This document shows, piece by piece, positions 1 to 64,000 of a stretch of 64,000 nucleotides of DNA. Location: assembly GCF_029626025.1 (NCBI RefSeq), contig NZ_JARUBF010000001.1:1488001-1552000 (forward strand), in the 5' to 3' direction. Under the pieces are notes generated by a model. That model saw only the letters and a list, made by a program, of their open reading frames with translations, did not search any database and was not told where the DNA came from. Source of the DNA: Solwaraspora sp. WMMD406 (GTDB taxonomy: Bacteria; Actinomycetota; Actinomycetes; Mycobacteriales; Micromonosporaceae). The number at the start of each line of letters is the position of its first letter. Positions within the stretch are counted from its first letter, which is position 1. The translations under genes were made by a program, and so were the position numbers.

Positions 1-829
1 TGAAGCGCAGCGTCAACCAGCCGGCGGCCCGAAGCGCGTTGTAGCGGCTGATGTCACGGCGGAACGTGGCGCGCTCCCGGTGATGGTCGCCTTCGTACTC
101 GATCGCGATCCGCCACTGCGGATAGGCAAGATCCATCCGGGCGATCACCCTGCCTGCCGGCAGGCGCACCTCGTACTGCGCTGTCGGGCGGGGTAGACCG
201 GCGTCGTGCAGCAGCAGACGTAGCCGGGACTCCATCGGCGACTCGGTTCGTGGTTCGGCGAGCGTGACGAGCTCGCGCAGTTGGGGAGCGCCGCGCGCGC
301 CGGGGTGGGCGCCGAGGTAACTGGTGAGGGCTTCGACGCGCAGCAGGCGGCGGTGCAGCAGGGCGTCAAGCGCGGCGAGTGCGTCGGCGCGCGGCAGCAA
401 CCGACCCAAGTCGAAAGCGGTACGCACCTCGACGGTCAGCGGTACGCCGCCGAACAGCGTCGTGATGTCGGTCGGGTCGAGTGCGTAGTGGTGCACCACG
501 ACGCGGTGGTGGGGTTTCGGCCGGACAGATCGGGGCAGGGTGACGTGCACTGGGCCGCCACCACGGGGGAGCAGGTCAACGCCCCACAGGAACGCTGCGC
601 TCAGTCCGCTGACCGCCCCGCCGACCGGCAGCTTCACCGCTACCGCCTCGCACCACATCCGGTGGTCTTCGGCGTCGAACGCCGCCGCCTGCACGTAGAC
701 GTCGGGAAGCAGCCGTCGCCAGGTGGGTCCGCGCAGCATTTGCCAGGTGGCCAGGCCGGACGCGACCGCACGACTACCGGAGAACGGGGCCGACCTCAGC
801 TCACGCGGAATCCTGGCGGCGTAGGACAT
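1..829 (-). CDS. DUF559-type endonuclease-like protein (3' end outside window)
   Basis: Read on the minus strand from the ATG at 829 for 276 codons with no stop, running off the left edge, so the C-terminus is missing. The protein opens MSYAARIPREL. About 200 residues in, a PD-(D/E)xK-like core appears: Glu in PMESRLRLLL, Asp in ARMDLAYP, and the pair in IAIEYEGDHHRE, followed by RRDISRYNALRAAGW. This arrangement is typical of actinobacterial DUF559 proteins, distant relatives of the Vsr nuclease fold. The N-terminal two thirds resembles the AbiEi-like or winged-helix extension often found in this family, but I cannot place a motif there. The substrate is unknown; it may be a housekeeping or a toxin-antitoxin-like nuclease. 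It is co-directional with the GntR gene that ends 54 bp upstream, so the two may be co-transcribed. Confidence 0.75.
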   Translation of the reverse strand, partial: MSYAARIPRELRSAPFSGSRAVASGLATWQMLRGPTWRRLLPDVYVQAAAFDAEDHRMWCEAVAVKLPVGGAVSGLSAAFLWGVDLLPRGGGPVHVTLPRSVRPKPHHRVVVHHYALDPTDITTLFGGVPLTVEVRTAFDLGRLLPRADALAALDALLHRRLLRVEALTSYLGAHPGARGAPQLRELVTLAEPRTESPMESRLRLLLHDAGLPRPTAQYEVRLPAGRVIARMDLAYPQWRIAIEYEGDHHRERATFRRDISRYNALRAAGWLTLRF

Positions 830-883
830 CGGCAGAGCCTGCCCGACGCCGAACGCCGACCGCAGCCCCGGTGGCCGGTTACG

Positions 884-1108
884 TCACCGATCCGACTGTT
901 CCCGCACGAAGACACCCTCGCCCTGCCGGCCTTCGATCAGACCTTCGGCCTTGAGGATCAGCAGGGCTGTCCTAACCGAGCCGTACGACACGCCGTAGTG
1001 GTCGATGAGCCCCTGCGTCGTCGGCAGTTGATCACCAGGACGCAGCTCGCCTGCCTGGATCTGGTCCCGGATGGCGGAAGCCACGCGTTCGTACTTGGGC
1101 ATGGTCAT
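884..1108 (-). CDS. Short GntR-family transcriptional regulator
   Basis: A 74-residue protein that is almost entirely a GntR winged helix-turn-helix: YERVASAIRDQIQAGELRPGDQLP, then GVSYGSVRTALLILKAEGLIEGRQGEGVFV. No effector-binding domain follows, so it is a DNA-binding-only member like those that control mobile elements and small accessory loci. The open frame extends upstream to 1234, but the residues before MTMPKYERV are compositionally odd. An AGGGAG ribosome site lies about 9 nt before the ATG at 1108, which fixes that start. A set of TGTCGACA palindromes lies just upstream and overlaps a plausible promoter, suggesting autoregulation. The DUF559 gene lies downstream on the same strand, and a DUF6907-like gene is divergent. 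Confidence 0.82.
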   Translation of the reverse strand: MTMPKYERVASAIRDQIQAGELRPGDQLPTTQGLIDHYGVSYGSVRTALLILKAEGLIEGRQGEGVFVREQSDR

Positions 1109-1152
1109 GTCGGTGGTCTCCCTGGCTCGCACCGCCAAGTAGACCACCGAAG

Positions 1153-1195
1153 ATCGACAGCGTCTATTACGTCGACAGTGTCGACAATGTCGACG
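1153..1195 (-). promoter_or_regulatory. Phased palindrome array, probable GntR operator and promoter
   Basis: Three copies of the palindrome core GTCGAC (1170-1177, 1179-1186, 1188-1195) have centres exactly 9 bp apart. A fourth copy, ATCGAC, is centred 18 bp further toward the gene, in the same register. Read on the minus strand, a TCGACA box and a TAATAG box are 18 bp apart and could be the -35 and -10 of the GntR gene, with the array covering both. That the array is the binding site of the adjacent GntR protein is inference from position. Confidence 0.5.
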
Positions 1196-1318
1196 CTCTG
1201 TCGTAACCTCGGTATTGCTCTCCTTGGCTCGCAACCGGGTGGAGCGGGTTTTGTAGGCGGCCCGGGTGGAGTTGGCGCTCCAGGATCCCGGGCCTTGACC
1301 GGGAGAGGACCCCGGCCC

Positions 1319-1672
1319 ATGAGCAATCTACCGAAGCGTGCCCATCCGCCGTGGTGCCTGCGCGGCTCGGACTGCGCCACCACGCCCGAGAGCCCAGCCT
1401 GGCACTCCTCCCGGCTCCTCCGAGTGCCCGCAGCTGAGCACTCCTGCGTCGACATCGCGGTCGGCCGCTGGCAGCTCGACTCTGCCCAGCTGTCCCAGGC
1501 GCTGGCGGGTGGCGTACTGCTGGAGTTCCGGCTCGGTGACGACGTCGACCAGTGGCCGGTCGACCGGGCGCAGGCACTTGCCCTGACCGGGATCATCCCG
1601 CGACTGCTGCGCGGCGACGCGGCAACACCACTGCGCGGCGACGGGGCAACCCCGTACCGGTGGGCCGCCTGA
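1319..1672 (+). CDS. Small DUF6907-like protein
   Basis: A 117-residue protein starting MSNLPKRAHPPWCLRGSDC, with GGAGAGG about 10 nt before the ATG. The pattern of an early HPPWC and a later Cys (AEHSCVDIAV), followed by a GGVLLEFRL strand and a DQWPVDRAQALALTGIIPRLL helix, resembles the small actinobacterial DUF6907 family, whose function is unknown. The assignment rests on my recollection of the family pattern and is moderate. The last 25 codons contain a duplicated CGGCGACG-type segment and are low in complexity. The gene is divergent from the GntR regulator, with the operator array between them, so the pair may form a small regulated unit. Confidence 0.5.
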   Translation: MSNLPKRAHPPWCLRGSDCATTPESPAWHSSRLLRVPAAEHSCVDIAVGRWQLDSAQLSQALAGGVLLEFRLGDDVDQWPVDRAQALALTGIIPRLLRGDAATPLRGDGATPYRWAA

Positions 1673-1809
1673 CCTCGGCGCAGCGGGCGGGGCGGATAGG
1701 CTGGTAGGCCTGACCCCCCGCCCGGACCGGGCGCGGGGCTGTCGTCGCGTGCGCCCCCGAGCGCGCGCGTCCACACAGCAAGGCGTATCCCACCGCGAAG
1801 GTTGTGATC

Positions 1810-5541
<3,732 letters not shown>

Positions 5542-5554
5542 GAGAGTGTCGTCC

Positions 5555-6256
5555 ATGCAGCGTGTCCGTCGCCTGGCGTCGATCACCGTCATTGCCCTGG
5601 TCGGGGTCGCCGCACTGTCCGCTTGCCGGGCGCAGCCCGGGGTCGCCGCCTACGTGGGCGACCAGCAGTACACCGAGGAGCAGGTGACCAGCCTCGTCGA
5701 CGAGCTCAACGAGCAGCTCGGCGCGGATGGCGCGGCTCCGGAGGGCGCCCCGCCGGCGCCGACCCGACAGCAGGTCGTCAGCGCCTTGGTGCTGGCCGAC
5801 GTCTGCGCGCAGCTCGACGTGCCGGCCGGCGGTCAGCAGATTTCCCCGGAGCAGTACGCGCAGCAGTTCGGTCTGCCGGCCGATTCGGAATACGTCCAGG
5901 CGTCGGCGCAGGCGTGGACCTGCGTCTCCGGGCTGCAGGGCGGCGGCGAGCAGGTGGCGCCGACCCAGGAGGAGTTGCAGGAGCTGGTCGACCGGGGCCG
6001 CGCCGCCGGGGTCATCCCGGAGGACGTCACCGACGAGCAAGCGGCCAGCCAACTCGACGGCGATCAGCTGCGCTCCTCGCTGGCCGCCCGCGACGCGATT
6101 GCCGAAGCGGCCGCCGAGCAGGACGTGTCGGTGAACCCGCGCTACCGTCCGTTGGAGTTCCCGGTGCTCAGCTTCCAGACCGCCCAGGGCAACGTGGTCG
6201 CGGTCGGCATCCCGCTGGGTGACGGCGACTCGGGTACGGTCTCCGAACGGCAGTGA
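5555..6256 (+). CDS. Secreted lipoprotein, SurA/PrsA-N-terminal-like
   Basis: A 233-residue lipoprotein with a Sec signal (RRLASITVIALVGVAAL) and a lipobox LSAC, predicted to be lipidated at Cys24. The mature part (YVGDQQYTEEQVTSLVDEL and later segments rich in Gln and Glu) resembles the SurA N-terminal chaperone domain found in lipoproteins next to mfd and mazG in other actinobacteria. No peptidyl-prolyl isomerase domain is visible. The start at 5555 sits 13 nt after the mfd stop. The stop overlaps the GTG of mazG by 4 nt, so translation is probably coupled. A role in folding exported proteins is inference from family resemblance. Confidence 0.8.
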   Translation: MQRVRRLASITVIALVGVAALSACRAQPGVAAYVGDQQYTEEQVTSLVDELNEQLGADGAAPEGAPPAPTRQQVVSALVLADVCAQLDVPAGGQQISPEQYAQQFGLPADSEYVQASAQAWTCVSGLQGGGEQVAPTQEELQELVDRGRAAGVIPEDVTDEQAASQLDGDQLRSSLAARDAIAEAAAEQDVSVNPRYRPLEFPVLSFQTAQGNVVAVGIPLGDGDSGTVSERQ

Positions 6257-7278
6257 CCGCGCGGATCGTCCTGCTGGTCACCTCGCCCCGGCTGCCGGCC
6301 GGGCTGCTCACGGCACAGGCGTGGGACACCGTACGCCGGTTTCCGGTGTTCGCCGGAGCGGACAGCGAGCTGACCACGGCGATCAGCGTCGCCGGCGGCA
6401 CCGTGATCGTGCCTGGCCCGCAGCCTGCTTCGGCGGTGGAGCCGGTCGAGGAGACCCTGCTGGCGGCGGCCGCCGAACACGGCACCGCGGTCTGGCTGGC
6501 CGGTCCGGCCGGTGACGAGGATCTGGCCCGCCGGCTCGGGCTGCGCCTAGCCCGCGAGCCCGGCCTGGCCGAGCTGGAGCTGATGTACGGCTCCTGGGAT
6601 CCGCCCGGGGCCCGGCTGCTCGACGCCGTCGAGGTGATGGACCGGCTCGCCTCACCCGGTGGGGACCCGTGGAAGCGGCAGCAGACCCACGACTCCCTGG
6701 CGCGATACCTGCTCGAGGAGAGCTACGAGGCGTACGACGCGATCGCCGCCGGTGACCTGGCGGCGCTGCGCGACGAGTTGGGTGACGTGCTGCTGCAGGT
6801 GGTGCTGCACGCCCGGCTCGCCCAGGAGCTACCCGAGGGCGAACGCTGGGACGTCGACGACGTGGCCGGCGGGCTGGTGGCGAAGATGATCCGCCGCAAC
6901 CCGCACGTCTTCGCCGGTGTGCGGGTCGACGGTGTGGAAGAAGTGATTGACAACTGGGAGCAGATCAAGGCCGCCGAGCGGGCGGCGTCGGGTGCCGCCG
7001 CCGGCGCTGGCGGCGCACCGTCACCGATGGACGGGATCGTGCTCGCCCAGCCGGCGCTGTCGCTGGCCGACAAGGTGCTGCACCGGGCCGGGCGGGCCGG
7101 GGTCGACGTACCGCTGCCGGAGCCGGACGCGGCCGCGGACCCGTCGGCGCGGCTCGGCGCGCACCTGCTCGCGGTGGTCGCGCGGGCCCGGGCCGACGGT
7201 CTGGACGCCGAAGGGGCGTTACGCCGGGCCGCGCTCGCGTACGTCGACGCCGTCCGCGCCGCCACCACCAGGAGCTGA
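6253..7278 (+). CDS. mazG: Nucleoside triphosphate pyrophosphohydrolase MazG
   Basis: MazG hydrolyses NTPs and dNTPs to NMPs plus pyrophosphate, clearing abnormal nucleotides. The 341-residue protein has a variable N-terminal half (residues 1-110), as in mycobacterial MazG. The all-alpha MazG core follows: DPWKRQQTHDSLARYLLEESYEAYDAI, then LRDELGDVLLQVVLHA, supplying the EExxE and ExxD metal ligands, then KMIRRNPHVFAG and NWEQIKAAER. It starts with a GTG that overlaps the lipoprotein stop. Its last 60 bp overlap the 3' end of the convergent lspA gene. The order mfd-lipoprotein-mazG matches the M. tuberculosis arrangement. Confidence 0.93.
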   Translation: MTARIVLLVTSPRLPAGLLTAQAWDTVRRFPVFAGADSELTTAISVAGGTVIVPGPQPASAVEPVEETLLAAAAEHGTAVWLAGPAGDEDLARRLGLRLAREPGLAELELMYGSWDPPGARLLDAVEVMDRLASPGGDPWKRQQTHDSLARYLLEESYEAYDAIAAGDLAALRDELGDVLLQVVLHARLAQELPEGERWDVDDVAGGLVAKMIRRNPHVFAGVRVDGVEEVIDNWEQIKAAERAASGAAAGAGGAPSPMDGIVLAQPALSLADKVLHRAGRAGVDVPLPEPDAAADPSARLGAHLLAVVARARADGLDAEGALRRAALAYVDAVRAATTRS

Positions 7279-7848
7279 CGGGTCCGCCGGGTCCGGGCGC
7301 AGCCGGATGCCGCGCAGCTCCAGGGTCAGGAACGTGACGACGCCGAAGAAGAGCGCGATGTCGGCGACGTTGCCGATGAACCAGTCGAAGTACGCGATGA
7401 AGTCCACGACGTGGCCCTGGCCGAACGACGGCTCGCGGAACAGCCGGTCCAGCAGGTGTGTGAACGCCCCGCCGAGGACCAGGCCGAGCGCCACCGCCCA
7501 GCCTCGGGAGCGGGCCCGCGTGGCGAACCAGGCGGTGACGCCGACACCGATCGCGGCGGCGATGGTGAACACCCAGGTGGTGTTCTCACCCATGGAGAAC
7601 GCCGCGCCCGGGTTGTAGATCAGCTGGATGCCGAGCGCGTCGCCGATCAGCGGGGTCCGTTCGCCCCGGGCCAGGGTCGCCTCGGCCCACAGCTTGGTCA
7701 GCTGGTCGACGACGAGCACCGTGGTGGCGATGCCGAAGGCGAGCCAGGGGGCACGGCGGGTCCACCGCTGCCGCCGGTGCGAGGACGTCGGCGTGGCGGA
7801 GTCGGTCGGTTCGTGGATGGTCTCGTCGGGGCCGGCCTGCTCGCTCAT
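7219..7848 (-). CDS. lspA: Lipoprotein signal peptidase LspA
   Basis: LspA is the membrane aspartyl protease that removes signal peptides from diacylglyceryl-modified prolipoproteins. The 209-residue protein has four predicted membrane helices and the family motifs VVDQLTKLWA, YNPGAAFSMG, GHVVDFI and GNVADIALFFG; the catalytic pair should be Asp149 and Asp163. The usual GGALGNLIDR box reads GGAFTHLLDR here, so the conserved Gly-Asn is replaced by Thr-His. The start is the ATG at 7848; an upstream extension in the open frame to 7884 lacks family character. A hydrophilic extension of about 35 residues precedes the first helix, and a Gly/Pro-rich tail ends the protein. It is convergent with mazG. 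Confidence 0.92.
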   Translation of the reverse strand: MSEQAGPDETIHEPTDSATPTSSHRRQRWTRRAPWLAFGIATTVLVVDQLTKLWAEATLARGERTPLIGDALGIQLIYNPGAAFSMGENTTWVFTIAAAIGVGVTAWFATRARSRGWAVALGLVLGGAFTHLLDRLFREPSFGQGHVVDFIAYFDWFIGNVADIALFFGVVTFLTLELRGIRLRPDPADPSAPGGGGADGVDVRERGPA

Positions 7849-7905
7849 GATCGGTGATTCTTCCACCGCCGTCCGGCCGCCCACAGGCCACGTCGACCGC
7901 CCCGC

Positions 7906-8152
7906 AAGCCCTGGTGGGAGTGCCTGCTGCCGTCGGGCGGCTGTTCCGGTTGGAAATCGACAGCACGATCCGTGCGACAGCGGCCGCGTTTGCCCAGCCG
8001 ACGATGCGCAGCCTCGACGCCATCCACCTCGCCACCGCCCAGGTACTCATGAACGAGTCCGGGGCGGAGCTCGTCGCCTTCGTCACCTATGATCGGCGAC
8101 TTCTCGACTGCGCAAAGGGAAGCGGGACTACCGGTGGCGAGTCCCGGCCAGA
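7906..8152 (+). pseudogene. vapC: Remnant of a VapC-type PIN-domain toxin
   Basis: The frame reads VGRLFRLEIDSTIRATAAAF, then TMRSLDAIHLATAQVL and LVAFVTYDRRLLDCA, the C-terminal half of an actinobacterial VapC ribonuclease, including the SLDAIHLATA motif and the last acidic patch (TYDRRL). The N-terminal half with the first catalytic Asp is absent. After LLDCA the correct ending (REAGLPVASPG) continues in the next frame, so one extra base lies in the CAAAGGG run at 8113-8119. No start codon or partner antitoxin gene is visible. It is a dead toxin fragment between lspA and the DUF885 gene. Confidence 0.75.
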
Positions 8153-8337
8153 ACCGACCGCGTCTTCGGCTCGCTGGCCGCTGCCGGCGGGAACCGGAAG
8201 ACCCTACCTGGACGTGCTGCCCGAGGCCATTCTTGATCCGTGCCGCCTCAACGGGCAGCCCTGCGGCGTGTCGCGTCGCAGGACCGAAGTGGATCACCAT
8301 GGGGCTGGTGTCGGTGGGATGACCTAGGGTCGGTGGC

Positions 8338-9954
8338 ATGGCACCGTTCGTACCTCTGGCGGAACGCATCGTCGACGCCTTGCTGGCCGGCGACCCGGCG
8401 TTGGCCTCGTTGGCCGGTGACCATCGGGTCGACGACCGGCTGCCGGACCTGTCGGCCGACGCGGTCGCCGGCACGGCGACGATGCTGCTCGATGCCACCA
8501 ACGCGCTCGCCGAGGTCGACGCCGACGCGCTGGGCGTCCAGGAGCGGGTGGATCACGCGATCCTGTCGGCGCTCGTCGACCGACAGCTGTTCGAACTGAC
8601 CGAGGTCCGGGCCCGGGAGTGGAACCCGCTGGTCTACAACCCGGGGCCGCTGCTGCACAGCCTGATCGCCCGCCCGTTCGCGCCGGCCGCGCAGCGGTTG
8701 ACCAGTCTGGCCGGGCGGCTCGGCGCCGTACCGGACGTGTTGGCCACCGCGCGTGCGACGCTGCGCGGCGTGCCGGCGATCCACGCCGAGACCGCCGCCG
8801 GGCAGTTCGCCGGGGCCGCCGCGCTGGTACGCGACCGGGTGCCCCTGCTGCTGGCCGAGGAACCCGGGCTACGGGGCCGGGTCGACCCGCTGGCCGCCGA
8901 AGCGACGGCCGCGTTGGACGAGTTCGCCAGCTGGCTGCGCGAAAGCCTCGACCGCGACACCGATCGTCGGGATCCGCGACTGGGCCGACGGCTGTGGGAG
9001 GCGCGGTTGTGGCACACCCTCGACACCGAGTTGACCGCCGCCGAGATCCTGGACCGGGCCTGGGCCAATCTGGAACGCCTCACCGACGAGATCCGGGCCG
9101 TGGCGGCCGAGCTGACCGGCGGGCCGGCCACCGACGAGACGGTCCGGGTCGCGCTGGACCGGCTCGGTGCCGAGCACCCGGACGACTCGTCCATCGTGGA
9201 GCTGGCGACGGTGGCGATGCGGGAGACCGTCGAGTTCGTCGCGGCCCACGATCTCGTGTCCCTGGTGGACGACAGGTGCGTGATCCAGGAGATGCCGGAG
9301 TTCGCCCGCGGCGTCGCCATCGCCTACTGTGATCCGCCCGGCATGCTCGAGCACGCCGACGTGCCGACCTTCTACTGCATCGCGCCGACGCCGTCCGACT
9401 GGTCGCCGGCGCGGGTCGAGTCGTTCTACCGGGAGTACAACGACCACATGGTCCGCGACCTGACCGTGCACGAGGCGATGCCGGGCCATTTTCTGCAGCT
9501 CGCCCACGCCCGTCGGTTCCTGGGCACCACCCGGGTCCGGGCCATCGGCCGGTCCGGGTCCTTCGTCGAAGGCTGGGCGGTGTACGCCGAGGAGCTGATG
9601 GCCGACGCCGGATTCGGCGGTCTGGCGGTACGACTACAGCAGCTCAAGATGCAGTTGCGGATGACGCTCAACGCCATCCTGGACCAGTTGGCACACTGCG
9701 CGGATCTGCCGCAGGACGAGGCGATGGCGTTGCTGACCGGACGGGGCTTCCAGGAGGAGGGCGAGGCTGCCGGCAAGTGGCGTCGCGCCCTGCTGACGTC
9801 GACTCAGCTGTCGACGTACTTCGTCGGCTACACCGAGGTCGCGCAGGTCGCCGCCGCCCGGCCGGCGGGTACGCCGGTCCGGCAGTGGCACGACGCGATG
9901 CTCGCGCACGGCTCGCCGCCGCCCCGGCACCTGCCGGCCCTACTGTCGATCTGA
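8338..9954 (+). CDS. DUF885 family metallopeptidase-like protein
   Basis: A 538-residue soluble protein of the DUF885 family, mostly alpha-helical and related to gluzincin carboxypeptidases. The zinc motif HEAMPGH is at residues 378-384 (HExxxGH as in this family), followed by FVEGWAVYAEELM, which supplies the third ligand Glu. Upstream motifs such as YCDPPGMLE and PTFYCIAPTP are also usual. The start is the ATG at 8338 with only a weak AGGG upstream. No signal peptide or membrane segment is seen, so it probably acts in the cytoplasm on peptides; the substrate is unknown. Its 3' end overlaps the convergent nudC remnant by 15 bp. Confidence 0.9.
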   Translation: MAPFVPLAERIVDALLAGDPALASLAGDHRVDDRLPDLSADAVAGTATMLLDATNALAEVDADALGVQERVDHAILSALVDRQLFELTEVRAREWNPLVYNPGPLLHSLIARPFAPAAQRLTSLAGRLGAVPDVLATARATLRGVPAIHAETAAGQFAGAAALVRDRVPLLLAEEPGLRGRVDPLAAEATAALDEFASWLRESLDRDTDRRDPRLGRRLWEARLWHTLDTELTAAEILDRAWANLERLTDEIRAVAAELTGGPATDETVRVALDRLGAEHPDDSSIVELATVAMRETVEFVAAHDLVSLVDDRCVIQEMPEFARGVAIAYCDPPGMLEHADVPTFYCIAPTPSDWSPARVESFYREYNDHMVRDLTVHEAMPGHFLQLAHARRFLGTTRVRAIGRSGSFVEGWAVYAEELMADAGFGGLAVRLQQLKMQLRMTLNAILDQLAHCADLPQDEAMALLTGRGFQEEGEAAGKWRRALLTSTQLSTYFVGYTEVAQVAAARPAGTPVRQWHDAMLAHGSPPPRHLPALLSI

Positions 9955-10829
9955 GGGCCGGTTCCGTTGATGTTCGATCAGCCAGCGCGAGATCGAATAG
10001 GCGGCGGGCAGTTCGGCGGGTAGGTCGTCGATGGCGAACCAGCGGGCCTCGGCGATCTCCCGTCCGTCGACCACTGGTTGGGCGTCGGGCGCGGCCCGCG
10101 CGGTGAAGCCGGCGAGCACGACTCCCGGCCCGGACATCGCCCACGGCTGGCTGCCGAAGTAGGTCACGTCGTGCACGTCGAGGCCGACTTCCTCGCCGAC
10201 CTCCCGGTGGACCGCCTCCTCCAGCGACTCGCCCGCCTCGACGAAGCCGGCGACCAGGGCCCAGATGGCGGTCGGGCCGTAGGTGTGCCGGACCAGCAGC
10301 AGTTCCTCACCGCCCGGGCGTACGGGATCGCTGGTGGTCCGGGTGATCGCGGCCAGCACCGCCGGGGAGAGCTGCATGGGCACGTACAGGTCGCAGTCGG
10401 GGCAGCGCCGGGCGTGTTCGCGGGGGACGTCGTCGAGCTTTTGGCGCAGGCACCACAGAACCGATGGGTACGCCGCCAGGTGACCACCTGCAACGCCCGG
10501 CCGGCCAACGCCGCGAGTGGTTCTCCCAGTTTGCTGGCGATCGCCGGCCAGCTGTGCCAGGAGCCGAGCTGTTCGTCGACGGCGGGCAGTTCGGCCGCCC
10601 AGACCCGGCCGCCGTCGAGGGCGCCCAGCGGGATCCACTCGGTCCGCGCCGGCAGGTCGGCGACGTAGGGCAGCCATCCGTCCGGCCCGAGCAGTAACCG
10701 CCGTCCGGCGACGACCAGGCAGACGTCGGCCGGGCGGACCTGGTCGGCCGGGTCCGGTCTACCCGCGTCCGGCACGAACCGACCGGACGGAGTCGGCGGC
10801 ATCGGGTGGGGCGGCGGCGTCGGCGGCAT
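9940..10829 (-). pseudogene. nudC: NADH pyrophosphatase NudC, interrupted by one frameshift
   Basis: NudC hydrolyses NAD(H) and can decap NAD-RNA. The N-terminal frame (start about 10829, or MPPTPSG at 10802) runs through GRRLLLGPDGWLPY, LGALDGGRVWAAELPA and RRTHRFCGAC, the first half of the zinc ribbon. The remainder (KLDDVPREHARRCPDC, the Nudix box GFVEAGESLEEAVHREVGEEVG, and SQPWAMSGPG in place of the usual SQPWPFP) is in another frame. The shift falls at the T4 run 10439-10442, where one base seems missing from the gene. Both halves are otherwise well preserved, so this is either a very recent mutation or an error in the sequence. The gene is 7 bp downstream of the lipoprotein gene on the same strand and may be co-transcribed. 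Confidence 0.82.
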
Positions 10830-10836
10830 GTCGCGG

Positions 10837-13047
<2,211 letters not shown>

Positions 13048-13070
13048 CGTCTCGCCGTTCACAAGGTCGC

Positions 13071-13106
13071 GGAGCCGTCGGCGGATCGATTCCCGTCGAC
13101 GGCTCC
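13071..13106 (+). terminator. Hairpin between eno and divIC
   Basis: A perfect 10-bp stem, GGAGCCGTCG (13071-13080) with CGACGGCTCC (13097-13106), encloses a 16-nt loop 24 bp after the eno stop. No T-run follows, so in a high-GC actinomycete it is a possible terminator or mRNA-processing stem separating abundant eno mRNA from divIC. Confidence 0.55.
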
Positions 13107-13149
13107 GGTCAGGTACGCGATCGACAGTCCGGACAGGGGTGTGACGACG

Positions 13150-13875
13150 GTGACGCAACGGCGTACACCGAGTGGCCAGGGCCCGGCCCGGCGTCCCAGC
13201 CATCCGGGTCGGTCGGGGGCGCGTGGTCCGCTGCGGTCCGCCGGCCGGGACGCCGTCGGCCGTGGGGAGCAACGGGGGGCGCCGATCCCGTTGGACCGGA
13301 CCGCTGGTGACCGCCCGACCGCCGGTCGGGCCGCCACCGGGCGTACCGCTGGACGGGGTGGAGCTGGCCGACGCGCTGGTGGCCGGACCGCCGACCCCGG
13401 CCGTCCCTCGGCCCGCCCGGCCGCCGCCCGACGGACCGCGCCCGGACCCGTCAAACGGACCTCGGCTCCGCAGCCCAACCGGTTCACCGGACGGGCGACG
13501 GTGCTGCTGGTCGTGCTGGTGGCGCTGGCGCTGGCGTACACGTACCCGGTGCGGGTCTATCTCAGTCAGCAGTCCGACATCGCCCGGATGGAGCAGGCCC
13601 AGCAGGCGCAGCGGGAACGGATCGAGGACCTGTCGGCGCAGGCGGAGCGGTGGGAAGATCCGGATTTCATTCGGATCGAAGCCAAACGCCGGTTCTACAT
13701 GGTCTATCCCGGTGAGGTGCCGTTGCTGGTCTTGCACGATCCACAGGGCGCCGCTCGGGACGCTGGTGGCCAGCTCCCGGCCGGTCCAGGCGACCAGACG
13801 GCTCCCGCCGACCCGTGGTACGACACCCTCTGGTCCAGCGTCCGGGCCGCCGACGCGGAGGGGACGGCACCATGA
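13150..13875 (+). CDS. FtsB/DivIC-type septum formation initiator
   Basis: DivIC-family proteins join FtsL and FtsQ in the divisome. Of about 241 residues, the first 110 are a disordered Arg/Gly/Ala/Pro-rich cytoplasmic region. One membrane helix (ATVLLVVLVALALAYTYPV) follows, then an extracytoplasmic coiled coil (LSQQSDIARMEQAQQAQRER) and the conserved RIEAKRRFYMVYPGE. Two GTG codons could start it; the AGGGG site at 13135-13139 is 1 nt from the GTG at 13141 but 10 nt from the one at 13150, so I use 13150. Its TGA overlaps the ATG of the DUF501 gene. The long low-complexity N-terminus is common in actinobacterial versions. Confidence 0.88.
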   Translation: MTQRRTPSGQGPARRPSHPGRSGARGPLRSAGRDAVGRGEQRGAPIPLDRTAGDRPTAGRAATGRTAGRGGAGRRAGGRTADPGRPSARPAAARRTAPGPVKRTSAPQPNRFTGRATVLLVVLVALALAYTYPVRVYLSQQSDIARMEQAQQAQRERIEDLSAQAERWEDPDFIRIEAKRRFYMVYPGEVPLLVLHDPQGAARDAGGQLPAGPGDQTAPADPWYDTLWSSVRAADAEGTAP

Positions 13876-14396
13876 CCGCCGAACCGGCCACCGAGCGCGA
13901 TCTCGCGGCGGTCGCCGCCCAGCTCGGCCGGCCGCCCCGGGGGACCCGGGCGGTGGCGCACCGGTGCCCGTGCCAGCTGCCCGACGTGGTGGAGACGGTG
14001 CCTCGGCTCGCCGACGGCACGCCGTTTCCCACCCTCTTCTACCTCACCTGTCCCCGGGCGGTCGCGGTGTGCAGCCGGCTGGAGTCCGCCGGGCTGATGC
14101 GCGAGTACGCCGAGCGACTCGCCGAGGATCCCGACCTGGCCGCCAGCTACCGGGCCGCGCACGAGGACTACCTGGCCCGCCGAAACGCGATCGGCCAGGT
14201 CCCGGAGATCGCCGGAGTGTCCGCCGGCGGGATGCCGAGGCGGGTCAAGTGCCTGCACGTCCATCTCGGCCACGCGCTCGCCGTCGGTCCGGGCGTCAAC
14301 CCGATCGGCGACCAGGTACGGGAACTGGCCGGAGCGTGGTGGTCCGCCGGACCCTGTGTCGCCGTCGACGAAGCCCCGACCGACCGCGATGGCTGA
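13872..14396 (+). CDS. DUF501 family protein
   Basis: A 174-residue member of the actinobacterial DUF501 family (M. tuberculosis Rv1025 type). Conserved Cys/His positions suggest metal binding: AHRCPCQLPDVVET, FYLTCPRAV and VKCLHVHLGHALA. The typical phrases LPDVVETVPRL, FPTLFYLTCPRA and NPIGDQV are all present. Biochemical function is unknown. ATGA overlap with the divIC stop and an 8-nt overlap with the next gene put it in a translationally coupled operon. Confidence 0.92.
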   Translation: MTAEPATERDLAAVAAQLGRPPRGTRAVAHRCPCQLPDVVETVPRLADGTPFPTLFYLTCPRAVAVCSRLESAGLMREYAERLAEDPDLAASYRAAHEDYLARRNAIGQVPEIAGVSAGGMPRRVKCLHVHLGHALAVGPGVNPIGDQVRELAGAWWSAGPCVAVDEAPTDRDG

Positions 14397-14937
14397 GCCG
14401 CCCCTGCCGACGACAGCGAGGGCCGAGCCGGACAGCGAGGTCGTCATCCGGCGGGCGCGCACCCGTGACGTACGCGGCATCCGCCGGCTGATCGACCTCT
14501 ACAGCCCCGACCGCCGGCTCCTCAGCAAGGCCACCGTCACGCTGTTCGAGGACGTCCAGGAGTTCTGGGTCGCCGAACGTACCGGCGACGGCGTGATCGT
14601 CGGCTGTGGCGCGTTGCACGTGATGTGGGAGGACCTGGCGGAGATCCGTACCGTCGCGGTCGACCCGCGGTGCCGGGGCCGCAAGATCGGTCAGCGGATC
14701 GTCGCCGAGCTGCTGACCACGGCCCGCGAACTGGGGGTGGCCCGGGTCTTCGTGCTGACCTTCGAAACGAGGTTCTTCGCCACCTTCGGGTTCGTCGAGA
14801 TCGACGGGGCGCCGGTGCCGGCCCAGGTGTACGAGCAGTTGCTGCGCTCCTACGACGAAGGCGTCGCCGAGTTCCTGGGTCTGGAGCGGGTCAAGCCCAA
14901 CACCCTCGGCAACACCCGCATGCTCATCCATCTCTGA
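14389..14937 (+). CDS. GNAT amino-acid N-acetyltransferase (NAGS-like)
   Basis: A 182-residue GNAT enzyme with an acetyl-CoA site at IRTVAVDPRCRGRKIGQRIV (the RGRKIG phosphate loop) and the core LLSKATVTLFEDVQEFWVAE, GALHVMWEDLAEI and FFATFGFVEIDG. The DLAEIRTVAVDP pattern and overall length match the short N-acetylglutamate synthase type known as ArgA in M. tuberculosis (Rv2747), the first step of arginine synthesis. Substrate assignment is by resemblance only. The ATG at 14389 overlaps the DUF501 stop; the longer open frame starting at 14356 lies inside DUF501. Confidence 0.82.
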   Translation: MAEPPLPTTARAEPDSEVVIRRARTRDVRGIRRLIDLYSPDRRLLSKATVTLFEDVQEFWVAERTGDGVIVGCGALHVMWEDLAEIRTVAVDPRCRGRKIGQRIVAELLTTARELGVARVFVLTFETRFFATFGFVEIDGAPVPAQVYEQLLRSYDEGVAEFLGLERVKPNTLGNTRMLIHL

Positions 14938-14959
14938 CCTGGCCCGGTATGGTGGCGGC

Positions 14960-16018
14960 GTGGCGAAGCGGGTGGCGGGGATCGACTGCGGAACCAACTC
15001 GATCCGGCTCCTGGTGGCGGACCTTGCCGCCGGCGGCGCCGGCGCGCCGGCGGCCGAGCAGTTGACGGCCGAGCCGCTGACCGACGTGGTCCGCCGGATG
15101 GAGATCGTCCGGCTGGGTGAGGGAGTCGACCAGACCCGCCGGCTCGCCCCGGCGGCCATCGAACGGACCCGGCGGGCGCTGGTCGGGTACGCCGCCGAGA
15201 TCGACAGTCTCGGTGTCGACCGGGTCCGGATGTGCGCCACCTCGGCCAGCCGCGACGCCAGCAACGCCGCCGACTTCGTGGCGATGGTCGAAGCGACGCT
15301 CGGGATCACCCCCGAGGTGCTCACCGGCGACGAGGAGGCCCGACTGACCTTCGCCGGTGCCGTCGGCGGGCTGGCCGGGACGGCACGACCCCCGTACCTG
15401 GTGGTCGACATCGGAGGGGGCTCCACCGAGTTCGTCCGGGGCACCGACGGCGTCGACCAGGCGGTGTCGGTCGACATCGGCTGCGTACGGATGACCGAGC
15501 GCCACCTGACGGCGGACCCACCGACCGCCGAGCAGATCCAGGCGGCGCAGCGGGACGTCGCCGACGCGGTCGACCGGGCGCTGGCGGCGGTACGGCCGTC
15601 GGGACCGGCGGTACGGCCGTCGGGACCGGCGGATGCGGCAGGTCCATCGGATCCATCGGGACCGGTGGATTCGGCGGGTCCGACTGGTCTGGCCGGATCG
15701 GCGGCGGACGTGACCCTGGTCGGGCTGGCCGGCTCGGTCACCACCGTCGCCGGGATCGCGCTCGGGCTCGACGAGTACCGACCCGAACTGCTGCACCACG
15801 CCACGATCAGCTACGACGCGGTGGCCGAGGTGACCGCTGACCTGCTGGCCATGCCGGTCGCGCGGCGACTGGGGATACCGGTGATGCATCCCGGCCGGGC
15901 CGACGTGATCGCCGCTGGTGCCCTGGTGCTCCGGACCATCATGGAACGGGCCGGGGTGTCTTCCGTCGTGGCCAGCGAACACGACATCCTCGACGGCATC
16001 TGCCTGAGCCTGCGCTAG
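14960..16018 (+). CDS. ppx: Exopolyphosphatase, Ppx/GppA family
   Basis: Ppx/GppA enzymes hydrolyse polyphosphate or pppGpp and belong to the sugar kinase/Hsp70 ATPase fold. The 352-residue protein has phosphate-binding motifs GIDCGTNSIRLL and VDIGGGSTEFV, plus RMCATSASRDASN, VLTGDEEARLTF and a late VTTVAGIALGL and HPGRADVIAAGALV. An Ala/Pro/Ser/Gly-rich insertion of about 40 residues (roughly 210-250) contains a perfect 21-bp tandem repeat at 15587-15628; homologues usually have a short loop there. The GTG start is 22 bp after the acetyltransferase. This is the last gene of the eno-divIC-DUF501 run. Confidence 0.93.
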   Translation: MAKRVAGIDCGTNSIRLLVADLAAGGAGAPAAEQLTAEPLTDVVRRMEIVRLGEGVDQTRRLAPAAIERTRRALVGYAAEIDSLGVDRVRMCATSASRDASNAADFVAMVEATLGITPEVLTGDEEARLTFAGAVGGLAGTARPPYLVVDIGGGSTEFVRGTDGVDQAVSVDIGCVRMTERHLTADPPTAEQIQAAQRDVADAVDRALAAVRPSGPAVRPSGPADAAGPSDPSGPVDSAGPTGLAGSAADVTLVGLAGSVTTVAGIALGLDEYRPELLHHATISYDAVAEVTADLLAMPVARRLGIPVMHPGRADVIAAGALVLRTIMERAGVSSVVASEHDILDGICLSLR

Positions 16019-16071
16019 CCGGCCGGACCGCTGCTAGCCGGCACGCGTCAGTAGGACCGCTGCTAGCCGGC
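16010..16071. repeat. Duplicated segment at convergent gene ends
   Basis: The 18-mer GGACCGCTGCTAGCCGGC occurs at 16025-16042 and 16054-16071, a 29-bp period, with a partial third copy (GCTAGCCGGC) over the ppx stop. Each copy carries GCTAGC, which gives a TAG stop on both strands. The copies sit exactly between the converging ends of ppx and the minus-strand gene ending at 16063. Confidence 0.85.
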
Positions 16072-16494
16072 CCGCCGCAGGTCGGCGCGAGACTGTTCGC
16101 GTGGCGGGGCCTCGTCCCGCGACCACCACCAGCCGTAGCTGATGGTCTCCGGCCGGGGCAGCGTCAACTGGATCCGGGCCACCAGCGGCCCTTCGTAGGC
16201 GGTGAACTGATCCGGTGAGCTTTGGGTGAACCGGACCACGCCGGGCAGCTCCAGGCAGGCGACGTGCAGTTCGAGTCGACCATCCGGGCCGACGACCAGC
16301 ACTGTGTGTTCCAGGTGTTCCAGCCCGTTGCGGTCGTTGGTGGCCTCGTAGTCGATGGTCACCGCCCGCCCGGACAGCGCCGTGGTGACCACCATCCGGG
16401 CCACGAACGGACCGATCTCGGTACCGTCGCCACGCCCACGATAGGTGCCGGAGGCGGCGGCGAGCCGGCCGAGCAGATCAGTCCCCGCACGCAT
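16063..16494 (-). CDS. Conserved hypothetical protein
   Basis: A 143-residue soluble protein I do not recognise. It starts MRAGTDLLGRLAAASGTYRGRGDGTEIGPF and alternates short beta-strand-like segments (ARMVVTTALSGRAVTIDYEATND, EHTVLVVGPDGRLELHVACLELP, TAYEGPLVARIQLTLPRPETISYGWWWSRDE), suggesting a small beta-barrel such as a lipocalin-like or DUF1579-like fold. No signal peptide or catalytic motif is evident. The open frame extends upstream to 16770, but codon character drops before the ATG at 16494; a GTG at 16503 is an alternative. It is divergent from the dienelactone hydrolase gene. The TAG stop lies in a repeat shared with the ppx end. Confidence 0.65.
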   Translation of the reverse strand: MRAGTDLLGRLAAASGTYRGRGDGTEIGPFVARMVVTTALSGRAVTIDYEATNDRNGLEHLEHTVLVVGPDGRLELHVACLELPGVVRFTQSSPDQFTAYEGPLVARIQLTLPRPETISYGWWWSRDEAPPREQSRADLRRAG

Positions 16495-16703
16495 GCCGGT
16501 CACCGTAGCGTCCACGCGCCAGCCGGCGGCCGGGCCTCCGATCGAGGTGACGTCCGGTGACGTCCGCACGTACGGCAGGTCACCAAGAGGCGTACGCCAC
16601 CGTCCGCGCGCCTTCCCCACGCTGGTCGGGGCGTGGCAGGCTACCCGGACACGTGAGCCACTGCGCGCCAGCCAACGATGACTGACCGACAGGAGGGCAC
16701 CCC

Positions 16704-17420
16704 ATGGGTGAGATGGTGAGCTACCGCAGCAACGGCGGGACCAGTACGGGATACCTGGCCGTGCCGACACCCGACGGGGAGGACCCCACCGGCCCGGCGA
16801 CGGTCACCGGCCCGCCGGTCATCGTCATCCAGGAGTGGTGGGGCCTGGTGCCGCACATCACAGCGGTCGCGGACCGGCTCGCCGAGGCCGGATTCGTCGC
16901 GCTGGCACCCGATCTCTACCACGGTGTGCAGGCGACCGAGCCGGACCAGGCCCGACGGCTGCTGATGGGGTTGGCGATGGACCAGGCCGCCAAGGACATC
17001 GCGGGCGCGGCGGAGTACCTGGTCGAGCGGGACGAATCAGCCGGGGACCGGGTCGGTACGGTCGGCTTCTGCGCCGGCGGCAGTCTGGCCCTCTGGTCGG
17101 CCACCCTCACCGACCGGATCGCGGCGACGGCCGGCTTCTACCCGGTGCTGCCGTGGGAACGGATGCGCCCGGACTGGTCGGGTTACGGCGGCAAGGCGGC
17201 GGTGATCCACTGCTCGGAGGAGGACGGTACGTCGGCGGCGGCCGGGATCCAGCAGGCGAGAGGCCACATCGAGGCAGCCAGCGGCGAGTGCGTCGTCTAC
17301 GACTACCCTGGCACCAGGCACGCGTTCTTCAACGACGACCGCCCGGAGTCCTACGACGACGTGGCGTCGTCGCGGGCCTGGGCGCGGACCCTGGAGCTGT
17401 TCCGGATCCGACTCGGTTGA
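16704..17420 (+). CDS. Dienelactone hydrolase family protein
   Basis: A 238-residue alpha/beta hydrolase of the dienelactone hydrolase family. The nucleophile elbow is GFCAGG (Cys nucleophile, as in true DLH), the conserved Glu/Trp segment is VIQEWWGL, and the catalytic His is in GTRHAFFND. The acid residue should lie in CSEEDGTS, a slightly unusual loop. Family enzymes open dienelactone in chlorocatechol breakdown, but many actinobacterial copies stand alone with unknown substrates, and no catabolic genes are nearby. Preceded by AGGAGGGCACCCC before the ATG, a good ribosome site. Tandem repeats follow the stop. Confidence 0.9.
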   Translation: MGEMVSYRSNGGTSTGYLAVPTPDGEDPTGPATVTGPPVIVIQEWWGLVPHITAVADRLAEAGFVALAPDLYHGVQATEPDQARRLLMGLAMDQAAKDIAGAAEYLVERDESAGDRVGTVGFCAGGSLALWSATLTDRIAATAGFYPVLPWERMRPDWSGYGGKAAVIHCSEEDGTSAAAGIQQARGHIEAASGECVVYDYPGTRHAFFNDDRPESYDDVASSRAWARTLELFRIRLG

Positions 17421-17431
17421 TCGGTTGGCGA

Positions 17432-17531
17432 GGTGGCCGGCCACCTGAGCCCGGCCGGCTGAGCCCGGCCGGCTGAGCCCGGCCGGCTGAGCCCGCCGCG
17501 CCGACCGACGCCGACCGACGCCGACCGACGC
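17432..17531. repeat. Palindrome and two tandem repeat blocks
   Basis: After the hydrolase stop comes a perfect 16-bp palindrome AGGTGGCCGGCCACCT (17432-17447), which could act as a terminator stem. Three copies of the 14-mer GAGCCCGGCCGGCT then follow from about 17448, and three copies of the 10-mer GCCGACCGAC immediately before the ribosome site of the glycosylase gene. The 14-mer carries TGA in one register. Nothing else is seen in this gap. Confidence 0.85.
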
Positions 17532-17545
17532 CGGAAGGAGCCGCG

Positions 17546-18283
17546 GTGACCCGTACCAGAGCCGAGGTCGTGGCAGCCGCAGCGGCCGCGCCGGATCTGG
17601 CGGTGCTGGACCGGACCAGCACCGCCTGCCGGGCCTGTCCCGATCTGGTCGCTTGGCGGGAACAGGTCGCGGTGACCCGCCGCGCGGCGTTCCGGGAGCA
17701 GACCTACTGGGGCCGGCCGGTCGCCGGCTTCGGTCCGGCGGACGCCCGGATCCTGATCCTCGGTCTCGCGCCGGCCGCGCACGGCGGCAACCGCACCGGA
17801 CGGGTCTTCACCGGCGACCGCTCCGGGGACGTGCTGTTCGCGGCGTTGCACCGGGCCGGGCTGGCCAACCAGCCCACCAGCGTCTCGGTCGACGACGGGC
17901 TCCGCCTGCGGGACACCCGGGTGGTGGCGGCGGTGCGCTGCGCGCCGCCGGCGAACAAGCCGACGCCGGATCAGCGGGACACCTGCGCTCCCTGGCTGCG
18001 TCGGGAGCTCACCCTGCTCAAGCCGACCCTGCGGGTCGTGGTGGCGCTGGGTGCGTTCGCTTGGGCGGCCTGGTGGCCGGCGATGGCCCAGGTGTACGGC
18101 CGACCCGCGCCCACACCTCGGCCCAGGTTCGGGCATGCGGCACACTGGTCGGGCGGCGGGCAGCTTCCCGACGTGCTGGGCTGCTACCACGTGAGCCAGC
18201 AGAACACGTTCACCGGACGGCTCACCCCCGCCATGCTCGACGCGGTGTTCACCGAGGTGCACCGCCTGATGGAGCGGGACTGA
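17546..18283 (+). CDS. Type 5 uracil-DNA glycosylase (UdgB-like)
   Basis: A 245-residue Fe-S uracil-DNA glycosylase that starts base excision repair of uracil and other deaminated bases. Features are an early CRAC pair (Cys28, Cys31) with later Cys in [10 protein letters not shown] and [10 protein letters not shown] for the 4Fe-4S cluster, motif A region [16 protein letters not shown] (the Ala-Pro-Ala-Ala form marks family 5 rather than 4), and motif B region [15 protein letters not shown]. The GTG at 17546 follows GGAAGGAG at a 5-nt spacing. Its stop lies 47 bp before the DUF4129 gene, so it may share a transcript with the MoxR operon. Confidence 0.9.
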
Positions 18284-18330
18284 CCAGGGCGTCCGACCCA
18301 GTGGAGGATTCGAGGGGCATCACGTCGGCT

Positions 18331-19077
18331 ATGGATTTCGCGGCTCTCCGTCGGTTGTGGCCACTCGCGGCCGTCGCTGTCCTGCTCGCCCTGACCACGG
18401 TCGCGGCGGCGAACTCGACCCTGCCGGTCAGCCGGACCGACACCGGAATCGAACGGGACGTCCCCGCCCTGCCCGACTACCAGCAGCCGCAGACCGCCCC
18501 GACCTTCGTACCGCCCGCCGAGGACTTCGCCGCCGAGTCCAGCGCGACGCCGTCCTGGATCGCCATGCTCGCGGCCGGGGTGTGTGTCGCGGCGGTGCTC
18601 GTGGTCGTCGGGCTGCTGCTGTGGACACTCGTCCGTGATCTGCTCCGCCGCCGGGTCCGGCCGGCGGCGCTGGCCGCGCCGCGCCGCCGCCGCACGTCCG
18701 GTTCCGGACCGACCAGCGCTGCCGAGGTCGTGGCCGCGGTCGACGCCGGGCTGGTCGAACTCTCCGACGCCGACGCCGATCCGCGCCGGGCGGTGATCGC
18801 CTGCTGGGTACGGCTGGAGCAGGCGGCCGCCGCCGCCGGCACCCCTCGGCAGATCGGCGACACCCCCACCGACCTGGTGACCAGGCTGCTCGCCGGGCAC
18901 GCGATCAGCGGCGAGGTGCTGTCGGCGTTCGCCGGGGTGTACCGCGAAGCGCGGTACGCCCGGCACCCGGTCGACGAACGGACCCGGGAACAGGCGCGCT
19001 CGGCGCTGCGGCGGCTGCGGGGCGAACTCACCGCGAGCGCCACGGCGGGAACCGCTGGCGGTGGTGGCGATGAGTGA
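18331..19077 (+). CDS. DUF4129 membrane protein of the MoxR operon
   Basis: A 248-residue protein with two membrane helices (WPLAAVAVLLALTTVAAA near residue 10 and MLAAGVCVAAVLVVVGLLLW near 75) separated by an extracytoplasmic linker. A basic cytoplasmic stretch and the DUF4129 domain follow (about 140-235: RAVIACWVRLEQAAAAAG, TPTDLVTRLL, FAGVYREARYARHPVD). DUF4129 proteins typically sit beside MoxR and DUF58 genes, as here. An in-frame GTG at 18301 is an alternative start; GAGGGG at 18312-18317 is somewhat far from the ATG at 18331. The role is unknown, possibly membrane anchoring of the complex. Confidence 0.82.
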   Translation: MDFAALRRLWPLAAVAVLLALTTVAAANSTLPVSRTDTGIERDVPALPDYQQPQTAPTFVPPAEDFAAESSATPSWIAMLAAGVCVAAVLVVVGLLLWTLVRDLLRRRVRPAALAAPRRRRTSGSGPTSAAEVVAAVDAGLVELSDADADPRRAVIACWVRLEQAAAAAGTPRQIGDTPTDLVTRLLAGHAISGEVLSAFAGVYREARYARHPVDERTREQARSALRRLRGELTASATAGTAGGGGDE

Positions 19078-19115
19078 GCGGCGGTGGCGCGGATGGGTGA
19101 GCGGTGGTGGTGGCG

Positions 19116-19700
19116 ATGAGTGACCAGTCGACCAGCATCGACGACCTGCTCTACCACGAGGAGGAGCCGCCCGCGCGGGACAAGCCCCGGCGCGGTGGCC
19201 TGGTGTCGTGGCTCACCGCGCTGCTGATCGCTGCCGCCGGTACCGCCGTGCTCGTGTTCGGGCTGCGGATGCTCGGGCTGGCCGTACCGGTGGTGGCGGT
19301 CTTCGCCGGATGTCTCGCGCTGGTGCTGCTGCGCCGGATCCTGCGGTCCGTGACACCGCCGCCGCCGATCCGGTTGCGCCGCGTCGGCGCCGACCCGGAA
19401 GACGGCAGCTACGTGTTCACCAGCCAGGACGGCCTGCTGGAGGCGGTGCGGCGGTGGGAGCACCAGCTGCGCGGCGCGCAGCACGACGCGACCCGGTTCA
19501 CCGAGACCGTGCTGCCACTGCTCGGTGAACTGGCCGACGAGCGGCTGCGCCAGCGACACGGGCTGACCCGGGCCAGTGACCCGGACCGGGCCCGCGTGAT
19601 CCTCGGCGAGCACCTGTGGGACTTCCTGGACACCCGTACCCGGCGTAAACCGTCGGTCAAGGACTGCGCGATGTTCGTCGGCCAATTGGAGAGAATATGA
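19116..19700 (+). CDS. Small membrane protein of the MoxR operon
   Basis: A 194-residue protein: an acidic cytoplasmic start (MSDQSTSIDDLLYHEEEPP), two close membrane helices (residues about 32-72, LVSWLTALLIAAAGTAVLVFG and VVAVFAGCLALVLL), then a hydrophilic helical tail (LEAVRRWEHQLRGAQHD, VILGEHLWDFLDTRTRRKP). It matches no named domain I know but recurs in this operon type in Micromonosporaceae-like actinomycetes, to my recollection. Its stop overlaps the moxR start by 4 nt, which indicates coupled translation. Confidence 0.75.
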   Translation: MSDQSTSIDDLLYHEEEPPARDKPRRGGLVSWLTALLIAAAGTAVLVFGLRMLGLAVPVVAVFAGCLALVLLRRILRSVTPPPPIRLRRVGADPEDGSYVFTSQDGLLEAVRRWEHQLRGAQHDATRFTETVLPLLGELADERLRQRHGLTRASDPDRARVILGEHLWDFLDTRTRRKPSVKDCAMFVGQLERI

Positions 19701-20734
19701 ACGACGTGGTGACGGCCCCGACGGCCGAGGTCAGCCGACTCGCGCACGCGGTGCTGGACGCGGTCGGCACCGTCCTGGTCGGCAAACGCGACGCCCTCGA
19801 ACTGGTGCTGGCCGGCATCCTGGCCGGCGGGCACGTGCTGCTGGAGGATCTACCCGGCCTGGGCAAGACGCTGACCGCCCGGTCGTTCGCCCAGGCGCTC
19901 GGGTTGGACTTCCGCCGGTTGCAGTTCACCCCGGACCTGCTTCCGGCCGACGTCACCGGGTCGTTCCTCTACGACCAGCGCAGCGCCGACTTCACCTTCC
20001 GCGCCGGACCGGTCTTCACCAACCTGCTGCTCGCCGACGAGATCAACCGGACGCCGCCGAAGACCCAGGCCGCTCTGCTGGAGGCGATGCAGGAGAAGCA
20101 GGTGTCGGTGGAAGGGGTCACCTACCGGCTGGAGGTCCCGTTCCACGTGCTGGCGACAGCGAACCCGATCGAGTACGAGGGCACCTATCCGCTGCCGGAG
20201 GCGCAGCTCGACCGGTTCCTGCTGCGGGTGTCGTTCGGCTACCCCAGCCACGACGAGGAGTGGGAGGTGCTGCGTCGGCGGATCTCCCGCCGCCAGGAGG
20301 AGACCGAACTCACCGCCGTCGTCGACGCCGCCGGCCTGCGGGCCATGCAGGCCGCCCTGGAAGACGTGGTGGTGGAGGACTCGATCGGCCGCTACATCGT
20401 GGCGTTGACCGCGGCCACCCGGGAACACCCGTCCGTCCTGGTCGGCGCGTCGCCACGCGGCTCGCTGGCGCTGCTGCTGCTGGCCCGGGCCAAAGCGGTG
20501 CTCGCCGGCCGCGACTTCGTCGTGCCGGAGGACGTCAAGGACGTCGCCGCACCCGCTCTGGCGCACCGGATCACGTTGCGCCCCGAGATGTGGCTGCGCC
20601 GGGTGGACCCCTCCTTCGTCGTGGGCGAGGTGCTGGCGCAGACGCCGGCGCCGGCCAGCGGTGCGTTGCCCAGCTACGCGGGCGGGTTCGGCGGTCCGGG
20701 CCAGGCCGCCGGCGGGCGGCGTGGTGCGTCATGA
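19697..20734 (+). CDS. MoxR-family AAA+ ATPase
   Basis: A 345-residue MoxR ATPase. Walker A is EDLPGLGKT (about residues 50-58), Walker B is LLLADEINR, sensor 1 region is HVLATANPIEYEGTYPLPEAQLDRF, and sensor 2 region is VGASPRGSLALLLLARA. MoxR proteins act as chaperones that insert cofactors or mature protein complexes, usually with a DUF58 or von Willebrand A partner, which follows here. A Gly/Ala-rich tail of about 25 residues ends the protein. The ATG overlaps the preceding stop, and the DUF58 start overlaps its 3' end. Confidence 0.95.
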   Translation: MNDVVTAPTAEVSRLAHAVLDAVGTVLVGKRDALELVLAGILAGGHVLLEDLPGLGKTLTARSFAQALGLDFRRLQFTPDLLPADVTGSFLYDQRSADFTFRAGPVFTNLLLADEINRTPPKTQAALLEAMQEKQVSVEGVTYRLEVPFHVLATANPIEYEGTYPLPEAQLDRFLLRVSFGYPSHDEEWEVLRRRISRRQEETELTAVVDAAGLRAMQAALEDVVVEDSIGRYIVALTAATREHPSVLVGASPRGSLALLLLARAKAVLAGRDFVVPEDVKDVAAPALAHRITLRPEMWLRRVDPSFVVGEVLAQTPAPASGALPSYAGGFGGPGQAAGGRRGAS

Positions 20735-22208
20735 CGGGCACCGATCCGACGTACGGCCGGCCGAGGTGACCGCCACCGAATGGGTGCCCACCCGGGCGCT
20801 CGGCCGAGCGGTGCTGGTCACCGGGGTGCTGCTGATCGTCGGGGTGGTGCTCGGCCGGGTCGATCTGGTCGCGCTCGCCGCGCCGTTCGCTCTCGGCACG
20901 GCGTACGCGCTGCGCCGACGCCCGGCGCACGCCCCGGTCATCGACCTCGCCGCCGTCGACGCCCACCTGGTCGAGGGGGGCGAGGTGGCCGCGACGGTCG
21001 CCGTGGCCAACCCCGACGACGCCGGGTACGACCTGGTGGTGGTCCGGGCGTTGGTGTCGCAGTGGCTGCGCATCGACCAGTACGGGCTGCTGCCGTACGC
21101 CCGGATGTCCGACGACGACGCGTCGGTCGACCCGGCCGGGGCACCCCGCTACGCCGAAGCGCTCGACCGCCTCGCCACCGGTGACGGTGACCGGCGCCGC
21201 CCCAGCGGGGGAGTGCCGGACCGGCCGGTCGCCCTGGTGGTGCCGACCGGTACGGCGGCCGGTTTCGAATTGCACGGCACCGCCCGGCGATGGGGTCGCC
21301 AGCCGATCGGACCGGTGGCCGCCCGCGCCGTGGCCTGTGACGGTCTGCTGGCCTGCCGTCCGCTGGTCGCCGAGCCGGTCGGCGTGCCGGTGTATCCGGT
21401 GATCGAACCGTTCGACGCCGACGAAGCGATGCCCCGCGCGGCCGGTCTGGTCGGCGGCCACCGGTCCCGACGGCCCGGCGAAGGCGGCGAACTCGCCGGG
21501 GTACGGATCTTCGGGCCGGGCGACCGGCTCCGGCGGATCGACTGGCGGGTGTCGCTGCGGGCCCGGCAGTTGCACGTCGCCGCGACCCTGTCCGACCGCG
21601 ACGCCGAAGTGGTGCTTCTGCTGGACGTGCTCACCGAGGTCGGGCACTCCGGCGGGGTGTCCGGCAGCGCCTCGGTGTTGGACACCACGGTCCGCGCCGC
21701 CGCCGCGATCGCCGAGCACTACCTGCACCGGGGCGACCGGGTGGCGATGCTGGAGTACGGGCCGTCGGCGCGGCGGCTGCGGCCGGCGACCGGCCGGCGG
21801 CAGTACCTGACCGTCCTGGAATGGCTGCTCGACGTGGCGCCGGAGCCGTCCCCGTACGAGCCCTACGACCAGGTGTTCGGCCCGCAGCTGCTCTCCTCCG
21901 ACGCGTTGGTCGTGGTGCTCACCCCGTTGGTCGATCCCCGGTCGGCGGCGATGCTGGCCAGGATGGCCCGGTCGGGCCGGATCGTCGTGGCCGTGGACAC
22001 GTTGCCGGGCACGGTGAGCCCGCCACCGAAACCCAGCCAGTGGACCGAGGTGGCGTCCGGGTTGTGGCGACTGGAGCGGGACAACACCATCGGCCAACTC
22101 CGTGAGCACGGGGTGCCGGTGGTCGCCTGGGCCGGCGCGGGCAGCCTCGACCAGGTGCTGCGCGACGTGGCCCGGCTGGCGTCGGCACCCAAGGCGGTGC
22201 TGCGGTGA
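20724..22208 (+). CDS. DUF58 domain protein
   Basis: A 494-residue partner of MoxR. Two N-terminal membrane helices (AVLVTGVLLIVGVVLG and LVALAAPFALGTAYAL) are followed by a beta-rich region, then the DUF58 core GVRIFGPGDRLRRIDWRVSLRARQLHV. A von Willebrand A-like segment comes next (VVLLLDVLTEVG and GDRVAMLEYG). DUF58 proteins are thought to be client-binding partners of MoxR chaperones. The start is uncertain: GTG at 20724 (used) overlaps the moxR end by 11 nt, and GTG at 20766 would lose 14 residues. The stop overlaps the next gene. Confidence 0.9.
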   Translation: MRHDGHRSDVRPAEVTATEWVPTRALGRAVLVTGVLLIVGVVLGRVDLVALAAPFALGTAYALRRRPAHAPVIDLAAVDAHLVEGGEVAATVAVANPDDAGYDLVVVRALVSQWLRIDQYGLLPYARMSDDDASVDPAGAPRYAEALDRLATGDGDRRRPSGGVPDRPVALVVPTGTAAGFELHGTARRWGRQPIGPVAARAVACDGLLACRPLVAEPVGVPVYPVIEPFDADEAMPRAAGLVGGHRSRRPGEGGELAGVRIFGPGDRLRRIDWRVSLRARQLHVAATLSDRDAEVVLLLDVLTEVGHSGGVSGSASVLDTTVRAAAAIAEHYLHRGDRVAMLEYGPSARRLRPATGRRQYLTVLEWLLDVAPEPSPYEPYDQVFGPQLLSSDALVVVLTPLVDPRSAAMLARMARSGRIVVAVDTLPGTVSPPPKPSQWTEVASGLWRLERDNTIGQLREHGVPVVAWAGAGSLDQVLRDVARLASAPKAVLR

Positions 22209-22768
22209 TCACCGCCGTCCGGGACCGGGTGGAAACGGTCCGTACGGTGTTCACCCGGGCCACCCTGGCCCCGGTGCTGCTGCGTGCCGCGCTCGGCGCG
22301 ACCGTGCTGCTCGCCTTCGCCGTCGCGTACCCGGTGGAGGTGTTGGTCAGCCGGGTGGGTGTGGCGTTGCTGCTGGTCGCGGTGCTGCCGGCGCTGGCAC
22401 CGCGCGGACACGCACCCACCCTGGCGGTCCTGGTGGGGCTGGCTGGCTGGCTGCTGGCCACCACCGGGTACGGCGTACCCGTGCAGTTGTGGCGGCTGCT
22501 CGCCGTCGGATCGCTGCTCTACCTGGCGCATGCGCTGGCGGCGTTGGTCGCGGCGGTGCCGTACGACGTCCTGCTCGCGCCGGAGGTGGTGGTCCGCTGG
22601 CTGCTGCGGACCGGCCTGGTGCTGCTCGCCTCGGCGGTGCTGGTGGTGCTGCTGCTGACCGTCGCCGGCCGGGCGGCCGGGCAGCCGTTCCTGCTCGCGG
22701 CGGTCGCCGGCCTGGCGGTCGCGGTCAGCGCCACGGCGCTGCTCACCTGGCTTGTAAAGCGCCGCTGA
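22205..22768 (+). CDS. Polytopic membrane protein ending the MoxR operon
   Basis: A 187-residue, very hydrophobic protein with about five membrane helices (for example LGATVLLAFAVAYPVEVL, VALLLVAVLPALAP and LVLLASAVLVVLLLTVAG). No catalytic motif is seen. The GTG start overlaps the DUF58 stop (GTGA), so it is part of the same coupled operon. The stop codon lies in the first copy of a 26-bp duplication. Function unknown; it probably works with the DUF4129, MoxR and DUF58 proteins at the membrane. Confidence 0.8.
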   Translation: MITAVRDRVETVRTVFTRATLAPVLLRAALGATVLLAFAVAYPVEVLVSRVGVALLLVAVLPALAPRGHAPTLAVLVGLAGWLLATTGYGVPVQLWRLLAVGSLLYLAHALAALVAAVPYDVLLAPEVVVRWLLRTGLVLLASAVLVVLLLTVAGRAAGQPFLLAAVAGLAVAVSATALLTWLVKRR

Positions 22769-22816
22769 CGCGGCCCGGGTGTCCCGTCGGGCGCCGCTGA
22801 CGCGGCCCGGGTGTCC
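22759..22816. repeat. 26-bp direct repeat over a stop codon
   Basis: A 26-bp sequence beginning GCGCCGCTGACGCGG occurs at 22759-22784 and again at 22791-22816, 6 bp apart. The first copy contains the TGA of the preceding gene; the second repeats that codon and its surroundings downstream. It is one of several stop-spanning duplications in the window. Confidence 0.9.
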
Positions 22817-22945
22817 GAGCACTGGGCGTCCGGGGTTCGGGCCAGCGGCGCGTGGCGATGAGTGCGGCGACTCACACCCGCGTGCTGGGTCACATATCTG
22901 GCTTTGAACGCGACGTCAAGAGGCGGACGGGAGGAAGATGGCGAT

Positions 22946-24376
22946 GTGAATGCGCAGCGGATCCTTGTCGTCGGTGCCGGGCACGTCGGTCTCTACGCCG
23001 CCCTGCGCCTGTCCCGCAAGATGCGTCGGGGCGAGGCGGAGGTGATCGTCGTCGACCCGCAGCCCCACATGACCTACCAGCCGTTCCTGCCGGAGGCCGC
23101 CGCCGGCAACATCTCGCCGAGGCACTCGGTGGTGCCATTGCGTCGGGAGTTGCGCCGCTGCCGGGTGATCGCCGGAGCGGTGACCCGGATCGAGCACTCC
23201 CGCAAGGTCGCCACCGTCGCGCCGATCGTCGGCCCGGTGCGCGAGATCGAGTACGACCACGTGATCGTCGCACCCGGTTCGGTGTCCCGGACCCTGCCGA
23301 TTCCCGGTCTGCGGGAGCACGGCATCGGCTTCAAGACCATCGGCGAGGCCATCTACCTGCGCAACCACGTACTCGAGCGGCTCGACGTCGCGGCGGCGAC
23401 GGCCGACCCGGAGGTACGCCGTACCGCGTTGACGTTCGTCTTCGTCGGCGGCGGTTACGCCGGGATCGAAGCCCTCGCCGAAATGGAGGACATGGCGCGC
23501 GACGCGCTGCGGTACTACCCCGAGCTCAAGCCGGACGACATGCGGTGGGTGCTGGTCGAAGCGACCCAACGGGTGCTGCCCGAGGTGGACCGGGACATGG
23601 GCGCCTACACCGTGCAGCAGCTGCTCAAACGGCGGATGGACATCCGCCTGGACACCCGGCTGGAGTCCTGCGTCGACGGCGTCGTGACGCTTTCCGACGG
23701 CGACAGCTTCCGCGCGGACACGATCGTCTGGACCGCCGGGGTCAAGCCGTCGCCGATGCTGGACGCGACCGACCTGCCGCGTGACGAGCGGCGCCGGATC
23801 AGCTGCCGACCGACTCTGCAGGTGACCGACGGCGATCAGGTCGTCGAGGGCGCGTGGAGCGCCGGGGACTGCGCGGCGGTGCCGGACCTGACCGGCCCGC
23901 CGGGGGCCTACTGCTCGCCCAGCGCCCAACACGCCGTACGGCAGGCGCGGACCATTGCCGACAACATCCTGGCGGTGATCCGGGGGCAGCAGCCGGTGGA
24001 GTACCGGCACAAGCACGCCGGCAGCGTGGCCAGCCTGGGACTGCACAAGGGCGTGGCGCAGGTGTACGGCATCAAGATGACCGGGCTGCCGGCCTGGTTC
24101 ATGCACCGGACCTACCACATGAGCCGGATCCCGTCGCTCAACCGCAAGGTACGGGTCATCGTCGACTGGACGTTGGCGTTGTTCCTCAAGCGCGAGGTGG
24201 TGGCGCTGGGTCAGCTGCACGATCCCCGGGAGGAGTTCCTCGGCGCGACCCCGCAGCTCACCGGCGGCGCTCCGGCGTCGAACGCCGCCCAGGCCTCCAC
24301 CGCTGCGGCCACCTCGGCTCCGGTGTCGAACGCGGCGGCTTCCGGTTCCACCGCCCCCGTGGCGCCGGTCAACTGA
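22946..24376 (+). CDS. ndh: Type II NADH dehydrogenase
   Basis: A single-subunit, non-proton-pumping NADH:quinone oxidoreductase feeding the respiratory chain at the inner face of the membrane. The 476-residue protein has an FAD-binding Rossmann motif RILVVGAGHVGLYAA at the N-terminus, an NADH-binding one at FVFVGGGYAGIEALAEM, the FAD motif WSAGDCAAVPD, and QHAVRQARTIADNI. A C-terminal region (FMHRTYHMSRIPSLNRKVRVIVDW, then LALFLKREVVALG) is amphipathic or membrane-associated. It ends in an Ala/Ser/Thr-rich tail of about 45 residues that homologues often lack. The GTG at 22946 has GGAGGAAG 8 nt upstream, so the longer frame from 22862 is not used. The 3' end overlaps the convergent gene by 8 bp. 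Confidence 0.93.
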   Translation: MNAQRILVVGAGHVGLYAALRLSRKMRRGEAEVIVVDPQPHMTYQPFLPEAAAGNISPRHSVVPLRRELRRCRVIAGAVTRIEHSRKVATVAPIVGPVREIEYDHVIVAPGSVSRTLPIPGLREHGIGFKTIGEAIYLRNHVLERLDVAAATADPEVRRTALTFVFVGGGYAGIEALAEMEDMARDALRYYPELKPDDMRWVLVEATQRVLPEVDRDMGAYTVQQLLKRRMDIRLDTRLESCVDGVVTLSDGDSFRADTIVWTAGVKPSPMLDATDLPRDERRRISCRPTLQVTDGDQVVEGAWSAGDCAAVPDLTGPPGAYCSPSAQHAVRQARTIADNILAVIRGQQPVEYRHKHAGSVASLGLHKGVAQVYGIKMTGLPAWFMHRTYHMSRIPSLNRKVRVIVDWTLALFLKREVVALGQLHDPREEFLGATPQLTGGAPASNAAQASTAAATSAPVSNAAASGSTAPVAPVN

Positions 24377-26237
24377 CCGGCCAGATCCAGGCGTCCGCCA
24401 CCCGCCGGCCCGGACCGAACAGCTCCTCGCTCGTCTGGCGCAGCTGCGCGCCGTTCGGGGTGCCGTCGACCAGCACGACGCAGTCCGCCTCCCAGCGGGC
24501 GAGGTCGCGCCGGGCGCGGCGACGTTCGTCGTCGGTGAGCTCCGGAACGTCGCCGGTCCGGGCGACCTCGGCGAGGATCTTCGACGTCGGCTGTTTGAAG
24601 GTGCCCATCGAGGCTTCCCCGCCGGGGGCGTACGGGCCGATGAAGAACCCCTCGGGCATCCCGAACGCGACCGTGGTCGACGTCGCCCAGGCCATCGGCC
24701 ACGGCTCGCCGGGGGTGGCCAGTGGCACCGGGACCAGGACGCCGCCGGGCGGTACGCATTCCCGCCAGTGCCCGCCGGCGATGAACTCCGGTAGCGGGTC
24801 GCGGTCGTAGCCGGGCAGCGGTGCCGGCACCACCGGCAGCAGCGCGATCGCCATCGCGGCCGGCACCAGGACGCGTACCGGCCGGCGGCGCGACCGCAGC
24901 GCCCGGTCGATCGCGAGGACCAGGATGGTGGCGATCAGTGGGATCACCGCCAGGGCGAACCGCATCGGCAGCGCGCCGTCGACCACGGGCATCCCGTCGA
25001 GCAACGCGTACGGGCCGGCGACGCTGGTCTCGGTGCCGGCGACGACGATCCGGGGGCCGAGCGAGAGGCCCGCCATCAGCAGCGCGCCCACGGCGCTGGC
25101 TAGCACCACGGGCCGGCGGATCAGCCACCCCGCGCAGACCAGCGTGGCGACCAGCAGGGGCCAGCCGAGGAACGTGTTGTACTCGGCCGGGCCGGTGGTC
25201 AGCTCGGCGGCGCTGGGCGAGCCGGCGACGGACAGTTCCGAGATCGCCGGCCAGCTGGCCAGGTCGGCGGAGAAGTACCCCGGGTCGAAGACCCCGTCGG
25301 CGACCCCCTGCGGTCCGGCGAACTGGAACCACAGCGGGTACGCCAGCAGTACGACGCCGACGCAGACGGCGACCAGCATCCCGGCGACGAAGTTCGGCAG
25401 GATCCGCCAGGCGTACCGGGGACGGGCCGCGGCGTACGCGACCGCCATGATGATCAGCGTGACCGCTGTGAGGAAGAGCACTTCCTCACCGACGAACACC
25501 TGGAGCGCGACGACGACGCCGAGCCAGATGCCCGAGGTGACCAACTGCCGCCGGTCGCCGCGACCGGCCGGTCCGACGATCCGGCCGTCCGGTGTCGATC
25601 CGCTGGGATCTGCGGCCCGCATCATCCGGACCAGCAGCCAGATCATGATCGGGATGAGCCAGAGCGCGGTCATGTGCAGGTGGCTGTTGCTCTGCGACAC
25701 CATCCCGGGGGCGAAACCGCAGAAGGCTCCGCCGACGCCGGCGGCTAGGCGGTGTGCGCCGGCGACCCGGACGAACAGGAAGTAGAACGCGATCGCGCTG
25801 GCCGCGAGGTTGCCGGCGACGAGCAACGCGAAGGTGACCGGAGCTCCGAAGACCAGGGTGACCGGGGCCATCAGGAAGCCGAGCGCGATGACCGTCGTGT
25901 TGGCCATCAGGTTCACCCCGTCGGGGGCGTTGAGCCGGTCGCTGAGCAGGCTGAAGTCGCCGAGCAGGACGCGCGCGTCGCTGGCCAGGAACCACTCGTA
26001 GAGGGTCTGGTCCTCCGGGTTGAAGGTCAGCAGCCGGTTCGCTGGATCGGGCCAGAGCTGGTGGGTCAACCAGCCCGCGACAAGCAGATAGAGCAGGCAG
26101 GTGGCGATGTCCGAGGCGTGTCGGCGCACCACGGCGGTGAGCCTCGCCGGTCGGGACGCGTCGGTGGCCCGGTCCCGCTGGGGCTGGGACGCCGGACCAG
26201 GACTGGTCTCCTGCGCCGTGGTGGCTGAGCTGGTCAC
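24369..26237 (-). CDS. Large polytopic membrane protein, possible GT-C glycosyltransferase
   Basis: A 622-residue protein with roughly eleven membrane helices after a hydrophilic N-terminus of 35 residues. The first extracytoplasmic loop is long and rich in aromatic and acidic residues (WPDPANRLLTFNPEDQTLYEWFLASDAR, LNAPDGVNLMANTTVIALG), the layout expected of GT-C family glycosyltransferases that use lipid-linked sugars. The C-terminal 150 residues form a soluble extracytoplasmic domain (AGGHWRECVPPGGVLVPVPL, EADCVVLVDGTPNGAQLR). Family membership is inference from topology; a plain conserved membrane protein is equally possible. The start is a GTG at 26237. It converges on ndh with an 8-bp overlap. 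Confidence 0.75.
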   Translation of the reverse strand: MTSSATTAQETSPGPASQPQRDRATDASRPARLTAVVRRHASDIATCLLYLLVAGWLTHQLWPDPANRLLTFNPEDQTLYEWFLASDARVLLGDFSLLSDRLNAPDGVNLMANTTVIALGFLMAPVTLVFGAPVTFALLVAGNLAASAIAFYFLFVRVAGAHRLAAGVGGAFCGFAPGMVSQSNSHLHMTALWLIPIMIWLLVRMMRAADPSGSTPDGRIVGPAGRGDRRQLVTSGIWLGVVVALQVFVGEEVLFLTAVTLIIMAVAYAAARPRYAWRILPNFVAGMLVAVCVGVVLLAYPLWFQFAGPQGVADGVFDPGYFSADLASWPAISELSVAGSPSAAELTTGPAEYNTFLGWPLLVATLVCAGWLIRRPVVLASAVGALLMAGLSLGPRIVVAGTETSVAGPYALLDGMPVVDGALPMRFALAVIPLIATILVLAIDRALRSRRRPVRVLVPAAMAIALLPVVPAPLPGYDRDPLPEFIAGGHWRECVPPGGVLVPVPLATPGEPWPMAWATSTTVAFGMPEGFFIGPYAPGGEASMGTFKQPTSKILAEVARTGDVPELTDDERRRARRDLARWEADCVVLVDGTPNGAQLRQTSEELFGPGRRVADAWIWPVS

Positions 26238-26381
26238 GATTCGAACCCTAGTGCCGGGGGCCGGCCGGGCTGCGCCCGGCTGGTCGCGACCCGCTACCGT
26301 GACAGACTGCGGTCGCGTACGTGCGCGGTGACGTTTCCTGGTGGGGGAGCGTGACCTCGGACGTCCTGCCGATCGCCCTCA

Positions 26382-26462
26382 GCCCGGGTGGTGGAACGGC
26401 AGACACGGCTGCCTTAAAAGCGGCTGCCGAGAGGCGTGCGGGTTCGATTCCCGCCCCGGGCA
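26382..26462 (+). tRNA. tRNA-Leu (anticodon TAA)
   Basis: A complete cloverleaf: acceptor GCCCGGG (26382-26388) pairs with CCCGGGC (26455-26461), discriminator A26462. The anticodon stem GCTGC/GCGGC encloses loop CTTAAAA with anticodon TAA at 26415-26417. A long variable arm (class II, as for Leu) and GGTTCGATTCC in the T arm are present. The terminal CCA is not encoded; the next bases are CCG. It decodes UUA, a very rare codon in high-GC actinomycetes and one used in development genes in Streptomyces (bldA tRNA); the same role here is inference. Confidence 0.95.
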
Positions 26463-26559
26463 CCGAGCGGCTCCACGGCTGTACTCGGTAACCTCGATGA
26501 CACCGTCTACCCTTGAGGTCACACTCATCGTGTGACAACCCCCTGAGGGAGGCTGGACA

Positions 26560-27381
26560 GTGAAGACATCCAACCCGGTCCTGGCCCGGCTCGGCCAGGC
26601 GGCCGAGCGGGAGCGGGCCGCCGGGTACGCCCCTGCCGGTCCCTACGGACAGCCCGGCTACGGGCAGCCATATCCGACCTCCGCCGGTTACCCGGCGGCT
26701 CCGCCGACCGTAGCACCGATGACGGTCGACGACGTGGTCGTCAAGACCGTCACCCTGCTCGGCATCACCGGCCTGTCGGCCGTGGCGGCGTGGGTACTCG
26801 TACCCGATTCGCTGCTCGGCGTGGCCTGGATCGGCGCCGCGATCGTCGGGCTCGTGCTCGGTCTGATCATTTCCTTCTCCCGGGTGGCCAATCCGGCTCT
26901 GGTGATCACCTACGCCGTCGTCGAGGGCGTCTTCGTCGGCATGGTGAGCAAGTTCTTCCAGGAGATCGCCGGATACCAGGGCATCGTCCTGCAGGCCGTG
27001 GTGGCGACCTTCGGGGTGTTCTTCCTGATGGCCGCGCTTTACAAGATGAAGGTCGTTCGCGCCACGCCGAAGTTCACCCGTGGCGTCATCGCCGCGATGG
27101 TCGGACTGTTCGCGGTGATGATGATCAACCTGGTGCTGGCGTTGTTCGGCATCGACACCGGTCTGCGTAGCGGCGGCCCGGTCGCCATCATCTTCAGCCT
27201 GATCTGCATCGTTGTCGCGTCCCTCAGCTTCGTGCTCAGCTTCCACGAGGTCGAGGAAGGGGTGCGGCTGGGTCTTCCGCAGCGCTACTCCTGGACGGCC
27301 GCGTTCGGCATCCTGGTGAGCTTGATCTGGCTCTACATCGAGATCCTGCGGCTGTTGAGCTTCTTCCAAGGGGACGACTGA
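26560..27381 (+). CDS. Bax inhibitor-1/YccA family membrane protein
   Basis: A 273-residue protein with seven membrane helices after a flexible Gly/Pro/Tyr-rich N-terminus (PAGPYGQPGYGQPYPTSAGY). Helices include VTLLGITGLSAVAAWVLVP, VVATFGVFFLMAALYKM and ILVSLIWLYIEILRLLSFF. The YEIxxG-like family hallmark region is TYAVVEGVFVGMVSKFF. Bacterial members include calcium-leak channels such as YetJ and the YccA regulator of FtsH; the activity here is not known. It starts with a GTG preceded by GAGGGAGG and lies 98 bp downstream of tRNA-Leu. A strong terminator hairpin follows. Confidence 0.92.
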   Translation: MKTSNPVLARLGQAAERERAAGYAPAGPYGQPGYGQPYPTSAGYPAAPPTVAPMTVDDVVVKTVTLLGITGLSAVAAWVLVPDSLLGVAWIGAAIVGLVLGLIISFSRVANPALVITYAVVEGVFVGMVSKFFQEIAGYQGIVLQAVVATFGVFFLMAALYKMKVVRATPKFTRGVIAAMVGLFAVMMINLVLALFGIDTGLRSGGPVAIIFSLICIVVASLSFVLSFHEVEEGVRLGLPQRYSWTAAFGILVSLIWLYIEILRLLSFFQGDD

Positions 27382-27420
27382 GCCCGGTCGCGCCGGTGCC
27401 GACGTGCGCACCGGCGCGTC

Positions 27421-27463
27421 GGTGAGGACGCCTGATCCCCTCGCGGGGGCGGGCGTCCTCACC
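27421..27463 (+). terminator. Strong intrinsic-type hairpin
   Basis: GGTGAGGACGCC (27421-27432) pairs perfectly with GGCGTCCTCACC (27452-27463), and the loop itself holds a CCCTCGCGGGGG stem. It lies 40 bp after the Bax-inhibitor-like gene, followed by GTTTCC, and should end that transcript. A further IR (CGCCGGTGCC...GCACCGGCGCG) is just upstream. Confidence 0.75.
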
Positions 27464-27495
27464 GTTTCCGGGGTGGCCCACCCTAGACTTCGCTC

Positions 27496-27798
27496 ATGCA
27501 TTCCGGGCAGCTGGACGGCCTGGTCGACCGATTGGTCCGACAGGTCGCCCATTGGGACGAGACGCGATGGGCTGTCGGCGGCGGCCAGCGCTCGGCGTTT
27601 CACACGCTGGTCCAGCGGTTGGCCGACCTCGGTGCCGTCGCGGAGGGTCAGCCCAGCCGTCCGGTGCCCCGCCTGCGCGCCACCGCGCTGCCGGATCAGT
27701 TGCGGGTGGTCGCCACGGACCTGATCTTGGCCGATCCGGATCCGGCCGCGCTGGCGGCGGCCACGGCGGCCGTCGCCGACCTGCGTACCCGGATCTGA
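27496..27798 (+). CDS. Small conserved hypothetical protein
   Basis: A 100-residue soluble, mainly helical protein: MHSGQLDGLVDRLVRQVAHWDETRWAVGG, then AFHTLVQRLADLGAVAEGQ and a C-terminal Ala/Asp-rich helix DPDPAALAAATAAVADLR. No motif is recognised. Codon third positions are GC-rich in this frame and the gene ends 8 bp before the convergent SGNH hydrolase gene, both supporting real coding. A similar small protein occurs next to the SGNH genes in related actinomycetes, to my recollection. Confidence 0.7.
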   Translation: MHSGQLDGLVDRLVRQVAHWDETRWAVGGGQRSAFHTLVQRLADLGAVAEGQPSRPVPRLRATALPDQLRVVATDLILADPDPAALAAATAAVADLRTRI

Positions 27799-27805
27799 GC
27801 GTCGG

Positions 27806-28612
27806 CTACCGCCGTGACGCGGCGGCGGCCGCCCCGACCACCGCCGGCAGCAGCGCGTGGGCCCAGATCCGGTAGCCGTCGGCCGAGGGATGGTATCCGT
27901 CGTAGCAGTAGGTGCCCGGGTCGGCCCGGAACACCGCTCCGGTTTCGCCGGCCAGGTCGATCACCCGGGCCCCCGCCTCGCGCGCCGCCCGCGCCTGAGC
28001 CTTGGCGATCCGGCGGCCCAACAAGCCGGTGAGCTGGCGTAGCGGGGGTGCGATCGCCGGCGTCGCGCCGAGATCCGGGCAGGTGCCGACGACCACCTCG
28101 GCTCCGGCACCGCGCAGCCGCCGTACGGCGGCTGCGAGATGGATCGCGGACTCGCCGGGGCGTCGCAACTGGGTGGCGTCGTTCGTGCCGATCAGGATGA
28201 CGGCGACGTCCGGATGATCGCCGAGCAACGCGCGGGCGACCTGCGTCGCCAGGTCGGTGGAGCGGGATCCCGCGACGCCGACGCTGGACAGCGTGATCAG
28301 GCGGGGGACGCCGCCCGGAGCGCCTTCGTGTTCGGCCAGCAGCCGGGCCAGCTGCCCGCCGACGGTGTCGGTGACCTGGTCGACTCCCACGCCCAACGCG
28401 GCGGAATCCCCGAGCAGCACCAACCGCAACGGGAGGGCTTCGGCCGGGCCGATGGACGCTCGTACGGTGAGCCCGAGCTCAGGCTGTGCGTACCGGCGGT
28501 TGCGCGCGGCGAATATCTCGCTGACCAGCAGCGCCGCGCTACCTACCGTGCCAGCCACGACGGCTGCCGCGGTTACCTGCCCGACCCGGCCGGCGACGTT
28601 TCTCGGGTTCAC
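27806..28612 (-). CDS. SGNH/GDSL hydrolase with N-terminal membrane segment
   Basis: A 268-residue esterase-like protein. One N-terminal hydrophobic helix (VTAAAVVAGTVGSAALLV) anchors or exports it. The SGNH blocks are LVLLGDSAALGVGV (catalytic Ser), SSVGVAGSRS, VILIGTNDAT (Asn) and YDGYHPSADGY (Asp/His). Substrates in this family are acyl esters of lipids or cell-wall glycans; none can be named here. GTG start with GGAAGG 9 nt upstream. It lies 39 bp downstream of a larger paralogue on the same strand, so the two form an operon. M. tuberculosis Rv1075c occupies the equivalent place near cbs. Confidence 0.9.
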   Translation of the reverse strand: MNPRNVAGRVGQVTAAAVVAGTVGSAALLVSEIFAARNRRYAQPELGLTVRASIGPAEALPLRLVLLGDSAALGVGVDQVTDTVGGQLARLLAEHEGAPGGVPRLITLSSVGVAGSRSTDLATQVARALLGDHPDVAVILIGTNDATQLRRPGESAIHLAAAVRRLRGAGAEVVVGTCPDLGATPAIAPPLRQLTGLLGRRIAKAQARAAREAGARVIDLAGETGAVFRADPGTYCYDGYHPSADGYRIWAHALLPAVVGAAAAASRR

Positions 28613-28651
28613 GCGGGGTCACCTTCCGTCCGGCTGGGCTGTGGGGGCATG

Positions 28652-29770
28652 TCAGCTCTCCGGAGTCACGCCGGAGAGCCGTTCCTCACTCGAGGGTACG
28701 GCCGGAGTACGGTTGTCGGCTTCCCGATCGATCCCCGGCGGCCCGAACAGCCACCGTAGCGCCGTCGCCTGCCAGGAGCGGCCGGACAACCGGGGCCGAC
28801 GCCGCAGCCGGGCCCAGCGCCCCGCCGGGCCCCGGTCTCGACCGCCCACCTGAGTCCCGCGTACCTCGGTGCCGGCGTGCCGGACCGCCTCCTGGGCGGC
28901 CTGCGGCAGCGTGCGGACCTTTTCCCGCCCGGCCACAGCGGTCCGGGAAGCCGTGCTCGCGCCGAGCGCGCCGAGCGCCGCTGGCAGCAGTACGGCGGCG
29001 GCCATCGCGTAGCCCTCCGCCGATGGGTGGAACCGGTCCCACGAATACAGTCGGGTGGGTTCGGCGGCGAAGCGGGGACCCAGCAGGTCGCCGAGCGAAA
29101 CCGACCAGGCACCTTCCTCGACGACCGCCACGGTCTGCGCCGCCGCCAGCTGGCGACTCCATCGTCGGGCCAGCCAGCGCAGCGGGGGCTTGATGGGCTC
29201 GATCGCACCGAGATCCGGGCAGGTGCCGACGACCACTTCGGCGTCGGCCGTACGCAGTTGACGTACCGCGTCCACGAGATGGCCGACCGCGACGTCCACC
29301 GGCGTGCGGGCCGTGACGTCGTTGCCGCCGATCAGGATCACCGCGAGGTCGGGCCGAAGCTCCAACGCGGCTTCCACCTGCGGGATCAGTCCCACCGAGC
29401 GGGCACCGACGACGGCCAGTCGGTGGAGCTTGACCGGCCGGCGCAGTCGACGGGAGATCCCGTTCGCGAGCAGCGCCCCCGGAGTCTCGCGGGGCCGGTG
29501 GACGCCGTAGCCGGCGGCCGACGAATCACCCAGCACCGCCAGGACGAGTGGCTGTCCCGGCAGCCGGGCACCGTAGAGCCCGTCGCCACGCGGGGGCGGT
29601 GCCTCGGCCAGCGGAATGATCCGTCGGGCCTGCTTGGCCTGGCTGTAGAGCACGCCCGCCGCGGTCACCGCGGCCGCCGCGCCCGCTCCGGCGCCGAACG
29701 CTGCCATCCGTACGACGCGTTCCGCCACCGTGTGTTCGGTCCGGCGAGTCCCTGCGTCAACCCTGTTCAT
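28652..29770 (-). CDS. SGNH/GDSL hydrolase with long C-terminal tail
   Basis: A 372-residue paralogue of the next gene. An N-terminal hydrophobic segment (MAAFGAGAGAAAAVTAAGVLY) is followed by LVLAVLGDSSAAGYGV (catalytic Ser), VVGARSVGLI, VILIGGNDVTAR (Asn) and WDRFHPSAEGY (Asp/His). After the hydrolase domain (residue about 270) comes a 100-residue basic, Arg/Gly-rich tail (VGGRDRGPAGRWARLRRRPR) of unknown role, absent from the partner. Probably a membrane-anchored or exported esterase. It is the first gene of the pair; upstream is a minisatellite-like repeat. Confidence 0.88.
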   Translation of the reverse strand: MNRVDAGTRRTEHTVAERVVRMAAFGAGAGAAAAVTAAGVLYSQAKQARRIIPLAEAPPPRGDGLYGARLPGQPLVLAVLGDSSAAGYGVHRPRETPGALLANGISRRLRRPVKLHRLAVVGARSVGLIPQVEAALELRPDLAVILIGGNDVTARTPVDVAVGHLVDAVRQLRTADAEVVVGTCPDLGAIEPIKPPLRWLARRWSRQLAAAQTVAVVEEGAWSVSLGDLLGPRFAAEPTRLYSWDRFHPSAEGYAMAAAVLLPAALGALGASTASRTAVAGREKVRTLPQAAQEAVRHAGTEVRGTQVGGRDRGPAGRWARLRRRPRLSGRSWQATALRWLFGPPGIDREADNRTPAVPSSEERLSGVTPES

Positions 29771-29867
29771 CGCGCCCCCCGACGGCGATCCGGTGCTGCC
29801 GCTGATGCTGATCCTTCGAGATTATCTCGGTTTGTCGCCCTCCGACCCGGCCCAATCGCGCTCCACG

Positions 29868-29972
29868 CCGCTGTTCGCTGGCCGTTCGCCCGCTGTCCGT
29901 TCGCCCGCTGTCCGTTCGCCCGCTGTCCGCACGTCCGCTGGCCGCACGTCCGCCGTACGGTCGCTCACTGTC
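29868..29972. repeat. 15-bp minisatellite in the SGNH/YkvA intergenic gap
   Basis: The 368-bp gap between the SGNH gene and the YkvA gene carries about seven 15-bp units. Three are perfect copies of CGTTCGCCCGCTGTC (29883-29927), flanked by diverged ones (CGCACGTCCGCTGGC and others). Because 15 is a multiple of 3, both strands show short open frames with pentapeptide repeats, but I see no start site or codon bias supporting a gene. The rest of the gap holds only probable promoters for the flanking genes. Confidence 0.85.
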
Positions 29973-30138
29973 GGATTGGCGTCGCACGCGCCCTGCGGGC
30001 CAAGCGGGCCTTGCCGGGTGCGGGCATGATTGAGGTACGGCCGCGAGGGCCCAGCATGCCCGCCCGTCGACCGGAGGCGGCGTGTTCCAGCGACCTGTGG
30101 CGAGATACCCGGGTACGGGTGACGAGGAGGTGGCCGGG

Positions 30139-30495
30139 ATGGCCAGGACACTCAAGCGGGCGGCGGCGTTCACCGCCCTGGGACGAGCGCTCACCGCTGG
30201 TGCCCGTGGCGGCCCGTCGCTGGGGCGGCGGATCTCGGCGCTGCCGAGGATGGTCAGAGCGACCATGCGGGGGGAGTACGACGGCGGGCTGCGGTTGGCC
30301 CTGATGACCGCCGCTGTCGCCTACGTCGCCTCACCGATCGATCTGGTTCCCGAGGCGTTTCTGCTGCTGCTCGGGCTGGCCGACGACGCGTTGGTGGTGA
30401 CCTGGCTGGCCGGCACCGTCCTCGCCGAAACCGAGCGATTCCTGGAGTGGGAGGCCCGGCGGGACACCGTGGTGCCGGGGCAGGTCGTCGGTTGA
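30139..30495 (+). CDS. YkvA/DUF1232 family membrane protein
   Basis: A 118-residue protein with the DUF1232 hallmark GLRLALMTAAVAYVASPIDLVPEAFLLLLGLADDALVVTWL: two membrane helices joined by the conserved SPIDLVPE turn. The ATG at 30139 has GAGGAGG 8 nt upstream; an in-frame GTG at 30082 with its own GGAGG would add 19 residues. Function is unknown. It stands between the divergent SGNH genes and cbs. Confidence 0.85.
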   Translation: MARTLKRAAAFTALGRALTAGARGGPSLGRRISALPRMVRATMRGEYDGGLRLALMTAAVAYVASPIDLVPEAFLLLLGLADDALVVTWLAGTVLAETERFLEWEARRDTVVPGQVVG

Positions 30496-30629
30496 CCTTG
30501 TGCCGGCCCGGCGGTGGGCGGGCATCGTAGGCTGATCGCGACATCCGGGACCGCCGGCCGGCTGTCGTCGGTCGACGACCTCGATGCGACGACGGCGCGT
30601 GCCTGGCGTCAGCAGAAGGGCACAACGAG

Positions 30630-32006
30630 GTGCGTTACCACGACAACGTCGTCGAACTCATCGGCAACACCCCGCTGGTACGGCTGCGTAACGTCACCGC
30701 CGGGATCTCCGCGACGGTGCTCGCCAAGGTCGAGTACTTCAACCCGGGCGGTTCGGTCAAGGACCGGATCGCGCTGCGGATGGTCGAGGCGGCCGAGAAG
30801 GCCGGGCTGCTCAAGCCGGGCGGCACGATCGTCGAGCCCACCAGCGGCAACACCGGGATCGGCTTGGCGCTGGTCGCTCAGCTCAAGGGCTATTCGTGTG
30901 TCTTCGTCTGCCCAGACAAGGTCAGCGAGGACAAGCAGAACGTGTTGCGCGCGTACGGTGCCCGGGTGGTGGTCTGTCCGACGGCGGTCGCTCCGGAGGA
31001 TCCCCGGTCGTACTACCAGGTGTCCGACCGGCTGGCCGCGGAAATCCCCGGCGCGTGGAAGCCGGACCAGTACGCCAACCCGGCGAACACGCAGTCGCAC
31101 TACGAGGACACCGGACCGGAGCTGTGGGAGCAGACCGCAGGCCGGATCACGCACTTCGTGGCCGGGGTCGGGACCGGCGGCACGGTCTCCGGGATCGGCC
31201 GTTACCTCAAGGAGGTCTCCGCCGGAGCGGTCCGGGTGATCGGCGCCGATCCGGAGGGTTCGGTCTATTCCGGCGGCTCGGGCCGGCCGTACCTGGTGGA
31301 GGGAGTGGGAGAGGATTTCTGGCCGGCGAACTACGACCGGTCCATCTGCGACGAGATCGTCGAGGTGTCCGATCAGGAGTCGTTCGCGTTGACCCGCCGG
31401 CTGGCCCGCGAGGAGGGTCTGCTGGTCGGTGGTTCCTGCGGGATGGCGGCCGCGGCGGCGTTGCGGGTCGCCCGTCAGGCGGGCCCGGACGACGTCGTGG
31501 TGGTGCTGCTGCCGGATGGTGGACGCGGCTACCTGTCCAAGATATTCAACGACGAGTGGATGGCGCGGTACGGGTTCCTGGAGTCCGAGGGGGCGGAACC
31601 GACGGTCGCCGATGTCCTCGCCGCCAAGCCGGGCGGGCTGCCGGAGATGGTGCACGTCCACCCGACCGAGACGGTCCGGGACGCGATCGACTACATGCGC
31701 GAGTACGGGATCTCGCAATTGCCGGTGCTCAAGGCGGAACCACCGGTGGTGACCGGTGAGGTAGCCGGATCGATCGCCGAGCGGGATCTGTTGGACGCGT
31801 TGTTCAGCGGCAAGGCGCAGCTGTACGACACGATCGAGCGGCACATGGGAGAGCCGTTGCCGGTGGTCGGCGGCGGCCAACCGGTCCGCGACGCGGTGGC
31901 GCTGCTGGCGCATTCGGACGCCGCCCTGGTCCTGGTGGACGGGAAGCCGCGCGGCGTGCTCACGCGTCAGGACCTGCTTGCGCATCTTGGGAACGCTTCC
32001 GGCTAA
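30630..32006 (+). CDS. cbs: Cystathionine beta-synthase
   Basis: Condenses serine and homocysteine to cystathionine with pyridoxal phosphate, the first step of transsulfuration to cysteine. The 458-residue protein has the fold II lysine at Lys44 (GGSVKDR), the substrate loop EPTSGNTGIGLA, the phosphate loop GVGTGGTVSG, and LPDGGRGYLSKIFNDEW. Two CBS domains at the C-terminus (about 335-455) resemble the regulatory domains that bind S-adenosylmethionine in other Cbs enzymes. GTG start with GAAGGG 11 nt upstream. Position and order relative to metB, greA and mca match M. tuberculosis Rv1077-Rv1082. Confidence 0.95.
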   Translation: MRYHDNVVELIGNTPLVRLRNVTAGISATVLAKVEYFNPGGSVKDRIALRMVEAAEKAGLLKPGGTIVEPTSGNTGIGLALVAQLKGYSCVFVCPDKVSEDKQNVLRAYGARVVVCPTAVAPEDPRSYYQVSDRLAAEIPGAWKPDQYANPANTQSHYEDTGPELWEQTAGRITHFVAGVGTGGTVSGIGRYLKEVSAGAVRVIGADPEGSVYSGGSGRPYLVEGVGEDFWPANYDRSICDEIVEVSDQESFALTRRLAREEGLLVGGSCGMAAAAALRVARQAGPDDVVVVLLPDGGRGYLSKIFNDEWMARYGFLESEGAEPTVADVLAAKPGGLPEMVHVHPTETVRDAIDYMREYGISQLPVLKAEPPVVTGEVAGSIAERDLLDALFSGKAQLYDTIERHMGEPLPVVGGGQPVRDAVALLAHSDAALVLVDGKPRGVLTRQDLLAHLGNASG

Positions 32007-32250
32007 TCGCACAGTCTGTCCGGTTGACGACGGGTACGGCGGGCTTCAATAGGAGTCATGGAAGTGCCGTAGCCGGGCGGTTCGCTGTCCGGCGCGGGCG
32101 ACCAGAATGCTTGACCCTGCGGTGACCCCGGGCGCCCGCCAGCATCCCCGGGGTCCCGCACCATGCCCGCCCACAACCGATCAACCGGCACGCCTCCGCC
32201 GGTTGAGCGCCTTCGGCCAGGCGTTTTCCCCCGGTTTGGGGCGGGCAGTG

Positions 32251-32309
32251 CCGGGCGAGAGTACGGGGCTGGACGGAACCCCGCAGCAGGGTCCCGTGCT
32301 CTCGCCCGG
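32251..32309. terminator. Long-stem terminator between cbs and the acetyltransferase
   Basis: CCGGGCGAGAGTACGGG (32251-32267) pairs with CCCGTGCTCTCGCCCGG (32293-32309) with one mismatch over 17 bp and a 25-nt loop. It lies 4 bp beyond the stop of the minus-strand acetyltransferase and could end transcription from either side. The remaining gap to cbs (from 32007) shows further GC-rich inverted repeats but no gene. Confidence 0.7.
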
Positions 32310-32312
32310 TCG

Positions 32313-32825
32313 TCAGCGCAGCTGACGGCGGTAACGTAGCTGCTCGGTGGCGGCCGGGCCGATCCAGCTTTCCCGCCGGGGCCCGTCCGGGGACCAGCCG
32401 TCGCGTTCGTAGAAGCGTCGGGCCTGGGTGTTCGCGGTCAGCACCCAGAGCACCGCGTGGTCGTGGCCTTGGTCGCGCAGCGCCGTGCGGGCGTGGTGGA
32501 TCAGCAGCCGACCGATGCCGGTGCGCAGACGCGCCGGATCGACGTGGATCGCGTACAGTTCGCCGAGGTGTGGGTCGCCGTCCTCGTGCGGACCCAGGTA
32601 GCTGAAGCCGACGAGGTGTCCGTCGTGTTCGGCGACGGTGAGCAGGTGGGTGTGCCGTTCGTAGGTCCACCGTTCGACCCACCATCCGGCGGTCGACTCG
32701 GCCGAGACAGCGGTGAGGGCCTCGTCGGAGACGATCCCCCGGTAGGCGTCGCGGCGGGACCGGTGGTGCAGGTAGCCGACCGGAATGACGTCGTCGAGAT
32801 GGGCCGGGCGTAAGGTGACGGGCAC
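32313..32825 (-). CDS. GNAT family acetyltransferase
   Basis: A 170-residue GNAT enzyme. The acetyl-CoA site is ELYAIHVDPARLRTGIGRLLIHHA (R-x-x-G-x-G/A phosphate loop), followed by AVLWVLTANTQARRFYERDGWSPDG, where the RFYERDGW block is typical of RimI-like and small-molecule acetyltransferases. The substrate cannot be inferred. The start is a GTG at 32825 with no clear ribosome site, so it may be translated from a leaderless or structured mRNA. Upstream on the same strand lies a hairpin and a mini-ORF leader (32896-33082), which may control it. Confidence 0.85.
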   Translation of the reverse strand: MPVTLRPAHLDDVIPVGYLHHRSRRDAYRGIVSDEALTAVSAESTAGWWVERWTYERHTHLLTVAEHDGHLVGFSYLGPHEDGDPHLGELYAIHVDPARLRTGIGRLLIHHARTALRDQGHDHAVLWVLTANTQARRFYERDGWSPDGPRRESWIGPAATEQLRYRRQLR

Positions 32826-32895
32826 TCGGCGAGCCTAAGGGCGTACGTACCGGTCGGTGGGGCGACCCCGGTTGATGGCCAGCCCGTTGATGGGG

Positions 32896-33082
32896 CGACC
32901 CCCGGGGTTCCGCGTGTGCGGACCGGCTGGACTGGACCGGCATCCCCGGGGGTCGGGTGGCTGTCGTGGTTTCGCCGCACCGCTGCCACACGGTCTCGAC
33001 GAACGGAGCTGTCAAGGACAGCGGCTAGCGGGCAGCCACCTCACGAGTCCTATGGCTATACAAAGCTGGACCACCTCCTTTC
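32896..33082 (-). promoter_or_regulatory. Putative leader: extended Shine-Dalgarno, mini-ORF and attenuator-like hairpin
   Basis: On the minus strand, GAAAGGAGGTGGTCCAGC (33082-33065) is complementary over 18 nt to the conserved 3' end of 16S rRNA (one G-U pair). Ten nt after GGAGG a TTG could start a 12-codon ORF, (M)YSHRTREVAAR, with TAG at 33027-33025; an overlapping frame ends VRWLPASRCP at 33012. A CTGTC-loop-GACAG stem follows at once. Further down, a perfect 12-bp stem CGACCCCCGGGG / CCCCGGGGGTCG (32896-32907, 32944-32955) precedes the acetyltransferase GTG by about 70 bp. The arrangement looks like translational attenuation; this is inference. Confidence 0.5.
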
Positions 33083-33551
33083 CCGTGTACGGCCACGCTA
33101 GCGCCGTCGGGCTCCGACCGGCAACGGTTTTTGTCCTCGTGCTGTGGCGGGACGGCGCGCCGACCCTCGCCGGCCGCTTCGCCCGATGTCCGTAACTAAT
33201 TGTAATGACTCGCTTACTTAAAGTGCTGAGCCTGGGGTGCAATTTATGTACGTCTTTGCCTGAGTCGGCTGTACGCCCCGTTGATATGGGTTGTCGAGAT
33301 CCAGGGTCCCTGGCTACTTGTCCGGCCTGTCCCTCATCTGCCATCGTCATTGCCGTGCGGTGTCCGAGGTTGGCGGTTGTCGATGCCTCGAAGGGCCGCG
33401 AGGTCGGCGGGTCGTTACGCCGAGCCGGTGGAGGTCGTTCAACGCGTCCGCGCCGCCCCCGCAGCCCTGACTAATAGCTTCCGGCGCGTGGATCGTCGCA
33501 CGAAAGCGACCAAGGGTTTTCAACGAGTATTCAATAGAGGTAGGCGGACAG
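33083..33551. other. Non-coding gap before the XRE regulator gene
   Basis: No gene is supported here. The stretch 33186-33255 is much richer in A and T than its surroundings and includes TACAAT and TTGCAC boxes on the minus strand, a plausible promoter for the leader at 32896-33082. On the plus strand it may hold the promoter of the XRE regulator gene that starts at 33552. Confidence 0.5.
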
Positions 33552-34622
33552 ATGATGAGCCAGACGGGTGAGACGCTGAGGAAGGCCCGGGAATCCGCCG
33601 GTATCAGTCTGGCCAGAATGGCGGTGCTCAGTCACTTCAGCAAGGGCCATCTGTCGAACGTCGAGGCGGGGCGGCGGACCGCGACACCCGACGTGGTGAC
33701 CGCCTACGAACAGGTGTTGGGGGATCATATGCGGCGTCGGGGGCTGATCACCGGTCTGGCAGCCGGGGTGGTGGCACCCGCTGCCGTGTCCGAGCTGATC
33801 CACCGCGGCTTCACCGCGGCGCTCGGGGCGGGCGCGGGCGAAGAGCAATGGCGGGAACGCGCCGACAGCCTCGGCCGTGACTACATGTCCGTCGGAGCCG
33901 CCGAGTTGCAGGACCGGCTCGCCGGTGACCTGGTGGTCCTCCAGCAGCATCTCGGCACGCCGGCGATGTGGGGACTGGCCGCCCGGTTTCTCAGCGTCTA
34001 CGGCAAGACCACCGGGGAGGCCAGGGAGGCCATCCGGTGGTACCGGATGGCCGCGGTCGCCGCCGACCGCAGCGACGACACCGACGTACGGGTCTGGGTA
34101 CGAGGCCGAGCGGCTCTCGCACTGGGCTACGAGGGGGTCGCGCTGGGGGTCTCCGACGATCTGGCCGATCAGGCGATCGCGCTAGCCGACCGGCCGTCGC
34201 TCGGTCGGCTCAACGCGCTGATGGCCAAGGCCCATGTCGCCGGAGTACGAGGTGACCACCGGGACGCGGTAACCCACCTCGACGCCGCCCGCCGGGTGTT
34301 CGACCGTACGGGTTCCACCGAACAGATCTCCGACTTCGCGGTGCCGGAGTGGCGGATGGCCACCTTCACCAGCATGCTGCTGTCTCGACTGGGCGACCCT
34401 GGTGCGGTCGAAGCCCAGGAGTGGGCGGACCGGACGCGCCCGGCGAGTCTGCCCCGGTTCGCCACCCACATCGAGCTGCATCGCGGATTGCTGCTGGTGA
34501 AGTCGGGCGACCAGGCCGAGGGGGTACGGTACGCTCGCTCGGCGCTGGCCGGCCTGCCGGCGGCCAAGCACAGCCAGTCGTTGCGGCTGATACTGCGCGA
34601 GGTGGAGCGCGCCGCCGCCTGA
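33552..34622 (+). CDS. XRE-family regulator with helical repeat domain
   Basis: A 356-residue regulator. An N-terminal helix-turn-helix (residues about 5-60: LRKARESAGISLARMAVLSHFSKGHLSNVEAGRR) is followed by a long alpha-helical region with TPR-like repeats (AIRWYRMAAVAADRSDD, ALMAKAHVAGVRGDHRDAVTHLDAARRVF). This is the architecture of actinobacterial XRE/TPR regulators that sense small molecules or peptides. Targets are unknown. GAGG lies about 12 nt before the ATG pair (33552 or 33555). The gene stands alone between a large non-coding region and the convergent msrA. Confidence 0.87.
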   Translation: MMSQTGETLRKARESAGISLARMAVLSHFSKGHLSNVEAGRRTATPDVVTAYEQVLGDHMRRRGLITGLAAGVVAPAAVSELIHRGFTAALGAGAGEEQWRERADSLGRDYMSVGAAELQDRLAGDLVVLQQHLGTPAMWGLAARFLSVYGKTTGEAREAIRWYRMAAVAADRSDDTDVRVWVRGRAALALGYEGVALGVSDDLADQAIALADRPSLGRLNALMAKAHVAGVRGDHRDAVTHLDAARRVFDRTGSTEQISDFAVPEWRMATFTSMLLSRLGDPGAVEAQEWADRTRPASLPRFATHIELHRGLLLVKSGDQAEGVRYARSALAGLPAAKHSQSLRLILREVERAAA

Positions 34623-34662
34623 CCGACACAGCGCCGTGCGGTCAGCGCGTCAGCGCGGTCGG

Positions 34663-35316
34663 TCAGCCGACCCGGGCGACCCCCACCGGGCAGGTCATGC
34701 CGTTCGGCCCGTGGTTGCAGTATCCGCCGGGGTTCTTGTGCAGGTACTGCTGGTGGTAGTCCTCCGCGTAGTAGTACTCGCCCAGGGGACCGATCTCCGT
34801 GGTGATCCCACCCCGACCGGCGGCGGCGACCACCGGGCCGAACGCCGTACGCGACGCCGTCGCCTCAGCCAGCTGCTCGGCGTCGGTCGTGTAGATCGTC
34901 GACCGGTACTGGGTACCGACGTCGTTGCCCTGCCGCATCCCCTGGGTCGGGTCGTGATTTTCCCAGAAGACCTTCAGCAGGTCGGCATATCCGATCGTGT
35001 CCGGGTCGTACACGACCTGGACCACCTCGGCGTGGCCGGTGCCGCCGGAGCAGACCTCTTCGTAGGTCGGGTTCGGGGTCTGGCCACCGGCGTAGCCGGC
35101 GGAGGTCGAGATCACCCCGGGCAGCGTCCAGAACAGCCGCTCGGCCCCCCAGAAACAGCCCATCCCGAAGACCGCGACCCGGGCGTTCGCCGGCCACGGG
35201 CCGACCATCGGGGTGCCGAGCACCGCGTGCCGGTCCGCGACCGGGATCGGCAGATCCCGCCCTGGGAGCGCCTGACCCGGTGCGGGCAAGCTGGCCTTCA
35301 TCGGTCGTAGGAACAC
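34663..35316 (-). CDS. msrA: Peptide methionine-(S)-S-oxide reductase MsrA
   Basis: Repairs oxidised methionine in proteins. The 217-residue protein has the catalytic Cys54 in [15 protein letters not shown] and the family blocks [56 protein letters not shown] and [10 protein letters not shown]-terminal cysteines in [16 protein letters not shown] are available as recycling residues. The start is a GTG at 35316 with GAGGAG 6 nt upstream; the first 40 residues are a variable extension. It is divergent from metB, placing two methionine-related genes back to back. Confidence 0.95.
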
Positions 35317-35458
35317 GTCCACTCCTCTCCTTGTCACCACCGGAGACAACACCACCTGCCGTCCGGTCGTTCCCGCCGCGATTACCCCGCCGACGCCCCG
35401 CCATCCGTCGTCGGACAGGCGAGCATGGCCACGCAGCGCGATGGCCTAGCCTCGACCC

Positions 35459-36616
35459 ATGACATACGGGTTCGAGACGGTCGCCATCCACGCCGGTCAG
35501 GAGCCGGAGGCCCGTACCGGAGCGGTGGTCCCGCCGATCTACCAGACCAGCACCTACGCCCAGGACGAGGTCGGTGCTCCCCGCGCCGGCTACGAGTACA
35601 GCAGGTCGGGCAACCCGACCCGCGACGCACTGCAGGAATGCCTCGCGGCACTCGAAGGCGGTCGGTCGGCGCTGGCCTTCGCCAGCGGCCTGGCTGCCGA
35701 GGACACCCTGCTGCGCGCCGTCTGCCGGCCGGGCGACCACGTCGTCATCCCCGACGACGCGTACGGCGGAACGTTCCGGCTCTTCTCCCGGGTCGCCGAG
35801 CGGTGGGGGATGTCCTGGACCGCCGCGCGGATCTCCGACGTCGACGCGGTCCGCGCGGCGGTCGAACCCGGCCGGACCCGGATGATCTGGGTGGAGACGC
35901 CGACCAACCCGCTGCTCGGCATCGCCGACATCGCCGCTCTCGCCGCCGTCGCCCACGACCACCGGGCGTTGCTCGTCGTCGACAACACCTTCGCCTCGCC
36001 GTACCTGCAGCAACCGATCGCGCTCGGTGCCGACGTCGTGGTCCACTCGACCACGAAGTACCTCGGCGGTCACTCCGACGTGGTCGGTGGCGCGCTGATC
36101 ACCGGCGACGCCGAGCTGGGTGCCGAACTGGCCTACCACCAGAACGCGATGGGCGCGGTCAACGGACCGTTCGACGCCTGGTTGACCCTTCGGGGGATCA
36201 AGACCCTCGGCGTACGGATGGACCGGCACTGCGACAACGCCGAGCGGATCGTGGAGTTCCTCGAGCACCACCCGGCGGTCGGCCAGGTGCTCTATCCCGG
36301 ACACCCGGAACACCCGGGACACGAGACGGCGGCCAAACAGATGCGCCGGTTCGGCGGGATGATCTCGTTCCGGGCCGCCGGCGGCGAGGCCGACGCGGTA
36401 CGGATCTGCAACCGGGCCAGACTGTTCGTGCTCGCCGAGTCGTTGGGCGGGGTGGAGTCGCTGATCGAGCATCCTGGACGGATGACCCACGCGAGTGCCG
36501 CCGGCTCGGCTCTTGAAGTCCCCGGTGACCTTGTGCGACTGTCAGTCGGCATCGAGACCGTCGACGATCTCCTGGCCGACCTGGAGCAGGCGCTGAGCGC
36601 GAATAACGCCGCGTAG
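35459..36616 (+). CDS. metB: Cystathionine gamma-synthase (PLP, Cys/Met metabolism)
   Basis: Joins O-acyl-homoserine and cysteine to cystathionine, or acts as a related gamma-lyase. The 385-residue protein begins FETVAIHAGQEPEARTGAVVPPIYQTSTYAQD and has YSRSGNPTRDALQECLAALEGG, VVDNTFASPYLQQP, and the pyridoxal lysine Lys200 in VVHSTTKYLGGHSDVVGG. SLGGVESLIEHPGRMTHAS is also standard. Synthase versus lyase cannot be decided from sequence alone; the place between cbs and mca matches M. tuberculosis metB (Rv1079). Confidence 0.93.
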   Translation: MTYGFETVAIHAGQEPEARTGAVVPPIYQTSTYAQDEVGAPRAGYEYSRSGNPTRDALQECLAALEGGRSALAFASGLAAEDTLLRAVCRPGDHVVIPDDAYGGTFRLFSRVAERWGMSWTAARISDVDAVRAAVEPGRTRMIWVETPTNPLLGIADIAALAAVAHDHRALLVVDNTFASPYLQQPIALGADVVVHSTTKYLGGHSDVVGGALITGDAELGAELAYHQNAMGAVNGPFDAWLTLRGIKTLGVRMDRHCDNAERIVEFLEHHPAVGQVLYPGHPEHPGHETAAKQMRRFGGMISFRAAGGEADAVRICNRARLFVLAESLGGVESLIEHPGRMTHASAAGSALEVPGDLVRLSVGIETVDDLLADLEQALSANNAA

Positions 36617-36709
36617 CTTCCTGGCGGTGAGGGTCACCCCGGTCCTCACCGACGCCGCGGCACGAACGCACCGCCGCGGTGCCCGCGTACCGGTTGCCTG
36701 GAGGGTGCC

Positions 36710-38119
36710 GTGCACGACATCGTACCGACCTGGGTCGGAACCACCGCCCGGCAGATCGCCCGCGCCGTACGACGTGGTGACGCCTCCGCGACCCAGGTGG
36801 TGGCCGACCACCTCGACCACGTCGCCCGGGTGGACCCGCTGGTGTCGGCGTTCCGGACGGTACGCGGCGGCGAGGCGATCGTCGAAGCGGAGAAGGTCGA
36901 CGAGCAGGAGGACCTGGCCAACCTGCCGCTGGCCGGGGTGCCGGTGGCGGTCAAGGAGAACACCCCGGTCGCCGGGCTGCCCACCTGGCGTGGTTCGGCC
37001 GCCGCGCGGACCGAGGTCGCCGAGGACGACCATGAGGTCGTCCGGCGGTTGCGCGGCGCGGGCGCCGTGGTACTCGGCGTGACCCGGATGCCGGAGTTCG
37101 GGCTCTGGGCGACCACCGACGACCCGACCGCGGCGAGCCGTAACCCGTGGGACGTGACCCGTACCCCCGGCGGCTCCTCCGGCGGGGCGGCGGCCGCCGT
37201 CGCCAGCGGCATGGTGCCGATCGCCCACGGAAATGACGGATTCGGCTCGATCCGGATCCCGGCAGCCTGCTGCGGCCTGCTCGGGCTCAAGCCCGGCCGC
37301 GACGTGGTACCCCGCCAGCTCGGTGCCGACGACTGGTTCGGCCTTACCGAGCACGGCATCCTGGCCGGTTGCGTGGTGGACGCGGCCACCGGATTCGCGG
37401 TGCTCGCCGGCCGGCGTCCGGAGAAGCTGGTCCAGCCCGACCGGTTGCGGGTCGCGGTCTCGCTCACCGCACCGGTGGCCGGAATCCGGCTCGACGCGCC
37501 GAACCGGGACGCCGTGGCCGCGACGGCCCGCCGGCTGACCGAGGCCGGACACGACGTGGCAACGGTCGACCTGCGCTATCCGGCCGCGCTGGGCCTGCGG
37601 GGTCTGGCCACCTGGTTCGCCGCCGCCGCCGGGGACGCTGCCGTCAAGGACGCCGCCGCCGGCCGTGCCGGCGGGCGGGACCTGCAACCCCGTACCCGCC
37701 GACACGTCGCGCTGGGCCGGTGGGCGCGGCGGCGCGGGTACGTGCGGGAAGCCGACCGGGCCGGCTGGCGGGAACGGATGCTCGGGTTCTTCGCCGACCA
37801 GCGGGCCGACGTCCTGCTCACCCCGGCGTTGGCCAGTACACCGCCGGCGGCGCTCGGCTGGTCCGGTCGGTCCTGGGCGGCCAACATGCTGAGCTGCATC
37901 CGGTACGCCCCGTACGCCGCCCCGTGGAACATGGCTGGTCTGCCGGCGCTGGTGGTGCCCGCCGGCCTGCGCCCGGACGGTCTGCCGGTCGGGGTGCAGC
38001 TGGTCGGACCGCCCGGTTCGGAACTGCTGCTGCTCGCCGTGGCCGGCCAGTTGGAGCTGCTCGCGCCGTGGCCCCGGCACGCGCCGTCCTGGCCCCGGCC
38101 CGCCGCCACGGTCAGCTGA
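36710..38119 (+). CDS. Amidase signature family hydrolase
   Basis: A 469-residue amidase with the full Lys-cisSer-Ser triad: Lys82 (GVPVAVKEN), Ser156 ([16 protein letters not shown], a Ser156-Ser157 pair) and Ser180 ([21 protein letters not shown]). The C-terminal block [17 protein letters not shown] is typical of bacterial amidases acting on small amides. The substrate is unknown; GatA is unlikely because no gatC or gatB is nearby. GTG start at 36710. The stop codon falls in a 21-bp tandem repeat. Confidence 0.92.
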
Positions 38120-38153
38120 GCCGGGGCTACGGTCAGCTGAGCCGGGGTCACGG
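38108..38153. repeat. 21-bp tandem repeat over the amidase stop
   Basis: ACGGTCAGCTGAGCCGGGG occurs at 38108-38126 and 38129-38147, followed by a partial third copy (ACGGCTATC). Copy 1 contains the amidase TGA; copy 2 repeats the same codon context downstream. Confidence 0.9.
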
Positions 38154-38188
38154 CTATCACGTAGTTCAGCGGCGATCCTGGAGTTCGG

Positions 38189-39430
38189 ATGACGGATCTG
38201 ATCGGCCTGCCCGACGTACTCGCTGCCCGGGAAGTGTTGAGCTCGGTGGTCCGGGTGACGCCGCTGGAGCCGTCGCGCCCGTTGACCGCCGCGCTGGACG
38301 GACCGGTCTGGCTCAAGTGCGAGAACCTCCAGCGCGCCGGCTCCTACAAGGTACGCGGCGCCTACCTGCGCATCTCCCGGCTGACCGCCGACCAGCGCCG
38401 CCGGGGTGTGGTGGCGGCCAGCGCCGGCAACCACGCACAGGGTGTCGCGCTCGCCGCCGGGCTGCTGGAGACCGCCGCGACGGTCTTCATGCCGGTCGGC
38501 GCCCCGCTGCCGAAGGTCACCGCCACCAAGAACTACGGCGCGCGGGTGGAGTTCGCCGGCACGACGGTCGACGAGGCGCTGGTCGCGGCCCGCGCGTTCG
38601 CCGACGACACCGGCGCGATCCTGATCCATCCGTTCGATCACCCGGACGTCATCGCCGGTCAGGGCACCGTCGCGCTGGAGATCCTCGACCAGTGTCCCGA
38701 GGTCGCCACGATCGTCACCAGCGTCGGTGGCGGTGGCCTGGTCTCCGGGATAGCGGTCGCGGCCAAAGCGATCAACCCGGCCGTACGGGTGATCGGGGTG
38801 CAGGCGGCGAGCGCGGCGGCCTACCCGGCGTCGCTGGCGGCCGGGGCGCCGGTACGGCTGGACCATTTCGTCACCATCGCTGACGGGATCGCGGTCGGCC
38901 GGCCCGGCGATTTGACCTTCGCGCACGTCGAACAGCTGGTCGACGAGATCGTCACGGTGACCGAGGAGGACATCTCCCGGGCTCTGCTGATGCTGTTGGA
39001 GCGGGGTAAGCAGGTCGTCGAGCCGGCCGGCGCGGCCGGGGTGGCCGCACTGCTGGCCGGTGTCGTGCGCCCGCAGACTCCGGTGGTGGCGGTGTTGTCC
39101 GGCGGCAACATCGACCCGCTTCTGCTGCTGCGCGTGATCGAACACGGTCTGGCCGCCGCCGGGCGGTACCTGCGGTTCACCGTCCGCTGCGGGGACAGCC
39201 CGGGTCAGTTGGCGACGTTGCTGTCGCTGATCGCCGAACGCCGAGCGAACGTGGTGGACGTCGAGCATCAGCGTCGCAATCCACGGCTGCGGTTCGGTGA
39301 GGTCGAAGTCGAGCTTTCCGTGGAGACGCGCGGGCCGGAGCATTCGGCGGCGCTGGTCGACGAGCTGCGGGGTCACGGCTACCAGGTGACGTTCGCCGCA
39401 ACGGGTGCGGCCGGTGTGGCCGGGGACTAG
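38189..39430 (+). CDS. ilvA: Threonine ammonia-lyase
   Basis: Deaminates threonine to 2-oxobutanoate, the entry to isoleucine synthesis or, for catabolic forms, to energy metabolism. The 413-residue protein has the pyridoxal lysine Lys54 in KCENLQRAGSYKVRGAYLR, AASAGNHAQGVALAA, the Gly-rich loop SVGGGGLVSGIA and LSGGNIDPLLL. A C-terminal ACT-like domain (about 325-405, RFTVRCGDSPGQLATLLSLIAE) indicates the form with one regulatory domain. The ATG follows an AGTTCGG stretch with a weak ribosome site. It overlaps nothing upstream; a small minus-strand remnant is convergent. Confidence 0.93.
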   Translation: MTDLIGLPDVLAAREVLSSVVRVTPLEPSRPLTAALDGPVWLKCENLQRAGSYKVRGAYLRISRLTADQRRRGVVAASAGNHAQGVALAAGLLETAATVFMPVGAPLPKVTATKNYGARVEFAGTTVDEALVAARAFADDTGAILIHPFDHPDVIAGQGTVALEILDQCPEVATIVTSVGGGGLVSGIAVAAKAINPAVRVIGVQAASAAAYPASLAAGAPVRLDHFVTIADGIAVGRPGDLTFAHVEQLVDEIVTVTEEDISRALLMLLERGKQVVEPAGAAGVAALLAGVVRPQTPVVAVLSGGNIDPLLLLRVIEHGLAAAGRYLRFTVRCGDSPGQLATLLSLIAERRANVVDVEHQRRNPRLRFGEVEVELSVETRGPEHSAALVDELRGHGYQVTFAATGAAGVAGD

Positions 39431-39648
39431 CCGGACCGGACCGTCGCCGTCGTCGCCGTCGGCAGTTCGCTGGTGTCGCCGGTCCGGGGAGCCGGTATCG
39501 CAGCCGCCGGGGCGGTCACGCCGAACCTGAGCCCGCTGCCGGTGATCAGGAACCCGGACAACACGAAGAAGCCGTAGACCGAGATCAGCCCGATCGAGTT
39601 GTGCCGGGAAGAAACCGGTCCTCCAGCGTCGGCAGTTGACGAAGGCAC
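39427..39648 (-). pseudogene. Possible acyltransferase-3 fragment
   Basis: A 73-codon frame whose middle reads SIGLISVYGFFVLSGFLITGS, close to the first conserved helix of acyltransferase-3 membrane enzymes (usual form FFVLSGFLIT). Nothing before or after continues that family: the N-terminal catalytic His region and the remaining membrane helices are absent, and the tail is Ala/Thr/Pro-rich. It may be a remnant left beside greA or a chance match. The 150 bp upstream, to the greA end, hold nothing recognisable. Confidence 0.3.
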
Positions 39649-39798
39649 GCCCAGGGCAGCGTCACGGGCGGTCCTCGCTCGCGTGGCGTCGGCGACTGTG
39701 GCACCTAGCGATGCGGAGAGAACCTGGCCAACCCGGTCCGGAGATCGGGTTTGCCTGGCGGCGGATCGCTGGCTGGATCGGCCGCAGGAGGTTGGACC

Positions 39799-40299
39799 CT
39801 AGCCGGCGAACGGTTCGAACTTGTCGATGGTGACCTTGATGTCGGCACCGCTGGGGGCGGTGTAGGTGACGGTCTGCCCTTGGCGGGCGCCGAGAATCGC
39901 CTTCCCGAGGGCGGATTCCGGGCTGTAGACCGTGAGGTCGGTGGTCGAGGAGATCTCTCGCGAACCGAGCAGGAACGTCTCGGTGTCCTGCGGGTCGTCG
40001 TCGAAGTGGATGGTGACGACGGTCCCCGGCGCGATCCGGTCGGCGTTGGGTGCTTCACCGACCTGCGCGGTGCGCAGGAGTTCCTGCAGATAGCGGATCC
40101 GTGCCTCTTGTTTGCCCTGCTCCTCACGAGCGGCGTGGTAGCCGCCGTTCTCGCGGAGGTCACCTTCCTCACGCCGGGCGTTGATCTCGGCGGCTATCGC
40201 CGTCCGTCCGGCGATCAGCTCGTTGAGCTCGGCCTGGAGCCGGTCGTACGCGTCCTGGGACAGCCAGGTGGCGGGCGCCTCGCGGTCGGTCGTGGACAC
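39799..40299 (-). CDS. greA: Transcription elongation factor GreA
   Basis: GreA rescues backtracked RNA polymerase by stimulating transcript cleavage. The 166-residue protein has the N-terminal coiled coil (LSQDAYDRLQAELNEL to ARIRYLQELLRTAQV) with the acidic tip DLREN and the C-terminal globular domain (VVTIHFDDDPQDTETFLLGS, SPESALGKAILGARQGQTVTY). GTG start with AGGAGATC upstream. The position next to DUF4307 and divergent from mca is conserved in M. tuberculosis (Rv1080c-Rv1082). Confidence 0.96.
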   Translation of the reverse strand: MSTTDREAPATWLSQDAYDRLQAELNELIAGRTAIAAEINARREEGDLRENGGYHAAREEQGKQEARIRYLQELLRTAQVGEAPNADRIAPGTVVTIHFDDDPQDTETFLLGSREISSTTDLTVYSPESALGKAILGARQGQTVTYTAPSGADIKVTIDKFEPFAG

Positions 40300-40429
40300 A
40301 GACGATCTCCTTGTGGGATTGCGGGCGGACGAGGTCGAACTACAAACGTACCAGTGATGGTCACGTCCGCGACGTGGTTGAAACCTCGCCCGCCGCCGGT
40401 CCGGCCCGGGAGCCGTCGGTCACCGCGCC

Positions 40430-40894
40430 TCAGTCGGCCGGCCGACAGCGGGGCACTTCGCCGAGAAAAGCACGACTGTCGGTCTCCAGCCGGTATGTGG
40501 TCCTGACCAGTCGTTCGCCCGGTTGCGCCGCCACGGTGACCTCGGCCCGGCCGACCTCGGCACCGTCGCGCGAGCGGGCGCGGACCAGACACACGGCGGA
40601 CCCACCCGGGGGTACGGTGACCGCGAAGTCGATCAGGATCTGCTCCTCGGTGACGTCGGTGTAGGTGATCACCTCGGGGTCGTAGGCGGGGTCGCCGTAG
40701 AGCGTGTACAGCCGGGCGGCCACTGCCGTCGCGGCCAGGACGGCGACCGTCGCGAGCAGCGCGGTCACCCACGGGCGACGGCGACGCGGCGCGCGTCGCC
40801 GGCCGTACCTGCCGGCGGGAAAGACCGGCGCGGTCGTCGAGGACGGAGGGAACACCGGCGTGGTCGGTGTGGTTGTGGCGGAAGTGTCGGTCAC
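40430..40894 (-). CDS. DUF4307 family membrane protein
   Basis: A 154-residue protein: a Thr/Pro-rich cytoplasmic start, a basic patch (GRYGRRRAPRRRRP), one membrane helix (WVTALLATVAVLAATAVAARLY) and an extracytoplasmic beta-rich domain (VITYTDVTEEQILIDFAVTVPPG, ERLVRTTYRLETDSRA). This is the DUF4307 family that sits beside greA and mca in actinobacteria (Rv1081c). The GTG at 40894 with AAGGAG 8 nt upstream is preferred over an ATG at 40927. Function unknown. Confidence 0.88.
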   Translation of the reverse strand: MTDTSATTTPTTPVFPPSSTTAPVFPAGRYGRRRAPRRRRPWVTALLATVAVLAATAVAARLYTLYGDPAYDPEVITYTDVTEEQILIDFAVTVPPGGSAVCLVRARSRDGAEVGRAEVTVAAQPGERLVRTTYRLETDSRAFLGEVPRCRPAD

Positions 40895-41136
40895 CGGGAC
40901 GTCTCCTTGGCGCGGGACGGTCTCCATGGCGGTCGGGTCTCCGTGGCGATGGGGTCTCCGAGGCGAGGTGGTCGGTGCCGTCGGTGAGAATGGTCGTCGG
41001 GTCTCATTGTCGCAGCCGCTGATCGGATCGACATGGGCAGGTCAGGACGGGGGCGGGTCGCGGCCGGCCCGGACCGGGCAGGTGGACCGGGCCGGGCGGG
41101 TGGTGACCGGTCCGGCGATTCACGAGGGAGCATCGG

Positions 41137-42018
41137 GTGGTAGAGCAACTGCGTCTGATGGCGGTGCACGCGCACCCTGACGACGAGTCGAGCAAGGGCG
41201 CGGCCACGATGGCCCGGTACGTCGCCGAGGGAGCCCAAGTGCTGGTCGTCACCTGCACGGGCGGTGAACGGGGCAGCGTGTTGAACCCCAAGCTGGACCG
41301 GCCGGACGTCTGGGAGAACATCGCGGAGATCCGCCGGGCCGAGATGGACGCCGCGCGGGCGATTCTCGGCGTGGAGCAGGCGTGGCTGGGGTTCGTCGAT
41401 TCCGGCCTGCCCGAGGGCGATCCGTTGCCGCCGTTGCCGGCCGGCTGTTTCGCGTTGGAGGAGGTGGACGTGGCCGCCGGACCACTGGTCCGGTTGATGC
41501 GGGAGTTCCGCCCGCACGTGGTCACCACGTACGACGAGGACGGCGGCTACCCGCATCCGGACCACATCATGTGCAACCGGGTCAGCCTGGCGGCCTTTGA
41601 CGCGGCCGGTGATCCGGCCCGCTATCCCGAGCTCGGGCAGCCGTGGCAGCCGTTGAAGCTGTACTACTGCATGGGCTTCACCAAGGCCCGGATCCTCGCG
41701 CTGCACGAGGGCATGCTCGCCGCCGGTCGCGAATCGCCGTACCAGGAGTGGTTGGAGCGCTGGGATGACCGGCCGGACAAGGGTGATCGGATCACCACCC
41801 GGGTCGAGTGCGCGGAGTACTTCCCGGTCCGCGACGACGCGCTGCGGGCGCACGCCACCCAGGTCGATCCGGACGGCTTCTGGTTCCAGGTGCCGATGGA
41901 GGTGCAACGGCAGGCCTGGCCTACCGAGGACTACGAACTGGTGCGGACGTACGTCGACAGCCCGGTGCCCGAATCGGACCTTTTCGCCGGAGTACGGGAG
42001 CGGCTGGAGCGGTCCTGA
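41137..42018 (+). CDS. mca: Mycothiol S-conjugate amidase
   Basis: Cleaves mycothiol conjugates of electrophiles and drugs so that the mercapturic acid can be exported. The 293-residue LmbE-fold zinc enzyme has ligands His13 and Asp16 in VHAHPDDESSKG and His143 in YPHPDHIMCNR. TGGERGSVLNPKLDRPDVWENIAEIRRAEM separates Mca from the shorter deacetylase MshB. GTG start with GAGGGAG upstream. It shows that the organism uses mycothiol. A small membrane protein gene follows, as in Rv1082-Rv1083. Confidence 0.95.
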   Translation: MVEQLRLMAVHAHPDDESSKGAATMARYVAEGAQVLVVTCTGGERGSVLNPKLDRPDVWENIAEIRRAEMDAARAILGVEQAWLGFVDSGLPEGDPLPPLPAGCFALEEVDVAAGPLVRLMREFRPHVVTTYDEDGGYPHPDHIMCNRVSLAAFDAAGDPARYPELGQPWQPLKLYYCMGFTKARILALHEGMLAAGRESPYQEWLERWDDRPDKGDRITTRVECAEYFPVRDDALRAHATQVDPDGFWFQVPMEVQRQAWPTEDYELVRTYVDSPVPESDLFAGVRERLERS

Positions 42019-42068
42019 CCTGCTGGGCGTAGCGTGTATCTCTCACCCGGCTTCCGAGGAGCGCCGTC

Positions 42069-42362
42069 ATGCTGAGTGCCGTCCGTGCCGCGATGGCGGA
42101 CCACGCCCTGGCGATGGATACCGTCCTGGCGACGAACAACTTCGGGGACACCCGGTCGGGTGGTCTGGCGGGACCGATGGGTTTGTTCCTCATCCTCCTG
42201 CTGGCCGCCGCGACCGTGTTGCTGATCCGGAACATGAACGTTCGACTGCGTCGGCTGCCCGAGCGGTTCGACGATCAGCGTCCGGAGGACGAGACTCCGT
42301 CGGCGGCGTCTGATGTCCTTGATCTGACAGAACGCGGCGGGCGTCCCGGATCGCCTTTGTAA
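42069..42362 (+). CDS. Small single-pass membrane protein next to mca
   Basis: A 97-residue protein with a short N-terminal region, one membrane helix (MGLFLILLLAAATVLLIRNMN) and a cytoplasmic tail (VRLRRLPERFDDQ) rich in acidic residues. It corresponds in position and layout to M. tuberculosis Rv1083. GAGGAGCG precedes the ATG. Function unknown. Its TAA stop lies within a LacI-type palindrome. Confidence 0.82.
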   Translation: MLSAVRAAMADHALAMDTVLATNNFGDTRSGGLAGPMGLFLILLLAAATVLLIRNMNVRLRRLPERFDDQRPEDETPSAASDVLDLTERGGRPGSPL

Positions 42363-42371
42363 GCGCTTACA
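42358..42371. promoter_or_regulatory. LacI-family-type operator
   Basis: TGTAAGCGCTTACA is a perfect 14-bp palindrome with the central AGCGCT pattern typical of LacI-family regulator sites in actinobacteria. It overlaps the TAA of the small membrane protein and is 270 bp upstream of the GGDEF/EAL gene, whose promoter probably lies just after it. No LacI-type regulator gene is in this window, so the cognate protein must be elsewhere. Confidence 0.6.
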
Positions 42372-42640
42372 TGTGCTTCTACCAGGGGATTTTCGGCCCG
42401 TCGGGTGCCGTCCGCCGCTAATCCGGCCCCGCAGCCCCTGTTGTCGCAATCCGCTTTGGCTTAGCCTTCCGCCGGGGACCTTCGTTCCCCCGGACGCGCG
42501 CGGAAAGGGGCGACCATGGATGGCGGAGTCGGTGCCCCGTGTCGGGTCGGACCGGCGACACCCCGATCCCACGCCCGTCCGGCGGCGGCTGCCCGCGACG
42601 CACACCGAGGCATGCCGACCGTGTCTGTCAGGATCGATCC

Positions 42641-45394
42641 ATGACGTCGTCGCCGTCGCTGCCGCCGTCGGCTGGAGACGACGCCTCCGCGGCCCTGGAC
42701 AACTCCACGGACCGCCCGGATCCGGACCAGGGTGACGCTGTCGGGTCGACCAACGACTCTGTCGGACCGACCAGCGGGGCCGTCCGGCCGACCAGCGGGG
42801 CCGCCGCTCCGGCAGTCGGCCGAGTCCTGGCCAGTGCCGACAGTGCCCCGCGCCCCGCCGGGCCATGGCGGCTGTGGGTCTTCACCGGCGCGGTCCTGGT
42901 GGCCGCGATCGTCACCGTCGTCATCGGAGGGCTCACCGCCGTCGAACCTTCGGGCTTCGAGGGCATCAGCGCCGAAGCCCGGTTCGCGATCGTGGCGCTG
43001 TTGCTCGGCGCGGCCCAGCTCGCCCGGCTCCGCCTCCGGATCGGTGCCGGCACGGTCAGCTTCACCTGGGGTGAGGCGGCGTTGATCGTCGGACTTCACC
43101 TGATCCCGGCCGGCTGGTTGCCGGCGGCCGCCGCGATCGGCGTCGGGATCGCCTGGACCCTACTGTCGATCTTCTCCGACCGGCGGACCGTCGCGGAGGT
43201 CGCCCGGGTCACCGGCTCGCTGACCGTCGCGGTAGCGGTGGCCAGCGTCGTCACCAGTACGGTGGCCGACCCGTACGGCCAACGGATCACCCCGGTCGTG
43301 GCTGTCGCCGCCATCGGTGGAGCCCTCGCCTACCTGCTGCTGACCGCCGCGCTGGCCACGGTGGCCCTCACCTTGCGGCACGAGCGGCCGTTCGGTGCCA
43401 CCCTGGTCCACGCGCTGCGGACCAAACTGTTGATGTTCGTCGGCAACGTTCTGGTCGGCCTGGTCGCCGTCGCCATGATCGGTGCCGATCCGCGCTGGCT
43501 GTTGCTGTTGCCGCCGGCGCTCTGGCTGTTGCAGCAGACCTACGGACAGCGGCTGCGGGCTCAGGACGAGCAGCGCGCCTGGCAGGAGTTCGCCGAGGTC
43601 ACCCGGGCGTTGAACAAACTCGACGAGTACGCGGTCGCCCAGGCGGCGGTCAACGGCGGACTGACGTTGTTCGGGGCCGAACGCGTCGAGGTGGACGTCC
43701 AGCGCGTCGACGGACGACGCTGGCGTTACGTCGGGGACGCCACCGGAGCGTGGCATCACGCGGAGATCGCGGAAGCCGTGGAACCGACACCGGAACCGGG
43801 ACCGACCGCCGCCGTCACCGACGACGACAGCGGTTACGACCAGATCCTCGTCCGCCCGCTCTCGGTCGAATCGGCCGAGGTCGGCCAGCTGCGGGTTCAT
43901 CTACCAGCCGCCGTCGTGCCCGGTCGTCGTGACCGGGACGCCCTCGCCGCGTTCGGTGAGACGCTCGCCGTGGCCCTGCACGACGCCGCCACCCACCGCG
44001 AACTTCGCCGACTCACCGCGTGGACGGCGCACCAGTCGATGCACGACCCGGTCACCAAGTTGCTCAACCGGCCGGCGTTGCTGGCCAAGGGGGACACCGC
44101 GCTGCATCAGCTCGGCCACGACCATCCGGTGGCGCTGCTGATGCTCGACATCAAGCGGTTCAACGAGGTCAACGACACCCTGGGCACCGCGGCCGGAGAC
44201 GAACTGCTGCAGTCGGCGGCCGACCGGCTGACCGCCGGACTGCGGCCGGGTGAGCTGCTCGGCCGGCTCGGCAACGATGAGTTCGCCCTGCTGCTGACCT
44301 CGTTGACCGCATCTGACGGCGAGCCCGACACCCGGTTGTCGCCGACCGGAACGGCGATGCGGCGGGCGGGTGAGATCGCCGACACGCTGGCAGAGCCGAC
44401 CGAAGTCGCCGGGGTCCGGATGTCCGTCGAGGGCGCCGTCGGGGTGGTGGTCGCCGGCGCCGGAACCGCCGACATGAACGAGCTGCTGCGCCGGGCCACC
44501 ATCGCGATGAACCAGGCCAAGGAGATCGGCGGCAGCGTCGCCGGTTACGACAGTGCCAAGGACGCCGCGAGTACCGACCAACTCGCCCTGCTGGCCGAGC
44601 TGCGCACCGCCCTGGACGTCGACGACCAGCTGGAACTCGCCCTGCAGCCCGCCGTCGACCTGACCACCGGCGCGCCGACCGGGGTCGAAGCGTTGATCCG
44701 TTGGCGTCATCCCCGTCGTGGCCGGCTGACCCCGATCGACTTCGTCCGGGCCGTCGAGAGCAGCGACCTGCTCGGCCCGTTCACGCGGTACGTGGTCGAC
44801 CGGGCGCTGTCCGCGGCCGCGGAATGGGCCGAGCACGGTATCGAAGTGCCGATCTCGGTCAACGTGTCCGCGCGTAGCCTGCTTGATCCGCAGCTGCCGG
44901 CCGAGATCGGTGAGCTGCTGCGCCAGCATGCCGTACCAGCGCATCGTCTGGTGCTGGAGATCACCGAGACGGTGGTGATGAGCGAGCTCGAGGTCATCGA
45001 CGAGGTGCTGGCCCGGCTGCGCGAGATGGGCGTGCAGCTGGCGGTCGACGACTTCGGCACCGGCTTCTCCTCACTGGCGTTCCTGACCCGGGTCACCGTC
45101 GACGAACTCAAGGTCGACCGGTCCTTCGTGGTCCGGATGGCGGACTCACCCCGGGACGCCGCTATCGTGCGGCACACCGTCTACCTCGGCCGGGAGATGG
45201 GCCTACGGGTGGTCGCCGAAGGTGTCGAGACCGCCGAACAACGCGCGACGCTGGCCGCGCTCGGCTGCGCCGCCGCGCAGGGATACCACTTCTTCAAACC
45301 GATGCCGGCTGACAAGATCATCGCGGTGCTGCGCTCGTTGCTCGACTCCGCGCAGGCGCAGATCTACCCGCTTCGCGCGGACGGTGCCTCGTGA
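42641..45394 (+). CDS. Membrane-bound GGDEF/EAL c-di-GMP protein
   Basis: A 917-residue protein for cyclic di-GMP turnover. A Pro/Ser-rich start is followed by about seven membrane helices (residues 85-310), a GAF-like region, then GGDEF and EAL domains. The GGDEF signature reads GRLGNDEF (about 541-548), so the second Gly is Asn; cyclase activity is doubtful and the domain may only bind GTP. The EAL domain looks complete: EALIRWRHP (about 684), ISVNVSARSLLDP, LEITETVVM, VDDFGTGFSSLAFL (about 803), ELKVDRSFV and AEGVETAEQ, so phosphodiesterase activity is likely. The ATG at 42641 is used; the open frame extends upstream without coding character. A LacI-type operator lies upstream, and the HAD gene overlaps its stop. 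Confidence 0.92.
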   Translation: MTSSPSLPPSAGDDASAALDNSTDRPDPDQGDAVGSTNDSVGPTSGAVRPTSGAAAPAVGRVLASADSAPRPAGPWRLWVFTGAVLVAAIVTVVIGGLTAVEPSGFEGISAEARFAIVALLLGAAQLARLRLRIGAGTVSFTWGEAALIVGLHLIPAGWLPAAAAIGVGIAWTLLSIFSDRRTVAEVARVTGSLTVAVAVASVVTSTVADPYGQRITPVVAVAAIGGALAYLLLTAALATVALTLRHERPFGATLVHALRTKLLMFVGNVLVGLVAVAMIGADPRWLLLLPPALWLLQQTYGQRLRAQDEQRAWQEFAEVTRALNKLDEYAVAQAAVNGGLTLFGAERVEVDVQRVDGRRWRYVGDATGAWHHAEIAEAVEPTPEPGPTAAVTDDDSGYDQILVRPLSVESAEVGQLRVHLPAAVVPGRRDRDALAAFGETLAVALHDAATHRELRRLTAWTAHQSMHDPVTKLLNRPALLAKGDTALHQLGHDHPVALLMLDIKRFNEVNDTLGTAAGDELLQSAADRLTAGLRPGELLGRLGNDEFALLLTSLTASDGEPDTRLSPTGTAMRRAGEIADTLAEPTEVAGVRMSVEGAVGVVVAGAGTADMNELLRRATIAMNQAKEIGGSVAGYDSAKDAASTDQLALLAELRTALDVDDQLELALQPAVDLTTGAPTGVEALIRWRHPRRGRLTPIDFVRAVESSDLLGPFTRYVVDRALSAAAEWAEHGIEVPISVNVSARSLLDPQLPAEIGELLRQHAVPAHRLVLEITETVVMSELEVIDEVLARLREMGVQLAVDDFGTGFSSLAFLTRVTVDELKVDRSFVVRMADSPRDAAIVRHTVYLGREMGLRVVAEGVETAEQRATLAALGCAAAQGYHFFKPMPADKIIAVLRSLLDSAQAQIYPLRADGAS

Positions 45395-45969
45395 GCAGCT
45401 GGCTGGTGTTCGACTACGGCCAGGTGATCTCGTTGCCGCAACCGCCGGACGAGATGGCGGCGATGGCGCGACTGGCGGAGTTGCCGCTGGACACCTTCAG
45501 CGAAGGCTACTGGCGGCACCGCGACGTCTACGACTCCGGCTGCCCCACCGAGCGGTACTGGAGTCTGGTCGTCGGACGACCGTTGGCCGCCTCCGACCAG
45601 CTGGTGTCCGATCTGGTCGCCGCCGATGTCGCGAGCTGGTCCCACCTCAACCCGAGCACCCTCGACCTGCTCGACGAACTGGCCGCCGCCGGGCACCGAC
45701 TCGCTCTGCTGTCCAACGCTCCCGAAGCGATCGCCACGGCCATCGACGCCGCGCCCTGGGCCGCCGGATTCACCCACCGGCTGTTCAGCTGCCGGCTGGC
45801 GCTGGCCAAACCGGACCCGGCGATCTTCCACGAACTGCTGCGTCAGCTGGCCGCGCCTCCGGACCAGGTCACCTTCGTCGACGACCGTCCGGAGAACGTC
45901 CGGGCCGCCGCCGAGGCAGGTCTGACCGCGCTGCGGTATCCGGAGGTGCCCTCGCCGACCCGGCGGTGA
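45391..45969 (+). CDS. HAD-like hydrolase
   Basis: A 192-residue HAD superfamily phosphatase-like protein. Motif I is VFDYGQV (nucleophile Asp present, second Asp replaced by Gly as in the D-x-G-G-V subgroup), motif II is LALLSNAP, the motif III Lys is in LALAKPDPAIF, and motif IV is VTFVDDRPENV. The cap is a small helical insertion after motif I. The substrate is unknown. The GTG start overlaps the GGDEF/EAL stop (GTGA), so the two are translationally coupled, which hints at a shared function. Confidence 0.87.
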   Translation: MSSWLVFDYGQVISLPQPPDEMAAMARLAELPLDTFSEGYWRHRDVYDSGCPTERYWSLVVGRPLAASDQLVSDLVAADVASWSHLNPSTLDLLDELAAAGHRLALLSNAPEAIATAIDAAPWAAGFTHRLFSCRLALAKPDPAIFHELLRQLAAPPDQVTFVDDRPENVRAAAEAGLTALRYPEVPSPTRR

Positions 45970-46100
45970 CCGGCGGGTCGCGTTCGATCCCGGCCGCCGT
46001 ACCGGACCGGCTCCGGTGGCGCCGTACCCGGACCGGGGCGTGATGTCCGCCCGGACTGGCTATGGTCGGACAGGAACGACGACATCAAGGAGTGGCCAGG

Positions 46101-48197
46101 GTGAACCGTCTCGGTACGGCGACCAGTCCCTATCTGCTGCAGCACGCCGACAATCCGGTGGACTGGTGGCCCTGGTGCGCGGAGGCGTTCGACGAGGCCC
46201 GTCGCCGGGACGTCCCAGTGTTGATCTCGGTCGGGTACGCGGCCTGCCACTGGTGTCACGTGATGGCACACGAGTCGTTCGAGAACACCACGGTCGGAGA
46301 ACTGATCAACGACAACTTCGTGGCGATCAAAGTGGATCGGGAGGAACGGCCTGACGTGGACGCGGTCTACATGACCGCCACCCAGGCGATGACGGGTCAG
46401 GGGGGTTGGCCGATGACCGTCTTCGCCACCCCGGACGGCACCCCGTTCTTCTGCGGAACCTACTTCCCACGTCCCAACTTCGTCCGCCTGCTGCAGTCGG
46501 TCGACGCCGCCTGGCGGGACCAGCGGGAGGCGGTGCTCCGCCAAGGCGCCGCCGTGGTCAGCACCATCGGCGGGGCCCAGGCGGTCGGCGGCCCGACCGC
46601 GCCGCTGACCGCCGAGCTGCTGTCGGCGGCGGCCGGGACGTTGGCCAAGGAGTACGACTCGACGCACGGCGGCTTCGGCGGTGCGCCGAAGTTCCCACCC
46701 CACCTCGACCTGCTCTTCCTGCTCCGGCACCACCAGCGCACCGGTGACCCCGACAGCCTGGAGATCGTTCAGCACACCTGTGAGGCGATGGCCCGAGGCG
46801 GCATCTACGACCAACTCGCCGGGGGCTTCGCCCGGTACGCCGTGGACGCCACCTGGACCGTGCCGCATTTCGAGAAGATGCTGTACGACAACGCGCTGCT
46901 GCTCCGGGTGTACAGCCTGCTGTGGCGGTTGACCGGGGACCGGATGGCGGCCCGGATCGCCCGGGAGACCGTACGCTTCCTCGCCGAGGCGCTGGCCGTA
47001 CCCGGCGGTGGCTTCGCCTCCGCGCTCGACGCCGACACCGACGGGGTCGAAGGTGCCACCTACGTCTGGACGCCGCAGCAGTTGATCGACGTGCTGGGGG
47101 AGTCGGACGGTCGCTGGGCGGCCGACCTCTTCGACGTCACCACCGCCGGCACCTTCGAGCACGGGACCAGCGTCCTGCGGCTGGCCCGCGACGTCGACGA
47201 CGTTCCGGTCGCCGGGTTCGACCGGGTTCGCGCGGCCCTGCGCCGGTCCCGGGCCGGCCGTCCGCAACCGGCTCGCGACGACAAGGTGGTGGCGGCCTGG
47301 AACGGACTGGTGGTCACTGGTCTGGTCGAGTTCGCCACCACCGCTTTCGCGCTGGCTGACGGTGCCTCGGCTGACGGTGCCTCGGCTGACGGTGCGCTGG
47401 CTGACGGTGCCTCGACCGACGACGCGGCCGGGCGGCTGCGGGCCGACGCGGAACTCGCCGTCGAACTGGCGACCGCCGCCGGCGCCTACCTGGCCCGTAC
47501 CCACCTGGTCGACGGGCGGCTGCGTCGAGTGTCCCGGGACGGGCAGGTGGGCACCCCGGCCGGCGTCCTCGACGACTACGGGTGTGTCGCGGAGGCGTTC
47601 TGCGCGCTGCATCAGCTGCGCGGTGAGGGCCGCTGGCTCGACCTGGCCGGCGAGTTGCTCGACGTGGCGCTGGCGCGGTTCGGCACCGGTGACGGCGGCT
47701 TCTACGACACCGCCGACGACGCCGAACAACTGGTCGCCCGGCCGGCCGACCCGACGGACAACGCCACCCCGTCCGGGCTGTCCGCGACCGCCGCCGCGTT
47801 GACCGCCTACGCCGCGCTGCGCGGCGCGTCCGACTACCGGGCGGCGGCGGAGCGGGCGTTGGCCACCGTCGCGCCGATCGTCGCCCGGCACCCCCGGTTC
47901 ACCGGGTACGCGGCGGCGGTCGGCGAGGCGCTGCTCTCCGGCCCGTACGAGATCGCGGTGGTCACGGCGGACCCGACGGTCACCGTGGACCCGTCCGCTG
48001 ACCCGCTGCTGCGGGCGGCGTACCGGCACGCCCCGCCGGGCGCGGTCGTGGTCGCCGGGTTGGCCGACCAGCCGGGTGTGCCGTTGCTGGCGGACCGACC
48101 GATGCTCGGCGGGGCGTCCACCGCGTACGTCTGCCGGGGTTTCGTCTGCGACCGACCGGTCACCTCGGCACCGGACCTGATCGGGCAGCTGGGTTAG
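46101..48197 (+). CDS. DUF255 thioredoxin-domain protein (YyaL/Rv1084-like)
   Basis: A 698-residue cytoplasmic protein. The N-terminal thioredoxin-like DUF255 domain opens [24 protein letters not shown] and has the motif [14 protein letters not shown], a CxxC-type active site. The middle and C-terminal parts form an alpha/alpha-barrel related to N-acylglucosamine epimerase ([72 protein letters not shown]). A low-complexity insertion with a 15-bp repeat encodes ADGAS-type pentapeptides near residue 420. The GTG at 46101 with AAGGAG 8 nt upstream is preferred over the frame start at 46062. Function is unknown. Confidence 0.92.
47355..47414 (+). repeat. 15-bp in-frame tandem repeat inside the DUF255 gene
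   Basis: Four units of GCTGACGGTGCCTCG (the third unit differs in four bases) encode [20 protein letters not shown] in a surface loop. The reading frame is kept. Confidence 0.9.
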
Positions 48198-48209
48198 GCT
48201 GACGCCGCT

Positions 48210-49433
48210 ATGGATACCCGTACCGGTCTGCCCGTCGTCGGCATGGTGGGCGGTGGGCAGCTCGCCCGGATGACCCACCAGGCGGCCATCGCCCTCGGCC
48301 AGTCGTTGCGCGTCCTGGCCCGCACCCCGGAGGACGGCGCCGCGCTGGTCGCCGCCGACGTCCAGTACGGCGAACACACCGACCTGGCCGCGTTGCGCAC
48401 CTTCGCCAAGAGCTGCGACGTGGTGACCTTCGACCACGAGCACGTGCCCGGGGAGCACATCCGGGCGCTGGCGGCCGAAGGTGTCCGGGTCCATCCCGGT
48501 GCCGACGCGCTGCGCCACGCCCAGGACAAGGCGGTGATGCGCCAGCGGCTGACCGAGCTGGGTGTGCCGGTGCCGCGTTGGCGGCGGATCGCGGGCCGTG
48601 ACGAGCTGGCGGCCTTCGGTGCCGACGTGGGTTGGCCGGTTGTCGTCAAGACCGCTCGTGGCGGCTACGACGGGCGCGGTGTCTGGGTGCTGTCGTCGCC
48701 CGACGGGTTGGCCGCCGCCGGCATCGATCCGGCGTCCGCCGGTTCGGAGCAGGGAGCCGGTGCCGGCTCGGCGCGGGGGTCCGCCGCTGGCTCGGCGTCC
48801 GCCGCCGACCCGGAGCTGATCGCCGAGGAACGGGTCCGGCTGACCCGCGAGTTGGCGGTCCAGGTGGCCCGGTCACCCTTCGGGCAGATCGCCGTCTATC
48901 CGGTGGTGCAGACCGTGCAGCGGGACGGGATCTGCGTCGAGGTGCTGGCCCCGGCCCCGCAGCTGTCGGAGGAGCTCGCGGTGCGCGCCCAGCAGTTGGC
49001 CATCGACCTGGCCACCGCGCTCGACGTGGTCGGCCTGCTGGCGGTGGAGTTGTTCGAGGTGTCGGGCGAGTTGTTGGTCAACGAATTGGCGATGCGTCCG
49101 CACAACTCCGGGCACTGGACCATCGAAGGTGCCCGTACCTCTCAGTTCGAACAGCATCTGCGGGCGGTGCTGGACTACCCGATGGGTGACACGGCGTTGA
49201 CCGCGCCGGTCGTGGTGATGGCGAACGTGCTCGGCGGTCCGGCCGGCGGGATGGGCGTCGACGAACGACTGCATCACCTGTTCGCCACCGATCCGGCGGC
49301 CAGGGTCCACCTGTACGGCAAGCAGGTCCGCCCCGGTCGCAAGATCGGTCACGTCACGGTGCTCGGTGACGAGCTTTCCGAGGTACGGGCCCGGGCCGCC
49401 CGGGCCGCCCGCTGGCTGCAGGAGGGGCGATGA
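48210..49433 (+). CDS. purK: 5-(Carboxyamino)imidazole ribonucleotide synthase PurK
   Basis: The ATP-grasp enzyme that makes N5-CAIR from AIR, bicarbonate and ATP in purine synthesis. The 407-residue protein has [53 protein letters not shown], and the metal site [29 protein letters not shown]. Between the ATP-binding segment and the middle strand lies an Ala/Ser/Gly-rich insertion of about 25 residues ([16 protein letters not shown]) absent from most PurK. Thirteen bp after the DUF255 stop and overlapping purE, so likely co-transcribed. Confidence 0.95.
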
Positions 49434-49918
49434 TCGGCGTCATCATGGGTAGCGACTCGGACTGGCCGACCATGCGGGCGGCGGCCGAGGCACTCGACGA
49501 GTTCGGCGTCGATCACGAGGTACGGGTGGTGTCCGCGCACCGGACGCCACGGGCCATGCTCGACTACGCGGCCTCCGCCGCCGGCCGTGGCCTGCAGGTG
49601 ATCATCGCGGGGGCGGGCGGTGCGGCGCACCTGCCCGGCATGGTGGCGTCGATGACGCCGTTGCCGGTGATCGGCGTACCGGTGCCGCTGAAGCACCTCG
49701 ACGGAATGGATTCGTTGTTGTCGATCGTGCAGATGCCGGCCGGGGTGCCGGTCGCGACGGTGTCGATCGGCGGGGCCCGTAACGCCGGCCTGTTGGCGGT
49801 CCGGATCCTCGCCGCCGCCGATCCGGTGCTGCGTGCCAGGATGTCGGCGTACCAGGAGGACCTGGTCAAGCTGGTGGAAACCAAGGACGCCGCCCTGCGC
49901 GCCTCCCGGACCGGCTGA
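49430..49918 (+). CDS. purE: N5-CAIR mutase PurE
   Basis: Converts N5-CAIR to CAIR, the step after PurK. The 162-residue class I protein has [32 protein letters not shown] (catalytic His), [17 protein letters not shown] and [30 protein letters not shown]. The ATG overlaps the purK stop (ATGA), the usual coupled pair. Complete and normal. Confidence 0.97.
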
Positions 49919-49972
49919 GGTCCCACGCGCTCAGTCAGCCGCGGGCCTGGGCGGCGTGCACGGCGGCTCCGC

Positions 49973-52900
49973 TCACCGCATGCCGCGCAGCGCGCCACGG
50001 ACCCGCTCCTGGGTCTGTCGCCGCCACTCGCTGCCCGCCCCGAGCGCCAGCAGCACCAGCCCGACCGGGATGAGCATCAGCCAGGGGCCGAAGAAGGTCA
50101 ACGCGTGCAGCGCGGTGATCGCACTGACCGCGGTACCGACCACCACCGGTGCCTGTTGCTGACTCATCGCGCCGATCAGCAGGGTGCCGACCCCGCCGAG
50201 CAGCAGCAGCACCTGCCGCATGCTGTTGTCGCCGCTGGCGATCACCAGGACCAGGCTCGGCAGGAACGCCGCCGCCAGCGCCGGACCGTACGCCGTCCAG
50301 CTGCTCAGGTCGGGCCGGTGCCGCAGCTCCAGCACCCCGACCAGCAGCGCGAGCGCGGCGAACGGCAGGGTGTACGCCTCGGTGAGCGCGACGTCGGCGA
50401 TCCGCATCAGCATCCACCAGGCGGCGATCTCGCATCCGACGGCGATCCAGAACAGGACGCGACGTTCCATGGCCCGCCGGCCGGGTCGGGTGGCGGTGAC
50501 GCCGAGCACCGCGCCCCACGCCGCCAGCAGACCGGCCAGGTGCGGGGTGGAGTCGTAGGCCAGCGCCAGCGCGAGCAGCGCGGCGGCGTAGCTGCTCCAC
50601 TCGACGACGGCGGCTTCGCGTAGCGCCTCCGGACGACTGAGCCGGGGCAGTCGGGTGGCCGAGAGGATCAACGCGGCACCGACGGCGAGCACCCCGAACG
50701 CCGACCAGGTGGGCGGCAGGCCGGCGACCAGGCCGAGGGTCAGTACGAAGAGCTGCGCCATCACCGAGGCGAACAGCCAGCCCAGGATGCGGGCCGGCTG
50801 GCTGCGTCCGAAGAAGGCCGCCACCGCGCCGACCCCGACCGCGCAGCCGAGGGTGAACACCGTCAGTTCGTCGTTGGCCAGTGCCCCGGCGAGGCCGGCA
50901 CCGCCGGCGGCCAGTCCGATCAGGAACAGCGCCCGTCGGGCGATCCGCAACGGTCGGTGCCGTTCGGTGTCCGGCGGGGGCGTCGTCAGCGCCAGTCCGA
51001 GCATGGCGACCGCGAAGACCAGCAACGCGGCCATCGTGCCGGCCGGCCACGGCACACCGAACGACATCGGGGTGATCAGCAGGGTGACCGCCGCGCCGGG
51101 CAGCACCACCGGTACGGTCTGGCCGGCCTGTCCGCTGTTGAATCCGGTGGCGGCCAACGCCGCCGCCACGGTCAGTAGCAGCGCGGCGAGCACGTTCGTC
51201 GCTCCGACCGCCGCGTCCGGTGGGTCCAGCAGCCCGGCGGACGGCCCCTGCCAGATGCCGGTCAGCGTCTGGTAGGGCTCGACCAGCGCGGCGACGAGCG
51301 CCGGTGCCATGGCGGCGACGGCGAGCGCGGTCGGCAGCGCGGCGGCGACCAGCGCGCCCTTGACCGGGCTCACCGTCCACCGCTGTCCCACCTCCAGCGG
51401 TCCCGGACGGCTCCACTCGCCGCCGAACATCGCCCATCGCCGGGTCGGCCGGGCCAGCTCGCGAGGTGGGGTGGTGGCGGCGCGCAGCAGCTCGGCCAAC
51501 ACTCCGAGCAGCGCCGCGCCGGCGGCGTACATGCCGGTGGGCAGGTCGGTGGGCAGCGACGCGAGAGCGGTCACGGTCACACCGGCGACCAGACCGACCG
51601 TCGCGTACGGAAGGTAGTGCGGAACGTGGCGGCGGACGACCGCCAGCACGGCGACACCCAACGCGGAGGCGGCCAACGCGCCGGTCAGCACGACCTGGGT
51701 GGTCCAGCCGAGGGTGGCCGCGAAGGCGGCGACCGCCCCGGGCAGCGCGAGCAGCGCGGCACCGGCGGCGGTGCCGCCGACCTTGGCCAGGTGCGCCGGC
51801 ATCCAGCCCGGCTCGGCCCGTCCGGTCTCTCCCGCCGGCCCGGTCTGTCGATGACCGTCGTCGTACCGGTCGTCGCGGAACGCACCCTCGTCCGTCTCGT
51901 CGAACTCGTCGCCGAGCAGGTCGTCGGCGGATCGGTCGTCGGGGTCGCCGGTGGCGGAGTTCGTCCGATCGGTCGCCGGCCCGGATTCGCGCGCGACGAC
52001 GTTCGCTATCACCCGGGCGAGTACGGCCACCACCACACAGGTCAGCACGATCACGCCGAGGGCGGCGGCGGTGGTCCACGGACGTACCAGGCTGGCCCCG
52101 ACGGCGTACAGGGCGACGGCGCCGGCCACGGCGGCTCGGGCGGTCGCGGCCTGCGGGTCCTCGGCCGCGACCGCCATGATCCCGTACCCGATTGCCACCA
52201 CGAGGCCCACCATGATCGGTGACCACCAGGGCAGCCCCAGCGCGGCCGGGGTGCCGACGGTGGCCAGGGCGACCAGCACCCCGGCGGCGTGGAAGGACCA
52301 GGGCCGGGGCAGCACCACAGCGGCCGCCATCGCCAGCAGCACCAGTGCGATCGGCACCTGCCACGAGTTGGCCGCGACGTCGGTGGACCAGGCGTCGAGA
52401 TCGGCCTGCCACAGCTGTCCCGGAGTCGCCAATGCCTGAACGCCACCGGCGACCGCGGTGTAGCCGGCGAGCACGGCGAGGAGTCCACCGCCGACCGCCG
52501 CGCCGAGGACGGGTCCCCGGCGCCAGTGCTCGGGCATGGCCCGGACGCCGACGGCGACGACCAGGGTGAGTGCCGCTCCCGCGACGAGTTCGACGCCGGG
52601 GACCACGATCGCGCCGACCCGCGACAGCGTGGCGATCAGTCCGGCGGTCGCGGCGGCGGCGGCGTAGTCCGGGCCGTCGAGCAACCGGTCCGCGCGCCGG
52701 CCGGCGTCGATCGACGGAGCTAGGAAGATCAACACCGCGCCGAGCAGCAGCACCACGGCGACGCCGGTGTCCCAGACGGTGGCTCCGGGCGCTCCGAACG
52801 TGGCGGCGGTCACCGCCAACGCGCCCAGCCCGGTGCCGAGCGCCACCGGCATCGGAATCTGCCGCTGGGCGACCTGCGCCAGGGCGGCGTAGCCGAGCGT

Positions 52901-55309
52901 GCCGCAGACGGCGAGGAAGCTGGCGGCCAGGATCGGAGCCGTCGTGTCCCGTACCGCTGCGGCGGTGAGGGCGACCCCGGGGACCAGCGCGGTGACGAAC
53001 GCGGCCACCCCGCCCGGGAAGGCGAGCGCGGCGCCGCCGGCCGCCCAGCCGCCGACGAAGTCGGCGGCCGGCCGTCGGCGGATCTCCGGCAAGCTGCCGG
53101 CGACCGCGAGCAGCACCCCGGCGGCGGCCAGCACCAGCAGGACGGCGGCGGTGGATCCGGGTCGGGTGAGTGCGGCACCGGCACCGACCGCACCCACAAG
53201 TCCCGCCGCGCCGACGTGCACCCGGGCCGCGCGTTCGGTGGGTGCCAGGAACCCGGCGGCGGCCACACCGATCGCCGCCAGCACCGGCAACCATGGTGCC
53301 GCGTACCAGGCCAGCCCGAACGAGGCCGGTACGGCGATCGCGGTCAACGCCACGCCCGCGACGGTCGATTCGTGGCGCCACTCGGCCGGCATCGCGATCG
53401 CGGCGGCGACGGTGACCAGCGCGGCGGCCAGCGCGAGCTGCCAGTCGGCCGGCCCGGCGAAGACGTCCAGCCGCTGCTGATATGCCGCCAGGTCGGCTTC
53501 CCAGGCCGGCAGCGCGGCCCGGACCACGGCCAGCGCCGCCCGCAACGCGCCGCCGGCGACGAGCACACCGAGCACCGCCAGCGCGGCGGCCGACGCGAGT
53601 TGCGGGCCCCGGTGCAGACGTTCCGGCAGCGCCCGTACGGCGATCCCGGTGACCGCCACGACGACGGCGATCACCAGCAGCGCGCGGCCGGGTAGTCCGA
53701 CGGCCGCGATCCGGCTGGCGGCCCCGATCACCGCCAGGGTGAACACCCCGGCGGCCAGATCCGGCAGCGGCCGGTGCCGCAGGGTGAACGCCCCGACCAG
53801 GCCGACCCCGGCCGCGAGCAGGAGGACCGCACCGGCCCACAGCGCGGCGGGCACGGTGTCGGCGCGCAGTACGGCCACGATGGCGCAGACGAGCGCCACG
53901 GCGACGGCCAAGCCGTGCAAGGTCCAGATCAGGTCACGGAGCCAGAGGGTCGCCGCGCTCGGTGCCGGCGGTGCCCACCCGGGTACGGCCGATCCGCTGG
54001 CGCCGACACCGACGCCATCGGCGTCGCGGTCGGCCGCCGTGCGGGCCGCCCGACCTCCCGGGCGGCCGCCCGGCGGCTCGCCGTCGACGACCGCGTCGGT
54101 CTCCTCGGGGGCGCTCTCCGGCCGGTCGGCGCCACCGTCGGCGGGATGCGTCGGACCGCCCGGAGCGGGCGGCCGACCGGCGTCGCCGGGTCGGCCTCCC
54201 GCCCCGGGTCGACCGCCCGCCCCGGGTCGACCGACGTCACCCGGAACGGGCTGCGGGTTGGTCGACGTGGTCTGGTCGGCGGGGCGTCGCCAGGGCGTCG
54301 CCAGCCGGCCGGTGAGCCCGCCGGACGAGGTGAGCAGCCCGGCGGTGCGCGTCATCTGGGCCAGGCCGATGTCGACGGCCGCCACCGCCGTCAGCGCCAG
54401 CGCCCACCCGGTGGCACCACTGATCAGATCGGAGAAGAGCAGCGGGACGACCGGCTGCACCGCCAACGCCATGGCGTACCGGGGAAGCTTGAGCCCGGTG
54501 GTCGCGGCATAGGCACCGGCCACGCCAGCCGTGACGGCGAAGGTGAGTCCGGCGAAGACCGCGCCGCTGAGCGGGCCGGCGCGGACCGCGTCGATGGACC
54601 ACAACGCGTAGCCGTCGATCGGGACCAGCACCAAGGCGACCGCCGCGATCGTCTCGGCCGTGGAGGTCAGCCCACGAGCGGCGACCAGCGGTGGCGCCGC
54701 CAGCAGCAGAAACGTCCCGACGAACAGGATGGCCAGCCGGGTCGGATCGGGTAGCGCGCTGTTCGCCACGGCGGCGAACACGACCACCGCCATCAGCGCG
54801 CCGAGGCCGAGTAGGACGTTCTGAATCTCCAGCGGGGACGCCTCGGGCCGGGACTGGTCGGCGGCCATCGCCCGGGTCGGATCATCCCCCGCCGACGCGG
54901 GCGGGTAGCCGGCCTCGTCGATGTCGGGTGAGGACTCGGCCCCGGGTTGGTCGTCGTCCGACGACGGCGGCGTCTGCCTGGGAAAACGCGGCGGAGCGGT
55001 GCCGACGCCGGCGGTCGGTGGCCGGCGTCCGGCCCGCCGACGGACCGAGACCCGAGGTGCCGGGCCACGCCGGCCCGCCGCGCCGCCGGTGGAGAGGATG
55101 TCCCGCTGGAAGATCGCCGCCTGCAGATCGCTGGCGATCTTCTTCTGCTCCTTGGCCAGCGCGACGTCACGCGCCTTCATGTCGGCGATCGAGCGTTCGA
55201 TCCGCGCCAGGTCCTCGGCGAACTGCGGTTGGACCGCCCCGCACCGGGGGCAGGTCGCCGCGACCGGCACGCTTCGCCCACACGAGGTGCAGCGGTACGC
55301 CGTACTCAT
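49973..55309 (-). CDS. Giant zinc-ribbon polytopic membrane protein (SCO7613-like)
   Basis: A 1778-residue membrane protein. It opens with a zinc ribbon (YRCTSCGRSVPVAATCPRCGAVQP), then a coiled coil (LARIERSIADMKARDVALAKEQKKIASDL) and a Pro/Asp-rich linker. Dozens of membrane helices follow in repeating blocks, broken by two long hydrophilic loops (Gly/Pro-rich near residue 360, Asp-rich near 1140). The form resembles actinobacterial membrane proteins named after Streptomyces SCO7613, of unknown function. The ATG at 55309 follows GAGGAGGTGCC, a strong site; the 13 codons upstream in the open frame are not used. An IS607-type element lies immediately upstream, so its promoter region may be altered. 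Confidence 0.85.
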   Translation of the reverse strand: MSTAYRCTSCGRSVPVAATCPRCGAVQPQFAEDLARIERSIADMKARDVALAKEQKKIASDLQAAIFQRDILSTGGAAGRRGPAPRVSVRRRAGRRPPTAGVGTAPPRFPRQTPPSSDDDQPGAESSPDIDEAGYPPASAGDDPTRAMAADQSRPEASPLEIQNVLLGLGALMAVVVFAAVANSALPDPTRLAILFVGTFLLLAAPPLVAARGLTSTAETIAAVALVLVPIDGYALWSIDAVRAGPLSGAVFAGLTFAVTAGVAGAYAATTGLKLPRYAMALAVQPVVPLLFSDLISGATGWALALTAVAAVDIGLAQMTRTAGLLTSSGGLTGRLATPWRRPADQTTSTNPQPVPGDVGRPGAGGRPGAGGRPGDAGRPPAPGGPTHPADGGADRPESAPEETDAVVDGEPPGGRPGGRAARTAADRDADGVGVGASGSAVPGWAPPAPSAATLWLRDLIWTLHGLAVAVALVCAIVAVLRADTVPAALWAGAVLLLAAGVGLVGAFTLRHRPLPDLAAGVFTLAVIGAASRIAAVGLPGRALLVIAVVVAVTGIAVRALPERLHRGPQLASAAALAVLGVLVAGGALRAALAVVRAALPAWEADLAAYQQRLDVFAGPADWQLALAAALVTVAAAIAMPAEWRHESTVAGVALTAIAVPASFGLAWYAAPWLPVLAAIGVAAAGFLAPTERAARVHVGAAGLVGAVGAGAALTRPGSTAAVLLVLAAAGVLLAVAGSLPEIRRRPAADFVGGWAAGGAALAFPGGVAAFVTALVPGVALTAAAVRDTTAPILAASFLAVCGTLGYAALAQVAQRQIPMPVALGTGLGALAVTAATFGAPGATVWDTGVAVVLLLGAVLIFLAPSIDAGRRADRLLDGPDYAAAAATAGLIATLSRVGAIVVPGVELVAGAALTLVVAVGVRAMPEHWRRGPVLGAAVGGGLLAVLAGYTAVAGGVQALATPGQLWQADLDAWSTDVAANSWQVPIALVLLAMAAAVVLPRPWSFHAAGVLVALATVGTPAALGLPWWSPIMVGLVVAIGYGIMAVAAEDPQAATARAAVAGAVALYAVGASLVRPWTTAAALGVIVLTCVVVAVLARVIANVVARESGPATDRTNSATGDPDDRSADDLLGDEFDETDEGAFRDDRYDDGHRQTGPAGETGRAEPGWMPAHLAKVGGTAAGAALLALPGAVAAFAATLGWTTQVVLTGALAASALGVAVLAVVRRHVPHYLPYATVGLVAGVTVTALASLPTDLPTGMYAAGAALLGVLAELLRAATTPPRELARPTRRWAMFGGEWSRPGPLEVGQRWTVSPVKGALVAAALPTALAVAAMAPALVAALVEPYQTLTGIWQGPSAGLLDPPDAAVGATNVLAALLLTVAAALAATGFNSGQAGQTVPVVLPGAAVTLLITPMSFGVPWPAGTMAALLVFAVAMLGLALTTPPPDTERHRPLRIARRALFLIGLAAGGAGLAGALANDELTVFTLGCAVGVGAVAAFFGRSQPARILGWLFASVMAQLFVLTLGLVAGLPPTWSAFGVLAVGAALILSATRLPRLSRPEALREAAVVEWSSYAAALLALALAYDSTPHLAGLLAAWGAVLGVTATRPGRRAMERRVLFWIAVGCEIAAWWMLMRIADVALTEAYTLPFAALALLVGVLELRHRPDLSSWTAYGPALAAAFLPSLVLVIASGDNSMRQVLLLLGGVGTLLIGAMSQQQAPVVVGTAVSAITALHALTFFGPWLMLIPVGLVLLALGAGSEWRRQTQERVRGALRGMR

Positions 55310-55407
55310 GGCACCTCCTCCACGCCCGGACCCGGCCCGGACCAGCACTGTGGACCACCCGTACGAAGCATGCCTAAACCAAGCAACTGTTGAACAGCCG
55401 TTACCTC

Positions 55408-55560
55408 TCAGTGTGCTCTAGTGAGCACATGGTTGGTAGTCCCGCCTTGCGGTGGGACGGTCCCGGTCTGAGCGGCGGGTGCCGTGCCGGGTTCACGCTT
55501 CTCGGCCACCTGCCCGCGTACGCGGGTCTTCTGGTCGGCTCCACGTGCTGCCACCGGGCC
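55408..55560 (-). ncRNA. Probable omega (guide) RNA region at the tnpB 3' end
   Basis: In IS605 and IS607 elements the TnpB guide RNA is made from the tnpB 3' end and the right end of the element. Here this part holds stems GTCCCGCC-TTGC-GGTGGGAC (55439-55458) and TGTGCTC-TAGT-GAGCACA (55412-55429). Location follows from family knowledge; boundaries are a guess. Confidence 0.4.
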
Positions 55561-56787
55561 ACTCCCGGCGGTGTCGTACCCGGCGGCCAGGGCGGCCAGG
55601 TTACGGGCGGCGTTGTGGTCGCGGTCGATGACCAGGCCGCAGGCCGCGCAGTGGTACTCACGCTCGGACAGGGCCAGCTTGGTTTTCGCCGTGCCGCAGC
55701 CCGAGCAGGTTTTCGAGGAGGGGTACCAGCGGTCGGCCACGAGCAGCCTGCCGCCGTTCCAGGTGGTCTTGTACGCCAGTTGCCGTCGCAGTTCGGCGAA
55801 TCCCGCGTCGGCGATGTGCCGGGCCAGCCCGCGGTTGGCCAGCATCCCGGCCACATGGAGGTCTTCCGCCACGACCGTGCCGTGCTCACGGGTCAGCCGG
55901 GTGGTGAGCTTGTGCAGCCCGTCGCGGCGCAGACGAGCGACCCGGGCGTGTGCTCGTCCGAGGCGGGCGGAGGCGCGCCGCCACCGGTTCGACGGACGTC
56001 GGCCGGTGCGCCGGTCCGGGCCTTGCCGGCGCGACAGGGTCCGGCCGAGTGTCCGTAGCCGGGACCGCGCGTCGGCGAGGTGTCGCGGGTTCGGTACCAG
56101 TTCGCCGGTGGACAGCACCGCGAGATGCGTGATGCCCACGTCCACACCCACCACCGAGTCTGGTCGGGTCGGCCGCCGGACGGCGCGGTCGACCTCGACG
56201 GTGAACGCGACGTGCCAGCGTCCGCCGTGACGGCGCACGGTGGCGGACATGATCCGGGCGGTGCCGGCTTCCACCCGGCGGGCGAGTTTGCGGGTGGACT
56301 CGTGTACCTTCAGCCGGCCCAGTCGGGGCAGCACCACATGTTTACGGTCCGGCTCGACGCGGATCGCGCCGGTGGTGAACCGCACGCTGGGTGTGGTGCG
56401 GTGGCGGGATTTGAACCCGGGAAACCCGACCGGGCGGCCGGTCCGCACGCCGTTTCGGGAGTCGGCCCAGTTCTTCAGGCCACGGGCGAGCGCGTCCAAG
56501 CCGGTGTTGAACGCCTCCTTGGACACCTCCGGCCACCACGGCGCCACATCCCGCTTGGCCGCGTTCCACGCCTTCCGCAGCGCGGGCAACGACCACGACA
56601 CCGCCGGGGTGAGCCGGTCGTCGGCGACACCGTACGAACGCTCGGCGGCCCGCTGGTCCATCACCGCCTTGACCCGCGCGAGGGCCCAGTTGTGCGCCAC
56701 CCGCGCCGCCCCGGCGTGCCCGAGCACCGCGCGTTCCTGGCCCGGGGTGAGATCCAGGGCGAACCGGTACGCCTGAATCGTCTTCAC
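55408..56787 (-). CDS. tnpB: TnpB RNA-guided nuclease of the IS607 element
   Basis: TnpB is an RNA-guided DNA endonuclease, the ancestor type of Cas12, which helps the element persist after excision. The 459-residue protein starts VKTIQAYRFALDLTPGQERAV. RuvC residues are all present: Asp216 (VVGVDVGITHLAVLS), Glu308 (VVAEDLHVAGML) and Asp390 (DRDHNAARN). The zinc finger is CSGCGTAKTKLALSEREYHCAACG. After the nuclease core comes a 65-residue tail whose coding DNA should overlap the guide (omega) RNA. The GTG overlaps the tnpA stop by 4 nt, so it is coupled to tnpA. Confidence 0.93.
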   Translation of the reverse strand: MKTIQAYRFALDLTPGQERAVLGHAGAARVAHNWALARVKAVMDQRAAERSYGVADDRLTPAVSWSLPALRKAWNAAKRDVAPWWPEVSKEAFNTGLDALARGLKNWADSRNGVRTGRPVGFPGFKSRHRTTPSVRFTTGAIRVEPDRKHVVLPRLGRLKVHESTRKLARRVEAGTARIMSATVRRHGGRWHVAFTVEVDRAVRRPTRPDSVVGVDVGITHLAVLSTGELVPNPRHLADARSRLRTLGRTLSRRQGPDRRTGRRPSNRWRRASARLGRAHARVARLRRDGLHKLTTRLTREHGTVVAEDLHVAGMLANRGLARHIADAGFAELRRQLAYKTTWNGGRLLVADRWYPSSKTCSGCGTAKTKLALSEREYHCAACGLVIDRDHNAARNLAALAAGYDTAGSGPVAARGADQKTRVRGQVAEKREPGTAPAAQTGTVPPQGGTTNHVLTRAH

Positions 56788-57380
56788 ACCGGACCGCCCG
56801 CTGCGGTGACAGCCTCGACAGCCCGGCGGACCCGGTCCGCCGCCGCCCGCCGCCCGTACAGGCGAACGCACAACGAGGTGAGGATCTCCGTCACGTCACC
56901 GACCAGGTCGTCGTCCACCCCGGCCGGGTCGACAACCAGGAGGCGCCGGCCCTGCGCGGCGAGTGCCGCCTCGACACACCCGGCGCCGAAGCGGGCGAAC
57001 CGGTCCCGGTGTTCCACCACGATCGTCGAGACAGTCGGGTCTCGGAGCAGGGCCAGGAACTTCGTGCGATGTCCGTCCACCGCGGACCCCACCTCGGTCA
57101 CCACCCGGGACACCGACAGCCGCTGGCCGGTCGCCCACACGGTGACCCTGGCGACCTGCCGGTCCAGGTCCGCTTCCTGGTCGGCGGACGACACCCGGGC
57201 GTACACCACGACCTGCCCGGTGTCAGTCGGGGCAGCGGCGAGTGGGTCGCCGACCATGATCAGGCGGCCGAGTCGGTACGTGGGAACGGGCAGCGTCCCG
57301 GCCGCGTACTGCCGACGAGCGGTGACGTACGCGATGCCCTGCGACGCCGCCCACTCCTTCAAGTTCACATCGAACACCAT
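56784..57380 (-). CDS. tnpA: IS607-family serine recombinase TnpA
   Basis: A 198-residue transposase. An N-terminal MerR-like winged helix domain (NLKEWAASQGIAYVTARRQYAAGTLPVPTYRLGRLI) binds DNA, and a serine resolvase domain follows with the nucleophile at about Ser64 (VVVYARVSSADQEADLDRQ). Further resolvase motifs are VVTEVGSAVDGHRTKF, IVVEHRDRFARFG and the C-terminal helix LTSLCVRLYGRRAAADRV. The order of DNA-binding then catalytic domain is the IS607 signature. The ATG at 57380 begins the conserved part; the longer frame to 57485 runs into the ugd terminator. Confidence 0.93.
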   Translation of the reverse strand: MVFDVNLKEWAASQGIAYVTARRQYAAGTLPVPTYRLGRLIMVGDPLAAAPTDTGQVVVYARVSSADQEADLDRQVARVTVWATGQRLSVSRVVTEVGSAVDGHRTKFLALLRDPTVSTIVVEHRDRFARFGAGCVEAALAAQGRRLLVVDPAGVDDDLVGDVTEILTSLCVRLYGRRAAADRVRRAVEAVTAAGGPV

Positions 57381-57450
57381 AGCAGCCCCAAGGGCACCAA
57401 AGATGCCCAGGCCTGCAGAAGACAACTGCGCCCCGGCGGCATGGAGATCA

Positions 57451-57492
57451 GCCAAAAAGGGCTGACCGTGGATCACATGATCCACGGTCAGC
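57451..57492 (-). terminator. Rho-independent terminator of the UDP-sugar dehydrogenase gene
   Basis: On the minus strand GCTGACCGTGGATCA and TGATCCACGGTCAGC (arms 57478-57492 and 57461-57475) pair perfectly over 15 bp with a 2-bp centre, followed by CCCTTTTTGG. It lies 28 bp after the dehydrogenase stop and is the clearest intrinsic terminator in the window. Confidence 0.88.
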
Positions 57493-57519
57493 TCCGTACG
57501 GTGGGGGACCTGAGGGGGG

Positions 57520-58947
57520 TCAGGGGCGGCCCATGCCCCGGTACTCCCAGCCGGCCCCGGTCCACAGGGTCGAGTCGAGACAGTTGCGGCCGTCGATCAC
57601 CCGGCGGCCGGCGACCAGCTCACCCAGCGCGACGGGGTCGGCGTTGCGGAAGTCGGCCCACTCGGTCAGCACACAGACCAGGTCGGCGTCGCGGACCGCG
57701 TCGGCGATCGACGACACGTACGCCAGGTCCGGCTGGGCGCGCCGGGCGTTGTCCGTACCCTCCGGGTCGAACACCCGCACGTCGGCGCCGGTCTTGGCCA
57801 GCATCGCCGCCACCGCCAACGATGGCGCGTCGCGCACGTCGTCGGAGTTCGGTTTGAACGTGGCACCCAGCACCGCCACCCGGGTCCCGGACAGGTCCGG
57901 GCCGGCCGGCCCGGACCGGCGGCCCAGCAGTTCGGCGGCCAACTGCACCACCCTCGTGCGCCGCCGCTGGTTGATCAGATCCACCTCGTGCAGGAACCGC
58001 AGCGCCTCACCGGCACCCAACTCCTGGGCGCGGGCCTGGAACGCCCGGATGTCCTTCGGCAGACAGCCGCCGCCGAAACCGACGCCGGCCTGCAGGAACC
58101 GGTTGCCGATCCGGGGGTCGTAGCCGATCGCCCGGGCCAGCTGGGTGACGTCGCCGCCGGCGACCTCGCACACCTCGGCCATCGCGTTGATGAACGAGAT
58201 CTTGGTGGCCAGGAACGCGTTCGCGGCGACCTTGACCAGCTCGGCGGTGGCGAAGTCGGTGACCACCAGTGGCACTTCCCGGTCCTCGGTGGCGGCCAGG
58301 TCGAACACGCCCTTGTGCGCGGCGTACAGCATGCCGTTGGCCCATTCGCTACGCACCCCGACCACGATCCGGTTGGGGCGCAGCACGTCCTCGACGGCGA
58401 AGCCCTCCTGCAGGAACTCCGGACTCCAGGCGACCTCGACACCGAGGTCGGCGGCGGCGTGCTTGCCGACCAGCTGCTCGATCCACTCGGCGGTGCCGAC
58501 CGGCACGGTCGACTTGCCCACGATCAGCGCCTTGCGGGACAGGTGCTGGGCCAGCCCGGTGACCGACGCCTCGACGTACGACAGGTCCGCGCCCATCCCG
58601 TCGGCCCGCTGCGGGGTGCCGACGCAGATGAAGTGCACGTCACCGAACTCGGCGGTGGCGGCCATGTCGGTGGTGAACCGCAGCCGCCCGGCGGCCAGGC
58701 TCCGCTTGAGCAGCTCGTCCAGACCCGGCTCGTGGAACGGCACCTCACCGGCGGACAGCTTGGCGATCTTGTCGGCGTCGACGTCGTAGCCGATCACCTC
58801 GTATCCGAGTTCGGCGAAGCAGATGGCGTACGTCGCGCCGAGGTAGCCGGTGCCGAGGAAGGTCAGCCGGGGGCGTGGGGCACCGGAGGGCGGGGTCACC
58901 GCCGCGATGGCCGGCACGGGTTGGGTGTTCGGATACGGGATGGTCAC
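57520..58947 (-). CDS. UDP-glucose/GDP-mannose dehydrogenase family protein
   Basis: Oxidises a nucleotide sugar to its uronic acid (typically UDP-glucose to UDP-glucuronate) for cell-surface polysaccharide or glycoside synthesis. The 475-residue protein has an NAD-binding motif LTFLGTGYLGATYAICFAELGYEVIGYD, ICVGTP, STVPVGTAEW, EFLQEGFAVEDVLRPNRIVVG, and the catalytic Cys (about 295) in GVGFGGGCLPKDI. The C-terminal domain has LGATFKPNSDDVRDAPSL and VIDGRNCLD. The GTG at 58947 starts an 18-residue Pro-rich lead; the longer frame to 59055 is non-coding. It stands alone with its own terminator, so the pathway it serves is unclear. Confidence 0.93.
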   Translation of the reverse strand: MTIPYPNTQPVPAIAAVTPPSGAPRPRLTFLGTGYLGATYAICFAELGYEVIGYDVDADKIAKLSAGEVPFHEPGLDELLKRSLAAGRLRFTTDMAATAEFGDVHFICVGTPQRADGMGADLSYVEASVTGLAQHLSRKALIVGKSTVPVGTAEWIEQLVGKHAAADLGVEVAWSPEFLQEGFAVEDVLRPNRIVVGVRSEWANGMLYAAHKGVFDLAATEDREVPLVVTDFATAELVKVAANAFLATKISFINAMAEVCEVAGGDVTQLARAIGYDPRIGNRFLQAGVGFGGGCLPKDIRAFQARAQELGAGEALRFLHEVDLINQRRRTRVVQLAAELLGRRSGPAGPDLSGTRVAVLGATFKPNSDDVRDAPSLAVAAMLAKTGADVRVFDPEGTDNARRAQPDLAYVSSIADAVRDADLVCVLTEWADFRNADPVALGELVAGRRVIDGRNCLDSTLWTGAGWEYRGMGRP

Positions 58948-59247
58948 GCCTGTGTTCTCCGCTCGCGCTGGCGGCGCTGTGGTTGCGTCGCGCTCGGTGG
59001 GTCCGGTGCCGGGGACCCGACACCAATCATCGTCGTTTTCACGTTTGCGGCACACCGCTTCTCGGCGGTCCGACCCGCCAGGGGCACCGGCCGGCTCGCC
59101 CGGGAGACGATAGTCCGTGAGCCTACGCGGGGGCGACCGGCACTGGTATTACCCGCCGGTATCCTCACAATCGGTGGGTGTCCGTCGCCGCTCGGCGACG
59201 ACCATCCGAGCCCGATGCGAATCGGAACTCAGGCGAGGAGGGGCGCG
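58948..59247. other. Divergent promoter region, no gene
   Basis: About 300 bp between the dehydrogenase (minus) and acyl-CoA dehydrogenase (plus) genes. It should hold both promoters. Small inverted repeats are seen (CCGGCACTGGTATTACCCGCCGG around 59140), but no ORF or RNA gene is supported. Confidence 0.6.
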
Positions 59248-60441
59248 ATGACGTCCGGGCCGACGTTCGATGTCTATCAGATACCTGAAGAGCACTCAGC
59301 GATCCGGGAGGCGGTTCGGGAGGTATGCGACGCGAAGGTCGCGCCCAATGCGGCCGAGGCGGACGAGAAGGCCGAGTTTCCGATCGCCTCTTACGACGCG
59401 TTGCGGGCGGCCGACTTCCACGCCCCGCACATCCCCGAGGAGTACGGCGGCGCGGGCGCCGACGCCCTGGCCACCGTGATCGTGATCGAGGAGGTGGCGC
59501 GGGCCTGCGCCTCGTCGTCGCTGATCCCGGCGGTCAACAAGCTGGGCACCCTGCCGGTGCTAATCGCCGGTTCGGACCAGCTCAAACAGCGTTACCTGCC
59601 GCCGGTGGCCGCCGGTGAGGCGATGTTCTCGTACTGCCTGTCGGAGCCGGACGCGGGCAGCGACGCCGCCGCGATGACGACCCGGGCGACCCGCGACGGC
59701 GACCACTGGGTGCTCAACGGGGTCAAGCGGTGGATCACCAACGCCGGCGTGTCGCAGTTCTACACGGTGTTCGCGGTCACCGAGCCGGGGGCGCGGTCGC
59801 GCGGCATCTCGGCGTTCGTGGTGGAGAAGTCCGACCCGGGGGTCAGCTTCGGCGCGCCGGAGCGCAAGCTCGGCATCAAGGGCTCGCCGACCTGCGAGGT
59901 CTACCTGGACAACGTACGGATCCCGGCCGACCGGATGATCGGCGAACCCGGCACCGGGTTCGGCACCGCGATGCGCACGCTCGACCACACCCGGGTGACC
60001 ATCGCCGCGCAGGCCGTCGGCATCGCCCAGGGCGCGCTCGACGTCGCCCGGGGGTACGTGCGCGAACGCACCCAGTTCGGCAAGCCCATCGCCGACTTCC
60101 AGGGCGTCCAGTTCATGATCGCCGACATGGGCATGAAGCTGGAGGCGGCCCGGCAGATGACCTACGCCGCCGCCGGTCGATCGCAGCGCGGCGACGCCGA
60201 TCTGACGTTCTTCGGAGCGGCCGCCAAGTGCTTCGCCTCGGACGTGGCGATGGAGATCACCACGGACGCCGTCCAACTGCTCGGCGGTTACGGCTACACC
60301 CGGGACTTCCCGGTCGAGCGGATGATGCGCGACGCGAAGATCACCCAGATCTACGAGGGCACCAACCAGGTGCAGCGGATCGTAATGGCCCGCCAGCTAC
60401 TGGAATGCGGGCCAGTGCTCCGGCCTTCAGGCCGGGGGTGA
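59248..60441 (+). CDS. Acyl-CoA dehydrogenase with an insertion-altered C-terminus
   Basis: An FAD enzyme that introduces a double bond into acyl-CoA. The 397-residue protein has YCLSEPDAGSDAAAMTTRA and WITNAGVSQFYTVFAV (FAD and substrate site), RTQFGKPIADFQGVQF, QLLGGYGYTRDFPVERMMRDAKITQIYEGTNQVQRI and the catalytic Glu370. The ATG at 59248 has GAGGAGGGG upstream. The last residues, CGPVLRPSGRG, are encoded by the left end of an IS200/IS605 remnant, replacing the usual short ending after MARQLL. Chain-length specificity is not evident. Confidence 0.93.
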   Translation: MTSGPTFDVYQIPEEHSAIREAVREVCDAKVAPNAAEADEKAEFPIASYDALRAADFHAPHIPEEYGGAGADALATVIVIEEVARACASSSLIPAVNKLGTLPVLIAGSDQLKQRYLPPVAAGEAMFSYCLSEPDAGSDAAAMTTRATRDGDHWVLNGVKRWITNAGVSQFYTVFAVTEPGARSRGISAFVVEKSDPGVSFGAPERKLGIKGSPTCEVYLDNVRIPADRMIGEPGTGFGTAMRTLDHTRVTIAAQAVGIAQGALDVARGYVRERTQFGKPIADFQGVQFMIADMGMKLEAARQMTYAAAGRSQRGDADLTFFGAAAKCFASDVAMEITTDAVQLLGGYGYTRDFPVERMMRDAKITQIYEGTNQVQRIVMARQLLECGPVLRPSGRG

Positions 60442-60481
60442 AGGCCCGCACTGGGAGGGCCGCCACGGCCCGAGCAGTGCT

Positions 60482-60850
60482 CTAACCTGGCCGGTTCTGC
60501 TGCTCGATGTACTGCTTCACGATGCTCGGTGGTGTGCCGGCGACGGAGCCCGCGAAGTACGAGCCCGACCAGAGCTTGTTGGCCCGGTGGTAGTGGTCCA
60601 CGAGGTCGGGGAATTCCTGCCGCAGGCGGCGCGAGGAGACGCCCTTGAGTGAGTTGACCAGGCGGGCCACGGCCACCTTTGGCGGGAACTCGACCAGCAG
60701 GTGGACGTGGTCATGGCCGCCGTTGAACTCGACCAGTTCGGCCTCGAAGTCGCGGCACACGTCCCGCATGATCTGTTCCATGCGGGTCAGGTGCCGGTCG
60801 GCGAACACCTCGTGCCGGAACTTCGTCACGAAAACGAAGGCGTTCGGGTG
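60482..60850 (-). pseudogene. tnpA: 5'-truncated IS200-type Y1 transposase
   Basis: The frame from about 60850 reads NAFVFVTKFRHEVFADRHLTRMEQIMRDVCRDF, then GGHDHVHLLVEFPPKVAVARLVNSLKGVSSRRLRQEFPDLV and SYFAGSVAGTPPSIVKQYIEQQNRPG. The His-x-His motif (HVH) and the catalytic Tyr (KQYIEQQ) are kept, so the catalytic core survives. The first 20 or so residues and the start codon are lost; upstream sequence is the antisense of tnpB. Confidence 0.85.
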
Positions 60851-61565
60851 CGCCCGGGTGGTGTTCAACGACGGGCTGCGCGCACGCCAGACCGCCCGCG
60901 AGCAGGGTCTGCCGTACGTGTCGGACGCCGAGCTGTCGAAGCGGGCCATCACACGGGCCAAGGCGACCCCGGAGCGGGCGTGGCTGGGCGAGGTATCCGT
61001 CGTAATGTTGCAGCAGGCCCTCGCGGACCTGAACACGCAACAGGCCCTGTCCCGCACACAGCGGGGCAGCAACCGCCGTGAGAAGGCCGTCGTGAAGGTC
61101 GCCAGGGCGCACGCCCGGGTGGCCGACACCCGGCGGGACTGGCAGCACAAGCTGTCCACGACGATCATTCGCGAGAATCAAGCGGTGTACGTCGAGGATC
61201 TGTGTGTCGTCGGTCTCGGCCGCACGAGGCTGGCGGCGTCCGTCCACGACGCGGGATGGTCGTCGTACGTCGCCATGGTGGAGTACAAGGCGGCGAGGTA
61301 CGGACGCACGTTCGCCCGGGTGGACCGGTGGCTCCCGTCCACCCGGATGTGCTCGGACTGCGGGCGCGTCAACGGCCGGATGGCGTTGAACGTCCGGTCG
61401 TGGGTGTGTCCGTGTGGCGGTCTCCACGACCGGGATGTCAACGCGGCGATCAACATCAAGGCCGCCGGGCAGGCGGACTTCAACGACCGTGGAGCGCGGG
61501 TGGGACCGGGACCCGTCCCGGCACCGCGCGGTGAAACGGTAACCCACCAGAACACAAGCGCGTGA
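60846..61565 (+). pseudogene. tnpB: Internally deleted and 5'-truncated tnpB
   Basis: The plus-strand frame starts abruptly at AFGCARVVFNDGLRARQ and continues to VSVVMLQQALADLN. It then jumps to TQQALSRTQRGSNRREKAVVKVARAHARVADTRRDWQHKL, AVYVEDLCVVGLGRTRLA, and the zinc finger CSDCGRVNGRMALNVRSWVCPCG with HDRDVNAAINI. Compared with normal TnpB, roughly 150 residues are missing in the middle, including the first RuvC Asp, and about 20 at the start. The protein cannot be an active nuclease. The omega-RNA-like 3' end is intact. Confidence 0.88.
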
Positions 61566-61611
61566 CACGCGCGGTGTGGCTGGAATCGCCGCCGTTTAGG
61601 CGGCGAGGATG

Positions 61612-62832
61612 TCAATGGCCTAGCTTCTGCGTGGCGTCGGGGTCGACCGGGGTAGCGGTCGGCGTGGCGTGCCCCGGCGGCGGGTAGGCGGCCGGCGGCG
61701 GCGGAGTGTGCCGCAACGAACTGGTGTCGGCTTCGGCGGTCAGGGCTTCGGTGTGTTGATCGTCGGCCGCCGAAGCCTGCGGGCCGTCGTCGTCGCCGCG
61801 GTCGTCGCGCGGGCTGTCGTCGGCGGCGGTCGGTGCCACGGACTGTGCCGATGTCGTGACGATGCGGGTGGTCTCGTCGGCCGGGGATGTCGCTGGCGGG
61901 GCTGCCGGGCTGGTGACGATGCGGGTGGTCTCGTCGGCCGGGGACGTCGCTGGCGGGGCTGCCGGGCTGGTGACGATGCGGGTGGTCTCGTCGGCCGGGG
62001 ACGTCGCTGGCGGGGCTGCCGGTCGGCGTACGGCCACGGTCGGGTCGTCCATCCGGTGCCCCGGTGGCGTCAGCCGCATCGTCTCCAGCTCAGGCTCGCT
62101 GGCAGGGGCCGGCGCGGGGCCAGATACCGGCGGTACCGGCCGAGGCGGGGATCCGGTGGCCTGGAAGGCGATCGTCGGATCACCGCCACTGGGACCGGCT
62201 GGTGGGGCCGGCCACGTCGCGGTGGGCTGCGGCGCAGGCGGGCCGCCCGGGCCGCCGTGGGCGACCCCGGCCGGCGGATATCCAGGCTGGTGGTAGCCGG
62301 CATGGCCCGCTGCGTAGCCGCCCTGGCCAGGGCCGGGACCGCCCCAGCCGGGCGCACCTGGGCCTGGCAGCGGCGCGGTTCTGGCCACCTCCGACGCGGC
62401 CGGAGCGCCCGCGTACAGCGCCACCACCCGCGCGCCCCGCCACCGACGAGGGCTGAACACCGTCGCGAGCAGCGGTACGGCCAGCACGACGGCCAGCCCT
62501 TCGGCCGGTGCGGTGAGCACGAAGTCGGTGCCGAGAAAGCGGCGCGGCACCGTGCTGTAGAAGCCCGCGAGGTCCCAGACCGACCACGCTGACACGGCCA
62601 GCAGGGCTAAACCGGCCAACGCCGGCCCCACGGGGGAGAACCGGGGCACGACGAGCAGGGCGTAGAGCAACCCGGCGACGCCCAACGCGGCCAGTCCGAC
62701 GAACAGACCGGCCGGGGGATCGACGTACCCGAGCGCCCGGGACTCCGCGTACTCCCGCAGCCCGATCCCGGCGAGGAACCAGATGACCGGCGTGAGGACC
62801 AGGGACAGGACCAACGAGCCCACGTGCCGCAT
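61612..62832 (-). CDS. Membrane protein with Pro-rich repeat tail
   Basis: A 406-residue protein. Four membrane helices occupy the first 145 residues (VGSLVLSLVLTPVIWFLAGIGL, LFVGLAALGVAGLLYALLVV, ALAGLALLAVSAWSVWDL, LAVVLAVPLLATVF), followed by a long cytoplasmic Gly/Pro/Tyr-rich and acidic tail. The tail carries three copies of a 19-residue unit containing SPADETTRIV. The stop TGA is formed inside the terminal GTCAA of the IS605-type remnant, so the native C-terminus is probably truncated or changed. Function unknown; TTRIV-type tails in actinobacteria can be phosphorylation sites, but that is speculation. Confidence 0.8.
   Translation of the reverse strand: MRHVGSLVLSLVLTPVIWFLAGIGLREYAESRALGYVDPPAGLFVGLAALGVAGLLYALLVVPRFSPVGPALAGLALLAVSAWSVWDLAGFYSTVPRRFLGTDFVLTAPAEGLAVVLAVPLLATVFSPRRWRGARVVALYAGAPAASEVARTAPLPGPGAPGWGGPGPGQGGYAAGHAGYHQPGYPPAGVAHGGPGGPPAPQPTATWPAPPAGPSGGDPTIAFQATGSPPRPVPPVSGPAPAPASEPELETMRLTPPGHRMDDPTVAVRRPAAPPATSPADETTRIVTSPAAPPATSPADETTRIVTSPAAPPATSPADETTRIVTTSAQSVAPTAADDSPRDDRGDDDGPQASAADDQHTEALTAEADTSSLRHTPPPPAAYPPPGHATPTATPVDPDATQKLGH
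61856..62017 (-). repeat. 57-bp in-frame tandem repeat
   Basis: Units start at 61856, 61913 and 61970, exactly 57 bp apart; the first two are full-length and differ at one base, and the third is cut after 48 bp. Each full unit encodes 19 residues. Near-identity points to recent duplication. Confidence 0.93.
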
Positions 62833-62910
62833 CTGACCTCCTCGAAGGGTACGTGCCTGAGCACCGTACCCGTCGGAAGCAAGGTGGGCGTCGGACCAGC
62901 CCGGTTGTGA

Positions 62911-63684
62911 TCAGCGCCGGAAAGGCCGGATCGATCGCGGATTCGGACGGGCCGGCCGCAGCCGGTCCCGACCGCTGTCGTCACCCGATCCGTCGGTGTC
63001 GGTGTCGGTGTCCGCGTCCTCGTCGGTGGCGGTGGCGGTGGCGCCGCCGGACGGCGAGGTGGAGTCGGGGGTCGTCGCCGTGAGCGTCGCGGTCGACGGG
63101 CGGCTGGACTGTGCCGGGGCCGGCCCGGACGTCGATCGGGCGGACGAACCGGTGCCGCCGGGTAGGGACCACAACGTCGGGTCGAACTCGCCGACGGGGC
63201 GGACCGGCAGCGGATCGGCGCTCGGCGTGGCCGGCGTGGTCCTGGGCTCGTCGTCGGCCCGGGGCCAGGTCCGCCAGCGTTGGCGACTCAGCGCGGCGAC
63301 GCACAGCAGCACGCCGATCGTCGCCAGGGTTCCGTTCTCCACCGGGCGCAGCAGTTCGATCGGTTCACCGAGGAGCCGCCACGGCGTGCCGATGACGTCC
63401 CGGGCCCGCAGCGGCGCGATGAACATCATCACGTAGGGGGCGGCGAGCAGGAGACCGGCGACGAGCGGACCGCCAGGGGACACCCGCAGGGTGCCGAGCA
63501 GGCCGAGTATCAGACCGGCCGTGAAGAGGTACGCGGCCGGTGCGATCAGGGTCACGGTGTGATAACCGCCATCGGCCACCCAGCCGTCGATGGTGTCGAT
63601 CGACGTCTTCTGGCCGACCGCGACCAGCAGCCAGCAGAGGGGTGCCACGACGAGGCCGCCGAGGAAGCTCCAGAGATGACGCAT
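62911..63684 (-). CDS. Membrane protein, likely paralogue of its neighbour
   Basis: A 257-residue protein with four membrane helices in the first 140 residues (FLGGLVVAPLCWLLVAVG, LIAPAAYLFTAGLILGLLGTL, LVAGLLLAAPYVMMFIAPL, TLATIGVLLCVAALS) and a Pro/Ser/Thr/Asp-rich tail. It shares with the downstream gene the start MRHxxSxxxxLxxxPxxWxL and the layout of four helices plus disordered tail, suggesting an old duplication. The tail includes the run DEDADTDTDTDGSGDD. Function unknown. It precedes the paralogue by 78 bp on the same strand. Confidence 0.8.
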   Translation of the reverse strand: MRHLWSFLGGLVVAPLCWLLVAVGQKTSIDTIDGWVADGGYHTVTLIAPAAYLFTAGLILGLLGTLRVSPGGPLVAGLLLAAPYVMMFIAPLRARDVIGTPWRLLGEPIELLRPVENGTLATIGVLLCVAALSRQRWRTWPRADDEPRTTPATPSADPLPVRPVGEFDPTLWSLPGGTGSSARSTSGPAPAQSSRPSTATLTATTPDSTSPSGGATATATDEDADTDTDTDGSGDDSGRDRLRPARPNPRSIRPFRR

Positions 63685-63770
63685 GGGCGAACCGTACCGT
63701 TTCGGGTGAGTGTTGCCCGGCTAAGCCGCGCTTCCGGTCGGGGTTTTCGATGTACGTCGACCGCTGTGCC

Positions 63771-63793
63771 CGTACCGCTACCCCTGCGGTACG
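63771..63793. promoter_or_regulatory. Inverted repeat in the acetoacetyl-CoA synthetase upstream region
   Basis: CGTACCGC-TACCCCT-GCGGTACG: perfect 8-bp arms with a 7-bp spacer, 134 bp before the synthetase GTG and 87 bp before the divergent membrane protein gene. It could be a regulator site or an RNA hairpin. Nothing else stands out in this 242-bp gap. Confidence 0.4.
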
Positions 63794-63926
63794 CATTGTG
63801 TTCCCGGCACGCATCCGATCGACGGTCGGCCGACGACAATGGGGTACGACAAGGGAACCGGCGGTAGGCGAGGATGGATCACGGGTCGTCCGGCAGCGTG
63901 GCCGTGACCCGGAAGGAGTGGCAGGC

Positions 63927-64000
63927 GTGAGTCAGGTGTTGTGGCAGCCGCCGGTGGACGTCCGCGAACGGTCCCGGATCGGGACCTATCTGGACTGGCT
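63927..64000 (+). CDS. Probable acetoacetyl-CoA synthetase (5' end only)
   Basis: A GTG at 63927 with GGAAGGAG 8 nt upstream begins V-S-Q-V-L-W-Q-P-P-V-D-V-R-E-R-S-R-I-G-T-Y, then L-D-W-L at the window edge. The pattern of an early LWxPP, then RERSRIGxYLDWL, is the usual N-terminus of acetoacetate-CoA ligases, which activate acetoacetate for short-chain metabolism. Only 24 codons are visible, so the call rests on this short match. Confidence 0.6.
   Translation, partial: MSQVLWQPPVDVRERSRIGTYLDW

Follow-up and report, generated by a model that had tools for sequence, protein, structure and literature searches.

The Ms_IGR-5 locus

The stretch of DNA analysed here (the window) comprises 64,000 nucleotides from Solwaraspora sp. 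WMMD406. On its minus strand, ahead of a gene for a GNAT acetyltransferase, lies a region which a first-pass annotation had interpreted as a putative ribosome-mediated attenuator of that gene. The region gives a full-length match to the Rfam family RF02471 (Ms_IGR-5; model positions 1-184, 102.7 bits versus a gathering score of 45, E 5.5e-22) and is a member of this family. Rfam classifies it as an sRNA gene, and the present analysis adds the mini-ORF, the complement to the 16S rRNA tail, the helices P1 and P2 and the proposed pseudoknot. The features are the following, in the direction of transcription:

33119..33124, minus strand: -35 element TTGCCG (comparison of conserved -35/-10 elements)
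33095..33100, minus strand: -10 element TAGCGT (conserved box)
32890..33088, minus strand: RNA, Rfam RF02471 Ms_IGR-5 (Rfam profile match and alignment)
33084..33087, minus strand: helix P1, 5' strand CACG (covariation)
33068..33082, minus strand: 15-nt core of the 16S-tail complement, GAAAGGAGGTGGTCC (16S pairing; the 18-mer described earlier extends to 33065)
33025..33063, minus strand: mini-ORF of 12 codons with TTG start and TAG stop, literal translation LYSHRTREVAAR, with Met as first residue if initiated (position; conserved start, frame and stop)
33047..33050, minus strand: GGAC, 5' strand of the proposed pseudoknot (covariation with the P4 loop)
33042..33045, minus strand: helix P1, 3' strand CGTG, in ORF codons 7-8 (covariation)
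33037..33042, minus strand: second SD-like motif GAGGTG, 6 nt ahead of the last sense codon (seen directly; conserved, though the finder required GAGGT)
33033..33040, minus strand: helix P2, 5' strand GGTGGCTG, in ORF codons 8-11 (covariation)
32956..32963, minus strand: helix P2, 3' strand CAGCCACC, just before the terminator (covariation)
32944..32955, minus strand: terminator-like stem, left arm CGACCCCCGGGG (read from the sequence)
32923..32940, minus strand: hairpin P4 atop the terminator stem, whose loop holds GTCC (32932..32929), the 3' strand of the pseudoknot (covariation)
32896..32907, minus strand: terminator-like stem, right arm CCCCGGGGGTCG, with no U-tract after the stem in the window (read from the sequence)
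32832..32837, minus strand: -10-like TAGGCT of the GNAT gene's own putative leaderless promoter, outside the RNA (comparison of loci)
32313..32825, minus strand: GNAT acetyltransferase gene (domain match, PF00583, E 8.9e-17), a neighbour and not a likely target

Distribution of the family

The genome of WMMD406 contains a single RF02471 match, at the window locus. At E <= 0.001 the family model matched 33 of 41 relatives (32 above the cut-off), 131 of 197 genomes of the class (130 above the cut-off) and 57 of 296 genomes of the phylum (26 above the cut-off). A further model, R1, which was built from alignment A1 with P1, an inner stem and a local hairpin and whose E-values are rough, found matches in 138 of 396 phylum genomes; the two phylum samples are overlapping and non-identical. 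None of 14 control genomes gave an RF02471 match. Ms_IGR-5 is not universal, since many genomes remained without a match, e.g. five of family f22 in the R1 search of 396 genomes, though the filters applied were strict. The phage records searched gave no match, and among the plasmid records a single one, of 2.66 Mb and from Nocardia farcinica, contained a partial match (34% of the query length). The locus is a separate small RNA, common among actinobacteria, with a mini-ORF of its own and an exceptionally long complement to the 16S rRNA tail.

Two MAGs, labelled Deltaproteobacteria (L211) and Acidobacteriota (L237), carry the SD core and a family-like GAGGTG block; these are either mis-binned actinobacterial contigs or cases of spread outside the phylum. 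One genome of the class sample, and only this one, has two RF02471 matches (G404, with L079/L094 and L093); with a stated contamination of 5%, the assembly may be mixed.

Homologues of the RNA have appeared in several studies. Significant ribosomal reads on Ms_IGR-5 homologues in M. abscessus and M. smegmatis are reported in a section of PMC4974804, which also states that classical non-coding RNAs can be protected in RNPs, another way in which such reads can come about. Passages of PMC8079986 (S. lividans SLIV_16488, RNA-seq validation yes) and PMC8780764 treat the RNA as an sRNA, the latter as a transcription unit of its own: the 139 sRNA transcription units of S. avermitilis include two with an Rfam match, and this RNA is one of the two. 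In M. smegmatis, ncMSMEG15794c overlaps IGR-5 according to a passage of PMC10454040. No mini-ORF, 16S pairing or pseudoknot was found for Ms_IGR-5 in the literature passages covered, a scope to which the original IGR-5 paper does not belong.

Promoter and neighbouring genes

Of 193 loci, 154 have a TANNNT box starting 21-26 nt before GGAGG, compared with a mean of 10.5 after shuffling, and 100 of the 193 combine this -10 with a TTG -35 at a spacing of 16-18 nt (shuffled mean 0.66). The promoter in the window reads TTGCCG-18-TAGCGT, and from its position (33124..33119 / 33100..33095) transcription is expected to start near 33090-33088, that is at or just before P1. The comparison of loci indicates that the RNA is its own transcription unit with a conserved promoter. 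This conserved promoter is distinct from the AT-rich patch at 33186-33255, which the first-pass annotation had called promoter-like. The patch lies upstream of the RNA, and six loci placed side by side share no sequence there by eye.

The acetyltransferase gene has no ribosome site, as had been noticed before. Because the -10-like TAGGCT stands only 6 nt before its GTG (32825, minus strand), the gene looks leaderless, which would account for the missing site. A TANNNT box 6-7 nt before the GNAT start was found in 15 of 17 distinct loci, the window included (it is missing in L007 and in L015, of which L246 is a duplicate in sequence); L270, a weaker GNAT match, was left out of this comparison. 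The start of the GNAT orthologue follows the SD by 211-212 nt in six congeners (L003-L005, L008, L010, L012), by 306 nt in L007 and by 1148-1220 nt in nine other distinct loci. The downstream genes, a list of which had been proposed as a check, did not reveal a conserved regulated gene: in the 36 loci with called neighbours the first downstream ORF has the orientation of the RNA at 17 and the reverse orientation at 19, and no downstream family occurs more than twice on either strand. These neighbours were called by a rough GC3 heuristic in 36 of 41 loci, the remaining five having no element by the first finder.

Complement to the 16S rRNA tail

All 18 positions of the 18-mer GAAAGGAGGTGGTCCAGC (33082..33065, minus strand), which is present in a single copy in the window, pair with GGCTGGATCACCTCCTTTCT, one of them as G.U. 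GGCTGGATCACCTCCTTTCT is the 16S rRNA 3' end of WMMD406 itself and occurs once in its genome; the 18-nt complementarity claimed in the first-pass annotation is therefore confirmed. The 15-nt core GRRRGGAGGTGRTYC has two matches in 7.16 Mb, i.e. this locus and the antisense strand of the 16S 3' end, and the reversed pattern, taken as control, also gave two. In WMMD406 the core is the only complement to the 16S tail of such length outside the 16S gene itself.

The first-pass annotation had named a lack of conservation of the 18-mer and the mini-ORF in relatives as evidence that would speak against it. The element is conserved, the ORF for instance being present in all loci counted (299 of 299, see below). 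The 15-nt core and the ORF are kept, whereas the last three letters of the 18-mer are not conserved, so that the conserved core comprises 15 nt. The few changes within it mostly preserve the pairing with the 16S rRNA, with A or G opposite U and C or T opposite G, as seen in the columns of 260 elements, a set which is partly pattern-selected.

The mini-ORF

The 12-codon ORF starting with TTG is indeed present in the window (33063..33025, minus strand) as TTG TAT AGC CAT AGG ACT CGT GAG GTG GCT GCC CGC TAG. All 299 loci (267 distinct ORF sequences) contain an ORF of 10-17 codons whose end falls at an equivalent point of the structure, a count in which eight start codons were allowed, which eases a full score; ATG, GTG or TTG alone account for 267 of the 299. 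In detail, the start codons are TTG in 151 loci, ATG in 84, GTG in 32, CTG in 20, ATC in 6, ATT in 4 and ACG in 2, and the stop codons are TAG in 254, TGA in 28 and TAA in 17. Starts such as TTG, CTG, ATC and ATT are probably unusually weak for actinobacterial genes. The start mostly lies 10-12 nt after GGAGG, and the stop follows the first base of GAGGTG by 15 nt in 284 loci, by 14 nt in 14 and by 18 nt in one.

Among 260 distinct elements (including the spurious L232), an ATG, GTG or TTG 8-14 nt past GGAGG occurs 228 times in the ORF frame and 20 and 10 times in the other frames, and premature stops number 2 in the ORF frame versus 242 and 165 in the others. All 40 deep loci found with R1 contain the ORF, 37 of them with ATG, GTG or TTG, a result which is not wholly independent since R1 rewards letters at start and stop. 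The GTG that opens the alternative frame VRWLPASRCP, which had also been pointed out earlier, is present in 190 of 259 elements.

The peptide, in contrast, varies, with 255 distinct peptides among the 267 distinct ORF sequences. Fourteen loci (L174, L177, L344-L354, L357) read the GAGGTG block one base off (..GGA GGT..). In spite of this change of frame, their start still follows the SD and their stop holds its position in the structure, so that conservation does not concern the C-terminal half of the peptide. Changes in codons 8-12 track helix P2. Codon 3, however, encodes Ser in 90 of 173 distinct 12-codon ORFs (50 AGY, 40 TCN) versus 40.9 expected from independent columns, and Asp in 26 versus 9.3 expected, both with kinship ignored. 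The Ser excess by way of both codon types hints that the peptide or its tRNA matters. In nearly all loci GAGGTG stands 5-6 nt ahead of the last sense codon.

Covariation and folding

Covariation was counted in 162 sequences aligned without structure, with 500 shuffles and slid versions of each helix as controls; the helices were chosen on the same alignment as they were counted on, and kinship was ignored. The alignment of leaders for covariation, which had been suggested in the first-pass annotation, supports P1 and P2. P1 is paired in 97.3% of the cells and has 160 double-change cells, compared with 34.8 in shuffles and with no more than 58% and 39 in slid versions, and P2, which is the top pair in a scan of all column pairs, is paired in 90.6% with 147 double-change cells (35.1 in shuffles; slid versions at most 62% and 49). 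Hairpin P4 is paired in 84.1% with 68 double-change cells versus 18.9 in shuffles, slid versions reaching up to 44.

The proposed pseudoknot between the ORF and the hairpin inside the terminator is supported less strongly than P1 and P2. GGAC/GTCC is paired in 89.3% with 17 double-change cells versus 3.6, and none of 500 shuffles was as high by either measure; slid versions are not far behind, with 13 double changes (55% paired) and 16 (31%). The aligned letters differ from GGAC in 47 of the 162 sequences; in 11 of these GGACC is displaced by a single column. Several others have corresponding changes in the P4 loop, namely GTGACC with GGTCAC (L337-L342, L369), TGTGACG with CGTCACA (L335), CGCGACC with GGTCGCG (L336) and GGATGA with TCATCC (L125); the match is absent in other lineages of the alignment, mainly the frame-shifted ones.

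The 12-bp G+C stem reported earlier was found at 32955..32944 / 32907..32896 (minus strand). Among 153 loci of relatives, 142 have a strongest stem of at least 8 bp within 230 nt after the stop, a count with no shuffled sequences for comparison. The minimum-energy fold of the window RNA (-96.4 kcal/mol, z -3.3) counts against the reading favoured below: it contains neither P1 nor P2 and pairs part of the SD with the 3' strand of P2. Forcing P1 and P2 gives -94.1 kcal/mol, a cost of 2.3 kcal/mol with the pseudoknot not counted, and both folds retain the terminator-like stem. Such near-equal predicted alternatives are compatible with a switch without being proof of one.

Four other helices were considered and dropped or not relied on. 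Stem 1 of the Rfam consensus has 91.4% of its cells paired and no double changes in 120 sequences, a score equal to that of shuffles; this bears on the Rfam drawing and not on membership, which is based on score. Pairing of GGUCC in the SD with GGAC as an inner stem reaches 92.9% (120 sequences) or 89.2% (162 sequences) without covariation, the shuffled mean being 89.0% with 115 of 500 shuffles as high, and GGAC covaries with the P4 loop instead; we read the constancy of GGUCC as due to 16S pairing. P2 was preferred to a local hairpin GGCU/AGCC around the stop, which has 74.1% of its cells paired. In P3, CGCUAG would pair with a strand farther downstream (81.0% of cells, with 55 double changes versus 14.9 and slid versions up to 37), but this helix is poorly aligned. 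We propose a revised family structure in which P1, P2 and the pseudoknot replace Rfam stem 1.

Possible function

The earlier interpretation stands insofar as the 16S complement, the mini-ORF and the hairpins form one conserved unit, which should engage ribosomes; its second part, control of the acetyltransferase, is not supported. What emerges from the comparison of sequences is a unit with its own promoter, a conserved ORF, a 16S complement, P1 and P2, and unlinked neighbours. We consider it rather probable that this is a stand-alone RNA which captures ribosomes and whose fold is opened by translating the mini-ORF. The separately transcribed RNA of about 195 nt would then be a structured sRNA and a minimal mRNA at the same time. 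Its 5' loop would present the 15-nt complement to the free 3' tail of the 16S rRNA and capture a 30S subunit, which would initiate the ORF of 10-17 codons, often at a weak start (TTG, CTG, ATC, ATT); initiation is presumably slow because of the weak starts and the long spacing. Since ORF codons form strands of P1, the proposed pseudoknot and P2, a translating ribosome would have to open the fold by stripping one strand from each, whereas a ribosome that does not advance would leave it closed. GAGGTG is spaced like an SD relative to a ribosome whose A site holds the stop codon, and the motif may re-pair with the anti-SD and hold the terminating ribosome. RNA pairing dictates most C-terminal positions of the peptide, suggesting that ribosome engagement, and not the peptide, is probably what is selected. 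The output may be trans-acting or ribosome-buffering; buffering is the boldest reading, a translation-gated trans-acting sRNA the more conventional one.

Attenuation, in which translation of the mini-ORF would decide between termination and read-through into GNAT, appears highly improbable. In the window and in six congeners GNAT is indeed preceded by the ORF, the stems and a terminator-like hairpin, in this order, and the terminator-like stem in the window lacks a U-tract; the downstream gene, however, varies or is convergent, GNAT lies 1.15-1.22 kb away in nine other distinct loci and has its own -10 box in 15 of 17, and the pseudoknot, if real, forms only once the terminator hairpin is made. 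Control of GNAT by a leader peptide was rejected on synteny and on the leaderless box, and no link of the RNA to antibiotic induction was found in this sequence-based analysis. That an SD-like run, a short open frame and a G+C stem came together by chance can be practically dismissed: DNA of this kind is indeed rich in purine runs and G+C stems, and the terminator stems lack a shuffled control, but the Rfam E-value, the frequency of matches in the class (RF02471) and the phylum (R1) and the covariation argue against it, and conservation excludes it.

The mini-peptide might itself be the functional product of a dual-function sRNA, the strong SD simply providing high output. Conservation of the ORF at every locus and the excess of Ser (by AGY and TCN) and Asp at codon 3 would fit; the near absence of repeated peptides, the 14 loci which shift frame over the best-conserved block and the codon 8-12 changes that follow P2 do not, and we regard this reading as quite doubtful. 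An ordinary trans-acting sRNA that pairs with target mRNAs, its mini-ORF only shielding or exposing the RNA, e.g. from RNases, is conceivable though unlikely. It would agree with a stand-alone unit ending in a terminator-like stem, with the two near-repeats GAGGTGG and the CACC strand, which could pair alternatively, and with the SD pairing in the minimum-energy fold, but target pairing leaves the 15-nt 16S complement unexplained.

Several known systems resemble Ms_IGR-5 in part. In leader-peptide attenuators (trp/his type, antibiotic-responsive) an SD is followed by a short ORF whose translation competes with RNA helices. Such competition, as proposed here, and a terminator-like hairpin downstream are shared features; Ms_IGR-5, in contrast, has no conserved downstream gene, is its own transcription unit and, except for the mild Ser excess, shows no run of a single codon. 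SgrS and RNAIII are dual-function sRNAs which likewise combine a stable structured RNA with a small ORF, but the peptide of Ms_IGR-5 is poorly conserved, its frame varies among lineages and its SD covers the 16S tail. tmRNA is a pseudoknotted, structured RNA with a mini-ORF, as is proposed here, the pseudoknot included, for Ms_IGR-5. 6S RNA acts as a decoy and lets go of its enzyme when it serves as template for a short product; the partner here would be the ribosome and not RNA polymerase, and decoy action is an analogy.

Following this analogy, a '6S RNA for ribosomes' would mimic an mRNA start by its 15-nt 16S pairing, weak start and long spacing and so park 30S subunits, which would be released only by translating an otherwise unimportant mini-ORF. 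With plentiful initiation factors, GTP and charged tRNAs, P1, the pseudoknot and P2 would unfold and the ribosome would be freed. This is a speculative idea to which we assign little likelihood; if true, actinobacteria would have an RNA that senses or buffers their translation capacity. This family, catalogued simply as an sRNA, appears to be a ribosome-engaging mini-mRNA that is widespread in Actinomycetota, a phylum to which many antibiotic producers belong. Should translation of the mini-ORF gate the fold, the RNA would offer a compact natural system in which to test how ribosome availability is read by an RNA.

Sequence samples

At least 120 loci were obtained with a pattern fixing GGAGGTGGTCC, GGAC and GAGGTGRC. 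The finder required GGAGGTG and GAGGT, so that the constancy of these letters is partly imposed, while start, stop and frame were not imposed. Alignment A1 contains 120 elements. The non-redundant set numbered 140 (from 154), of which 20 were removed manually to keep the list short; L011 is among the 20 because the first finder had placed its SD 4 nt off. The 299 loci consist of the 260-element set and the 40 deep loci minus L232, which matched the pattern by chance and is included in the 260-element counts only. L170 and L178 were missed by the finder and stand outside both counts; both carry the ORF by eye.

Other features of the window

A match to Rfam RF03015 (Transposase-2 RNA, 68.8 bits) lies at 55501..55435 on the minus strand. 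ARAGORN found a tRNA-Leu (anticodon taa, 26382-26464, plus strand) and no tmRNA in the window. Convergent to the RNA region, a PALP/CBS-domain protein which we take to be cystathionine beta-synthase-like is encoded at 30630-32006 on the plus strand, and some relatives have a neighbour cluster, presumably SerC-like, 2-5 kb from the RNA. Together with the Ser excess at codon 3, these neighbours provide a lead, and only a lead, to a link with serine.
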